A DNA stretch of 42,912 bases from Campylobacterota bacterium (lineage in GTDB: Bacteria > Campylobacterota > Campylobacteria > Campylobacterales > Sulfurovaceae): NCBI GenBank assembly GCA_003252535.1, contig QKDN01000066.1:1-42912 (forward strand), written 5' to 3'. The notes below the pieces were generated by a model. That model ran no database searches. It was not told the DNA's origin and worked only from the letters and a program-made list of their open reading frames with translations. Made by a program: the position numbers and the translations under genes. Within the stretch, counting starts at the first letter, position 1, and each line of letters starts with the position of its first letter. Shown piece by piece: positions 1-42,912 of the stretch.

Positions 1-12
1 CTCTGAGATTTT

Positions 13-174
13 ATCATGAGACCATCCCTATGGGATTTGAAACATGAGTCATACCCATCTTGGGTATCTGGTGAAGTCATCATGAGACCATCCCTATGGG
101 ATTTGAAACAATGGCTTTTTAAAAAGGTTGTAAACGGTCGTTAATTATGAGACCATCCCTATGTGATTAGAAAT
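13..174 (+). CRISPR. Trailing end of a CRISPR array (3 repeats, 2 spacers)
   Basis: Two identical 31-nt repeats lie at 13-43 and 79-109, and a third, degenerate copy at 144-174. They are separated by unrelated spacers of 35 nt (44-78) and 34 nt (110-143). Each intact repeat carries a short hairpin (ATCCC-TAT-GGGAT) and ends in GAAAC, as many Cas6-processed type I and III repeats do. The third copy has substitutions that break the hairpin and its 3' end, which is typical of the leader-distal terminal repeat. I infer transcription left to right, with the leader and any cas genes to the left of the window. No cas gene is visible here, so the type cannot be assigned. Confidence 0.85.
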
Positions 175-229
175 ATCTCGTCTATGTATTAGTTGGATGG
201 TGTAGATACATCAAATTCGTATAGATCGG

Positions 230-991
230 TTGAAACGATTCCATGTCAAAGATTGGATCAGTGATAAGCTTGAGGTATTCACTTCCAAAACGATAAGAAA
301 TTATCTTGGTTGTGTGAATGGTGTCATAGGTGCGGCATTGTATCACGAGGTGATCAGCGATAATGTCGCCAAAGATATCAAACTACCCGAGCATCATCCA
401 AAGGAAGTAGAACCGTTCACCCGGGAAGAGGTGAGGATACTGATCGATAGCGCGAATGATTTTTTTCGTCTCTATCTTGCTATTGGTTTCTATACCGGGA
501 TGAGACGGGGTGAGATATTGGGGCTGATGTATAGCGATATCGACTTTGAGAATAGAGTCATCCATGTCAAAAGGTCGATCACCAACGGCAAGATCAGCAC
601 GCCAAAAACGCAAAAGAGTATCAGAACCGTTCCGATATTCGATGATCTCGTACCATATCTAAAGAGACCGAAAAATTCTTTATGGCTTTTCCCAAGCCAG
701 GATGGAACATATCTCAAGAACTTCATTGGAACAAGAAAGTGACAATGGAAAGCATTGCTTGAACAGTGTGATATCCCCTATCGCAAACTCTATGCGACAA
801 GGCATACTTTCGTCGTATCAATGTTGAAGTATTCGGAGTTGAGTATATTGGAAGTAGCTCAGATCGTAGGTCATACAACAACGCAGATGATTGTACAGCA
901 TTACGGTAAATTTATCAAGGGCGAACATTTGAAAGTAGATAGAAGCTTGAAACTGTTTACTGACAAAAACGCTGACAATAAGGCTTTGTAG
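230..991 (+). pseudogene. Tyrosine recombinase (phage-type integrase), truncated and interrupted by a stop
   Basis: Two pieces in the same frame (230-742 and 743-991) together give the core of a tyrosine recombinase. Visible are the first catalytic Arg (TGMRRGE), the beta-sheet Lys region (TPKTQKS), the TRHTF box, the VGH box and the Tyr nucleophile in QHYGKF. A TGA at 740-742 splits the frame with no shift, so this is a nonsense mutation. An upstream in-frame stop at 203-205 leaves no room for the usual N-terminal arm-binding domain; intact relatives are typically 350-400 aa, this one about 250. The start used is TTG at 230. The gene runs toward the 3' end of a tRNA gene, the usual arrangement at an island attachment site. 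It is probably inactive unless the TGA is read through. Confidence 0.85.
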
Positions 992-1023
992 TCTTTCGAA
1001 CTCCCTATTTTAGGGCGTTTGAA

Positions 1024-1100
1024 TGGTGGGTCCTCAGGGACTCGAACCCTGGACCACTCGGTTATGAGCCGAGTGCTCTAACCAGCTGAGCTAAAGACCC
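1024..1100 (-). tRNA. tRNA with CAT anticodon (elongator Met or Ile2)
   Basis: The reverse complement folds as a full cloverleaf: acceptor arms GGGTCTT/AGGACCC with one wobble pair, a D-arm with TAGCTCAGC, anticodon stem CTCGG/CCGAG around CTCATAA, T-stem CAGGG/CCCTG around TTCGAGT, and an encoded CCA (1024-1026). The anticodon is CAT. It lacks initiator hallmarks (no run of three G-C pairs in the anticodon stem), so it is elongator Met or the lysidine-modified Ile2; sequence alone does not decide. It begins only 14 nt after the rodA stop codon, so it may be co-transcribed with rodA. Its 3' end faces the broken integrase. Confidence 0.95.
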
Positions 1101-1114
1101 AAATGGGGGATTCC

Positions 1115-2257
1115 TCAATCTTTCTGAGGCTTTTTGGAAGCCATCACGATTTTGGAATCAGGATTATACATTATTTCCTTTTTAAAAGCAAGTAAATTCT
1201 GCAAAATACCGAAAATTACCGCAAAAATGACGAAAGATGTCCCCCCGTGACTGAACATCGGCAACGGCAGACCCACGACAGGAGCCAGGCCGATGATCAT
1301 ATAGATATTGACACCCATATAAATGAAGAAGAGAAATGCCAGCCCGGCGGCGAAACTCATGATCAGATAATCGGCGCTGTTCCATATCGCGATATACATC
1401 AGGTGGATGATCAGCAGCGCGTAGAGGCCGAGGACGAGCATCATCCCCTTGAAGCCCAGCCTCTCCCCGAGGTAGGCGAAGATGAAGTCACTCGTCGAGA
1501 TCGGGAGGAACTTGAGCTGCGTCTGGGTCGACTCATCCTTGCTCTTCCCCTCCATACCGCCGGAACCTATCGCGATGAGCGCCTGCTGGACGTGGTAGCT
1601 CGGCTTGCCCATGAAGTCCGATATCCTTTTCTTCTGGTAGTCATGGAGACTGTTGTAGAGCACGGGTGCGCTGAGCCCCAGACTGACGAAGATGAAGACC
1701 CATATCTTCCAGTCCACCCCGACGACAAAGAGTATCCCGAAGCCCGTGATCAGGAGGACGAGAGCTGTCCCGAGGTCGGGCTCTTTGGCGATGAGGAGGA
1801 AGGGTATGACGATGATCAGAGAGAGCTTGATGAAGCTCGCCACACCGTACCCGCGCATCGGCGGTGGGCGGCGGCTGATGAGATAGGCGAGCATCATGAT
1901 GACGCTCACCTTGATGAACTCGGATGGCTGGATGGTGAGGCCGATACCGGGGAGCTTGATCCACCGTTTCGCCCCGAGGATCGAGATACCGATGAGCTCG
2001 ACACCGACGAGGAGCATCAGGTTGACCGTATAGAAAATAGAGACGAACCACCAGAGTATCTTGCGCCACGGTATGAAGCACGAGACGACGAACGCAAGGA
2101 ACGCGATGACGTAATAGAGCATCTGTTTTTTGAAAAGTACGGGGTTGATCTCATAGATGAGCATCGATGAGATGAACAAAAGCGGCATGATCTGAACCAT
2201 CAGCAGATAATTGAAATATTTGAAGAGGCGCTTTTGCTCATTTAGCCAACGAAGCAT
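1115..2257 (-). CDS. rodA: Rod-shape peptidoglycan polymerase RodA (SEDS family)
   Basis: A 380-aa polytopic membrane protein of the SEDS family, which polymerises lipid II glycan strands for lateral wall growth together with a class B PBP. About ten hydrophobic segments are visible. Family motifs include GAKRWI, QPSEFIK, the EPDLGTAL loop and MFSHGGTSFV near the C-terminus. The length matches RodA rather than the longer FtsW pattern. I place the start at ATG 2257, preceded by AAGGAAAGTG; the longer open frame to 2371 would run through the divergent pgeF promoter. A -10-like TATAAT lies on this strand at 2279-2284. The downstream tRNA follows after 14 nt. Confidence 0.93.
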   Translation of the reverse strand: MLRWLNEQKRLFKYFNYLLMVQIMPLLFISSMLIYEINPVLFKKQMLYYVIAFLAFVVSCFIPWRKILWWFVSIFYTVNLMLLVGVELIGISILGAKRWIKLPGIGLTIQPSEFIKVSVIMMLAYLISRRPPPMRGYGVASFIKLSLIIVIPFLLIAKEPDLGTALVLLITGFGILFVVGVDWKIWVFIFVSLGLSAPVLYNSLHDYQKKRISDFMGKPSYHVQQALIAIGSGGMEGKSKDESTQTQLKFLPISTSDFIFAYLGERLGFKGMMLVLGLYALLIIHLMYIAIWNSADYLIMSFAAGLAFLFFIYMGVNIYMIIGLAPVVGLPLPMFSHGGTSFVIFAVIFGILQNLLAFKKEIMYNPDSKIVMASKKPQKD

Positions 2258-2278
2258 CACTTTCCTTGTTTTTGTGGT

Positions 2279-2284
2279 ATTATA
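2279..2284 (-). promoter_or_regulatory. Putative -10 box for rodA
   Basis: On the minus strand this reads TATAAT, about 22 nt upstream of the rodA start, within the 60-nt divergent gap to pgeF. No clear -35 box is seen, which is common in Campylobacterota, where sigma-70 promoters rely mainly on the -10. A second TATACT on the plus strand (2291-2296) could serve pgeF with a very short leader. Confidence 0.5.
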
Positions 2285-2317
2285 CCCTAATATACTAAAC
2301 AGCAGGAGGAGAAACGT

Positions 2318-3085
2318 TTGGACGAGTTCTACAGATTTGGACGGCTGGAGCGCGAGAGCGGCCTCATGCATCTTGTCACGACCAAGGACACGGCCATGGC
2401 CTGTTCATTCAGCCTGGCGCTCCATACCGGGGAGAACCCCGCCCTCATCCGCGCCAACCGCGAACACATCGGCAAGCATTTCGGTGACGAGAGAGAGTGG
2501 AGCTTCATCGTGGCCAACCAGACCCACAGCGCCAATATCACCCATATCACCGCTCACGGTTCGCAGGGATGGGAAGGAGAGCAGAGCGCCATCGCCGACT
2601 GCGACGCGCTCATCACCGATATCCCCGGTGTCGTCCTCACCATCCTCACCGCCGACTGCGTCCCCATCCTCCTCTATGACCGGAAGCATCACGCCATAGG
2701 AGCCATCCATGCGGGATGGAGAGGGGTACACGGCGGGATCGTCCCCGCGACGGTCGCCATGATGCAGGAGAAGTTCGGTACAGATGCGGGTGAGCTGATC
2801 GCAGCCATCGGCCCTGCCATCGGGGGGTGCTGCTACGAGGTGGGGGAGGATGTCGCGGGGAACTTCAGAAAGCACCCGGCTGCTCTCTCCCCATCCGGGA
2901 ACGAAGGGAAATCCTATCTCGACCTGCCGAAAGTGGTCAGAGAGCAGCTCGTCGCTGCCGGGATCAGTGAGGAGAATATAGAATCAAGCGGCGTCTGTAC
3001 CGCCTGCGAGGTGGAGAGGTTCTTCTCCTACCGTCAGGAGGGGGGATGCAGCGGGAGATTCATGAGTATGATCTCCCTCGTCTGA
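2318..3085 (+). CDS. pgeF: Peptidoglycan editing factor / YfiH-type (laccase-domain) protein
   Basis: A 255-aa protein of the YfiH/PgeF/LACC1 family. Family members in E. coli correct peptidoglycan precursors that carry the wrong amino acid, and others have purine nucleoside phosphorylase-type activity. The metal-site motifs are visible: NQTHS, the TADCVPILL segment, AIHAGWRG and the GPAIGGCCYEV box. The C-terminus has CTAC..ERFFSYRQEGG, close to the usual FFSYRRDG. The start is TTG at 2318, chosen because a strong AGGAGGAG lies 6 nt upstream and no ATG fits. It is divergent from rodA, so both genes serve the cell wall. Confidence 0.88.
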   Translation: MDEFYRFGRLERESGLMHLVTTKDTAMACSFSLALHTGENPALIRANREHIGKHFGDEREWSFIVANQTHSANITHITAHGSQGWEGEQSAIADCDALITDIPGVVLTILTADCVPILLYDRKHHAIGAIHAGWRGVHGGIVPATVAMMQEKFGTDAGELIAAIGPAIGGCCYEVGEDVAGNFRKHPAALSPSGNEGKSYLDLPKVVREQLVAAGISEENIESSGVCTACEVERFFSYRQEGGCSGRFMSMISLV

Positions 3086-3086
3086 G

Positions 3087-3878
3087 CTACCACCCGGCGG
3101 AGATATTGGTGATGAAGTAGCCCTGTTTCCAGCGTCGGAGGATCTCGTCATTGAGATCGGACCAGTCGCGTGTGGCGACATATCCCTGATCGCCGTATCC
3201 GCTCCCTTTGGAGAAGACCGTCACCCATCGCTTGTAGCCGTATTCCATATTGGTGATATAGTCGTGGTTGCTCCAGCGCTTCGATATCGAGCCGGTGAGA
3301 TTGCCGAAGTTCTTCGTGACATTGACCGCCTGGTAGGAGTAGTTCCTGTCCTTGCTGAACAGAGCCGTCCAGTACCCCTGTGCGTGCTCGATATCGACCA
3401 TATCGTACCCTTTATCCCAGTAGAGCTTGGCCATGGTATGGATATCCTCATGGTTGCCCACCTTGGCGATGAGCTGCTGCTCCACCTGCGGCTTCTTGCC
3501 GAATATCGCTACCCAGTCGCCGTTACCGTACTCCATATCGATGAGGCTGTAGCCTTTGGCGTGCTGCTCGTCGACCAGCTTGCCAAGCTGCTCGGTATCC
3601 CTCGCCTTGAGCAGGTAGCTCTCTTTGTAGTCTGTGCCTTTGGAGTAGACGGCGAACCATATCCCCTCGCTGTATTTGAGATGCGATATCTCGTACCCCT
3701 GAGCCTTGCGTACCCTGAGCGACTCGACCAGCTCCCGCCAGTCCCCTCTTGTATCGTATGCCTGCGAGGTGTAGCCTGTACCCTTGGAGAAGACCGCTAT
3801 CCACTTGTGGCTGGCAGCATGGAGATGGAGCGGTGCCAGCAGCGCCACCACGGCCAAAGCCTGATAAATACGACGCAT
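3087..3878 (-). CDS. Secreted protein of five tandem W..FSKG repeats (DUF7477-like)
   Basis: A 263-aa protein with a signal peptide (residues 1-22, cleavage after LHAAS) followed almost entirely by about five repeats of 45-50 aa. Each repeat has a W-x-A/T-V-F-S-K-G core, an aromatic/Q stretch, a Trp/Leu segment and a closing GY-x-I. From memory the repeat resembles the C-terminal DUF7477 domain of plant casein-kinase-I-like proteins, which has the same FVMSKGTGY..Q pattern; this needs a profile search. Function is unknown; a beta-rich extracytoplasmic binding fold is my inference. It is convergent with pgeF, with 1 nt between the stop codons. The ATG at 3878 is preceded by AAAGGATAAT. Confidence 0.75.
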   Translation of the reverse strand: MRRIYQALAVVALLAPLHLHAASHKWIAVFSKGTGYTSQAYDTRGDWRELVESLRVRKAQGYEISHLKYSEGIWFAVYSKGTDYKESYLLKARDTEQLGKLVDEQHAKGYSLIDMEYGNGDWVAIFGKKPQVEQQLIAKVGNHEDIHTMAKLYWDKGYDMVDIEHAQGYWTALFSKDRNYSYQAVNVTKNFGNLTGSISKRWSNHDYITNMEYGYKRWVTVFSKGSGYGDQGYVATRDWSDLNDEILRRWKQGYFITNISAGW

Positions 3879-3957
3879 TATTATCCTTTGTAAAAAGTTA
3901 TAGTTGATGATAATTTTAGCAAGAATAATTGAAAAAGCAGTGTTTCATGGAAGAAAG

Positions 3958-3974
3958 CGGGAGAAAATCTCCCG
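3958..3974 (-). terminator. Hairpin terminator after the DUF2892 gene
   Basis: A perfect 7-bp inverted repeat (CGGGAGA / TCTCCCG) with a 3-nt loop lies 22 nt beyond the DUF2892 stop codon. On the minus strand it is followed by CTTTCTTCC, a weak pyrimidine tract. It is a plausible intrinsic terminator. Confidence 0.55.
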
Positions 3975-3995
3975 GAGTGTCACGAGAATGTGTAC

Positions 3996-4178
3996 TTATG
4001 CGATATCACACTTCTTGGTGATAAGACATGCAGGACAGAAGTTGACAAGACCTGCGATCAGAGGCACTACACCAAGATAGAACCATGGATTGCCCGAATA
4101 GACGGCATACCCGATCAGTCCGAGACCTACGACGATACGGACAGGACGGCAGGTTTTTCTGAACTTATTTACATCCAT
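3996..4178 (-). CDS. Small DUF2892 (YgaP-type) inner-membrane protein
   Basis: A 60-aa protein with two short hydrophobic helices and the characteristic ending GVVPLIAGLVNFCPAC, closely matching the DUF2892 pattern (W/F-x-x-L-G-x-x-P-L-x-T/A-G-x-x-x-x-CP). The same domain forms the membrane hairpin of YgaP rhodaneses; here it stands alone. The two Cys at the C-terminus (CPAC) are retained. Start ATG 4178 has AAAGGATTAAT upstream. It is transcribed divergently from the CitE-like gene and followed by a hairpin at 3958-3974. Molecular role unknown. Confidence 0.8.
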   Translation of the reverse strand: MDVNKFRKTCRPVRIVVGLGLIGYAVYSGNPWFYLGVVPLIAGLVNFCPACLITKKCDIA

Positions 4179-4205
4179 ATTAATCCTTTGTTTGATTTTT
4201 GCTAC

Positions 4206-4211
4206 TATACT
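4206..4211 (+). promoter_or_regulatory. Putative -10 box for the CitE-like gene
   Basis: TATACT in an AT-rich 72-nt divergent gap, 40 nt upstream of the ATG at 4251. No clear -35 box is seen. Confidence 0.4.
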
Positions 4212-4250
4212 ATCAATAACTTAAAATTAATGGCACAATAGGAAAATGCA

Positions 4251-5171
4251 ATGATATTTGAAGATTTGGATAAGATAGAAGGGTGGAGTCTCGAAGAGAA
4301 GCTCAAGAACCTGGGAAACAAGCGCAAAGCCCCCTGCCCCAAAAGGAGCTTCCGCTCCAATATGATGCTCAACCCCCTCAAGCTCAAACACCTCAACCGC
4401 ATCGATGCAACGGATGCCGACATGATCACCCTCAACCTCGAAGATGCCATCGCCCCCTCGCGCAAGAAAGAGGCGCTCTACAACATCGCCCTCTTCCTCT
4501 CCCATATGGAGTCCTCGAAGAGCTTTATCATCGTCCGCACCAACCCGCTCGGCGAAGGGGGTGAAGAGGAGATAGCTTTCCTGAACGACTTCGGCTTCGA
4601 TGCGGTGCGTATCCCCAAGGTCCATTCACAGATCGAAGTGGCACAGGCGCTCACGATCCTCTCTCCTGACAAAAAGCTCCATATCTCACTCGAGACCAAA
4701 GAAGCCTTCGCCTCTATCACCTCGCTCCGTATCGATCCCCGTGTGACGGTCGCCAATATCGGTATCCTCGATCTCCTCAACTCACTCGGACTGCCGCAGT
4801 CACTGATCCATAAAGGCAATCCGACCATCGAGTATATCCTCTCCAAATTCCTCATCGAGTGCAGGAGCGCAGGTATCCATCCCGTCTCATTCATGTACCA
4901 GGACTACGAGGACCTTCACGGTTTCACCGAGTGGTGCAGGATCGAGAAATCGATGGGCTTCACCACCAAAGCCTGCATGGGGCCTGCACAGGTGGAGATC
5001 GCCAATGCTGTATTCGGCTACACCCGCGAGGATATCGCACGGGCACGCCAGATCAAAGCTACCTTCGAAGAGAACGCCGCCAAAGGGATCAACGGATTCA
5101 TGGATGAGACCTACGGCTTCATCGATGAACCGATCTACAAAGACGCACTCCTCGTGCTCGACGCCATCTAA
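4251..5171 (+). CDS. HpcH/HpaI aldolase / citrate lyase beta (CitE-like) family protein
   Basis: A 306-aa TIM-barrel protein of the HpcH/HpaI-CitE superfamily, whose members cleave or form C-C bonds of CoA esters or oxo-acids using Mg2+. Motifs are SFRSNMMLNPLKLK, the DMITLNLEDAIAPSRK metal/phosphate segment, FIIVRTNPLG, FDAVRIPKV, and a C-terminal TKACMGPAQVEIAN that matches the GKxxIHPxQ box of CitE-like proteins with substitutions. No citrate lyase alpha, gamma or CoA-ligase gene is adjacent, so it is a stand-alone paralogue of unknown substrate. ATG 4251 is preceded by AGGAAAATGCA. It lies 9 nt before the transglycosylase gene, so the two probably share a transcript. Confidence 0.8.
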   Translation: MIFEDLDKIEGWSLEEKLKNLGNKRKAPCPKRSFRSNMMLNPLKLKHLNRIDATDADMITLNLEDAIAPSRKKEALYNIALFLSHMESSKSFIIVRTNPLGEGGEEEIAFLNDFGFDAVRIPKVHSQIEVAQALTILSPDKKLHISLETKEAFASITSLRIDPRVTVANIGILDLLNSLGLPQSLIHKGNPTIEYILSKFLIECRSAGIHPVSFMYQDYEDLHGFTEWCRIEKSMGFTTKACMGPAQVEIANAVFGYTREDIARARQIKATFEENAAKGINGFMDETYGFIDEPIYKDALLVLDAI

Positions 5172-5180
5172 AGGATACTC

Positions 5181-6155
5181 ATGAAGAAACTCCTGCTCCT
5201 CCTCGTCTTCCCCCTCCTGCTCCTCGCCAACAGCGACAGGCCCCCGGTCAAACACGACTTCCTCGCCCAGAAGAATGTCCAGAACTTCATCGACACCATG
5301 GTCAAAAAACACCGCTTTGAGCGGAGCTACCTCGAAAAGGTCCTCGGCAATGCCAGACTCGACCGCGACACCCTCGCACGCTACACGGGACAGTACAAGG
5401 TCGGCACGACCAACGGCCCGTGGGAGCGGTACAAGGCCCACGTCCTCGACCCCGTCACCCTCGCCAAGGCCAAAAAGTTCAAGCGGAACTACGCTTCCAC
5501 CCTCAACAAGGCGAGCCGCCAGTACAAAGTACCTGTGGAATATATCGTGGGGTTCATCGCAGTGGAGAGCAAATTCGGCGAATACACAGGGGACTACCGC
5601 CTCCTCGATTCGCTCTCGACGCTGGCATTCTACCCCAACCGTATGCAGAAGTTCTTCTACTCGGAACTTACCCACTTCTTCCTGATGTGCCGTGAAGAGG
5701 GATTCGATCCATACAGGCTCCAGGGCTCGTTCGCCGGTGCCATGGGGTGCGTCCAGCAGGTCCCGTCGGTCTACCGCCGCTACGGCATGGACTATGACCG
5801 CGACGGCAAAAAAGACCCCTGGAGCCTGAAAGACTCGATCGGTATCATCGCCAGTTTCATGAGCCGCAACGGATGGCGCAACGGCACCCCGGCAGCGATA
5901 GAGGCCGAGTACCGCTCCCCCATCTCCATCGCTACGGGGCACAAGCGAAAATACCCTCTCGCCTCCCTCACCGCCAAAGGGATCACGCCCAAAGCGAAGT
6001 TCACCGAATCAACTGCCTACCTGCTGAGCGTCGGCGACAAAAAAAGCCGCGAGGTCTACCTGGGTACGAGCAACTTCCGCATCCTCACCCGCTACAACAA
6101 TGCCACCACCTACGGCATGGCAATCCACAAGATAGCGGAGTATGTGAAGGAATGA
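5181..6155 (+). CDS. mltB: Lytic murein transglycosylase B-like (MltB family)
   Basis: A 324-aa exported lytic transglycosylase that would cleave the MurNAc-GlcNAc bond to give 1,6-anhydro products. It has a short signal sequence (residues 1-16, LLLLANS; possible lipobox absent), then an SLT_2/MltB catalytic domain. The catalytic Glu is in FIAVESKFGEY, followed by LDSLSTLAFYPNR and GSFAGAMGCVQQVPSVYRRYG, the family's GAMG-x-x-Q-x-x-P-S box. An acidic YDRDGKKDPW follows, as in the calcium loop of E. coli Slt35. The length is normal for the family. Start ATG 5181 has AAAGGATACTC upstream. Confidence 0.9.
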   Translation: MKKLLLLLVFPLLLLANSDRPPVKHDFLAQKNVQNFIDTMVKKHRFERSYLEKVLGNARLDRDTLARYTGQYKVGTTNGPWERYKAHVLDPVTLAKAKKFKRNYASTLNKASRQYKVPVEYIVGFIAVESKFGEYTGDYRLLDSLSTLAFYPNRMQKFFYSELTHFFLMCREEGFDPYRLQGSFAGAMGCVQQVPSVYRRYGMDYDRDGKKDPWSLKDSIGIIASFMSRNGWRNGTPAAIEAEYRSPISIATGHKRKYPLASLTAKGITPKAKFTESTAYLLSVGDKKSREVYLGTSNFRILTRYNNATTYGMAIHKIAEYVKE

Positions 6156-6160
6156 TCATT

Positions 6161-6230
6161 GTCATCCCTGTGAAAACGGGGAATCTGAGTGTGCAGCGGT
6201 ATGGATTCTCCGGGTCGCGACCGGGGATGA
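6161..6230. repeat. GTCAT-type nested palindromic intergenic repeat
   Basis: Two facing half-units lie at 6161-6186 (GTCATCCCTGTGAAAACGGG...) and 6203-6231 (GGATTCTCCGGGTCGCGACC...). Their outer arms TCATCCC and GGGATGA pair, and inner GAATC/GATTC arms pair. This has the look of the widespread intergenic palindrome of the form GTCATNCCNG...CNGGNATGAC. A diverged third half-unit is at 6358-6382. It is non-coding and starts just after the mltB stop codon. Confidence 0.65.
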
Positions 6231-6233
6231 AGG

Positions 6234-6348
6234 GCGTTGTAGGGTGCGCTTGCCAGCGCACCGTGGATCAGGCACAGGATTTGGTTGCAGATTGCATATT
6301 GCCTATCAAACGGAACCGATGGTGGGTTGGCAAACCCACCCTACGCCT
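6234..6348. repeat. REP doublet (BIME-like): two inverted GTAGGGTG hairpins
   Basis: The left unit begins TGTAGGGTG and folds as a 7-bp stem GGTGCGC/GCGCACC with loop TTGCCA (6243-6262). The right unit is in the opposite orientation: stem GGTGGGT/ACCCACC with loop TGGCAA (6321-6340), followed by CTACGCCTAC. Reverse-complemented, the right unit starts TAGGGTGGG and has the same TTGCCA loop, so the two are inverted copies with compensatory stem changes about 58 nt apart. This is the architecture of REP/BIME elements mobilised by RAYT (TnpA_REP) transposases. No RAYT gene is in the window. Confidence 0.75.
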
Positions 6349-6357
6349 ACCGTGTCT

Positions 6358-6382
6358 GTCATAACTGTGAAAATAGGAATCT
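6358..6382. repeat. Diverged third GTCAT half-unit
   Basis: GTCATAACTGTGAAAATAGG... aligns by eye with the half-unit at 6161-6186 with one gap and a few mismatches. It sits immediately downstream of the minus-strand gene ending at 6389. Confidence 0.5.
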
Positions 6383-6388
6383 CAAAAT

Positions 6389-6616
6389 CTACGCAAAAAG
6401 CGAACCGACTGAATCATCCTCGGCCACTTCGCACTCCTCGTTGAGCCCTGCAGCGGCCTCTTCGTAGCAATTATGGCAGAGATAGCGGTAGCTCTGCATA
6501 TCGTAGTAGATATGATCCCCTTCGCTGAACTCGTCGTAGCACTCGGCGCACATCCGCGCAACACGCGACATGATCTCCTCGGTCGCTACCTGGTCGATGA
6601 AACATTTCGGGCTCAT
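6389..6616 (-). CDS. Small CxxC zinc-ribbon-like protein, unknown function
   Basis: A 75-aa protein with two CxxC pairs, CAEC near residue 23 and CHNC near residue 48, spaced as in a small zinc ribbon, and an acidic C-terminal tail (EECEVAEDDS). I recognise no specific family. Its ATG overlaps the stop codon of the upstream TPR gene by 4 nt (ATGA), so it is translationally coupled to it and probably works with it. The stop codon lies just inside the palindromic repeat cluster. Confidence 0.65.
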   Translation of the reverse strand: MSPKCFIDQVATEEIMSRVARMCAECYDEFSEGDHIYYDMQSYRYLCHNCYEEAAAGLNEECEVAEDDSVGSLFA

Positions 6617-7257
6617 GCGCGCCCCTCTTTGAACTTCGTTACCATTTGGGCAGCCTCCTCGAGTTCGGGATCGAGTGCCAGCGCCTTTTCGTAAAGCTCC
6701 AGTGCCTCCCCGCTGCGGCCGAGGTCGTAGAGGGTATTGGCATAGTTGAAGTAGTGGGGTGCATAGTCGCTGTCGAGCTCGATGGAGTGTTTGTGGTGCT
6801 CTATGGCTTCATTCTCTTCGCCTAGCTGGTGGAGGGCATTGGCAAGCGCCGCGTGGGAGCTGTCGTCGTGTGGATCGATAGCGAGGGCCTTTTCGTACTG
6901 CTCTTTTGCCCCGCCGAAATCATTGATAGAACCGAGGATGTAGCCGTAGCGCACGAGGATATCGTGGTTCTCGCTGTCGAGGATCATCGCACTCTCGATC
7001 GCCTTTTTGGCCTCGATGAAATCCTTTTTGGATACTGCCTCGTCAGCCATAGAGAGCAGCTGCTCGACACGGGTCGGCTGCACTACAGGGCGGGAGAAGG
7101 TCTTGTCGGGTCTGTTGATCCCACCTATCTGGGCATTGTCGGTGGTAGCTTCGAAGTCTATTCCTCTTTTGGGGTAATCTTCGGTGAAGAGTTTCTTGAA
7201 AAATATATAGAAGACAGCTGCACTGAGGATGAGTAAAAAGAGTTGAAAAATCGTCAT
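6613..7257 (-). CDS. Membrane-anchored TPR protein
   Basis: A 214-aa protein with one N-terminal transmembrane helix (residues 2-19, IFQLFLLILSAAVFYIFF), a linker, then four to five tetratricopeptide repeats from about residue 65 to the end (for example AKEQYEKALAIDPHDDSSHAAL and the following units). TPRs serve as protein-protein scaffolds; the partner is unknown. Start ATG 7257 is preferred over the longer frame because CAGGAG lies 6-7 nt upstream. It forms a two-gene unit with the CxxC protein through a 4-nt overlap. Confidence 0.8.
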   Translation of the reverse strand: MTIFQLFLLILSAAVFYIFFKKLFTEDYPKRGIDFEATTDNAQIGGINRPDKTFSRPVVQPTRVEQLLSMADEAVSKKDFIEAKKAIESAMILDSENHDILVRYGYILGSINDFGGAKEQYEKALAIDPHDDSSHAALANALHQLGEENEAIEHHKHSIELDSDYAPHYFNYANTLYDLGRSGEALELYEKALALDPELEEAAQMVTKFKEGRA

Positions 7258-7385
7258 AAGCACTCCTGGATTTGATAGTGACATCATAGGTAAAACTAGC
7301 TTAATCTGCCAGTAAATATGTCAAATATCCATATTTTTTTACCAATGTTAGATATCATAATACAAATGAATTTTGGAGAATTATG

Positions 7386-7781
7386 ATGAGCTATGAGATA
7401 GAACTGGACAGGGAAGCACTGAGAGAAAAACTGACACAGCTTGAGTATGACGTATGCCTCAACCACGGTACGGAACCGCCGTTCCGCAACCTCTACTGGG
7501 ACAACAAGAGCGATGGCACCTACCGCTGCAAATGCTGCGATACGCCGCTCTTCGAGTCAAGTACGAAGTTCGATTCCGGGACGGGGTGGCCGAGCTACTT
7601 CGCCCCCATCGACCGCAAGCTCATCGAGCTCATACGCGACACTTCCCACGGCATGGTACGCACCGAGGCAAGATGCGCCAAATGCGGCTCCCACCTCGGT
7701 CACGTCTTCCCCGACGGTCCAGCACCGACGGGTGAGAGGTACTGTATCAACTCTGCTTCGCTCTCTTTTGATAAGGAGTAG
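7386..7781 (+). CDS. msrB: Peptide-methionine (R)-S-oxide reductase MsrB
   Basis: A 131-aa MsrB that reduces methionine-R-sulfoxide in oxidised proteins using thioredoxin. The two zinc CxxC pairs (CKCC and CAKCG) are present, along with the active site [20 protein letters not shown] and the catalytic Cys in RYCINSASL. It is a single-domain protein, not fused to MsrA. ATG codons at 7383 and 7386 are both possible; GGAG at 7375-7378 gives better spacing to 7386. A -10-like CATAAT is at 7356-7361. There is no signal peptide, so it is cytoplasmic. Confidence 0.95.
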
Positions 7782-7817
7782 GAAGTTAAAGGCCGTGGTC
7801 TTATCGTTCTGGTATTG

Positions 7818-7898
7818 TCATGCCAGACTCGATCCTGCATCCACTGCGTTCAGCAGCATTACCGGACTCGGTCATCCTCGGGCTTGAACTGAGGTTGG
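7818..7898. repeat. Two further GTCAT-type palindromic half-units
   Basis: Units at 7818-7842 (GTCATGCCAGACTCGATCCT...) and 7871-7898 (GTCATCCTCGGGCTTGAACT...) follow the widespread GTCAT-CC-GG-CTTGA-CC-GG pattern, each a self-complementary half-palindrome. They fill much of the 195-nt gap between msrB and the AT-rich gene pair. The gap otherwise shows only a ribosome-binding site for the next gene. Confidence 0.5.
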
Positions 7899-7976
7899 GA
7901 GTGTTGCAGTCGATACAATTTTTCATCGAGACAATGGGAACGAAGAGAAAATGTGTGACAAGGAAAGGAGTAATAT

Positions 7977-8426
7977 ATGATCGAAATAAAGAAGTTCGGA
8001 AAGCTGCGACTTCGTAAACTACTGGAAAACAGAAAACTATTCAAAGCATGGAATACTGAATACCTGGGTAGAACATGGCTAGGGGAAGAGTATATTTTCA
8101 GTCATGCATTACGTTTATATTCAAAGCCATTTACAACGAAATCATTAGCGATTGAACTTGAAGCGATCAACATATCAGAGATCAATAGGATCAGTTTGGC
8201 TCTTGAAATAGACCTTTCAGCAATGAATAGCAAAAATGACTGTGATAACTTGTTTGGTGAACCCATTGCAACCAAAGTTTATATGGATGACAGAAAAACA
8301 TATGTATATTTTACAGCTGGAAAAGAGTATGAAGTGACTTTTACCATCTATAATAAAGGAGGTTTAGTCTACTTTACCATGGCCACAATGGATGTAGCTT
8401 ATTACAGAGATTTGTTAGAAAACTAG
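7977..8426 (+). CDS. Unknown AT-rich 149-aa protein preceding the Imm42-like gene
   Basis: A 149-aa protein with no signal peptide or membrane segment. The N-terminal 25 residues are basic (KKFGKLRLRKLLENRK), followed by a probable mixed alpha/beta domain ending in a run of beta-strand-like segments (TYVYFTAGKEYEVTFTIY, GLVYFTMATM). I do not recognise a family. ATG 7977 has a strong AAGGAGTAAT upstream. Codon and base use are more AT-rich than the surroundings. It ends 16 nt before the Imm42-like gene and is presumably co-transcribed; by context it may be another immunity or antitoxin-type protein, which is inference only. Confidence 0.6.
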   Translation: MIEIKKFGKLRLRKLLENRKLFKAWNTEYLGRTWLGEEYIFSHALRLYSKPFTTKSLAIELEAINISEINRISLALEIDLSAMNSKNDCDNLFGEPIATKVYMDDRKTYVYFTAGKEYEVTFTIYNKGGLVYFTMATMDVAYYRDLLEN

Positions 8427-8442
8427 TGAAATAGGATTGGTT

Positions 8443-9375
8443 ATGACATTCGGCAATAAAGAACATTTCGCAGTAGAGATCGAAAAAGACCCGACCTATC
8501 TTTTCCCGGGATACGCCAAAGTCAGGATATGGGCTGAAGGACTTTATCTGGGAGACTTTGATGATGTGGCATATCTGAGTGCTTTGTTTGCCTCGCTCGA
8601 AGGTGACATGGAAAGAATCAAAGTGTTGCCGCTCAGTTGTCAGTGTATGAGCCCAGAAGAGGTGTTTATCGAGCGTTTCGATAGACAAGATGAGTCAGAT
8701 TACAAAGAAGAGTTAGACTCGTATAATATGTTGTGTACAGATACATTCGATGATTTTCTTGTCTTGGGCTACCAAACAAATGATGAAAAGATGATATGGG
8801 TCTGGAGATTATGTGAGGATCACTATTCGAACTATCCCGATTATCCTCCGGGAATACTTACTGCCAGGTTGAACATTGCATCAGTTGTGGATGTCGTGCA
8901 CCGTGCAAAGAGCTACCTGAAAGAGATAGCCTGGCTGGATCGCATAAGGCTGAATGATTATGAAAAATGGGCTGATGCGAACCAGAACTTTTCTCTGTAC
9001 GACTATCTCTTTGGCGTCGTCAAAACCAATCAGCTTGCCGATGATATCTATATTGCATTCCTGAAAATGTTCTGGCCAGACTTTTACTGCATCGATGGGT
9101 GTGTTTTTCTCAAAGAGCAATTTGAACCAGAGTATTACGACAGACTTCTGAATGAAGGAACAAGCAGACAGGAGATAGAGAAGTGGATCAATCTGTTTTT
9201 TCTCGGTGGTATGATGCAGGAGAGTACGAGTGATGAAAGCATTCGATATTTGGCAATACACCTTACCAAGCTATGGGAGATGAAGCTCAAGGAGGATTTC
9301 CCGGATAAAGAATTTGATGTAAAATACTTTCATGACGAGGAAGACGGATATTTTGTCGTTTTTTCTCAGAGATGA
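8443..9375 (+). CDS. Imm42-like immunity protein with a C-terminal extension
   Basis: A 310-aa protein. Residues 1 to about 150 resemble the Imm42 immunity family of polymorphic toxin systems: an FGNKEHFAVEIE start, a beta-rich segment with LYLGDFDDVAYLSAL, and a DTFDDFLVLGY..WVWRL core. This is recognised from memory of the family pattern. The remaining 160 residues, with many aromatic and acidic residues, are not assigned and make the protein about twice the usual length. Start ATG 8443 follows AGGATTGGTT; the longer TTG start at 8437 is less likely. No toxin gene is adjacent, so it would be an orphan immunity gene. Confidence 0.55.
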   Translation: MTFGNKEHFAVEIEKDPTYLFPGYAKVRIWAEGLYLGDFDDVAYLSALFASLEGDMERIKVLPLSCQCMSPEEVFIERFDRQDESDYKEELDSYNMLCTDTFDDFLVLGYQTNDEKMIWVWRLCEDHYSNYPDYPPGILTARLNIASVVDVVHRAKSYLKEIAWLDRIRLNDYEKWADANQNFSLYDYLFGVVKTNQLADDIYIAFLKMFWPDFYCIDGCVFLKEQFEPEYYDRLLNEGTSRQEIEKWINLFFLGGMMQESTSDESIRYLAIHLTKLWEMKLKEDFPDKEFDVKYFHDEEDGYFVVFSQR

Positions 9376-9380
9376 TCTGA

Positions 9381-9644
9381 TCACCCCCGCAGCTGCGCTG
9401 CAAGCCTCCCTATAGCCTCTTCCAGCTCCTCCCTGCTTTCGTAGACGAAACTGTGCTTCTCTTCACCCAGGTGGAGGAATATCCCGTATCCCGCTACCTC
9501 TACAACACCTTTGGACTCGGTATCGAGCCACTCGAGGCTCATCTGGGTCGTCTCGTCGCCGTGTCCGGTCATGACGATGGCGGCAGGGTAGAGCTGTGTG
9601 ATCATAGCAGTGTCGAATGTCTGGTCTTCTATGGTTATCTTCAT
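9381..9644 (-). CDS. Small conserved-looking protein, unknown function
   Basis: An 87-aa protein (MKITIEDQTFD start) predicted to be a compact alpha/beta domain: two or three strands (AAIVMTGHGDET, VVEVAGYGIFLHLG) and a C-terminal helix (SREELEEAIGRLAAQL). It has no signal or membrane segment and I recognise no family. ATG 9644 is used rather than the longer frame to 9662, though no good Shine-Dalgarno is visible for either. It is convergent with the Imm42-like gene and divergent from the yqeY-like gene. Confidence 0.6.
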   Translation of the reverse strand: MKITIEDQTFDTAMITQLYPAAIVMTGHGDETTQMSLEWLDTESKGVVEVAGYGIFLHLGEEKHSFVYESREELEEAIGRLAAQLRG

Positions 9645-9685
9645 GGGCGGTATTATACACAAAGCCTCTCAAAGTGAACTTTTCA

Positions 9686-9691
9686 TATAAT
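9686..9691 (+). promoter_or_regulatory. Putative -10 box for the yqeY-like gene
   Basis: TATAAT, 26 nt before the ATG at 9717, followed by a strong AGGAGAGG ribosome site at 9708-9715. The predicted leader is about 20 nt. No clear -35 box. Confidence 0.5.
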
Positions 9692-9716
9692 CGGAAAATT
9701 TTTCAAAGGAGAGGAT

Positions 9717-10160
9717 ATGAGCCTAAAAGAGAGGATCAAGAACGATATCAAAGAGGCGATGAGAGCCAAGGAGAACGCAAAACGCGATACCCTCAGAAAT
9801 ATCCAGACGATGATCAAACAGGTCGAGATCGACGAGCGCAGGGAGCTTGACGATAGCGAGGTCGAGAAGATACTCCTCAAGTATGCCAAGCAGAGAGAGG
9901 ATGCGATGGCACAGTTCCGTGATGGAGGCCGTGAAGACCTCGTGGCCAAAGAACAGGCAGAGCTCGATATACTGAGCGACTATATGCCCAAGCAGTTCAG
10001 CGACGATGAGCTCAAAGCTGCCCTCTCAGAAGTGATCGCATCGGTCGGCGCGGAGTCTATGAAGGACATCGGCAAGGTCATGGGAGCTGCCAAAGCAGCG
10101 ATCGGGAGCAATGCTGACGGCAGCCGTATCAATGCGATGGCGAAAAGTCTCCTGAGCTGA
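9717..10160 (+). CDS. yqeY: GatB/YqeY domain protein
   Basis: A 147-aa all-helical protein of the YqeY family, which resembles the tail domain of GatB amidotransferase and is thought to bind tRNA-related partners, though its role is not established. It shows the typical start SLKERIKNDIKEAMRAK, the KRDTLRNIQTMIKQVEIDERR segment, YAKQREDAMAQF and ILSDYMPKQFSDDEL. Full family length. It has its own likely promoter at 9686. Confidence 0.88.
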   Translation: MSLKERIKNDIKEAMRAKENAKRDTLRNIQTMIKQVEIDERRELDDSEVEKILLKYAKQREDAMAQFRDGGREDLVAKEQAELDILSDYMPKQFSDDELKAALSEVIASVGAESMKDIGKVMGAAKAAIGSNADGSRINAMAKSLLS

Positions 10161-10203
10161 GCCATTTCTCCCGCTTATAGGAGGAGTATTACAGATTTTT
10201 TGA

Positions 10204-10209
10204 TATACT
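10204..10209 (+). promoter_or_regulatory. Putative -10 box for the REC protein gene
   Basis: TATACT, 45 nt upstream of the chosen start at 10254, following a T-rich stretch. No clear -35 box. Confidence 0.4.
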
Positions 10210-10253
10210 AACGACTACAAGTGGATTATTGACCGGAGATGGGGGAGAGAGGC

Positions 10254-11387
10254 ATGCACATCAACTACAGCGGCGAGATAGAGACCGCAAAAGAGAAGCT
10301 TTCCAAAGCTTTGGGCAATGTCCCCATGATGGTGGATATCCTCAGGGAGATCTCCGGTTCCGACGAAGTAGACCTGCTCTTTTATGACAAAAAGGACAAA
10401 TCCTTCTATGACAAGATGAAAGGGAACGTCATCTCGCTGAGCTACCTTGAGGGGAAGGATGACAGCATGCTCTCCAAGGCATACCAGTTCTCCTCGGCAT
10501 ACTACTGTCCCCATACCCATTTCGACAAACACTACAATGTCTCTATCGACAACCCCTACAAGGTGCACATCACCTCACAGATCATCATGCCCCTCTCCAT
10601 CGACCACGAGGTGCTCGGGATCATACGGTTATCGAAGTTCAAATACATCTTCGAGATCGATATGCTCAGGAAGCTCCTGGAGCTTGAGAGTACCCTCGTC
10701 AAGATATTCCGTGAGGATATCGGCCGCAAAGTCGAAGAGTTCAATGTCGAATTCTTCTCGGTAGGTTCCGAAAAAGCATTCAATATCATCGACAAGATCA
10801 AAACGGAGCTCAAGCTCCTCGCCGACTACACACGCAATCCCGAGATCAACAAGCTCATCGCCAATGCGAACGAGAACATCGAAGCGATCTTCGACTATCT
10901 CAATCCTACCGCCTATATCGAACAGATCGAACAGGAGAGCAAAAAGCCCGTCATCGAGGAAGAGGCTATCGACCACGGCAAAAAGACCTACCATGTCCTC
11001 TTTGCCGACGATGTCGAGATGAACCTCCGTATCCTCAGCGCCATGATCAAGGGGGACAAGAGGTACAAGATATCGACCGCCAAAGACGGGATAGAGACAC
11101 TCCACAGGATCGAGGAAGCGAAATTCGAGAACGATCCTGTAGAGATACTCTTCCTCGACCACTATATGCCGGGCAAACTGGGGTTGGAAGTGGCACGGAG
11201 CATCAGGGACGACGAAGCGTTCGACGATGACACGCCTATCGCTATCGTCTCTATCACCAACGACCCGGCAGCGATCGAGTCCCACAAACACCTCTACGAC
11301 TACCACCTCTCCAAGCCTTTCGACCAGGATCGTCTCGTAGAGATACTCGAAGATATCCGCTCAAGGGCACAGCTCTCACAGCAGTAG
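10254..11387 (+). CDS. Response regulator with N-terminal unknown (GAF-like) domain and C-terminal REC domain
   Basis: A 377-aa cytoplasmic protein. Residues 1 to about 150 form an alpha/beta region reminiscent of a GAF-type sensor (SQIIMPLSIDHEVLGIIRLS); a helical linker follows to about 235. A receiver domain occupies about 245-370: acidic pair in VLFADDVEMN, phosphoacceptor Asp302 in ILFLDHYMPG, Ser in AIVSIT, Lys354 in LSKPF. The order is reversed from typical regulators and there is no DNA-binding or enzymatic output domain, so it may act as a phospho-switch or with a partner kinase encoded elsewhere. The start at 10254 follows a purine-rich GGGGGAGAGAGGC; ATG 10239 has its Shine-Dalgarno too close. 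Confidence 0.8.
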   Translation: MHINYSGEIETAKEKLSKALGNVPMMVDILREISGSDEVDLLFYDKKDKSFYDKMKGNVISLSYLEGKDDSMLSKAYQFSSAYYCPHTHFDKHYNVSIDNPYKVHITSQIIMPLSIDHEVLGIIRLSKFKYIFEIDMLRKLLELESTLVKIFREDIGRKVEEFNVEFFSVGSEKAFNIIDKIKTELKLLADYTRNPEINKLIANANENIEAIFDYLNPTAYIEQIEQESKKPVIEEEAIDHGKKTYHVLFADDVEMNLRILSAMIKGDKRYKISTAKDGIETLHRIEEAKFENDPVEILFLDHYMPGKLGLEVARSIRDDEAFDDDTPIAIVSITNDPAAIESHKHLYDYHLSKPFDQDRLVEILEDIRSRAQLSQQ

Positions 11388-11465
11388 TATTGCCGACAGG
11401 GGACTCCCCTGCTCTCTTGTCAAAGTATCTGGCGATCGAAAGAAGATATCCTCCAAGGAGATACG

Positions 11466-12224
11466 ATGAAGAAAAAACGGTACAAGAAAGAACTCTACGA
11501 ACTCCAGGTAGAACTGGTGAAGTTCCAGAAAGAGGTAATAGCCAAGAATCTCCAGGTCTGTATCATCCTCGAAGGGCGCGATACTGCCGGGAAGGACGGG
11601 GTGATCAAGAGATTCCTGCAGCATCTGAGCCCGCGGGAGGTGCGTACTGTAGCGCTGGGAAGACCTACCGAAAAGGATGCGATGTCATGGTACTTCCAGC
11701 GTTATGTGCCGCACCTCCCCTCGGGACAGGAGATCATCCTCTTCAACCGCAGCTGGTACAACCGCGCCGGAGTCGAGAGGGTGATGGGATTCTCCGGCAA
11801 AAGCCAGCTCGAGCACTTCTACGAGGAGGTGGGAAGTTTCGAGCAGATGCTGACCCACTCGGGGATAATATTCTTCAAGTACTATCTCGATATTTCCAGG
11901 GAGGAGCAGAAAAAACGCCTCGACGACCGCCAAAACAACCTCCTCAAGCAGTGGAAGCTCAGCCCCATCGACGGCAGGGCGCAGGAGCTCTGGGATGACT
12001 ACTCAAAGGCCAGGGACGATATGTTCAACCGCACGTCCTACACTTTCGCCCCGTGGTATGTGGTCAATGCCGATGACAAAAAAGAGGCCCGTATCAACCT
12101 CATCAAACACTTCCTCTCCAATATGGACTACAAACACAAGGATAGCAAGCTCCTCGCTTACAGGAGAGATATCGTCTGCGAATTCGACCCCAAATGCCAT
12201 GAGAAAGGGCTCATCCACAAATGA
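11466..12224 (+). CDS. ppk2: Polyphosphate kinase 2 (PPK2 family)
   Basis: A 252-aa P-loop kinase of the PPK2 family, which transfers phosphate between polyphosphate and nucleoside di- or monophosphates. Walker A is EGRDTAGKDG (residues 36-45); the lid and Walker B regions are LGRPTEKDAMSWYFQRY and LFNRSWYNRAGVERVMGF, followed by YYLDISREEQKKRLDDR and WYVVNADDKKEARINL. One domain only, so class I or III; NDP versus NMP preference is not resolvable by eye. ATG 11466 is preceded by AAGGAGATACG. It is convergent with the TetR gene. Confidence 0.92.
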   Translation: MKKKRYKKELYELQVELVKFQKEVIAKNLQVCIILEGRDTAGKDGVIKRFLQHLSPREVRTVALGRPTEKDAMSWYFQRYVPHLPSGQEIILFNRSWYNRAGVERVMGFSGKSQLEHFYEEVGSFEQMLTHSGIIFFKYYLDISREEQKKRLDDRQNNLLKQWKLSPIDGRAQELWDDYSKARDDMFNRTSYTFAPWYVVNADDKKEARINLIKHFLSNMDYKHKDSKLLAYRRDIVCEFDPKCHEKGLIHK

Positions 12225-12239
12225 TCTGCCTGGAGGGAG

Positions 12240-12851
12240 CTAGCCGCCTATAGCGGCAAGCTCTTCGAGTGCCTTGCGGGTGAGATAGGGGCGCATCGTC
12301 CCCTCGATGTGGCGGAATCCCCCGGCGAGGTTGCTCTCGTCCACCTCTATACCGAGGGTCTCGAGATGCGAATGCCAGAACTGGTTGCACAGCAATATGG
12401 TATCGGCGAGCTGTTCATAGACGTTCTCGTCGGGGATGTCGAAGTAGCCGTTGGCCGCAAGACCTCTCATGACGATACCGATCCGCTCCCTGTGCGCCCT
12501 GTTTTCATTGATGTAGCGCTCTTTGAGCACAGTATCACGAGAGAGGAGGAAGAGGAGCTCACGGTTGAAGAAACGGTACTCCCAGTAGACATTCGCCAGG
12601 TGTATCTGGTGCTCGTGGATATCGGCTATGGTGGCGGGGAGTTTGCTGTGGGGAAGTTTTGTCCTGGATATCATCTCCTCATAGAGAGCATAGACGATCG
12701 CTTCCCGGTTCCTGTAGTGGTAGTGGAGATTGCCGGGGCTCATCCCCAGTGCCTGCGCTATGTGGTTGGTCGTGGCGGCCTGGGTATTCCCCTCGTTGAA
12801 GAGCTTCAGAGCAGCGGAGAGTATCCTCCCCCTCGTCCCTGTCGCCCTCAC
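12240..12851 (-). CDS. TetR-family transcriptional regulator
   Basis: A 203-aa regulator. The N-terminal helix-turn-helix is clear: TRGRILSAALKLFNEGNTQAATTNHIAQALGMSPGNLHYHYRNREAIVYAL, a standard TetR_N layout (described here in parts: helix 1 ILSAALKLF, recognition helix MSPGNLHYHY). The C-terminal ligand-binding region is unassigned but helical. Start is GTG at 12851, which overlaps the yceI stop codon as GTGA; the longer frame to 12935 lies inside yceI. The overlap implies translational coupling to yceI, and it plausibly controls this two-gene operon. Confidence 0.85.
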   Translation of the reverse strand: MRATGTRGRILSAALKLFNEGNTQAATTNHIAQALGMSPGNLHYHYRNREAIVYALYEEMISRTKLPHSKLPATIADIHEHQIHLANVYWEYRFFNRELLFLLSRDTVLKERYINENRAHRERIGIVMRGLAANGYFDIPDENVYEQLADTILLCNQFWHSHLETLGIEVDESNLAGGFRHIEGTMRPYLTRKALEELAAIGG

Positions 12852-13417
12852 TTCTTCGCTATACCTTCGAGCTCTACGGAGATCGTCACCTCTTCGCCCA
12901 CGACGACACCGCCGGCTTCGAGCGCCTTGTTCCATTTCAGGCCGAAGTCACCGCGGTTGATCGTTCCGCTGAGCGATACACTGCTTCTCTCGCTGCCCCA
13001 CGGGTCTTTGATCGTGCCGGAGACCTCGGCATCGAGTGTCACGCTCTTGGTCACGCCGTGGATCGTGAGATCACCTGTCATCTTGCCGGCTACTGCGCTG
13101 ACCATCTTGAAGGTGATCTCAGGAAATTTCGCCGCATCGAAGAAGTCGGCGCTTCTGAGGTGGTCGTCCCTTTTGTCGATACCGGTATCGATCGAAGCAG
13201 CTTTGATCGTCCCTTCAAGAGCCTTGAGCTTGCCCTCTTCGAGGTCGTAGCTGCCGCTGAACTCTGCAAAGTTCCCTTTGACATTGCTTATCATCAGGTG
13301 TTTGATCTTGAACCCTACGCTTGAATGGGCGATATCCACATCGAAAGGTGTAGCATACAGCATCCCCGAGAGGAGCACAGCCGCGGTGAGTCTTTTGAAA
13401 AATCTCTCTTTTTTCAT
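12848..13417 (-). CDS. YceI-family periplasmic lipid-binding protein
   Basis: A 189-aa secreted protein with a signal peptide (residues 1-22, LLSGMLYATP) and a complete YceI lipocalin-like domain that binds isoprenoid-type lipids. Motifs: FDVDIAHSSVGFKIKHLMISNVKGNFAEFSG (in parts: DxAHSSVGF, KHLMISNVKG), DDHLRSADFFDAAKFPEITF, GDLTIHGVTKSVTLDAEV and FGLKWNKALEAGGVVVGEEVTISVELE. ATG 13417 has AAAAGGATCTAAG upstream. It is followed by the overlapping TetR gene, an uncommon regulator-last operon. Confidence 0.92.
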   Translation of the reverse strand: MKKERFFKRLTAAVLLSGMLYATPFDVDIAHSSVGFKIKHLMISNVKGNFAEFSGSYDLEEGKLKALEGTIKAASIDTGIDKRDDHLRSADFFDAAKFPEITFKMVSAVAGKMTGDLTIHGVTKSVTLDAEVSGTIKDPWGSERSSVSLSGTINRGDFGLKWNKALEAGGVVVGEEVTISVELEGIAKK

Positions 13418-13583
13418 CTTAGATCCTTTTTAGAGTAATTACACTAGAACAATAGCGTAATTTTGTATCGGATGTCAAGGGCAAAAGTCGCTTTACGCTC
13501 TCCGACCCGTATTTTAAGGATGAAACAATATCTTTTCGGCATAATCAAAAATAATATCATCATACACTATTGGACAGACAGCC

Positions 13584-15506
13584 TTGAAAAATATTTTTCT
13601 CAACAAGAGCACAAAAAAATTATTCCTGATCTTTCTCATCTTCTCCGTCGTCCTCTCTGTTGCCCATATTTTCATAGAAAAAATGCTCTTTGTGCACGGC
13701 GCCGAGGAGGTGGCACTCGACAACGCCATCAGCAAATCCAAAGAGAGGGAGATGCTCGTCAAGGGATTCCTCAGCCAGTCCGAAGACACGCTTCTCTCGC
13801 TTGCACGGCTCAAACTCTTCGAAGACTACCGCCTCAGGAGCGTCCCCAGGGACACCATCGTCGATATCTTCCTCTCTTCGACACTCCCCTGGCCATCTAT
13901 GACACAGCTGAGCTACATCGATGCCGCCGGCAAAGAGCAGGTCAGGATAGAGCGGACAGTTCCCCAGGCGGCCCCCATGATCATCCCCGTGGAGAAACTC
14001 GGCAACTACTCCGGCAACTACCTTTTCGAGCATTCAAAGGAAAAACCGTACGGCAAAGTATGGTTCTCCTCTATCGACCTGCACCAGGATGCCTGGGGTG
14101 TCCCGGTACTCCCCTATGAGCCCGAGATGAGCGCCATGCTCCCCCTTGCAGATACGAACGGCGTCTATGACGGTGTGATCGTCGTCACATACAATATGAA
14201 GAACTTCCTCCACAAACTTGCCAATGCACCGCTGTATGACATGATCATGTTCAATGACCGCGGCTACACGATCCACCATTATGACAATACAAAAAGCTGG
14301 GGATACTACACCGATCCCCGTTTCAATATCTCTGACGAGTTCCCTGGCACAAGTGAACGCATTCTCTCTTCAACGCTCTACCGGAACGAACATTTCGTCT
14401 CCAAGAAGTTCGACCTCCCTATTGATGGAGGGCTCAACCTGATCCTCCTTCTGAAGAAGACTTATCTCAAGGAACAGATCGATATCTCGCAGACACAGTA
14501 TATCCTTGTCTCGGTGATCATCTTCCTCCTCTCCCTGCTGCTCACCTTCATGACGGTCAAGTTTTTCAGTATCACCCTCCTCAACCTCGAAGAGGTACGC
14601 ACGCTCAATACGCGCCTCCAAAGTACACGAACGGAGCTCGAACAGCAGAGAGACGAGCTCGAGTCGATCTTCACGATAGCCCTTGAGGGGATCACGATAC
14701 TTGACCGCGAGGGGAATATCCTCCGGTTCAACAACAAATATGCCGAGATCGTAGGCTATTCGAAAGATATACTCAAGAACAAAAGATGGTTCGACTTCAT
14801 CAGCCAGGAGGACAGGGAAGAGGCTGACAAGGCCTATAAGAAGGCTCTCGAATATGGCTACTACGAGAATTTCGAAAGCAGTTACATCAACAAGGAGAAC
14901 GAACACAAAAGGCTCAAGTCCTCTATCGTCCTGATGCCCAGTCGGAACGAACTGCTCCTGACGACTGTCGACTATTCCGAACTGCACAACGCATACAAGC
15001 AGATCGAGAGACAGGCATACCTCGACGAGCTCACCCAGCTGCAGAACAGAAAATCGTACAACGAAAAGATCACTGAGCTCCTCCTGCAGTTCAAGAACTA
15101 CGATGTCCCATTCTCCATCCTCCTCTTTGACATCGACCACTTCAAGTCTGTCAACGACCAGTACGGCCATGACAGGGGCGACGAAGTGCTCAAAAGGCTC
15201 GGACAGCTTGTCAGGACAACTGTACGTTCGAGCGACCATATCTTCCGTATCGGCGGCGAGGAGTTCGTGATCCTCCAGCCGCACACCCAGCTCAAGGGTT
15301 CATTGATCTCTGCGGAGAACCTGAGAAAACGGGTAGAAAAAGAGCTTTGGATAGACGAAGGGAAAAATATCACCGTCAGCATAGGGGCGACGGAAGTACA
15401 GTCCGAAGACGGCGTAGAAAGTATCTTCAAGAGGGTCGATATCTGCCTCTATCATGCCAAGCAGCAGGGGAGGAACCGAGTCGTTTCCTCGGCGGAGGAG
15501 AAATAA
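13584..15506 (+). CDS. Membrane diguanylate cyclase: dCACHE-like sensor, PAS, GGDEF
   Basis: A 640-aa protein. TM1 is about residues 12-32 and TM2 about 307-330, flanking a periplasmic sensor of about 275 aa that looks like a double-CACHE domain. A coiled coil (340-362, LNTRLQSTRTELEQQRDEL) and a PAS domain (about 363-470, ALEGITILDREGNILRFNN) follow, then a GGDEF domain (about 480-635) with the active site GGEEF at 557-561. An RSSD I-site (548-551) sits five residues before it, so product inhibition by c-di-GMP is likely. No EAL domain. Start is TTG 13584; no ATG would retain TM1, and the Shine-Dalgarno is weak. It is convergent with trpC, 5 nt between stops. Confidence 0.88.
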   Translation: MKNIFLNKSTKKLFLIFLIFSVVLSVAHIFIEKMLFVHGAEEVALDNAISKSKEREMLVKGFLSQSEDTLLSLARLKLFEDYRLRSVPRDTIVDIFLSSTLPWPSMTQLSYIDAAGKEQVRIERTVPQAAPMIIPVEKLGNYSGNYLFEHSKEKPYGKVWFSSIDLHQDAWGVPVLPYEPEMSAMLPLADTNGVYDGVIVVTYNMKNFLHKLANAPLYDMIMFNDRGYTIHHYDNTKSWGYYTDPRFNISDEFPGTSERILSSTLYRNEHFVSKKFDLPIDGGLNLILLLKKTYLKEQIDISQTQYILVSVIIFLLSLLLTFMTVKFFSITLLNLEEVRTLNTRLQSTRTELEQQRDELESIFTIALEGITILDREGNILRFNNKYAEIVGYSKDILKNKRWFDFISQEDREEADKAYKKALEYGYYENFESSYINKENEHKRLKSSIVLMPSRNELLLTTVDYSELHNAYKQIERQAYLDELTQLQNRKSYNEKITELLLQFKNYDVPFSILLFDIDHFKSVNDQYGHDRGDEVLKRLGQLVRTTVRSSDHIFRIGGEEFVILQPHTQLKGSLISAENLRKRVEKELWIDEGKNITVSIGATEVQSEDGVESIFKRVDICLYHAKQQGRNRVVSSAEEK

Positions 15507-15511
15507 GCTTT

Positions 15512-16315
15512 TCAGCTTCTCTTTGCCCCGTATTTGAGCTCTTCGAGCGCCCCCGTGACATCTTCCTGTCTCATGAAATGCTCCCCTACGAGGAAGGCGT
15601 CGGCACCTATTTTGGAGAGTTCCATCACTGTATCGTGGTCATTGATACCGCTTTCGGCGACGATGATCTTGCCATTGGGGATAAGAGGGATGAGCTTTTC
15701 GCTCAGACTCATATCCATCTCGAAGGTCTCGAGGTTGCGGTGGTTGATCCCGATGATATTGGCCCCGGCAAAGCTCGCTTTGACGAGGTCTGATTTGTCG
15801 TGTACCTCGACAAGTACCTCGAGCCCGAGATGGAGTGCGTATTCATAAAGCTCCTTGAGCTCCTTACGGCTGAGCGCCATGGCGATCAGGAGGACGAAAT
15901 CGGCACCGTAGGCGAGCGCCTCGACAAGCTGGTACTTGTCTACGATAAAGTCCTTGCGAAGCAGGGGCAGCGGTGTATAGCGGCGTACCATGCTCAGGTA
16001 CTCGATATCACCTTTGAAGAAGTGCGGTTCGGTGAGGATAGAGAGGGCATCGGCCCCTCCGTTGGTATACTGCTGTGCTATCACGAGGGGATCGAAATCC
16101 TCACGGATGATCCCTTTGCTCGGGCTCGCTTTCTTCACCTCTGCGATGATGCGGTAGGGGTTCTCCGGGGTCGAACGGAGAGCGCTGAGGACATCCTTCG
16201 GCATAAAAGGGTTGAATGCGAGCGATCTGCCCAACCACTCGAGCGGGTAATCTACCTTTCTCTTCTCGAGGTCTTCTTTTGTCTTTTTGATGATCTCATC
16301 TAATATCTGTGCCAC
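15512..16315 (-). CDS. trpC: Indole-3-glycerol-phosphate synthase
   Basis: A 267-aa TIM-barrel enzyme that closes the indole ring from CdRP in tryptophan synthesis. Motifs: [83 protein letters not shown], and [13 protein letters not shown] with [11 protein letters not shown]. All are standard (quoted in segments). Monofunctional, not fused to TrpF. Start is GTG 16315, preceded by AAAGGAACAACACATA, and overlaps the end of the TPR gene by 20 nt. No other trp gene is adjacent; trpB is 20 kb away. Confidence 0.95.
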
Positions 16316-17708
16316 TATGTGTTGTTCCTTTCAAAATGTACTTGTTCTCTTTGGTATTCTTGCTGATGATCGTCGACTTGAGACACTCTTTGATCATTTT
16401 CCAGTGCTCATCGACCTCTTTTTCATCGGTCCCCTGCATATCGACCACTTTTTTCATCAGTTTGTAGGCTTTCCTGCATTGCCCTTTCTTGTAGTAACCC
16501 CATGCAAGCGAATCGAGGTAATAGGCGTTGTTCGGCTGCTGCTTGAGAGCATTGCGGATGATACGGATCCCTTTGTCTATATCGAGCTCCTGATCGATGA
16601 GCGTATAGCCATAGTAATTGAGGTAGATACTGTCATCGACCCCTTTGCCGATCGCTTCGTCGAAGAGCGAGATCACTCTCCTGATCATCTGTTTGTCGTT
16701 CTTGTCCGCCGCTGCCTCGAATGTGAGTATCCCCTCCTCGGCCAGCCACTGTGCATGGCCGCTCTCCCTGTAGAACTTCTGTGCGAGGGGGATCGCCTTG
16801 GCGTACATCTTCTCTTTTTTGTAGAGATCATAGAGGAGGTCTTCGTTGCCCCCGAGCTTCTCCAAAAATCCGGTAAGTCCCTTGAAGTCGTTGAGATAGA
16901 TGTATATCTCAATGATCTTCTTGAGATACTCTTCGTCCGGCTCTTTGTCATAGAGCACTTTGTAGACTTCGAGTATCTTCTTGATGTTCTGCGTTTTGAC
17001 ATAGAGATCGATCAGGAGCCTGTAGGCATCCTCCGAGGCTTCGTCTACACGGATATGGGTCTCGAGGAGCTTGATAGCCTCTTTGGTCCTCCCGAGATAC
17101 TCTGTCTTGATCGCCACGATACGGAGCAGTACTTTCTCTTCATGTGTCAGCTGGTAGAGCTTCTCCAGCAGGGCCAGCCCCAGCTTGTAGTCGCCGCTGG
17201 AGAGATAGGCGTTGGCCACAAGCTCGATATCCTTTGCCTCGTTCGAATCCTTGATAAGGGTCTCTCCCAGCTCTTTGGCCTTGAGATAGGAGCGCTCTTT
17301 CGTATAGAATGCGATCAGGAGTCTTCTACCGACCACGTCCTTCGGATTCTGCCTGATCCAGAGCTTGAGACGTTCGAGGCTCACCTTGAGAGCCTCTTTG
17401 CTGTACATACTGCTGCTCACCTCTTTGAAAAGGTACTCTTTTTTCCCCGTATGATCGAAGAGCTTCGTATATATCCGGGTCGCCTCCGCGAACCCTTTCT
17501 GCTCCTCGAGCCAGAGGGCGCGGATGACCCATTCATCTTCGCTGATCCCCTCTATCACGATGGGCTTGCTACTGTCGCTGACCGGGGTACCCAGCGGAGA
17601 CGGCGTGGCGATATTGACCGCCGATGTGATCTCGGCACCCCCTGCATGTGTCCATCCGAGCACCAGCGTGCATAATACCGGTAATAGCTTTATCGAATTG
17701 CGGGGCAC
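16296..17708 (-). CDS. Exported multi-TPR protein
   Basis: A 470-aa protein with a signal-peptide-like start ([22 protein letters not shown]) and about ten TPR-like helical repeats from residue 70 on. The C-terminal repeats are the most canonical ([39 protein letters not shown]), resembling TPR lipoproteins of the outer membrane in Campylobacterota. GTG 17708 is chosen as start because it places the signal sequence at the N-terminus; it overlaps the ykgJ-like gene by 19 nt. It is part of the minus-strand operon trmN6-like, ykgJ-like, TPR, trpC. Confidence 0.75.
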
Positions 17709-18079
17709 TCTTTGATCACCTCTTCTTTGTTGTTCTGAAACTGCTGCCAGAATGGGAATGTACGGCACTGTAGCGGGCGTACCGGATAGATCTTGCATCT
17801 TTTGGTAGCATCGTCAAAGAAGATACATGCCCAGTCCCCCGGCTCTTCGCGCCGGTACTCTACGAGGGAGTATCTGTGTTTGACCTTCCTGAGGTATATT
17901 GTAGCGAAATCTTCGACACTTAACTCTAAAAACTTCGCAATTGCCTCTATTTCTTCGTACTTCACCCAGATATAGCCGCTCTCCCCCGTACAGCAGTGGC
18001 CGCCGCAGCTCTCGCACTCCCTGGGGTCGAACCTGTAGTCGTATCCCTCATGGGAGATCAGGTGTTCTTCCTGGTTCAT
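17690..18079 (-). CDS. YkgJ-type cysteine-cluster (zinc/iron-chelating) protein
   Basis: A 129-aa protein of the YkgJ/CxxCxxxxC family. Cysteines are at CESCGGHCC near residue 22 and in the C-terminal block CKIYPVRPLQCRTFPFW, with WACIFFD in between. The family is predicted to bind a zinc or iron-sulfur centre; its reaction is not known. Start ATG 18079 overlaps the upstream methyltransferase stop by 4 nt, so the two are translationally coupled. Confidence 0.85.
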   Translation of the reverse strand: MNQEEHLISHEGYDYRFDPRECESCGGHCCTGESGYIWVKYEEIEAIAKFLELSVEDFATIYLRKVKHRYSLVEYRREEPGDWACIFFDDATKRCKIYPVRPLQCRTFPFWQQFQNNKEEVIKECPAIR

Positions 18080-18789
18080 TCTTGCTCCTTTGTTTCTCTG
18101 TCCCCTTTGATACTGTGGGTCCCTGCCCTCTCAAACGCCTTTGCGGCCCTCGGGGTATACTCCCCATCCTCGCCGAAGACGACGAATGGGGGGAGCACCG
18201 TCGTCATCGATCTCGAGCCTGCCCTTGCCGCGATCATCACCAGTTTCGACGGACGGTCGACCTTGGAATGGATGAACTCCAGCGTCTCAACATTGAGCTT
18301 GTGTGCTCTGAGCGTGGCAAGGAGCATATCGATCTGCTTGGCATCGTAACAGAAGATGAATCTCCCCCGCGGATGCAGCACCCGCTTCACTTTCGTCACG
18401 AACGCATCAAAGGGGAGATGGTGGGCATAGCGGGCGATATTGAGATGGGTATTGAGCGACTGGGTCACATCCGGGTGATAGAACGGCGGATTGGAGACGA
18501 CCAGGTCGAACTTGTGATCGAACTCGTGCATGACGAAGTCCCCCAGGATCGTCTCGGCCTCAAGGCCATTGAGAGCGAAGTTGTGCCCTGCATACTCTAT
18601 CATCGACCGCTGTTTGTCTATCACCGTGGTATCCACCGCGAAATCGCGGGTGAGCAACAGCGAGATGATCCCCACGCCGCATCCTACGTCGAGCATCTTC
18701 CCGCGGGGAACCTGACGGCTGATGAAATCATACAAAAATATCGAGTCGCTATTGTAGCAATAGCCGTTTGGAGGCTGGTAGAGATACAT
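18076..18789 (-). CDS. tRNA1(Val) adenine-N6 methyltransferase-like (TrmN6/YfiC) protein
   Basis: A 237-aa class I SAM-dependent methyltransferase. The SAM motif is MLDVGCGVGIISLLL; the N6-adenine catalytic motif NPPFY appears in LVVSNPPFYHPD; the N-terminal YQPPNGYCYNSDSIFLYDF matches the YfiC/TrmN6 start (Q-x-x-x-G-Y-R-x-x-x-D). In E. coli TrmN6 modifies A37 of tRNA-Val; the tRNA target here is unverified. ATG 18789 follows AAGGTTTTT; the longer frame to 18870 would overlap the divergent bpt gene. Confidence 0.82.
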   Translation of the reverse strand: MYLYQPPNGYCYNSDSIFLYDFISRQVPRGKMLDVGCGVGIISLLLTRDFAVDTTVIDKQRSMIEYAGHNFALNGLEAETILGDFVMHEFDHKFDLVVSNPPFYHPDVTQSLNTHLNIARYAHHLPFDAFVTKVKRVLHPRGRFIFCYDAKQIDMLLATLRAHKLNVETLEFIHSKVDRPSKLVMIAARAGSRSMTTVLPPFVVFGEDGEYTPRAAKAFERAGTHSIKGDRETKEQE

Positions 18790-18862
18790 AAAAACCTTAA
18801 TCGCAAAATCCTGGCCGAAAACCAAAAAGCTTATTTTATCTAATTTGGGTAAAATCGCAATT

Positions 18863-19639
18863 ATGGACAAGAAGCACGAACTATTATACCCGCCCTCAAC
18901 AGACTTCTCTATGCTCGATTACGATTGCGCATACCTGCCAGGAAGAAGTGTGCGCATGAACTACAAGTACGTACCCAAGGCCTCACAGACCTTCTCCACG
19001 GCTGTCATCCAGAGGGGGTGGAGACGCTTCGGAAAATACTACTTTCACCCCATCTGCGACGGGTGCAACGAGTGCAAGAGCATCCGCATCAATGTCGACG
19101 ATTACCGCTACTCCAAATCCCAGCGCAAAGCGATCCGCCGCAACAAAGATACCGAGATCATCATCCAGAAGCCGACCATCACCAAGGCCCATATCGATCT
19201 CTACAACAAATACCACGCCCACAAGCAGGGGAAGGACGGCTGGAAGTACCGCAGGATATCTCACAGGGAGTACTTCGAGAACTTCGTGGACGGCGCCAAC
19301 GAGTTCGGCAAAGAGGTGCTCTATGTCAAGGATGGCAACCTCGTGGGCGTCGACCTCATCGATATCCTCGACGACGGGATCAGCTCCATCTATTTCTACT
19401 ACGACCCCGATTACGACAGGCTCTCACTGGGTACCTACTCCCTCCTCTACCAGATCAACCTCGCCAAAGTGCTGGGTCTCAAATGGATCTACCTCGGCTA
19501 CTGGGTGGACGGTTGCAAGGCTTTCGCCTACAAGCCCAAGTTCCAGCCCCAGGAGCTCCTCGAGGGCTTCCCCCATGTGAGCGAAGAACCGCAGTGGAAA
19601 GAGATCGACCTGAGGGAAACCGAGCCGGAATTAAATTGA
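18863..19639 (+). CDS. bpt: Aspartate/glutamate leucyltransferase
   Basis: A 258-aa member of the arginyl/leucyl-tRNA-protein transferase family (Bpt type), which attaches Leu from Leu-tRNA to N-terminal Asp or Glu for N-end-rule degradation. Motifs are the N-terminal YDCAYLPGRSVRMNYKY, the cysteine pair CDGCNECKSIR, the acceptor-fold segment FGKEVLYVKDGNLVGVDLID, FYYDPDYDRLSLGTYSL and YLGYWVDGCKAFAYK. The length fits bacterial Bpt. ATG 18863 is preferred to the TTG at 18845; the Shine-Dalgarno is weak. Confidence 0.9.
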   Translation: MDKKHELLYPPSTDFSMLDYDCAYLPGRSVRMNYKYVPKASQTFSTAVIQRGWRRFGKYYFHPICDGCNECKSIRINVDDYRYSKSQRKAIRRNKDTEIIIQKPTITKAHIDLYNKYHAHKQGKDGWKYRRISHREYFENFVDGANEFGKEVLYVKDGNLVGVDLIDILDDGISSIYFYYDPDYDRLSLGTYSLLYQINLAKVLGLKWIYLGYWVDGCKAFAYKPKFQPQELLEGFPHVSEEPQWKEIDLRETEPELN

Positions 19640-19694
19640 TAAATATATCTGTACATTTTACTCAGGTAATCAATACCTTTCAGTAACAGGTCTT

Positions 19695-20912
19695 TCAACT
19701 TTGATGTTTTACGACTTGCTTTAAAAAGTCGTTTAAACTCATTATCCACTCCTGTTGAATTGGCATATATGTTTGCCTTATAACATCGGGCACTACCAGT
19801 TGTACAGAAGCTCTTTTCATTTCGTCAGTCTGATCGGCACTGATAGCCGGTTCAAGTGTTATAAGATGTTTTGTGTCTATCAGATTTGCTTCTTTGGTAA
19901 TTTGACGCCATCTGTCTTTACAGGTTGTTTTTGCACCCAACATCATGAGCGATGGAATAAGTGTTGTATCTGTTCTCGCCTGTTGATAAGTCTCGATTGA
20001 AGGAAAAATAAAGTCTGGTTTTGATTTTCCTTCTGTTCTTTTACCCCGGTCATATTGTATTGAATGATCGTCTAAATGATTTTCAAAGGCATGACCTGCT
20101 CTTGATTTTCGTCTGTTCAGTACACTGTTCGCAAAAGATGCAAATTCATCCACATCCTGAAATCCTTTTTTTATCTGTTCTTCTATAATGTGTTTTTCCA
20201 GTGCCTTAAATAACTTTTCTTCATGGTTCCACCATTCCAGTAATACTACATCTGGATCATCTACGGAAGTAATAATACTGGTTTCATTTCTGGCAAATGC
20301 AGAAAACTCTTTGGTAGAAGGGAATACTCCCTGGAATCTTGCAAGGAGTTTTTCAATATCAGTTTGAGTATCATGTATTTCAAAACCAAATTTCTCCAGT
20401 ATGAGATTTTCAACACCTCTGAGATAGCTTTCCCTCTGAGGAAGCTCAGTTATTTGGTACTCTTTCGCATCTTCGTGATGATTATTTGCAAAAAGCCATA
20501 ATACTTGATTCTCAATAGTTGACTGATGTTCAGCGATAATTATCCAGACCTGTTGTCCATCAAATCCGAGAATCATCAAATCATTTTCACTGGCATATTT
20601 TTCAAATAATCTTGTTGAATAGTAGAGTCTGTACTCTGTCCGTGTTGCATGAGCATGTCGAGCATCATACCAAGTTACATATCCATTCTCAGAATGTGTA
20701 AACTCTGAAAGTTGATCGAAAATATTTTCTTCTTCTGTATCTGAAAGATAGATGAATCGGGCAGGTAGTGTCATCTTTGATGTCGGTATACCAAAAATCT
20801 CAACCAGTTTTTTGACACCATTAAGTTCATGTTGATTTGAAATAACCGGATCAGTTTCAACTTTTGAAAGTCTCTTTATCGCTACTTTTTGAAATAAATC
20901 AGTTAACTTCAT
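19695..20912 (-). CDS. EcoRII-like type II restriction endonuclease
   Basis: A 405-aa endonuclease resembling EcoRII (about 404 aa). The N-terminal 170 residues would be the EcoRII effector (B3-like) DNA-binding domain. The C-terminal half is the PD-(D/E)xK catalytic domain: acidic RAGHAFENHL, then KSKPDFIFPSIETY and LGAKTTCKDRWRQI with the catalytic Lys residues. EcoRII cuts before CCWGG, and the neighbouring methylase supports the same site. Start ATG 20912 overlaps the vsr stop by 4 nt and has GAGGAG upstream. Base composition is clearly more AT-rich than the flanking chromosome. Confidence 0.88.
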   Translation of the reverse strand: MKLTDLFQKVAIKRLSKVETDPVISNQHELNGVKKLVEIFGIPTSKMTLPARFIYLSDTEEENIFDQLSEFTHSENGYVTWYDARHAHATRTEYRLYYSTRLFEKYASENDLMILGFDGQQVWIIIAEHQSTIENQVLWLFANNHHEDAKEYQITELPQRESYLRGVENLILEKFGFEIHDTQTDIEKLLARFQGVFPSTKEFSAFARNETSIITSVDDPDVVLLEWWNHEEKLFKALEKHIIEEQIKKGFQDVDEFASFANSVLNRRKSRAGHAFENHLDDHSIQYDRGKRTEGKSKPDFIFPSIETYQQARTDTTLIPSLMMLGAKTTCKDRWRQITKEANLIDTKHLITLEPAISADQTDEMKRASVQLVVPDVIRQTYMPIQQEWIMSLNDFLKQVVKHQS

Positions 20913-21367
20913 TCGCTGCTCCTCATAACTTGCTGTTTTTCATCCGAAAGGATGAAAGAGACCGTTTTATCGATCAGTTCATCAAACTTCAATTTATATT
21001 TTCCCTTTATACTGCACTCCCAGATTGTCAAGACTTTCCAGTTATCATGCAAGAGATTTTCAATTGCTTTATTGTCATTTTCTTTGTTGATCCTGATTTT
21101 GTTTATCCAGAAATCAGTGCGCGTTGTCGGGACTACAAACAGATAACAGTGTTCATGTCCATGCCAGAAGCATCCATGTACAAAAATGACCGTTCTATAT
21201 TTTGGAAGTACAATATCAGGTGTCCCGGGCAATTTCCGTACATTCAGTCGATACCGAAATCCTTTTGCAAAAAGGGCTTTCCTTATTTTTATCTCAGGCT
21301 TTGTCTCCCTGGATCGTATTGCAGACATATTTTTGCTACGCTCTGCCTGAGATTTGATATCTGCCAT
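20909..21367 (-). CDS. vsr: Very short patch repair endonuclease Vsr
   Basis: A 152-aa Vsr endonuclease that nicks 5' of the T in T:G mismatches arising from deamination of 5-methylcytosine at Dcm sites. Characteristic segments are RSKNMSAIRSRETKPE, KLPGTPDIVLPKYRTVIFVHG, CFWHGHEHCYLF, TRTDFWINKIRIN and VLTIWECSIKG. The catalytic Asp (PDIVL) and the His/Cys zinc site (HGCFWHGHEHC) are in place. It starts 3 nt after the methylase stop and overlaps the endonuclease start, making a tightly coupled dcm-vsr-R operon. Confidence 0.95.
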   Translation of the reverse strand: MADIKSQAERSKNMSAIRSRETKPEIKIRKALFAKGFRYRLNVRKLPGTPDIVLPKYRTVIFVHGCFWHGHEHCYLFVVPTTRTDFWINKIRINKENDNKAIENLLHDNWKVLTIWECSIKGKYKLKFDELIDKTVSFILSDEKQQVMRSSE

Positions 21368-21370
21368 CAG

Positions 21371-22423
21371 TTATGCGTAGTGCTTGATTTTAAGTGATTC
21401 ATAAATATGATCTTTAAGTGCATTTGCAATAAATCTCACAACAGGAACAGCTACAGAATTTCCAAATTGTCTGTATGCCTGGGTATCAGATACAGGTATG
21501 ACAAAACTATCATCAAATCCCTGGAGTCTGGCACATTCTCTGGGAGTGAGTCGTCTGGGTCTGGAATCATCCTGTTTTATGAGGATTTCCGAACCATCCT
21601 TATGATATCTTGCAGACAATGTTCTTGCAGTATCGTTTTCCGTTACAAGTCCATAGCCAAAGCCGTTGCCTTTCTCCTTATGTTTTGCTGCATAATTCTG
21701 AAGATAACCCCATAGTTTTTCACTGAGAGTATACTTGGGATTGACAGCACCATCTGAAAAAATATACTCTTTGAATACATCATTTGATGACTGAGTGTGT
21801 TTGTCTTTTGTAGCATGAAGTATATCTTTGAGTTTTGGCATATTGTCATCATATGGGAGTATCAGTTTATCGATATCAAAATCTGTTTTATCTCTGAAAC
21901 CGATAATAAAAATTCTCTCACGATGCTGTGGAACAAAGGGTTTCGCATCAATGACACGGTAATGTATATGATATCCCAATTCTTCTCTGAGTGTTTTTTC
22001 GATTACTTTGAATGTATTGCCTTTATCATGACTAAGAAGATTTTTGACATTTTCCAGAAGGAAAACTTTTGGGCGGTGATAATCAATGATTCTGGCGACA
22101 TCAAAAAACAGAGTTCCCTGTGTATCGCACCTGAATCCATGTTGTCTACCCAGAGAGTTTTTTTTAGAAACACCTGCGAGCGAGAATGGCTGGCAGGGAA
22201 AACCTGCCAAAAGGACATCATGTTCCGGAATCTCTTCTTCTTTAATTTTTGTAATATCACCTGCAAAAAAATGTTTATCGGAGTTTTTGAAATTTGCCTT
22301 ATATGTTTGCTGACTAAACTTATCCCATTCACTGGTAAAAACACATTCTCCACCAATCTCTTCAAATGGTATTCGTATTCCGCCTATTCCAGCAAATAAA
22401 TCTATAAATCTAAAATTTGACAT
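21371..22423 (-). CDS. dcm: DNA (cytosine-5) methyltransferase, Dcm/M.EcoRII-like
   Basis: A 350-aa C5-cytosine methyltransferase with ordered motifs: [34 protein letters not shown] with the catalytic Cys, [43 protein letters not shown] and [14 protein letters not shown]. The stretch after motif IV ([20 protein letters not shown]) is very like E. coli Dcm and M.EcoRII, supporting CCWGG as target. ATG 22423 has GGAGGAATT directly upstream and is preferred to the 7-codon longer frame. It is first in the operon, so it is made before the endonuclease. Confidence 0.95.
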
Positions 22424-22563
22424 AATTCCTCCATGCTTTAACATTATACCTATGTCTATTTATATTGTATCATTCTTTATGGTAAGTGTAAAAATATATT
22501 TCACTATGAAATCATTATGTTGCAACACAAAAGTTTGGAACACTTAAAAAAACAATAGTATAC

Positions 22564-23676
22564 TTACTCTTTCGCACCCTTCCTGCACCACTTCAAAAAG
22601 AGCCTGTCGGGATCGACCCTGCTGTCGACCGCTTCGCCGTGGACGATATGGCGTGCGAGCATACGGCCCATCATGGGGCCGAGGACGAAGCCTCTACCGC
22701 CGAGGCCGTTGATGATATAGAGCTCCTCTATCCTCGGCAGCGGCTCTTTGATCCTGGCTCCGATGGTGATCTTCGGGTAGAGCTCGAAGACTCTGGCGAC
22801 ATCGATGATCCCCCCTACGAGGGGGAAGTAGTCCTTCGAGCCCGAGCGCATACCGCAAAAGACCTGTTCGAGTACGAAATCACCCGTATCGACCATCCCC
22901 GAAGCCTTCCCGAAAAGGGCATCGAGCGGCCTGCCGTGGCATTCGAGGCAGGGTGTCCTTGATTTATTGTGGGTGGCGCCGATCTTGATAATGCCGCCCA
23001 TGTTGGCAGAGACTGAGATGTTCTGGTGCATGCTCACGGGCATGGGAAGGGAGGTGCGGTAGTCCCCGCGCGAACCCCATGTCCCCCTGATCCCCATATA
23101 ACGAAGGTCGCAGAGCCCGGCATCGTGCCCGGTGGCGAGCACCAGTCTGGGAGCGGAATACTCTCCGACCTTCCAGAGTCCATCCTCTCTCACCAGCTCT
23201 TTGAGATCGCAGGCGGCGAAATCGATCTCCTCTGCCATCACTTCGCACGCCTCTCTGGCATCACACACCCCGGCACTTTCGAAGAGGAAGCTCTCATAGC
23301 CGTTGATCCCCATGCTCTGGAGCTCATTGCTGCCGACCAGCCTGTACTCCTCCCCGATATGCCGGGCATATTCGCCGAACTTCTCGGCATCTTCAGCATC
23401 CTTGGGGATGCGCACTACCCCGGTGGTGTGGAATACGGAGGGGAAATGGCTGCGGTAGAAATCCACGGCGAATGCGAACGCTTCATTGGTCAGACTTTGA
23501 AGCGGCGAGCCCTTGCCGATCTTGGGGGAGACGAAAGCCCCTGCCGCACCCGAACCGCCTCTGGCGATCAGGCCGCTGCGGTCGATCAGCAGCACACGGA
23601 GCCCTTCACGCGAGAGGTGCCAGGCTGCGGAACATCCCGCGACCCCTGCACCTGCCACTATGACATCGTATTGCAT
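22564..23676 (-). CDS. FAD-dependent oxidoreductase, MnmC C-terminal domain-like (MnmC2)
   Basis: A 370-aa FAD oxidoreductase of the DAO superfamily. The Rossmann dinucleotide motif is VAGAGVAGCSAAWHLSREG at the N-terminus; GGSGAAGAFVSPKIGKG is typical of the MnmC oxidase domain, as is the C-terminal INGLGGRGFVLGPMMGRMLA. In bifunctional MnmC this domain removes the carboxymethyl group from cmnm5(s2)U34 of tRNA. Campylobacterota often encode it as a separate protein, as here. It lies 6 nt after pepA, so it is probably co-transcribed. A generic amino-acid oxidase is the alternative. Confidence 0.78.
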   Translation of the reverse strand: MQYDVIVAGAGVAGCSAAWHLSREGLRVLLIDRSGLIARGGSGAAGAFVSPKIGKGSPLQSLTNEAFAFAVDFYRSHFPSVFHTTGVVRIPKDAEDAEKFGEYARHIGEEYRLVGSNELQSMGINGYESFLFESAGVCDAREACEVMAEEIDFAACDLKELVREDGLWKVGEYSAPRLVLATGHDAGLCDLRYMGIRGTWGSRGDYRTSLPMPVSMHQNISVSANMGGIIKIGATHNKSRTPCLECHGRPLDALFGKASGMVDTGDFVLEQVFCGMRSGSKDYFPLVGGIIDVARVFELYPKITIGARIKEPLPRIEELYIINGLGGRGFVLGPMMGRMLARHIVHGEAVDSRVDPDRLFLKWCRKGAKE

Positions 23677-23682
23677 CGGTGA

Positions 23683-25146
23683 TCAGTTCTTGTTTGCAAG
23701 CTCTTCTATGAGGCGCGTCATCATACGCACCCCTGCACCGCTCGCGCCGCTCGGGTTCTCACCCCAAGCGTGTTCGACGAATGCAGGTCCTGCGATATCG
23801 AGATGCACCCACTTTTCCTTGTTCTCTTCGTTGATGAACTCGTTGAGGAACATCGCCGCGGTGATCGCCCCGCCGTATCTTGTATTGGAGATATTGCTGA
23901 TATCGGCGACCTGGCTTTTGAGCGTTTTGCCAAGGTAGCGGTTGAATGAAAGCTTGGTGGCGTACTCACCCGCGCTCTTGTTGGCCGCGTAGAGGACATT
24001 GTTGATAAGGAGCTCGCTGTTGCCCATGACACCGGAAGTGTATTCACCCACACCGACCACACACGCTCCCGTCAGGGTCGCGAGGTCGAAGATATAGTCA
24101 GCCTGTACCTCCTGCTGCGCGTATGCAAGCACATCGGCAAGCACCAGTCGCCCCTCGGCATCTGTATTGCGTACTTCGATCGTCTTGCCGTTCTTGGAGA
24201 TGAGGACGTCATCGGGCTTGTAGGCATCTCCCCCGATCATATTCTCTACCGCACCCACGAAGCCGTGCACCTCTACGGGGATATTCAGCTGCGATACGGC
24301 TTTCATGATCCCCAGGATCGCTGAACCGCCGCTCTTGTCGGCTTTCATCGTCACCATGTAGTCTGCCGGCTTGAGGCTTAGCCCGCCGCTGTCGTAGGTG
24401 AGTCCCTTGCCTACGAGCGACACGACTGCTACCGGGTCTTTGGGCTTGTGGACGAGATGGATCAGGCGCGGCTCATGGCGGCTCGCTCTTGCTACGGCGA
24501 GCAGTGCACCCATTTTCTCTTTTTTGAGGTCATCGACATTGAGGATGGTGCAGTCGAGGTTGTTCTGTGCGGCAAGCTCCATCGCCATATGCCCCATGAT
24601 CTCGGGATAGCAGTCGTCGGGAGCCATATTGACGATATCCCTGGTGTAGTTGGTCGCATCGGCGAGGATCAGGGCGCTCGATATGATCCCCCCGCATTTC
24701 TGGCTGTCGATCTCATACCCGTGGTACTCCTGGAACGAGATAGTGATCTCCTGCAATGCCGGCTGCTCCTTCTTGCTCTTGTAATGCTGGAACTTGTAGC
24801 TTCCGAGCACAAGCCCCTCTACCATCCCCCTGAGCACCTCGGTACACTGCGGGTTGCTCGCATAGGTAGCGATCTTGGCGCTGCTGAACTTCATACCGTC
24901 CAAAGAGCGTACGGCTACAGCGGTCACGGCACGGAAATCATTGCTGCAGAGATTTTCACACCCGACATAGAGTCTCCCTTTTTCGGCAAGCAAACAGAGC
25001 TGCTCGTGTTTCCCTTCGAACCCTACTTTCTCAAGGACATCCCTGTCCTTAACGAACCCGTGGCCAAGGTCGCCGCCAACGACGACGATGATCTCAAGAT
25101 CAGCTTTGATATCTTCGATCTTGTCGAGAGTAATATTAAAATTCAT
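23683..25146 (-). CDS. pepA: Leucyl aminopeptidase (M17)
   Basis: A 487-aa cytosolic M17 aminopeptidase releasing N-terminal residues from peptides with two metal ions. Metal and catalytic motifs are GLTYDSGGLSLKPADYM, KADKSGGSAIL, and the signature NTDAEGRLVLADVLAY, then DLATLTGACVVGVG. The N-terminal domain is the usual macro-like regulatory fold. Length is normal. ATG 25146 has AAAGGTTTTGAA upstream and a TATAAT on this strand at 25176-25181. It stands between murC and the mnmC2-like gene. Confidence 0.95.
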   Translation of the reverse strand: MNFNITLDKIEDIKADLEIIVVVGGDLGHGFVKDRDVLEKVGFEGKHEQLCLLAEKGRLYVGCENLCSNDFRAVTAVAVRSLDGMKFSSAKIATYASNPQCTEVLRGMVEGLVLGSYKFQHYKSKKEQPALQEITISFQEYHGYEIDSQKCGGIISSALILADATNYTRDIVNMAPDDCYPEIMGHMAMELAAQNNLDCTILNVDDLKKEKMGALLAVARASRHEPRLIHLVHKPKDPVAVVSLVGKGLTYDSGGLSLKPADYMVTMKADKSGGSAILGIMKAVSQLNIPVEVHGFVGAVENMIGGDAYKPDDVLISKNGKTIEVRNTDAEGRLVLADVLAYAQQEVQADYIFDLATLTGACVVGVGEYTSGVMGNSELLINNVLYAANKSAGEYATKLSFNRYLGKTLKSQVADISNISNTRYGGAITAAMFLNEFINEENKEKWVHLDIAGPAFVEHAWGENPSGASGAGVRMMTRLIEELANKN

Positions 25147-25175
25147 TTCAAAACCTTTTATTTTTAATTAGAGTG

Positions 25176-25181
25176 ATTATA
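25176..25181 (-). promoter_or_regulatory. Putative -10 box for pepA
   Basis: Reads TATAAT on the minus strand, 30 nt upstream of the pepA start in the AT-rich 107-nt gap after murC. No clear -35 box. Confidence 0.5.
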
Positions 25182-25253
25182 GTATAACTTTGATTGGATA
25201 AAGAGAAAAACTGTAAGAAAGGTGTGGGGAAGATCCCCGGCAGGCTGAAGTTC

Positions 25254-26567
25254 TCAGGCTTCGCCGCGTATCTGGTAGGTGATATCACCTGCGCCGAACG
25301 CGCTCACCAGTCCTTGGCCGAAGGTCTTGATCACATGACCATCCTTGAAGACCTTGACGACGCCGTCTTCTTTCGTGACGCTGTCGGCCATGATCGGGTC
25401 ATACCTGCTGAACGCCCCTTTGAGATCGATGTCCACAGGGAGCTCGCCCGCAGACCAGATGGGGAGGATCACCAGCTCGTCGACCCCTTCGAAACACTCG
25501 ACGAACCCGGTGAGGTTGTCCATCGTGCGGCTGTATTTGTGCGGCTGCCAGATGACGCTGAGCTGATGGAAATCTCTGAGTTTGGCATAGGTCTTGAGGG
25601 CGCTGATGGTCGCTTTGATCTCGGTAGGGTGGTGGCCGTAGTCGTCGATGACGACCAGGTGATCGCGGTTCTCGACCACATCGAAGCGTTTTTTGATCCC
25701 TTTGAATTTCAGCAGGTTGGCGCGGATACTCTCGATATCCTCCCCCAGCGCCTGAGCCGCCAGTACGGCGAGCGCGGCATCGAGGGCGATATGGTCACCC
25801 AGCCCGAATACATCGAAGCTCCCCAGGCCGAGAAGGGTGAAACGGGTATGGGGTTTGCCGTCGACCAGGACGAATTCTATATCACTGATATCGCGGCTGG
25901 GGTAGAGCCTGATCGATTCCATATCGAGCGATCCGAGGAATTCGTCTTCGGCGTTGATGACACGGATCTTTGCGAGGGAGAGGAACTTACGGTATGCGCC
26001 GTAAAAGCGCTCCTCGTCATACTCGTAGTACTCCATGTGTTCGGGCTCGACATTGGTGACGATAGCGAGGTGGGGGTTGGAGTTGAGGAAGCTTTCGTCG
26101 CTCTCATCCGCCTCGAAGACCACTTTGTTGTTCTTCGCATGGCGGACATTGGAGCCGAATTCCTTGGAGATGGCGCCGATCAGGGCATTGGTCTGCGGCA
26201 GGATCGAAGCGAGGATCGCCGAAGTGGTACTCTTGCCGTGCGCGCCGCCGACCGCGTAGACCTCTTTGGCTCCCAGGATCGAGACAAGCGCCTCTTTGCG
26301 CGAGAGGAGCTCGATACCCAGCTCCTTGGCCCTCTGGTACTCGGGGTTGTTCTTGCGTACCGCAGCGGAGTAGATCACCCGCTCGACACCCTCTACGGCG
26401 TCTTTGTGATGGGGAATGGTGATCTTGGCGTTGAAGTTGGTAGCGAGGTCGTTGGTGATCTCGGTCTGCTTGATATCCGATCCGCTGATGCTATGGCCAT
26501 CATTGGTCAGGAACTTTGCCAAAGCTGAGAGGCCGATGCCCCCGATACCGATAAAATGGATCTTCAC
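25254..26567 (-). CDS. murC: UDP-N-acetylmuramate--L-alanine ligase
   Basis: A 437-aa Mur ligase that adds L-Ala to UDP-MurNAc with ATP. The N-terminal IHFIGIGGIGLSALAKFL is the UDP-substrate Rossmann motif; the P-loop is AVGGAHGKSTTSA; EADESDES and IVTNVEPEHMEYY are the metal and nucleotide segments; VVIDDYGHHPTEIKAT is the family C-terminal box. Start is GTG at 26567, with AGAGGTAGAGC upstream, 10 nt after the preceding gene. Full length. Confidence 0.96.
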   Translation of the reverse strand: MKIHFIGIGGIGLSALAKFLTNDGHSISGSDIKQTEITNDLATNFNAKITIPHHKDAVEGVERVIYSAAVRKNNPEYQRAKELGIELLSRKEALVSILGAKEVYAVGGAHGKSTTSAILASILPQTNALIGAISKEFGSNVRHAKNNKVVFEADESDESFLNSNPHLAIVTNVEPEHMEYYEYDEERFYGAYRKFLSLAKIRVINAEDEFLGSLDMESIRLYPSRDISDIEFVLVDGKPHTRFTLLGLGSFDVFGLGDHIALDAALAVLAAQALGEDIESIRANLLKFKGIKKRFDVVENRDHLVVIDDYGHHPTEIKATISALKTYAKLRDFHQLSVIWQPHKYSRTMDNLTGFVECFEGVDELVILPIWSAGELPVDIDLKGAFSRYDPIMADSVTKEDGVVKVFKDGHVIKTFGQGLVSAFGAGDITYQIRGEA

Positions 26568-26577
26568 GCTCTACCTC

Positions 26578-27174
26578 TTACTTGCTTTTCTCTAATACTT
26601 TGAGGTCTTCTCTGACCCTGGCCGCATGATCTGCATTCTCTTCGAGGTAATCGGCGATATCGATACGGAAGTTGAGCAGGAAGTAGGCCAGCGCGTCGGT
26701 CTCGTCATACTTGCCTGTATCGGCGACATTCTCGATGAACTCTTCGAAGCTGCTACCGTTCATGACACTGATCGCATGCACAAGCATCGCCTCGTTGAGC
26801 CTCGGCTCACCCTCGGACATGAAGTGGAGCACTTCAAAAAGCTCTTTTGCCCCCTTCATGTCGTTCTCGCTGTATCGCTCTATGGCATGCTCGTAGATAG
26901 CTCTGGCAGTGAAGAGCTCTTCAGGCTCTTTCATATCGAATCTCTTTTGATTGCTCAGATACTCTGCGAGCCTGTCGAAAGCCTCCTGGAGGATGAAGGT
27001 GAAGATATCGTTGATCTTCTCTTCGTCTTCGCTGGTCAGCAGCAGCGCATCGAGGAGCTGGTACCCCTTGCGTATGCTCTTCTGCTCCCGCATCTCCTCT
27101 TCGAGGAGTACAAGATTCGCCAAAAAATCCTTGTTGCTCCTGAGCGCTTCTATATCTATCTCTTCTCTCAGCAT
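26578..27174 (-). CDS. Helical protein of unknown function upstream of murC
   Basis: A 198-aa acidic, almost entirely helical protein with no signal or membrane segment and no recognised motif. Segments such as TARAIYEHAIERYSENDMKGAKELFEVL have a TPR-like cadence, so a short TPR or HEAT-like fold is possible. The ATG at 27174 follows GGGATGGGAA. It is 10 nt upstream of murC and shares its operon, so it may relate to wall synthesis, but that is only context. Confidence 0.65.
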   Translation of the reverse strand: MLREEIDIEALRSNKDFLANLVLLEEEMREQKSIRKGYQLLDALLLTSEDEEKINDIFTFILQEAFDRLAEYLSNQKRFDMKEPEELFTARAIYEHAIERYSENDMKGAKELFEVLHFMSEGEPRLNEAMLVHAISVMNGSSFEEFIENVADTGKYDETDALAYFLLNFRIDIADYLEENADHAARVREDLKVLEKSK

Positions 27175-27196
27175 TTCCCATCCCTTGATTCATATT

Positions 27197-27283
27197 TAAT
27201 GGACTTCTTGCAAAACTCTAGCGATGCGCTCAGACCAGAGGGAGGATTTGCCGCTGAGTCTGAGTTTTGCAAGAAGTCTAATG
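27197..27283. mobile_element. MITE-like element with 17-bp terminal inverted repeats and 5-bp target duplication
   Basis: A 77-bp element (27202-27278) bounded by perfect 17-bp inverted repeats: GACTTCTTGCAAAACTC at 27202-27218 and its complement at 27262-27278. It is flanked on both sides by TAATG (27197-27201 and 27279-27283), a probable target-site duplication. There is no room for a transposase, so it would be a non-autonomous miniature element. The GACTTCTTGCAAAAC terminus is reminiscent of some IS5-like elements, from memory. It lies upstream of the murC operon and may supply a transcript-level hairpin. Confidence 0.8.
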
Positions 27284-27336
27284 AAAAGAGATTTTATCAT
27301 AAAAGTATAAAAGTGGTTATTTGTCTGTGAAAGGTT

Positions 27337-27909
27337 TCAGCGGCTTCGGTAGCTTAGGACGATATGGCAGTTCTCAGTATCTGTTTGTAACAGCTGGATA
27401 GTGATAATCTCCTCTGCTTTGAGACGATTGTTCTCCATGAACTTTGCAATATTATTGTTGATGGCCTCTTCACTGTATTTTGAAGGGATAATCTTCAGGA
27501 GTATTTTCGATTTTTGATCCAGCGACTTATACTTGAAATTATCACTTTCATAGTGGTTGAACTCTTTGGCATTGACCTTGTAGTTGAAAAGGTTGCCGTA
27601 GGTCGTGCCGCTGTCGTTGCCCAGGAGTCCGGCTATCAGGGAGCCCTCTTTTTCGTTCCACTGCCCGTCATGAAATTCATAGAAACTCTTCACACCGTAC
27701 TCATTCTCGATGATGATCAATGCACCCTCTCTCGCCCCGCGCGGAAACTGCTGTGCGTTTTGAATGGTCTGTGTCGTGTCAATGAGCTTTTTCAGTATGA
27801 CCGTGTCGTTGTTCTCCAGCAGCTGATCTATCTGTGATCCTCCCCACAACAATGAAGAGGAAAAAACAGCGAACAACAAACTTCGTATCAGAATAGACGA
27901 GCGTACCAT
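27337..27909 (-). CDS. Secreted protein of unknown function, last gene of the Hao operon
   Basis: A 190-aa protein with a signal peptide (about residues 1-24, SLLFAVFSSSLLWGG) and a soluble periplasmic region. No heme motif and a single cysteine (ENCHIVL near the end). A C-terminal part (LLKIIPSKYSEEAINNN, EIITIQLLQTD) looks alpha/beta. I recognise no family. The ATG lies 1 nt after the stop of the preceding secreted gene, so the two are coupled. By position it may be a periplasmic accessory or assembly factor for the cytochrome complex. Confidence 0.65.
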   Translation of the reverse strand: MVRSSILIRSLLFAVFSSSLLWGGSQIDQLLENNDTVILKKLIDTTQTIQNAQQFPRGAREGALIIIENEYGVKSFYEFHDGQWNEKEGSLIAGLLGNDSGTTYGNLFNYKVNAKEFNHYESDNFKYKSLDQKSKILLKIIPSKYSEEAINNNIAKFMENNRLKAEEIITIQLLQTDTENCHIVLSYRSR

Positions 27910-27910
27910 G

Positions 27911-28540
27911 CTACTTTGCCGTTGTTGTAGCGGTGATAAGTTTGTCTGATGAGATCATCAGGTAGGCATTAGCCTCTTTGGGCTCCTTTTGCTTGGTCAT
28001 GAACGGCTGGTCGGAGCTGAGCTTGACCGAAAGGTATGGATTGAATTCCACCTTCGAATCATCCGGACCGTTGGCCACGAAATCGGCAAGGGTCGTTGCA
28101 CCTGAAGATTTCTTGCCGATCTTCTCTTTCCATTTTTTGAGATCGTCTTCGGTAAACTTGCGGCCGTCAGCATCGAATATCCAGTAGACGATCTTCTCGT
28201 GCGCCATTGCAGTCGGCTCTTCATGTTCGTGTATCAGTTCACTGATCACCGATTTGAGCACAGAAGGATCGATCCTGTCATAGCGTTTGTTGATGGCCAG
28301 GACCCTGTTGTTACCGGTATTGACAGCTATGAGGAGATTATCATTGGCGAGGAACTTCCTGACATTCGGGTTGTCGCTCTGAAGTCCGTTCTTCTCCATC
28401 AATACCTTCTGATCATCGCTCAGGGCTTTGCCTACTATGTAGCCGTCTGTCCCCTTGTTGATCTTCTCCACATCTTCAAATACCCCTGCCTGCAGATTCA
28501 ATCCTGCGAACAATACTATACTTGCGATCAAACGTTTCAT
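27911..28540 (-). CDS. Secreted protein of unknown function downstream of hao
   Basis: A 209-aa protein with a clean signal peptide (LIASIVLFAGLNLQA, cleavage near residue 19) and no cysteine in the mature part, hence no heme. The N-terminal region looks like a small alpha/beta domain (EDVEKINKGTDGYIVGKALSD, LLIAVNTGNNRVLAINKRYD); the rest is mixed. No family recognised. ATG 28540 has AAAGGAACATT upstream. A strong hairpin separates it from hao, which suggests lower expression than the cytochrome. Confidence 0.65.
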   Translation of the reverse strand: MKRLIASIVLFAGLNLQAGVFEDVEKINKGTDGYIVGKALSDDQKVLMEKNGLQSDNPNVRKFLANDNLLIAVNTGNNRVLAINKRYDRIDPSVLKSVISELIHEHEEPTAMAHEKIVYWIFDADGRKFTEDDLKKWKEKIGKKSSGATTLADFVANGPDDSKVEFNPYLSVKLSSDQPFMTKQKEPKEANAYLMISSDKLITATTTAK

Positions 28541-28598
28541 AATGTTCCTTTGATTTGTAGTAATAAACCCTGCCATACAGGACTTAACACTGCAAATA

Positions 28599-28620
28599 CC
28601 AAAGGGCCGAAGCCCTTTGG
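28599..28620 (-). terminator. UUCG-capped hairpin immediately after hao
   Basis: On the minus strand a perfect 9-bp stem (CCAAAGGGC / GCCCTTTGG) closes a TTCG tetraloop, 9 nt after the hao stop codon, followed by TATTTG. The U-tract is short, so it may be a partial terminator or an mRNA 3'-stabilising element that raises hao expression over the two downstream genes. Confidence 0.7.
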
Positions 28621-28629
28621 CAATAAACA

Positions 28630-30210
28630 TTACTGCTTATATCTTGCCTTTTTCTCAGCCTCGATCGCTTTGAGAAGTTCAGGATTGCCGCCTGTTTTGT
28701 ACCACTCATGCTCTGGCTTGCTGAGAAGATCGTCGATCATTTTCTGATATTTCTCTTTCATCCCTGCCTCTTCGGCCATATGGAGCACTTTGGGGAGGAA
28801 CTTGTTGTAGAAATGTCTCGATACTTCGTACAGTCCGTGCCAGTGTGTATAGTCAGGAGCCTGCATCGCCGCACCGTGTCTGGTTCGTCTCCCCTCATGG
28901 TGCCAGATCTCGAACCAGATATAGCCGATATCATCCTGCTGGAAGCCTGTTTTTTTCCAGATACCGTCCTTTTTCATCTCTGCCACGATCGCTGCACCCG
29001 GTTTTGCGAACTTGTCGTTGTAGGTAGTGACGAGAGAATCGAACTGCATATAGAAGTTGTCCACATGGTGGTCAGAGTGGCATGATGAGCAGACCTGCTT
29101 CATGTTCTCTCTTCTGTCTTCCCATGAGATCACCTCTTTGACCTTCTTCTCTACTTTTACATTCTTGAGCTTGTCACCTTCCCTGATATAATCGCTGTAC
29201 ATCTGCACAGAGCCTACAGACGGCGCTTTGTCACCCGGGATATCCTGTACGGTGCCGTCTTCGAAGATCACACGGTTGAGCTTGACCGATACCGGAGGTC
29301 TGAGCGTCCAGCTGATGCGATCACCTACATTGTGCGTACCTTTGACTACCGAACCGTTGGATTTTTTGTAGCTTCCCATGTGGCATGTTGCACAGGTAGG
29401 AGCCGCGTTGTAATCCTTGCCGAGTACCCATGGGCCCTGCTTATAGATGTTCATACCACCTTTTTCATCCCCTTTTGGAGCTGCGTAGTATGCGATACCG
29501 TGCTTGGACTCTTCATAGACCTCTTTTTGCGGATGGTCTGGTCCGAGGTGGCATTTGCCGCAGTTCTCAGGCTGTCTTGCCCTGCTGGAACTGAAGTCGT
29601 GTCTGGAGTGACATGCGTTACATGAACCTCTTGTACCGTCATGGTTGATACGTCCGATACCCGAGTTCGGCCATGTCATCCAGTCCATCACAGGTGCGCC
29701 AGCGGCATTTCTGATCATATTGCCCTGTTCGTCCTTCTGGGGTTTGATCACCGAGCCGTGGCACTGCCAGCATCCGTTGACGGCGTCAGCCTTGGTATCC
29801 GGGAACGATGCGATCACCTCTGCGAGCATATTGTCAAGTGATGCCATGATCTGCCCGGCTGTCGCGTGGTGGGAATTGGTCATCTCTTTGACCTCTTTCT
29901 CGTGACAGAACTTACAGTCGTTCGGCGTCTGGATCGTTTTGATAAATGCACCTTCATGCTCATATCCAAGCGAATCCTCTTTGTTGGCCGCGTGACAGGT
30001 GTAGCATCCGACATCAGCGGCTGCATGAGCCGAATTCTCGTAGTGATCGACTATCGATCGGTTCTCTTTGAGGTGACATGTGATACATTTGTCATTGAGG
30101 TCTTTGATGTCCTCATGTCTGACCTTGGAGGATTCCTTGGTAGTCGCGAATACACTACTGCTCAATCCGATAGCCAGCGTTGCGGCTACCAACAGTTTAC
30201 CTAGTCTCAT
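28630..30210 (-). CDS. hao: Octaheme cytochrome c, hydroxylamine oxidoreductase (Hao) family
   Basis: A 526-aa periplasmic multiheme protein: signal peptide (LLVAATLAIGLSSSVFA) and eight CxxCH motifs in order CITCH (42-46), CYTCH (69-73), CKFCH (99-103), CWQCH (147-151), CNACH, CGKCH, CATCH, CSSCH. The region after the last heme has the Hao-family block WHHEGRRTRHGAAM..PDYTHWHG. In Campylobacterota such proteins (epsilon-Hao) are thought to act reductively, for example on nitrite or hydroxylamine, lacking the heme-P460 tyrosine crosslink; I cannot settle that residue without an alignment. ATG 30210 has AAAGGAGAG upstream. It is preceded by NrfD/FeS/tetraheme genes instead of the NapC-type CycX usual for epsilon-Hao. 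Confidence 0.9.
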   Translation of the reverse strand: MRLGKLLVAATLAIGLSSSVFATTKESSKVRHEDIKDLNDKCITCHLKENRSIVDHYENSAHAAADVGCYTCHAANKEDSLGYEHEGAFIKTIQTPNDCKFCHEKEVKEMTNSHHATAGQIMASLDNMLAEVIASFPDTKADAVNGCWQCHGSVIKPQKDEQGNMIRNAAGAPVMDWMTWPNSGIGRINHDGTRGSCNACHSRHDFSSSRARQPENCGKCHLGPDHPQKEVYEESKHGIAYYAAPKGDEKGGMNIYKQGPWVLGKDYNAAPTCATCHMGSYKKSNGSVVKGTHNVGDRISWTLRPPVSVKLNRVIFEDGTVQDIPGDKAPSVGSVQMYSDYIREGDKLKNVKVEKKVKEVISWEDRRENMKQVCSSCHSDHHVDNFYMQFDSLVTTYNDKFAKPGAAIVAEMKKDGIWKKTGFQQDDIGYIWFEIWHHEGRRTRHGAAMQAPDYTHWHGLYEVSRHFYNKFLPKVLHMAEEAGMKEKYQKMIDDLLSKPEHEWYKTGGNPELLKAIEAEKKARYKQ

Positions 30211-30256
30211 TTGTTCTCTCCTTTGCTGAATTTTCCGACCAACCAACCACAGATAA

Positions 30257-31444
30257 TCAAGCCGAATGCTCCCTGTCGCTCTCGCTCTCCCAGAGAGGGA
30301 ATATCCTGCTCAGCAGCCACAGCGTGACGATCGGAGCGACGAGCAGGATAATGCTCATCAATATTCCCTCTTTTTCGAACCAGAGCGGATGATAGGTAGC
30401 AAAACCTCTCTCGCTTTTTGCCATCAGCTGTCCCCCGATGACGACATTCCATCGCATGAAGAGCACCTGTGCCAAAAGCATCAGAGATACCAGGGGTGCA
30501 ACAAGCATCAATACACCTCTGCTGACATTTCTAAGCGACAGATACATCAGGATAAAGAACGGTATGATGGAGAGCACCTTGACCTGCATAGTCCAGAAAG
30601 ACCACTCGAGCGGGCCGTTCAGCGCAGAGCTGATATGGTGCCAGCCGCTGGTGCCTCCATATGCGTGGACGGCGATCTCGATCATCTCGAAAAGGAAATC
30701 GAGTATGAAGAATGTCCAGAGCAGCTTCACCAGTGTCTTGATCGTGTCAGTACTCACCTCATCCATCCTACCGGTGATCTTCTTGATCACTATATAGAAG
30801 AGGATCATCCCCGCCACACCCGATACGGAGGCGGAGAGGAGGAATATGATCGGCATCAGCGGGGTGAACCACCACTCCACCGTCTTGACCGCACCGAAGA
30901 TGAAGCCGACATATCCGTGCAGCATCGAAGCGAGGGGAATACCGATCGCACCGAGTACGAAAGCGACCTTATGGTCGATCTTTCTCCCCTCGGGAGATCT
31001 GTCGTTCGTCCAGAGTGTCAGTACATTGTAGATGAACTTCTTGACACCCGAAGACTTCTCTTTAAGGAGTACCATCTCGTATCTATAGATGAAGAGTATC
31101 TCGAAGATCAGCAGGATCGAATAGGACATATAGATATACCCGAATCCCGACATCATCGACGGACCGCCGAAATTTGGGGTGAAAAGCATATTGAGCGCGC
31201 GTTCGGGATGTCCGAGGTGATTGAGCAGAGGTGCGGTGACGAAGAGGAGCCACGAGAGGGCGAATATCAGCGCGAACTTCGCTATTGGCATCAGTGATCT
31301 GACATTGAAGACATGGGCAAGAGCCGAGACGATGAACGCCCCTGCGACGATCCCCGTGATATATGGATAGATCACGATCATCAGTGTCCAGTGCGCATGT
31401 GCGTCATTGGGAAAAACATAGTTCATTGCTTCTGTAACCATCAT
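30257..31444 (-). CDS. nrfD: NrfD/PsrC-type quinol-interacting membrane subunit
   Basis: A 395-aa integral membrane protein with about nine to ten helices, of the NrfD/PsrC family that passes electrons between (mena)quinol and a periplasmic FeS subunit without heme. Hydrophobic helices are obvious (YITGIVAGAFIVSALAHVF, LIFALSWLLFVTAPLL and others), and the PLLNHLGHPERALN loop is typical of the family. Start ATG 31444 overlaps the stop of the FeS gene by 4 nt. Together with the FeS protein it forms a quinol dehydrogenase module for the Hao cytochrome. The symbol is by family, not proof of Nrf function. Confidence 0.88.
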   Translation of the reverse strand: MMVTEAMNYVFPNDAHAHWTLMIVIYPYITGIVAGAFIVSALAHVFNVRSLMPIAKFALIFALSWLLFVTAPLLNHLGHPERALNMLFTPNFGGPSMMSGFGYIYMSYSILLIFEILFIYRYEMVLLKEKSSGVKKFIYNVLTLWTNDRSPEGRKIDHKVAFVLGAIGIPLASMLHGYVGFIFGAVKTVEWWFTPLMPIIFLLSASVSGVAGMILFYIVIKKITGRMDEVSTDTIKTLVKLLWTFFILDFLFEMIEIAVHAYGGTSGWHHISSALNGPLEWSFWTMQVKVLSIIPFFILMYLSLRNVSRGVLMLVAPLVSLMLLAQVLFMRWNVVIGGQLMAKSERGFATYHPLWFEKEGILMSIILLVAPIVTLWLLSRIFPLWESESDREHSA

Positions 31445-32256
31445 ACCACCTCCCCGTGCAGATCGATATAGTAGAGCTGCGGTTCGTTCCCCAGCTCTTT
31501 TTTGAGAACGCTCAGTCTTGACTTCGAGTAGTATATCTTCGCTACTTCGCTCTCTTTGTCATTGAGATCGCCGAATTTCCTTGCCCCCGTCGGGCAGGCA
31601 TTGACACAGGCGGGCAGCTTGCCCTTGCGCACCCTGTGGTAGCACCAGGTACATTTGTCGGCTGTCTTTCTCTCTTCGTTGATGAAGCGGACACCGTACG
31701 GACACGCCTGCACACAGTAGCCGCACGCTACGCAGTGCTCTTTGTCGATCAGCACGAAACCGTCCGGCGTAGTGAAGGTAGCCGCGACCGGGCAGACCTG
31801 CGTACAGCTTGGCTCATCGCACATGTTGCAGAGCTTGGGGACGAAGAATGCCTCTTTGACTTCCTTGATGGTATCGAGGATCGGGATATTGCTGTATCCT
31901 TTTTCTCCGCCGTGGGGTGCATCGACATAGACCTTGTTCATCATATCGATCACATAGCGCTCGACCCATGTACGGTATTGTCCTTCAGGGACATCGTTCT
32001 CTTTTCTGTCGGCTACGCAGCAGTTGCCGCATCCAATGCATCCGCTTACATCAACTATGAAACAATAGTTGGCATTGGGATTCATAGGATCGATAGTATC
32101 TTTGAGACTCTTCTCTTCGTTCAGCACTTCAGCAAAAAGCGGCGAGTGCATCGGGATCATCAGCATCAGGGAGCCGCCGATGGTCCCTTTGAACACCTTG
32201 TCGAGGAAGGAGCGTCTGTCCCTGTCGATATACTCCTGGGTGATCTTAGTTCTCAT
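31441..32256 (-). CDS. nrfC: Tat-exported 4x[4Fe-4S] ferredoxin subunit (NrfC/PsrB-like)
   Basis: A 271-aa protein. Residues 1-43 hold a Tat signal (DRRSFLDKVFKG followed by a hydrophobic segment). Four cluster motifs: CIGCGNCCVAD (73-83), CNMCDEPSCTQVCP, CVACGYCVQACPYGV, and CTWC...CVNACPTGA. In the first the fourth ligand is Asp83, with an extra Cys80, instead of Cys. It would wire NrfD to the heme subunits in the periplasm. ATG 32256 has AAGGAGG upstream and overlaps the end of the tetraheme gene by 11 nt. Confidence 0.9.
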   Translation of the reverse strand: MRTKITQEYIDRDRRSFLDKVFKGTIGGSLMLMIPMHSPLFAEVLNEEKSLKDTIDPMNPNANYCFIVDVSGCIGCGNCCVADRKENDVPEGQYRTWVERYVIDMMNKVYVDAPHGGEKGYSNIPILDTIKEVKEAFFVPKLCNMCDEPSCTQVCPVAATFTTPDGFVLIDKEHCVACGYCVQACPYGVRFINEERKTADKCTWCYHRVRKGKLPACVNACPTGARKFGDLNDKESEVAKIYYSKSRLSVLKKELGNEPQLYYIDLHGEVV

Positions 32257-32779
32257 TGAGCGCCTCCTTGAGTGATCTCTGATCTTTGACATGGTTGATA
32301 TTCTCGAGCGGAGCGTGTACCGTGTGGCACTGATCACAGGTGTGGGAAGGCTTCACTTTCTGCGCGGCCAGATGCCGGGCATGATCTATCATAGGGAACT
32401 TCTCGGGCCTGCCGATCGTCTTTTGATGGCAGCTGAGACAGAGACCGATCTGTTCTTTCCCTTTTTTGGTAGGCATTACAGCGAACTTATTGCTCCCTTT
32501 GGCATGCTCGCTGACAGGGGCGTGGCACATCTCGCAGGAGAGCCTCTGATGTGCCGAGTGGGATTTGAGCTCGCTGACCTCGGAGTGGCATCCTTTGCAT
32601 GACTCGTTGGTGCCGTACTTCATGGCTCTCTGGGCTTCCTCCTCTATCGAGTCACCCCTGTAGTAACCGTATTTGCCCCAGCTCTCCGGAAGCATTGCCA
32701 TCCTTCCGAGCACTACCACTGCTATGATACCGACAAATACCACTGTAAGCCGTATCCAGAACCTGTTTGGATTTTCCAT
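32246..32779 (-). CDS. Membrane-anchored tetraheme cytochrome c
   Basis: A 177-aa protein with an N-terminal uncleaved transmembrane helix (about residues 9-27, LTVVFVGIIAVVVLGRMAM) and four heme motifs: CKGCH, CEMCH, CLSCH and CDQCH. Size and heme count resemble NrfH/NapC-like donors, but the heme spacing and the missing canonical NapC sequence suggest a separate small-cytochrome family. As first gene of the operon it likely links the NrfCD module to the octaheme Hao. ATG 32779 has AAGGAGTGACGTAT upstream. Confidence 0.85.
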   Translation of the reverse strand: MENPNRFWIRLTVVFVGIIAVVVLGRMAMLPESWGKYGYYRGDSIEEEAQRAMKYGTNESCKGCHSEVSELKSHSAHQRLSCEMCHAPVSEHAKGSNKFAVMPTKKGKEQIGLCLSCHQKTIGRPEKFPMIDHARHLAAQKVKPSHTCDQCHTVHAPLENINHVKDQRSLKEALNEN

Positions 32780-32840
32780 TATACGTCACTCCTTACACTT
32801 GACTTTATTCGATGATTGATCCCCTCTTACCCAATTTCCC

Positions 32841-32846
32841 ATACTA
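32841..32846 (-). promoter_or_regulatory. Putative -10 box of the Hao operon
   Basis: Reads TAGTAT on the minus strand. A start about 7 nt downstream (near 32834) would place the centre of the upstream FNR-type palindrome at -41.5, the class II activator position. The tetraheme ATG is 55 nt farther on. Confidence 0.5.
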
Positions 32847-32868
32847 GCACACATATAACAGAAATTAA

Positions 32869-32882
32869 TTGATCTATATCAA
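32869..32882 (-). promoter_or_regulatory. FNR/CRP-family binding site, perfect palindrome
   Basis: TTGAT-N4-ATCAA is exactly the FNR consensus. It lies 90 nt upstream of the tetraheme start and centres about 41.5 bp from the predicted start site. Members of the CRP/FNR family in Campylobacterota respond to oxygen, NO or nitrite; which one acts here is not known. Confidence 0.65.
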
Positions 32883-32955
32883 TATTTCATAAAACTAATA
32901 AAAAAATTTCCATTATTTTCTTGCAACAATTAATAAATAATCAGAGGAATTGCTA

Positions 32956-32961
32956 TATAAT
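32956..32961 (+). promoter_or_regulatory. Putative -10 box for the DUF4189 gene
   Basis: TATAAT in AT-rich DNA, giving a leader of about 115 nt that contains a short GTCATG/CATGAC hairpin. No -35 box is recognised. Confidence 0.4.
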
Positions 32962-33084
32962 TGAGGTGTAACAATTGGCGTGTAGTCATGGCATTTCTCT
33001 CATGTCATGACAGGTTGCGGATAGATTTCCGTAAGAGATGGTTTTTCGGTAATGACCGGGAATAAAATGCACAAAGGATCGAAA

Positions 33085-33450
33085 ATGGTACGACATTTCA
33101 AAAAGACTGTATGGATCGCGGCATTGGCAATGATATTCACCGCTGCACTGGAGGCGCGGGATTATTATGGTGCGATCGCCTACTCCCCATCTACCCGGCA
33201 CTATGGATATTCATATGACTATGACTACAAGTGGGGAGCTGAAAATTCTGCCCTCAATCAGTGTAACAGAAACGACTGTCAGGTCGTGATATGGTTCAGG
33301 AATGCCTGCGGCGCACTGGCTATAGGCCCTTACGGCTACGGTTCCGGCTGGGGAAGCACACGCTACGGCGCGGAACAGGCGGCGCTCAGAAGCTGCCGCA
33401 AATACTCCAACGGCTGTAGGATAGAACGCTGGGTGTGTACGACAAGATAA
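33085..33450 (+). CDS. Secreted DUF4189 protein
   Basis: A 121-aa protein with a signal peptide (TVWIAALAMIFTAALEA, cleavage near residue 23) and a DUF4189-type domain: YGAIAYSPSTRHYGYSYDY, WGAENSALNQCN..DCQVVIWF, CGALAIG and AEQAALRSC, with repeated A..A....C motifs and conserved Cys pairs that would form disulfides in the periplasm. Function unknown. Start ATG 33085 is supported by AAAGGATCGAAA; two upstream in-frame ATGs at 33052 and 33067 lack a ribosome site. Divergent from the Hao operon. Confidence 0.8.
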   Translation: MVRHFKKTVWIAALAMIFTAALEARDYYGAIAYSPSTRHYGYSYDYDYKWGAENSALNQCNRNDCQVVIWFRNACGALAIGPYGYGSGWGSTRYGAEQAALRSCRKYSNGCRIERWVCTTR

Positions 33451-33507
33451 CATTAATTGAACAAAAAGTAGATACAATGTGTTCTACATTCACAAGAAAG
33501 GATTTGC

Positions 33508-33846
33508 ATGAGTCAAAGAGATGAAAAAATAGCGCAGTACAAAGAGTTTGCCGCCGGTCACAATATCGCCCTCGATACGGCGCTTCTTGAAAAGGTCACT
33601 ATCGGGCTTGGGCCATCTATCTATAACAAGGACTCCGAGTCGGTCGCCTGTTCGGACCAGTCGGAACTCGATACGGTCAAGAACAACTTCCTGATCAAAA
33701 AGCTTGGACTCAGCGAGGATGACGGACTGGATACCGCCATCAAAGAGGTATGTGAGACGATCGGCAGTTCGGTCAGAACAAAGTACAGAGCGGTATTCTA
33801 TACTCTCCTCGTCGAGAAATTCGGCAAGCAGGATATCTACGCCTGA
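33508..33846 (+). CDS. DUF2853 protein
   Basis: A 112-aa cytoplasmic, mostly helical protein matching the DUF2853 pattern: SQRDEKIAQYKEFA, LLEKVTIGLGPSIYNKDSE, VACSDQSELDTVKNNFL, KKLGL and KYRAVFYTLLVEKFGK. No function has been assigned to the family. ATG 33508 follows AAAGGATTTGC. A TACAAT (33473-33478) flanked by GTAGA/TCTAC arms may be its promoter, with a small operator-like palindrome. Confidence 0.8.
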   Translation: MSQRDEKIAQYKEFAAGHNIALDTALLEKVTIGLGPSIYNKDSESVACSDQSELDTVKNNFLIKKLGLSEDDGLDTAIKEVCETIGSSVRTKYRAVFYTLLVEKFGKQDIYA

Positions 33847-33850
33847 GTGG

Positions 33851-33866
33851 CGGGAGATACCTCCCG
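33851..33866 (+). terminator. Hairpin after the DUF2853 gene
   Basis: A perfect 6-bp stem (CGGGAG / CTCCCG) with loop ATAC, 4 nt past the stop codon. No T-run follows, so its role as terminator is uncertain. Confidence 0.35.
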
Positions 33867-33967
33867 TCCCCATGCTCTCAGATCGGGTACTGCTCTTCTC
33901 TCACTACACCTCTTCTCTCCTCCGGGTCTTGCACTCGCTTTAAAAACAATGGTGAAATGGATTTACA

Positions 33968-35392
33968 ATGGATAGATTATTGAAATATTTATTGGCAGCC
34001 GCACTCTGTACATCCACCCTGATGGGCGGCAAGGTCCAGTGTCCGAAACACTCGATGATACTCGAAGGGACAAAGCCCGGGATGATGGGCTCGACCTACC
34101 ATGAACACCTGGAGATGCACCAGATCGCCGGGGTCGGAGGATACGACGGCAAATGGCAGGTTGACCTTTTCCGACAGGTGGTGACCTATCCATGGGTTCT
34201 CAATCCCCCTGTGCATACGGATGTAAAAGTAGACTTCAGGCAAGGCATCTGGATGCAGTGCAAAGCAGATACCATCGGGAACCGGCTTGTCTCCAACTGC
34301 ACGGGAGGCAATATGACCCTCGATGTCTACAAGAACCGGATCGGACTCCACTCGACCAACATCTGGATCGGCAAGATCACCGGCAAGAACGTCTCGCTGA
34401 AGTTCCATAAAGAGAATCAGTATGAGCCTACCATCACCGGGACCATCAAGGAGTTTGCCAAAGGTGAGCTCGATATCACCGTCACTGCGCCGACCGAGGA
34501 AAAGTTCGTCTACAGCGATGCCGCTCCCGGCGTCCTGGAGATAGAGCTCACCGCCAAGGTGACGCCGCAGCAGTACGAAGCCGACGTGGTGTGGGAGATC
34601 CCCGATATCGGCAACTCCCAGAAGACGGTGAACCCCGCATCGGGCAAAGGAGCCCATGTCACTGTCCGCTATAAAGGACTGCCGAAACACAATATGGACT
34701 TTGGTGAGAAGGAGTTCGTCGCCAGGGTCGACACAGGTGTCTGCAAGGCCAGCGACAGCAGAAAGGTCAGGGTCTTCTTCCCGAGAGATGCCAGGAACAG
34801 CCCCGAGAGCAGTCTCCCCAACTGGTTCTACTACTGGTCCCAGACCCCTGCGCGCAAAGGGCCTGCAACATACGGCGATCCGCTGGGGTACTGTCAGTCC
34901 ACAGGCACGCGTGCCGACAACCTCCTCGGTTACTACCGCAGCAAATACCTCGAGGACCATTACTACATCTGCGACCTTACCAACCTCGGCCCCAGGTTCC
35001 CTTTCAATACTGTCAAGTATCAGGGGGATCACTTCGTCAGTCTCCACGTGGAAGGTATCGATACCTTTGCAGCAGCCTGCTGGCATGAGAATGCCCACTA
35101 TACCCATTTCAGAAACTGGTGGTTCGCCCACAGGGCCGTCCACCCCTTCGACCCTGTAGAGGATTTCAACAAGAACAGTATCAAGGATTCCGTGGAGTCC
35201 GTACTCGATCACGACAACGATCTTATCCCCGACAGCCTCGAGCCGGCGTTGGGCTTCGATCCGAGCAAAAAATACAGCTTTCCGGTAAACGTCGACGATG
35301 AAGAGATCGATACATGGTTCGAAGAGTCGAAGTGGCAGATCGGAAGCGCAGACAAGGAAGACTGGGCAAAACCGGGGAAACAATGGCCGTAA
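33968..35392 (+). CDS. Secreted protein with HENAH (HExxH-type) motif and calcium-binding-like loops
   Basis: A 474-aa exported protein: signal peptide (residues 1-20, LLAAALCTSTLMG), a long beta-rich region (about 25-260), then a C-terminal domain. HENAH at 373-377 has the zinc metallopeptidase HExxH form, followed by YTHFRNWWFAHRAVHPFDP with further candidate His ligands. Residues 399-425 contain two calcium-type loops: D399-x-N-x-N-x-I-x-D407 and D414-x-D-x-D-x-I-P-D422-SLE, the latter like thrombospondin type-3 or dockerin loops. Eight or more Cys suggest disulfides. I recognise no family; a secreted metalloprotease is a hypothesis. It has no operon partner. The ATG at 33968 has a weak ribosome site. 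Confidence 0.65.
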   Translation: MDRLLKYLLAAALCTSTLMGGKVQCPKHSMILEGTKPGMMGSTYHEHLEMHQIAGVGGYDGKWQVDLFRQVVTYPWVLNPPVHTDVKVDFRQGIWMQCKADTIGNRLVSNCTGGNMTLDVYKNRIGLHSTNIWIGKITGKNVSLKFHKENQYEPTITGTIKEFAKGELDITVTAPTEEKFVYSDAAPGVLEIELTAKVTPQQYEADVVWEIPDIGNSQKTVNPASGKGAHVTVRYKGLPKHNMDFGEKEFVARVDTGVCKASDSRKVRVFFPRDARNSPESSLPNWFYYWSQTPARKGPATYGDPLGYCQSTGTRADNLLGYYRSKYLEDHYYICDLTNLGPRFPFNTVKYQGDHFVSLHVEGIDTFAAACWHENAHYTHFRNWWFAHRAVHPFDPVEDFNKNSIKDSVESVLDHDNDLIPDSLEPALGFDPSKKYSFPVNVDDEEIDTWFEESKWQIGSADKEDWAKPGKQWP

Positions 35393-35539
35393 TAATCAGG
35401 AAAACGTATGCAAAAAGAACCGATCAGGGATAAATAGGCTGTTTTGAAGAGCCGATTTATCACTAATAGGGTACAATGTGACAGTCATTGGTAAATGTGG
35501 ATCATGACAGAGGATCGGGTCGTTGGCAAAATCAAGTAT

Positions 35540-35590
35540 CGACCGGTCAAGAGATTATCCCTATTCCGCTTGATCGGTCGGTTTTGTCTT
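35540..35590 (+). terminator. 12-bp hairpin followed by T-rich tract
   Basis: Arms CGACCGGTCAAG (35540-35551) and CTTGATCGGTCG (35569-35580) pair over 12 bp with one G-U, loop of 17 nt, then GTTTTGTCTTC. It is about 150 nt past the secreted-protein stop codon. It may be its terminator, or the end of a small RNA encoded in the 231-nt gap (35393-35623), which otherwise shows nothing. Confidence 0.5.
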
Positions 35591-35623
35591 CTCACTTTGC
35601 TTTTGCGAATAAGACCAGATAGA

Positions 35624-35869
35624 TCATTTGATCACGCTCTCTTTGATCGTTTTTGCCAGTGACGGCCCTATACCGCTGACCTCTTCTACCTCTTCGAGAC
35701 TCTTAAATGGATGCTCTTCACGATATTTGATTATCGCTTCAGCTTTTGATTTACCGATACCATTGATCTCCATTAATTGCTCCTTCGTAACGATGTTGAG
35801 CTCTTCTATACTCATACCATAGAGCGCTACCAATGAAAGTGCGCCAAGAACCGACAGAAACTTCTTCAT
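35624..35869 (-). CDS. Exported helix-hairpin-helix protein (ComEA-like)
   Basis: An 81-aa protein with a short signal or anchor sequence (VLGALSLVALYG) and a tandem helix-hairpin-helix domain: LMEINGIGKSKAEAIIKYR and LEEVEEVSGIGPSLAKTIK. This is the size and layout of Campylobacterota ComEA-type proteins that bind incoming DNA in the periplasm during natural transformation. No other competence gene is adjacent, so its role in uptake is inferred. ATG 35869 has AAAGGAATTTAT upstream. Confidence 0.82.
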   Translation of the reverse strand: MKKFLSVLGALSLVALYGMSIEELNIVTKEQLMEINGIGKSKAEAIIKYREEHPFKSLEEVEEVSGIGPSLAKTIKESVIK

Positions 35870-36026
35870 ATAAATTCCTTTTATTGATATAGGTTGTTGT
35901 TACAACCGAATTTATTATAATAAAAAGATATCAAAAACGATTATTTGCAGAAACTCCTGCCAAAAAACTGAGGAAAATGGGTGCATATGTATCAGAAGGT
36001 AACAAAGAGTGAGAACAGGGGATCAG

Positions 36027-36044
36027 CGCGGTAAAAATACCGCG
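36027..36044 (-). terminator. Hairpin downstream of trpB
   Basis: A perfect 7-bp stem CGCGGTA / TACCGCG with a 4-nt loop, 13 nt past the trpB stop codon. No strong T-run on the minus strand; the terminator call is tentative. Confidence 0.4.
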
Positions 36045-36056
36045 GCTTTGTGTTCG

Positions 36057-37295
36057 TTATTCGAACTTCTCTTTGAGTATCTCTTTTGCCTGCATCATAT
36101 CCTTGTCCCCGCGACCCGAGAGGTTGACAAGGATCGTCTTGCCCCTGATCTTTTCAGGCGCGATCTTTTTGAGATAGGCTACGGCATGTGAGCTCTCGAA
36201 TGCCGGGATGATACCCTCCCGCTGTGAAAGCCATACGAAGGCATCCAGCGCCTCGTCATCGGTGATATGGTCATAGGTGACCTGTCCTGTCTCCTTGAGG
36301 TAGGAGTGCTCAGGACCTATACCGGGATAGTCGAGACCCGCCGAGATAGAGTGCGCCTCCTGTACCTGTCCATCCTCGTCCTGGAGCAGGTAGCTCAGCT
36401 GTCCGTGGAGAACACCCGGTGAGCCTTTGGCCAGAGAACAGCCATGCTTGCTGTCCAGCCCGTAGCCGCCCGCTTCGATACCGATACACTCTACCCCTTC
36501 GAGACCAACGAAGTGACCGAATATCCCCATAGCGTTGGAACCGCCGCCGATACAGGCGATCACCTTGTCAGGCAGGCACCCTTCGGCCACCTGAAGCTGT
36601 GCCTTTGCCTCCCAACCAATGATCGACTGGATATCTCTGATCATCATAGGGTATGGATGGGGACCTGCTACCGTACCGATGACATAGAAAGTATCTCTCG
36701 CATGTGTCACCCAGTGGCGGATCGCGTCGTTCATCGCATCCTTGAGGGTCTTGCTCCCTGACTCTACGGCATTGACCTTGGCACCGAGGAGCTTCATACG
36801 GAAGACATTGAGCTCCTGTCTGGCGACGTCCTTGGCCCCCATGAATATCTCGCACTCGAGCCCGAAGAGCGCCGCAACGGTCGCCGTAGCCACACCGTGC
36901 TGTCCTGCACCTGTCTCGGCGATGATCTTCTTCTTGCCCAGTCTCTTGGCGAGGATCGCCTGTGCTACGGTGTGGTTGATCTTGTGCGCGCCGGTGTGGT
37001 TGAGGTCTTCTCTTTTGAGATAGACCTTGGCACCGATCTCTTCTGAGATATTGGCCGCGTAATAAAGTGATGACGGACGACCAACATAGTTCTTGTAGTA
37101 GTAGTCCACCTCTGCCCAGAACTCCCTGTCAAACCGTACCGCCTCGTAGTCTTTGGCGAGCTGCTCGAGCGCCGGCATCAGCGTCTCGGGTACATAGCGG
37201 CCTCCGAATATCCCGAAATGTCCGAGCTCATCGGGGTCGTTCGGGTTTGGAATAGGAATATAGATGTCTGTCTGAGGATTGTATGATGGGTTCAT
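36057..37295 (-). CDS. trpB: Tryptophan synthase beta chain
   Basis: A 412-aa PLP enzyme that condenses indole and serine to tryptophan. Motifs: [17 protein letters not shown], the PLP Lys in [46 protein letters not shown] and [13 protein letters not shown]. It is the normal TrpB1 type. It stands alone with no trpA next to it; trpC is also isolated in this window, so the trp pathway genes are dispersed. ATG 37295 has AAGAAGAGCT upstream. Confidence 0.97.
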
Positions 37296-37356
37296 AGCTC
37301 TTCTTTATTGTGTAATTGAATGGAGATTATAGCAAATGGAGCATAAAAGTATAATC

Positions 37357-37383
37357 CAGGCGCTCCGAAGTCCGAAGCGCCTG
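37357..37383 (-). terminator. Hairpin terminator after the DsbC/G-like gene
   Basis: Arms CAGGCGCT (37357-37364) and AGCGCCTG (37376-37383) form a perfect 8-bp stem beginning 4 nt past the stop codon. On the minus strand it is followed by GATTATACTTTTATG, a broken T-rich tract. Confidence 0.6.
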
Positions 37384-37387
37384 TGTG

Positions 37388-38164
37388 TTACTGGAATATC
37401 TTGAAGGGGTTCTTATGTGCCGCGTTGTTGAGGAGGTCAGACCATTTGATAGGGTTGTAATTCTCGTCGAATACTGCCGGAGTACCCCGTGCACCGATCT
37501 CCCGGGTAGCTGCCTGGGCTTTTTTGACCTGCTCCAGCACAGCAGGCGAATAGGAGAAAGGTTTGGTCGCATCTCCCGCTATACTGCGGTACTCCTGCGA
37601 ACCGCTGTAGGTGATCGCTTCGAGTCTTTTTCTCTTCTCAGCATCATCTTTCCCCTGCATGATCCACTCGACCATAGCGGGAGCATTCTTGTGGAACGGG
37701 AGCGGATAGAGGATCACATGGACCGTATAGTCGTCCAGCTTGCCGTTGGTAGCCTTCTCGAACTTCACACAGTAGGGACACTCGGGGTCGGTGACAAGAT
37801 AGATATGCTTCGAGCCGCTGCCGTAGCTGAAGCAGATACCGTCCTTGATCGCCTGGATATCTTTGGGGAATACGAACTGTTTGCCGTCCTTGTCAAAACC
37901 GCGCCCCTCGTAGATCGCGCCGGATTGTTTGTCATAGAATGCGAAACTGATCATTGATCCCCTCTGGGTCTGGTTCTCAAGCTTGAGAAAATAGACCGTA
38001 CCGAGGTCGATCCCTTCTTTGAGGGTGATATTGCTCTGCTTCAGAACCAACGAGTTCTCTTTGAGCTTGTCCAAGGTAGATGCATCGAGCTTGGCCTGTT
38101 CGGCAAAGAGCGAAGTGGAGAGACCGGCGGCCATGAGCAGCGGTAGCAAAAACTTTTTTTTCAT
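37388..38164 (-). CDS. Periplasmic thiol:disulfide protein, DsbC/DsbG-like
   Basis: A 258-aa secreted thioredoxin-fold protein. Signal peptide 1-21 (LLPLLMAAGLSTSLFA), an N-terminal region of about 90 aa comparable to the DsbC dimerisation domain, and a catalytic domain with C129-P-Y-C132 in DPECPYCVKF and the cis-Pro segment GARGTPAVFDE. An extra Cys at 111 is present. It would isomerise or reduce disulfides in periplasmic proteins and could serve cytochrome c maturation. ATG 38164 has GGGAGTCGAT upstream. It is a monocistronic gene with its own terminator. Confidence 0.85.
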   Translation of the reverse strand: MKKKFLLPLLMAAGLSTSLFAEQAKLDASTLDKLKENSLVLKQSNITLKEGIDLGTVYFLKLENQTQRGSMISFAFYDKQSGAIYEGRGFDKDGKQFVFPKDIQAIKDGICFSYGSGSKHIYLVTDPECPYCVKFEKATNGKLDDYTVHVILYPLPFHKNAPAMVEWIMQGKDDAEKRKRLEAITYSGSQEYRSIAGDATKPFSYSPAVLEQVKKAQAATREIGARGTPAVFDENYNPIKWSDLLNNAAHKNPFKIFQ

Positions 38165-38286
38165 ATCGACTCCCGTTTGTTGTAGATTTGGACAATTATA
38201 TCCGATGGGGATTAAAATATAGATGGCAACCCGGATTTAAATTTGGGAAATATAGACGGTAAGAACAACTCTCAATAACCTTTTGG

Positions 38287-38292
38287 TACAAT
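38287..38292 (+). promoter_or_regulatory. Putative -10 box for the DapC-like gene
   Basis: TACAAT, 29 nt upstream of the ATG at 38321. No clear -35 box. Confidence 0.4.
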
Positions 38293-38320
38293 ACGCCAAT
38301 TTCCCTACGAGGCTGATCTC

Positions 38321-39451
38321 ATGCAATTTGAAACCTATCCCTTTGAAAAGCTCACCAATCTCCTGTCGGATATCAAGCCTTCCGAAGAGCACAGACCCCT
38401 GAGCCTCACTATCGGCGAACCGCAGTTCGATACCCCAAAATTCATCCAGGATGCCCTCCGTGAGAGTACGCACCTGCTCAACAAATACCCGAAGAGCTCA
38501 GGGGAGAGTGAGCTGCGCGAAGGGATGCTCCGGTACCTTCACAACCGTTTCGGCCTGGAGCTGAAGGATTCGCAGATCATCCCTACGTTCGGTACTCGTG
38601 AAGTGCTTTTCAACTTCCCGCAGTTCCTTCTCCATGACAGCGAAGCACCGGTAATGGTCCACCCAAATCCCTTCTACCAGATATACGAGGGGGCAGCAAC
38701 AGCAAGCCGTGCAGAGACGATCTACCTCGATCTCTCAGAGGAGAACGGCTTTATGCCAGCTATCGATGAAGAGGCGCTTGGCAGAGCCCATCTCGTCATA
38801 CTCAACACCCCCAACAACCCCACCTCCTCGACGATGACCAAAGAGCAGATGGTCGAATGGGTCAGACTCGCCCTCAAGCATGACTTCGTTCTCCTCAACG
38901 ACGAATGCTATATCGATCTCTACATGAACGAGCCTATCCCATCGATACTCGATGCCAGTATCGAGGCGGGCAACCCGGAGTTCAGGAACGTACTCACGAT
39001 CAATTCGATCTCCAAGCGTTCCTCTGCACCGGGTCTGAGGAGCGGATTCATAGCAGGAGATGCCGACATCCTGCGCGAATATATGATCTATCGCACCTAT
39101 GTGGGGTGTGCCTCCCCGCTGCCGCTCCAGCATGCCGCTGCTGTCGCATGGGCAGACCAGGATCATGTCGATGTGTTCAGGGAGAAATACAGACGCAACT
39201 TCGAGATCGCGCGGGAGATACTTGGGATCGAGATGCCCGAAGCGACCTTCTATATCTGGCTCCAGGTCGGTGATGAACTGGAGTTCACGAGGGAACTCTA
39301 CAGAAGATACAATCTCAAGGTACTCCCCGGCAGCTACCTCGGTCGTGAGGGGGCTGGCAAAGGCTACGTCCGACTCGCTCTCGTCTATGAAGAGAAGTTG
39401 ACCAGAGAGGCATTGAACCGTGTCAAAGCGATGATGGATACTATCAACTGA
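38321..39451 (+). CDS. dapC: Class I/II aminotransferase, succinyldiaminopimelate transaminase-like
   Basis: A 376-aa fold-type I PLP aminotransferase. Segments: LSLTIGEPQFDTP, LNKYPKSSGESELREGM, ILNTPNNPTSSTM, LLNDECYIDLYM, PLP Lys in INSISKRSSAPGLRSGF, and the C-terminal VRLALVYEEKLT. In Campylobacterota this subgroup is annotated as N-succinyl-LL-diaminopimelate aminotransferase (DapC) of lysine and peptidoglycan synthesis; the substrate is by subgroup only. ATG 38321 follows GAGGCTGATCTC. Confidence 0.82.
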   Translation: MQFETYPFEKLTNLLSDIKPSEEHRPLSLTIGEPQFDTPKFIQDALRESTHLLNKYPKSSGESELREGMLRYLHNRFGLELKDSQIIPTFGTREVLFNFPQFLLHDSEAPVMVHPNPFYQIYEGAATASRAETIYLDLSEENGFMPAIDEEALGRAHLVILNTPNNPTSSTMTKEQMVEWVRLALKHDFVLLNDECYIDLYMNEPIPSILDASIEAGNPEFRNVLTINSISKRSSAPGLRSGFIAGDADILREYMIYRTYVGCASPLPLQHAAAVAWADQDHVDVFREKYRRNFEIAREILGIEMPEATFYIWLQVGDELEFTRELYRRYNLKVLPGSYLGREGAGKGYVRLALVYEEKLTREALNRVKAMMDTIN

Positions 39452-39462
39452 TCATAGGTCGT

Positions 39463-39936
39463 TTATCTTCTCTTGTATCTCATATGGATCAGTCCGACAG
39501 GCTCACCTGACGGATCGATCCGCTCTTCTATCAAGAATGGCATGAAGTCCATTGCCGTATAGAGCAGGAGTGCCCTGGTATTGGTATTGAATACCGACAG
39601 CCGCACCTCCTGCACATCGTACTTCACGAATGCAAGCCGGGACATATATGAGACCAGTGTACGCCCGATCCCTTGGTGTTGAAACTCTCTGTCCACCACT
39701 ACATGCCCCACATAGGCCCATCCACCTTTTCTGACATCATGCAGATCGGCGAAACCTACCACCCTGCCTCCCTCGACTGCAACGCTGAGATCGCTTCGCG
39801 ATGCGGTCAAGGCAAGGAGCTGTTCCACACTGAAAGGATGCCTCCCCTGAGGGAAAACACTGAATAGCCCATTCCTCTCCGGCACGAAGCCAACGACGGC
39901 ATCCAAGTCGGATGCGACAGCCTCACGTATCTCCAT
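39463..39936 (-). CDS. GNAT-family N-acetyltransferase
   Basis: A 157-aa GNAT enzyme. The acetyl-CoA binding motif A is VVVDREFQHQGIGRTLVSYM (Q-x-x-G-x-G), followed by the motif B region EVRLSVFNTNTRALLLYTAMDF. The substrate cannot be predicted. ATG 39936 has GGAGGAAGAGTGA upstream. It is convergent with the dapC-like gene. Confidence 0.88.
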   Translation of the reverse strand: MEIREAVASDLDAVVGFVPERNGLFSVFPQGRHPFSVEQLLALTASRSDLSVAVEGGRVVGFADLHDVRKGGWAYVGHVVVDREFQHQGIGRTLVSYMSRLAFVKYDVQEVRLSVFNTNTRALLLYTAMDFMPFLIEERIDPSGEPVGLIHMRYKRR

Positions 39937-39973
39937 TCACTCTTCCTCCATCGATAATTCCGTCATTACTATA

Positions 39974-40504
39974 TCAAACCCCTTCGACTGCCTGCTCGAA
40001 GAGTTGACGGTCAGCCGCGGAGTGAAAGACAAATATCACTTTGATCTCGCTTTTCTCCCTATCCAGGAAGCTGCATACCGCTTTATAGGCTACTCTTGCC
40101 GCCCTCTCACGCGGGAAGCCGTAGATCCCCGTCGATATCGCAGGGAAAGCTATCGATCCACACCCGAGTTCACAGGCAACCTTCAGCGAGTTGGTATAGC
40201 ACTCACCGAGGAGATCGTCACACCGTGTACCGCATCCCGGATAGATCGGTCCTACCGTATGGATCACATATCGCGAAGGCATACTGCCTGCTGTAGTCGC
40301 AACAGCCTGCCCCGTCGGGAGACCGTCCGGGTAACGCTCTGATCGTATAAGGCGGCACTCATCCAGAATGGTACGCCCGCCTGCACGGTGTATCGCACCA
40401 TCTACCCCGCCGCCGCCCATCAGTGAACTGTTTGCTGCATTGACAATAGCACAACTCCCATCACATGTAATGTCACCTGTAGCGATGGAGATCCCCATAT
40501 GCAT
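39974..40504 (-). CDS. Macrodomain protein (ADP-ribose / O-acetyl-ADP-ribose hydrolase type)
   Basis: A 176-aa macrodomain of the YmdB/MacroD type, which removes ADP-ribose from proteins or deacetylates O-acetyl-ADP-ribose. Motifs: GDITCDGSCAIVNAANSSLMGGGGVDGAIHRAGG (quoted as GDIT, AIVNAANSSL, GGGGVDGAIHRAGG), VIHTVGPIY, and AFPAISTGIYGFP. The NAAN and GGGGVDGAIH loops hold the catalytic residues. ATG 40504 has AAGGAGTTTACA upstream. No ADP-ribosyltransferase is adjacent. Confidence 0.92.
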   Translation of the reverse strand: MHMGISIATGDITCDGSCAIVNAANSSLMGGGGVDGAIHRAGGRTILDECRLIRSERYPDGLPTGQAVATTAGSMPSRYVIHTVGPIYPGCGTRCDDLLGECYTNSLKVACELGCGSIAFPAISTGIYGFPRERAARVAYKAVCSFLDREKSEIKVIFVFHSAADRQLFEQAVEGV

Positions 40505-40606
40505 TGTAAACTCCTTGCATTTCCCCTATTAGATTCTATCCGGATATTATACAGGATTTCTCTTCTTTCATCTACTTCGGACACGAGCATGTCACTCTGC
40601 TTTGAC

Positions 40607-41128
40607 TCAATCCCCGAATGTAATGTAGTTATAGACGAGCTCGAGGTTCAGGAGTCCGGATATCTTCTTTGCTGTCAATTCTATACTGTCTGAAAGTGAA
40701 CTTTTGGCATCGAGTACGATAATCCCACCGTTTTGCAGTACAAGATCAAGTGACCAGTAGACGAAGCCTCTCTTGTTGCCGTCTCCTCGACTCTGGCCCG
40801 AAAGTCTCAAATGAGAGACATCAGAGAGAGGCATATCAATATTTCTGCGTCTGCAACTGTTGGCAGTTTCAATATGTATCGTATCTGTATACCTGTCGTA
40901 TGATACATATCCAGAGTGGTTGCAATATGGTTTAAGTGCCAGGTAGAGAATCATGGGTGCTACCATCAGAGCAAAAATAATCTCTCTGGAGATATCAAAA
41001 TCGACATGAGTGTACAGTACCACGGTCCCTGCGATCACTACCAACAGTCCGATATGGTAGACCTTTCGCTCAAGGCCTTCCGATATCTGAAGCAGTTCAA
41101 TCCCTTTGGGTACGATGATTGGTTTCAT
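40607..41128 (-). CDS. Membrane protein of unknown function
   Basis: A 173-aa protein with two N-terminal transmembrane helices (VYHIGLLVVIAGTVVLYTHV and IIFALMVAPMILYLAL, about residues 23-67), then a cytoplasmic beta-rich domain (TDTIHIETANSCRRRNIDMPLSDVSHL), a layout seen in PH-like or DUF proteins whose membrane hairpin precedes a beta domain. No family assigned. ATG 41128 is chosen over the longer frame to 41182, which would add an unlikely Cys-rich stretch; the ribosome site is weak. Divergent from the MFS gene. Confidence 0.65.
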   Translation of the reverse strand: MKPIIVPKGIELLQISEGLERKVYHIGLLVVIAGTVVLYTHVDFDISREIIFALMVAPMILYLALKPYCNHSGYVSYDRYTDTIHIETANSCRRRNIDMPLSDVSHLRLSGQSRGDGNKRGFVYWSLDLVLQNGGIIVLDAKSSLSDSIELTAKKISGLLNLELVYNYITFGD

Positions 41129-41227
41129 TATTGTCCGTTTTTCCGGACAGCATACACAAGAACTATTACACAACAGAAACAATCCACTTGGAAGTTCAGG
41201 ACTTATAGTCGACTTATCTACTTTGGA

Positions 41228-41233
41228 TATAAT
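41228..41233 (+). promoter_or_regulatory. Putative -10 box for the MFS exporter gene
   Basis: TATAAT, 31 nt upstream of the ATG at 41264. No clear -35 box. Confidence 0.45.
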
Positions 41234-41263
41234 CCTGTTCTATTAGATTATTCAAGGTAGATT

Positions 41264-42451
41264 ATGGAGCGGACAAACAGTACCAAAGAACAACTTCCCA
41301 GATATTTCGTCGTCATACTTGCTATGCTCACCTCGATCTCACCCCTCGCTATCGATGTATACCTCCCCTCTTTTCCGCAGATATCGAAATACTTCTATAC
41401 TTCTATCGACCATATCGAGATAACCCTCAGTATCTACCTGGTAGGTTTCGCCCTTGGTCAGCTTGCGGGTGGGCCTCTCTCGGATAGATACGGACGTAAG
41501 AGATTTATCTATGCCGGGCTTGGAGTCTATATTCTCTTTTCATTCCTGATCAGTATGGCAAGTTCGGTGGAGCAACTGTGGTTCTTCCGTTTCTTCCAGT
41601 CTCTTGGCGGCGGCTTTGCTGTGGTCAACACCAGTGCGATCGTTCGCGATCTCTTCGACGGCAAAGAAGGAGCCAAGGTCTTTGGTGTGATCTCGATGAT
41701 AATGATGCTTGCCCCTATGGTTGCACCGGTCATCGGTATCACGATACTCCACTTTTTCGAGTGGCAGTATATCTTTGTGTTTCTGTCACTCTATGCGATA
41801 CTGTTGCTAAATTTTATCCGTTTTCTCCCTGAGACCTCCCCGAGGATCAAAACAGAGAGCCTCTTCGGCAACTACAGGAGCGTTTTTTCGAACAAAACGA
41901 TCGTGCTTTTGATGATCGCCAGTGGACTTGGGTTTTCCGGTCTTTTTATCTTCATTACCAAAGCATCATTCATCTATATGGAACACTTCGGAGAGGATAC
42001 GACACATTTTGGCATCTTCTTCTCACTCAATGTAGCCAGCCTGATGCTTTTCAGCCAGGTCAATATCATGCTTCTCGACTGTTTTTCATCTATCCACCTC
42101 CTCATCGGCGGCCTTGTCATGCAGCTCATCGTGGGGTGCTACCTGCTCCTCGTTGCACCTTTTGCCAGTGTCTATGAAGTTGTTGCAGGATTCATGCTTT
42201 TTGTAGGTTCGCTTGGATTCGTATTTGGCAACAGTATCTCACTGATACTGGAACATTTCAAGACACTCAGTGCTACTGCCACGGCACTAAACGGTGTGAT
42301 CGGTTTCATGATTGCAGGATTGATAGGCTTGAGCGCAAGTCTTGTACATGATGGATCACTGAAACCTATTTTTACCCTTATGTGTTTAACGACATCCCTC
42401 TCACTGTCACTCCTGCTCCTGATCCGGAACAAAATTTCGTCACCATTATGA
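41264..42451 (+). CDS. Bcr/CflA-family MFS multidrug exporter
   Basis: A 395-aa transporter with 12 predicted helices, of the DHA1 Bcr/CflA group that exports bicyclomycin, chloramphenicol-type and related drugs by proton antiport. Motifs: ISPLAIDVYLPSFPQISK in TM1 (typical of Bcr), motif A GPLSDRYGRKRFI, and RFFQSLGGGFAVVNTSAIVRDLF in TM4 with APMVAPVIGITIL. ATG 41264 follows TCAAGGTAGATT. The real substrate is unknown. Confidence 0.9.
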   Translation: MERTNSTKEQLPRYFVVILAMLTSISPLAIDVYLPSFPQISKYFYTSIDHIEITLSIYLVGFALGQLAGGPLSDRYGRKRFIYAGLGVYILFSFLISMASSVEQLWFFRFFQSLGGGFAVVNTSAIVRDLFDGKEGAKVFGVISMIMMLAPMVAPVIGITILHFFEWQYIFVFLSLYAILLLNFIRFLPETSPRIKTESLFGNYRSVFSNKTIVLLMIASGLGFSGLFIFITKASFIYMEHFGEDTTHFGIFFSLNVASLMLFSQVNIMLLDCFSSIHLLIGGLVMQLIVGCYLLLVAPFASVYEVVAGFMLFVGSLGFVFGNSISLILEHFKTLSATATALNGVIGFMIAGLIGLSASLVHDGSLKPIFTLMCLTTSLSLSLLLLIRNKISSPL

Positions 42452-42825
42452 TAGACGTCAGATTGTTATTGCTTCGAACATTTGACCGTTATACTTATAT
42501 CAACTATCACAGTTATGACAAGTTCTTCTTGTAGCTCAGCACACCTTTTACCTCGAGATAAAATGGACACATATCTTTGACTTGTTCATGAAGTTATATC
42601 CAAGTGTATCGGTATCTGTCACGTTTACCCTATACATCAAGAGAAACCTATATCACAGGAGAACAGAAACAATGGTAATAGTCAATAAAACAGAAAATCA
42701 TAGTGAAATAAGATCATAGAAAAAGAAAGATGAAGTAAGTAAAGAGAGATAATTAGAAAGGGGATGGGTAAAGAAAAAAAATAATAAAAAAGCTAATAAG
42801 GGGAAAAAGGATAAGAAGTGAGTTA
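42452..42825. other. 374-nt AT-rich gene-free region downstream of the rRNA operon
   Basis: No convincing gene. A short open frame starting at 42588 (about 40 codons) lacks a ribosome site. The right part (42725-42820) is purine-rich on the plus strand, so on the minus strand it is a long T/C-rich tract directly after the 5S rRNA, probably part of the rrn terminator. Confidence 0.5.
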
Positions 42826-42912
42826 AATCTCAACGCGGCAGCGACCTACGTTCCCACCAGCGTAGCCGGCAGTATCATCGGCGATGGGAGGCTTGACTTC
42901 CAGGTTCGGAAA
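42826..42912 (-). rRNA. rrf: 5S ribosomal RNA, 3' part (continues beyond the window)
   Basis: The reverse complement contains the conserved 5S loop C/helix segments: TTCCGAACCTGGAAGTCAAG at the right edge, then GATGATACTGCC, GTGGGAACGTAGGTCGCTGCC and an end near GAGAT. It is cut by the window edge, so about 25-30 nt of the 5' part are missing. The exact 3' end is uncertain by a few bases. The rest of the rrn operon should lie to the right. Confidence 0.92.

Follow-up and report, generated by a model that had tools for sequence, protein, structure and literature searches.

A cassette of six genes in a Campylobacterota genome probably encodes a single periplasm-facing complex that oxidises menaquinol and reduces nitrite (and/or hydroxylamine) to ammonium. 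The nitrite function is suggested by the adjacency of such cassettes to nap genes, by the gene content of the host genome (NapA and Hcp are present; NrfA, NapC/NrfH, cd1-NirS and Otr were not found) and by a regulator box common to the cassette, napA and hcp. The cassette lies in the window, i.e. the whole stretch of 42,912 nucleotides analysed here, which is a contig (G000:C18) of a genome of 2.92 Mb with a completeness of 99.95%.

Gene content of the cassette

The original prediction described a six-gene unit on the minus strand, and all six open reading frames and their families were confirmed as one neighbouring unit at 27337-32779. The first gene (32246-32779, minus strand, like all those that follow) encodes a membrane-anchored tetraheme cytochrome c, with one N-terminal transmembrane helix and four CxxCH motifs. 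This protein has no match to the NapC/NrfH family (PF03264) even at an E-value of 1; it weakly resembles NrfB and the N-terminal part of octaheme nitrite reductase, and is a probable electron carrier linking NrfC and Hao. The second gene (31441-32256) encodes an NrfC/TtrB-like four-cluster ferredoxin with a twin-arginine signal (DRRSFLDK). Its first cluster motif, CIGCGNCCVAD, has Asp at the place of the usual fourth Cys and an extra Cys right after the third. In the general form CIGCG[NS]CCVAD, it was found in all 12 NrfC proteins compared (that of the window and 11 homologues, from two phyla), and it may mark this NrfC subfamily. The third gene (30257-31444) corresponds to an NrfD-type integral membrane quinol dehydrogenase subunit (PF03916, 121 bits), for which a sequence search of the PDB gave no match. 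The putative catalytic subunit is encoded at 28630-30210; it is an octaheme protein of the Hao family and carries a Sec signal. The unit is completed by the genes of two secreted proteins, orf209 (27911-28540) and orf190 (27337-27909).

The predicted overlaps between the first genes hold: the tetraheme gene and nrfC share 11 nt (the nrfC ATG is at 32256), and nrfC and nrfD share 4 nt. Further down, the gaps are of 46 nt (nrfD-hao), 89 nt (hao-orf209) and 1 nt (orf209-orf190), and a plausible ribosome-binding site precedes each gene, with the possible exception of orf190. Scans of the cassette region for sigma-70 promoters and terminators revealed no clear excess over shuffled sequences. The conserved gene order, the overlaps and the presence of a single upstream regulator box argue for one transcript.

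The two orphan genes have diverged much more quickly than hao and nrfCD. Among the 397 genomes of the class, orf209 was detected in three, all of them carriers of the cassette; it has no Pfam match above cut-off. The protein encoded by orf190 belongs to no Pfam family and is confined to the Campylobacterota cassettes. Since both have signal-like N-termini, they are probably exported. Fold searches of the predicted structures (pLDDT 84 for orf209 and 75 for orf190) against the PDB gave nothing significant. The model of orf190 has a C-terminal ferredoxin-like fold, predicted with modest confidence, which weakly resembles NikR or dodecin. An MmoB-like match of orf209 (E = 4.5e-4, 20 bits for a cut-off of 245) was judged to be due to chance, as MmoB is cytoplasmic and the match had no other support.

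Elsewhere in the window, an EcoRII-type restriction-modification set (19695-22444, minus strand) comprises a C5 cytosine methylase, a Vsr mismatch endonuclease and an EcoRII C-terminal domain protein.

Phylogeny and active site of the octaheme protein

As had been predicted, the octaheme protein belongs by its sequence to the Hao family: it matches PF13447 with 72.5 bits (gathering cut-off 21.9) and has eight ordinary CxxCH motifs. The closest solved structure by sequence is IhOCC of Ignicoccus hospitalis (PDB 4qo5, E = 5.5e-53 with a profile), followed by the anammox and nitrifier HAO proteins. IhOCC is, however, distant in the tree, and has Val in place of the active-site His and Phe in place of the Trp described below. 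Searches of the PDB and NCBIfam did not support Otr, an octaheme nitrite reductase or MccA as the catalytic subunit.

The evolution of the family was studied using 58 proteins; the nitrifier and anammox fragments from the PDB, which form long branches, were omitted. In this tree, the 13 cassette Hao proteins form one clade (support 100/100) and the 22 Campylobacterota epsilonHao proteins form a distinct one (100/100). The cassette clade groups with other Hao proteins from the Thermodesulfobacteriota group (99/99), and a quick tree that did include the long-branching nitrifier and anammox fragments agrees with this topology. An epsilonHao protein with a changed partner was rejected in view of the two separate clades. 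Of the original prediction, the replacement of the partner by NrfCD and a different tetraheme is supported; the octaheme protein is not an epsilonHao whose partner was swapped, and has a clade of its own, nested within a branch in which Thermodesulfobacteriota Hao proteins dominate. It seems likely that the Campylobacterota cassette originates from relatives in the Thermodesulfobacteriota. The nearest Hao relatives of the cassette clade in the tree have no assigned function, which counts against a role in nitrite reduction. The epsilonHao clade also contains a long Hao protein (about 510 aa, family f4) from another genome (L088 of G004, 5745-7277), the gene of which is directly downstream of a run of nap genes.

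An active-site pair, D225-H226, is present in 13 of 13 cassette Hao proteins; in the alignment it corresponds to D267-H268 of the N. europaea HAO. All 13 likewise have a Trp (W457) at the position of the cross-linking Tyr and a Met (M449) eight residues earlier, a combination that was reported as the signature of reductive epsilonHao proteins (PMC8940962). Since a Trp replaces the cross-link Tyr of the nitrifiers, the sequence points to the reductive direction. An enzyme working in the oxidative direction, feeding electrons from hydroxylamine or hydrazine into the quinone pool, would be in line with the membership of nitrifier HAO and anammox HDH in the same family. Yet the Trp is found in every cassette protein, and the epsilonHao proteins that bear this signature are nitrite reducers (PMC8940962, citing Haase 2017), which makes such an oxidative function extremely improbable.

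Distribution, nap linkage and regulator box

The search with the Hao protein led to seven named loci. A Hao-like match of any kind is present in 84 of the 397 genomes of the class, with an identity of at least 56% in only four. In the window's own family, which includes the Sulfurovum MAG G196 (L002), the cassette Hao was found in 2 of 175 genomes, and two other genomes carry the epsilonHao type. Comparing Hao neighbourhoods across Campylobacterota, as the original prediction proposed, revealed the identical six-gene order in five other genomes: the Sulfurovum MAG, an Arcobacteraceae (L003), an Arcobacter (L004), a Sulfurospirillum (L005) and a Sulfurospirillaceae (L007). This recurrence with unrelated flanks puts the order far beyond chance, and the differences between the flanks suggest that the unit travels as a cassette. 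The cassette of a Helicobacteraceae (L006) lacks orf190, and that of G195 (L086) is made up of tetraheme-nrfC-nrfD-hao only. The Hao of the latter diverges at otherwise fixed positions (438, 453, 456 and 458 in the window protein) and its host genome has NrfAH. This shortened cassette with its divergent Hao looks like a case of relaxation or changed function.

In two of these loci (L005 and L007), genes for a Crp/Fnr regulator, for a sensor with a PilJ domain, the sensory domain of NarX type, and for NapA come after the cassette. The NapA of L005 scores 1352 bits with the corresponding model, and napG is also present there, where the locus reaches far enough. Another arrangement was observed in the loci L074-L077 (genomes G432, G786, G584 and G712), which belong to the phylum of the Desulfobulbaceae genome G403 (Thermodesulfobacteriota group). 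There, tetraheme-nrfC-nrfD-hao-orf209 is co-directional with an Alginate_exp porin gene, a small tetraheme gene and napADGH-like genes, in a layout of 4+2+5 genes of which orf209 is the first spacer. The Hao proteins of these loci are 59-61% identical to that of the window. Their second spacer gene was not accepted as a homologue of orf190, as its Pfam family is Alginate_exp and the sizes differ. The linkage of the cassette with nap is thus found in two arrangements and in two phyla.

In the window genome, the nap operon (L084) and the cassette are on different contigs, which counts against the nitrite function. No NrfA (PF02335), cd1-NirS (PF02239) or Otr (TIGR04315) match was found in this genome and the cassette Hao is its sole PF13447 match, so that the cassette is its only nitrite reductase candidate among those searched. 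The same genome has no PF03264 protein anywhere, which agrees with the prediction that NrfC, NrfD and a different tetraheme protein take the place of a NapC/NrfH-type partner. Neither NrfA nor NapC/NrfH was found in G196 and G402. In contrast to these, and against the nitrite function, G347 and G195 carry both NrfA and a NapC/NrfH protein, so the cassette would not be their sole route.

An HcpR/FNR-type palindrome, TTGATATAGATCAA, is located at 32869-32882, i.e. at -103 to -90 from the first cassette gene. It is the sole match to TTGAY-N4-RTCAA in the window (0.27 expected). A divergent gene for a DUF4189 protein (33052-33450, plus strand) has this box within the intergenic region that it shares with the cassette. 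The whole genome contains 15 such sites (9 for a reversed-pattern control), three of which precede the cassette, napA (87-100 nt, L084) and hcp (52-65 nt, L105) at no more than about 105 nt. Given the site of the cassette, the chance of finding sites at both napA and hcp is about 3e-7 by our own arithmetic. The box is also found upstream of other cassettes, at -84 (L002), -90 (L003), -73 (L007) and, with one mismatch, -74 (L005); exact or with one mismatch, it precedes napA in G398, G196 and G347 and hcp in G402. The HcpR motif of the delta-proteobacteria is wyTTGACnnnnGTCAArw, and hcp, nrfHA and nar are among the members of the corresponding regulons (PMC1274295). The box would fit HcpR or FNR, whose sites share one form. 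A Crp/Fnr-type gene follows hcp in the window genome. It is likely that an HcpR/FNR-type regulator switches on the cassette together with nap and hcp. One could also suppose that the complex chiefly detoxifies nitrite, NO or hydroxylamine together with Hcp instead of serving respiration, since a box of HcpR type is common to the cassette and hcp and the HcpR regulons of many anaerobes centre on hcp and nitrosative stress (PMC1274295). Nevertheless, napA also has the box upstream, and the quinol-linked membrane module and the nap adjacency point to respiration; detoxification is quite unlikely to be the main role.

Proposed electron route and related systems

The substrate, the direction of the reaction, the order of the electron transfer and the roles of the orphan proteins that we infer are the following. 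NrfD would oxidise quinol in the membrane, and the iron-sulfur clusters of NrfC would hand the electrons on to the anchored tetraheme cytochrome. This protein would fill the role of the E. coli NrfB and pass the electrons to the octaheme Hao, which would reduce the nitrite made by Nap to ammonium. The products of orf209 and orf190 would probably be exported assembly or scaffold factors, although these roles are guesses. In its logic, the system would resemble NrfBCD of E. coli, except that a Hao-type enzyme stands in for NrfA. The E. coli NrfABCD system has the same succession of NrfD, NrfC, a small multiheme carrier and a multiheme nitrite reductase (PMC12285233), but its NrfA and soluble NrfB are pentaheme proteins, whereas the cassette has an octaheme Hao and a membrane-anchored tetraheme. 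The epsilonHao systems with HaoC/CycX (Campylobacter, Nautilia; Haase et al. 2017) share with the cassette an octaheme Hao with the Asp-His pair, the Trp instead of Tyr and the Met eight residues before. They differ from it in their separate clade and in the NapC/NrfH gene directly upstream of the epsilonHao gene in G076 and G330, which has no counterpart in the window genome. A more elaborate scenario would make the NrfD module part of an energy-conserving (ion-moving) quinol:nitrite reductase, with the orf209 and orf190 products as structural parts of a hitherto unseen complex, the genes of which would have moved as a cassette from the Thermodesulfobacteriota to the Campylobacterota. The ion-moving NrfD would then set the cassette apart from the NapC/NrfH-wired epsilonHao and from NrfHA, which are electroneutral. 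As a whole, this scenario is unlikely.

The Wolinella MccACD complex also couples an octaheme catalytic subunit, a sulfite reductase, to an NrfCD-type module (PMC8076601). This raises the question of whether the cassette enzyme could be a reductase of sulfur compounds (tetrathionate, polysulfide or sulfite), similar to MccA or Otr and fed from quinol by NrfCD. The NrfC of the window obtains its best score with TtrB, the hosts are sulfur bacteria, and sulfur roles have been suggested both for a related locus described in 2017 (PMC5276818) and for other Desulfobacterota Hao proteins (PMC9213671). MccACD differs from the cassette in having no tetraheme carrier (PMC8076601), and MccA did not turn up among the relatives that the sequence searches of the PDB retrieved. 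Against a sulfur substrate, the catalytic protein, of the Hao family and with eight ordinary CxxCH motifs, is neither MccA nor Otr. The cassette also adjoins nap genes in two phyla and shares its box with napA and hcp. A sulfur substrate is quite improbable in this context, and the reduction of nitrite by the cassette complex is favored.

The 2017 locus is of direct relevance here. Slobodkina et al. described an 11-gene cluster in Thermosulfurimonas dismutans and Dissulfuribacter thermophilus, in which napMADGH is accompanied by genes for two periplasmic proteins of unknown nature and by a four-gene locus, for which they suggested a possible role in the reduction of nitrite or, alternatively, of sulfur compounds; both of these hot-vent bacteria lack NrfA and grow by nitrate reduction to ammonium (PMC5276818). 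The four-gene locus (TDIS_0606-0609 in T. dismutans, DBT_2326-2329 in D. thermophilus) encodes a transmembrane cytochrome, an Fe-S protein, NrfD and a Hao-type multiheme cytochrome, which also form one unit in the window. It differs in that it adjoins napMADGH with two spacers, whereas the cassette of the window is not beside nap and carries orf190 where the other has a porin gene. From their layout, and not by accession, we infer that the L074-L077 clusters correspond to those of T. dismutans and D. thermophilus. The core architecture, presented as new in the original prediction, and the nitrite hypothesis had thus already been published (PMC5276818). The Campylobacterota cassettes and their likely origin, the cassette-specific orphan genes, the separation from epsilonHao, the lack in the host of NapC/NrfH and of the further nitrite reductases that were searched, and the likely co-regulation with nap and hcp, also where these lie apart from the cassette, appear to be new, and no description of the Campylobacterota version was found in the literature searched, which was covered in part. 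Several nitrate-ammonifying anaerobes lack NrfA and their nitrite reductase has been a question since 2017. As the cassette recurs in Campylobacterota, beside nap or sharing its box, and is the only searched candidate in the window genome, this question can be addressed experimentally, in Campylobacterota or with heterologous expression.

These observations suggest that at least two unrelated modules connect Hao-type octaheme enzymes to quinol. This is of consequence for energy-yield counts and for the annotation of "hydroxylamine oxidoreductase" in environmental genomes. A parallel arrangement was observed in G697 (L080, 3563-8302), where a tetraheme protein, a different NrfC-like protein (32%), a 405 aa membrane protein and Hao are encoded together. 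Finally, G592 (L091, 1110-4250) encodes an octaheme protein of Hao type that has a hydrophobic helix at its N-terminus, beside genes that look Rieske-type by inspection, a possible third way of wiring Hao to quinol.
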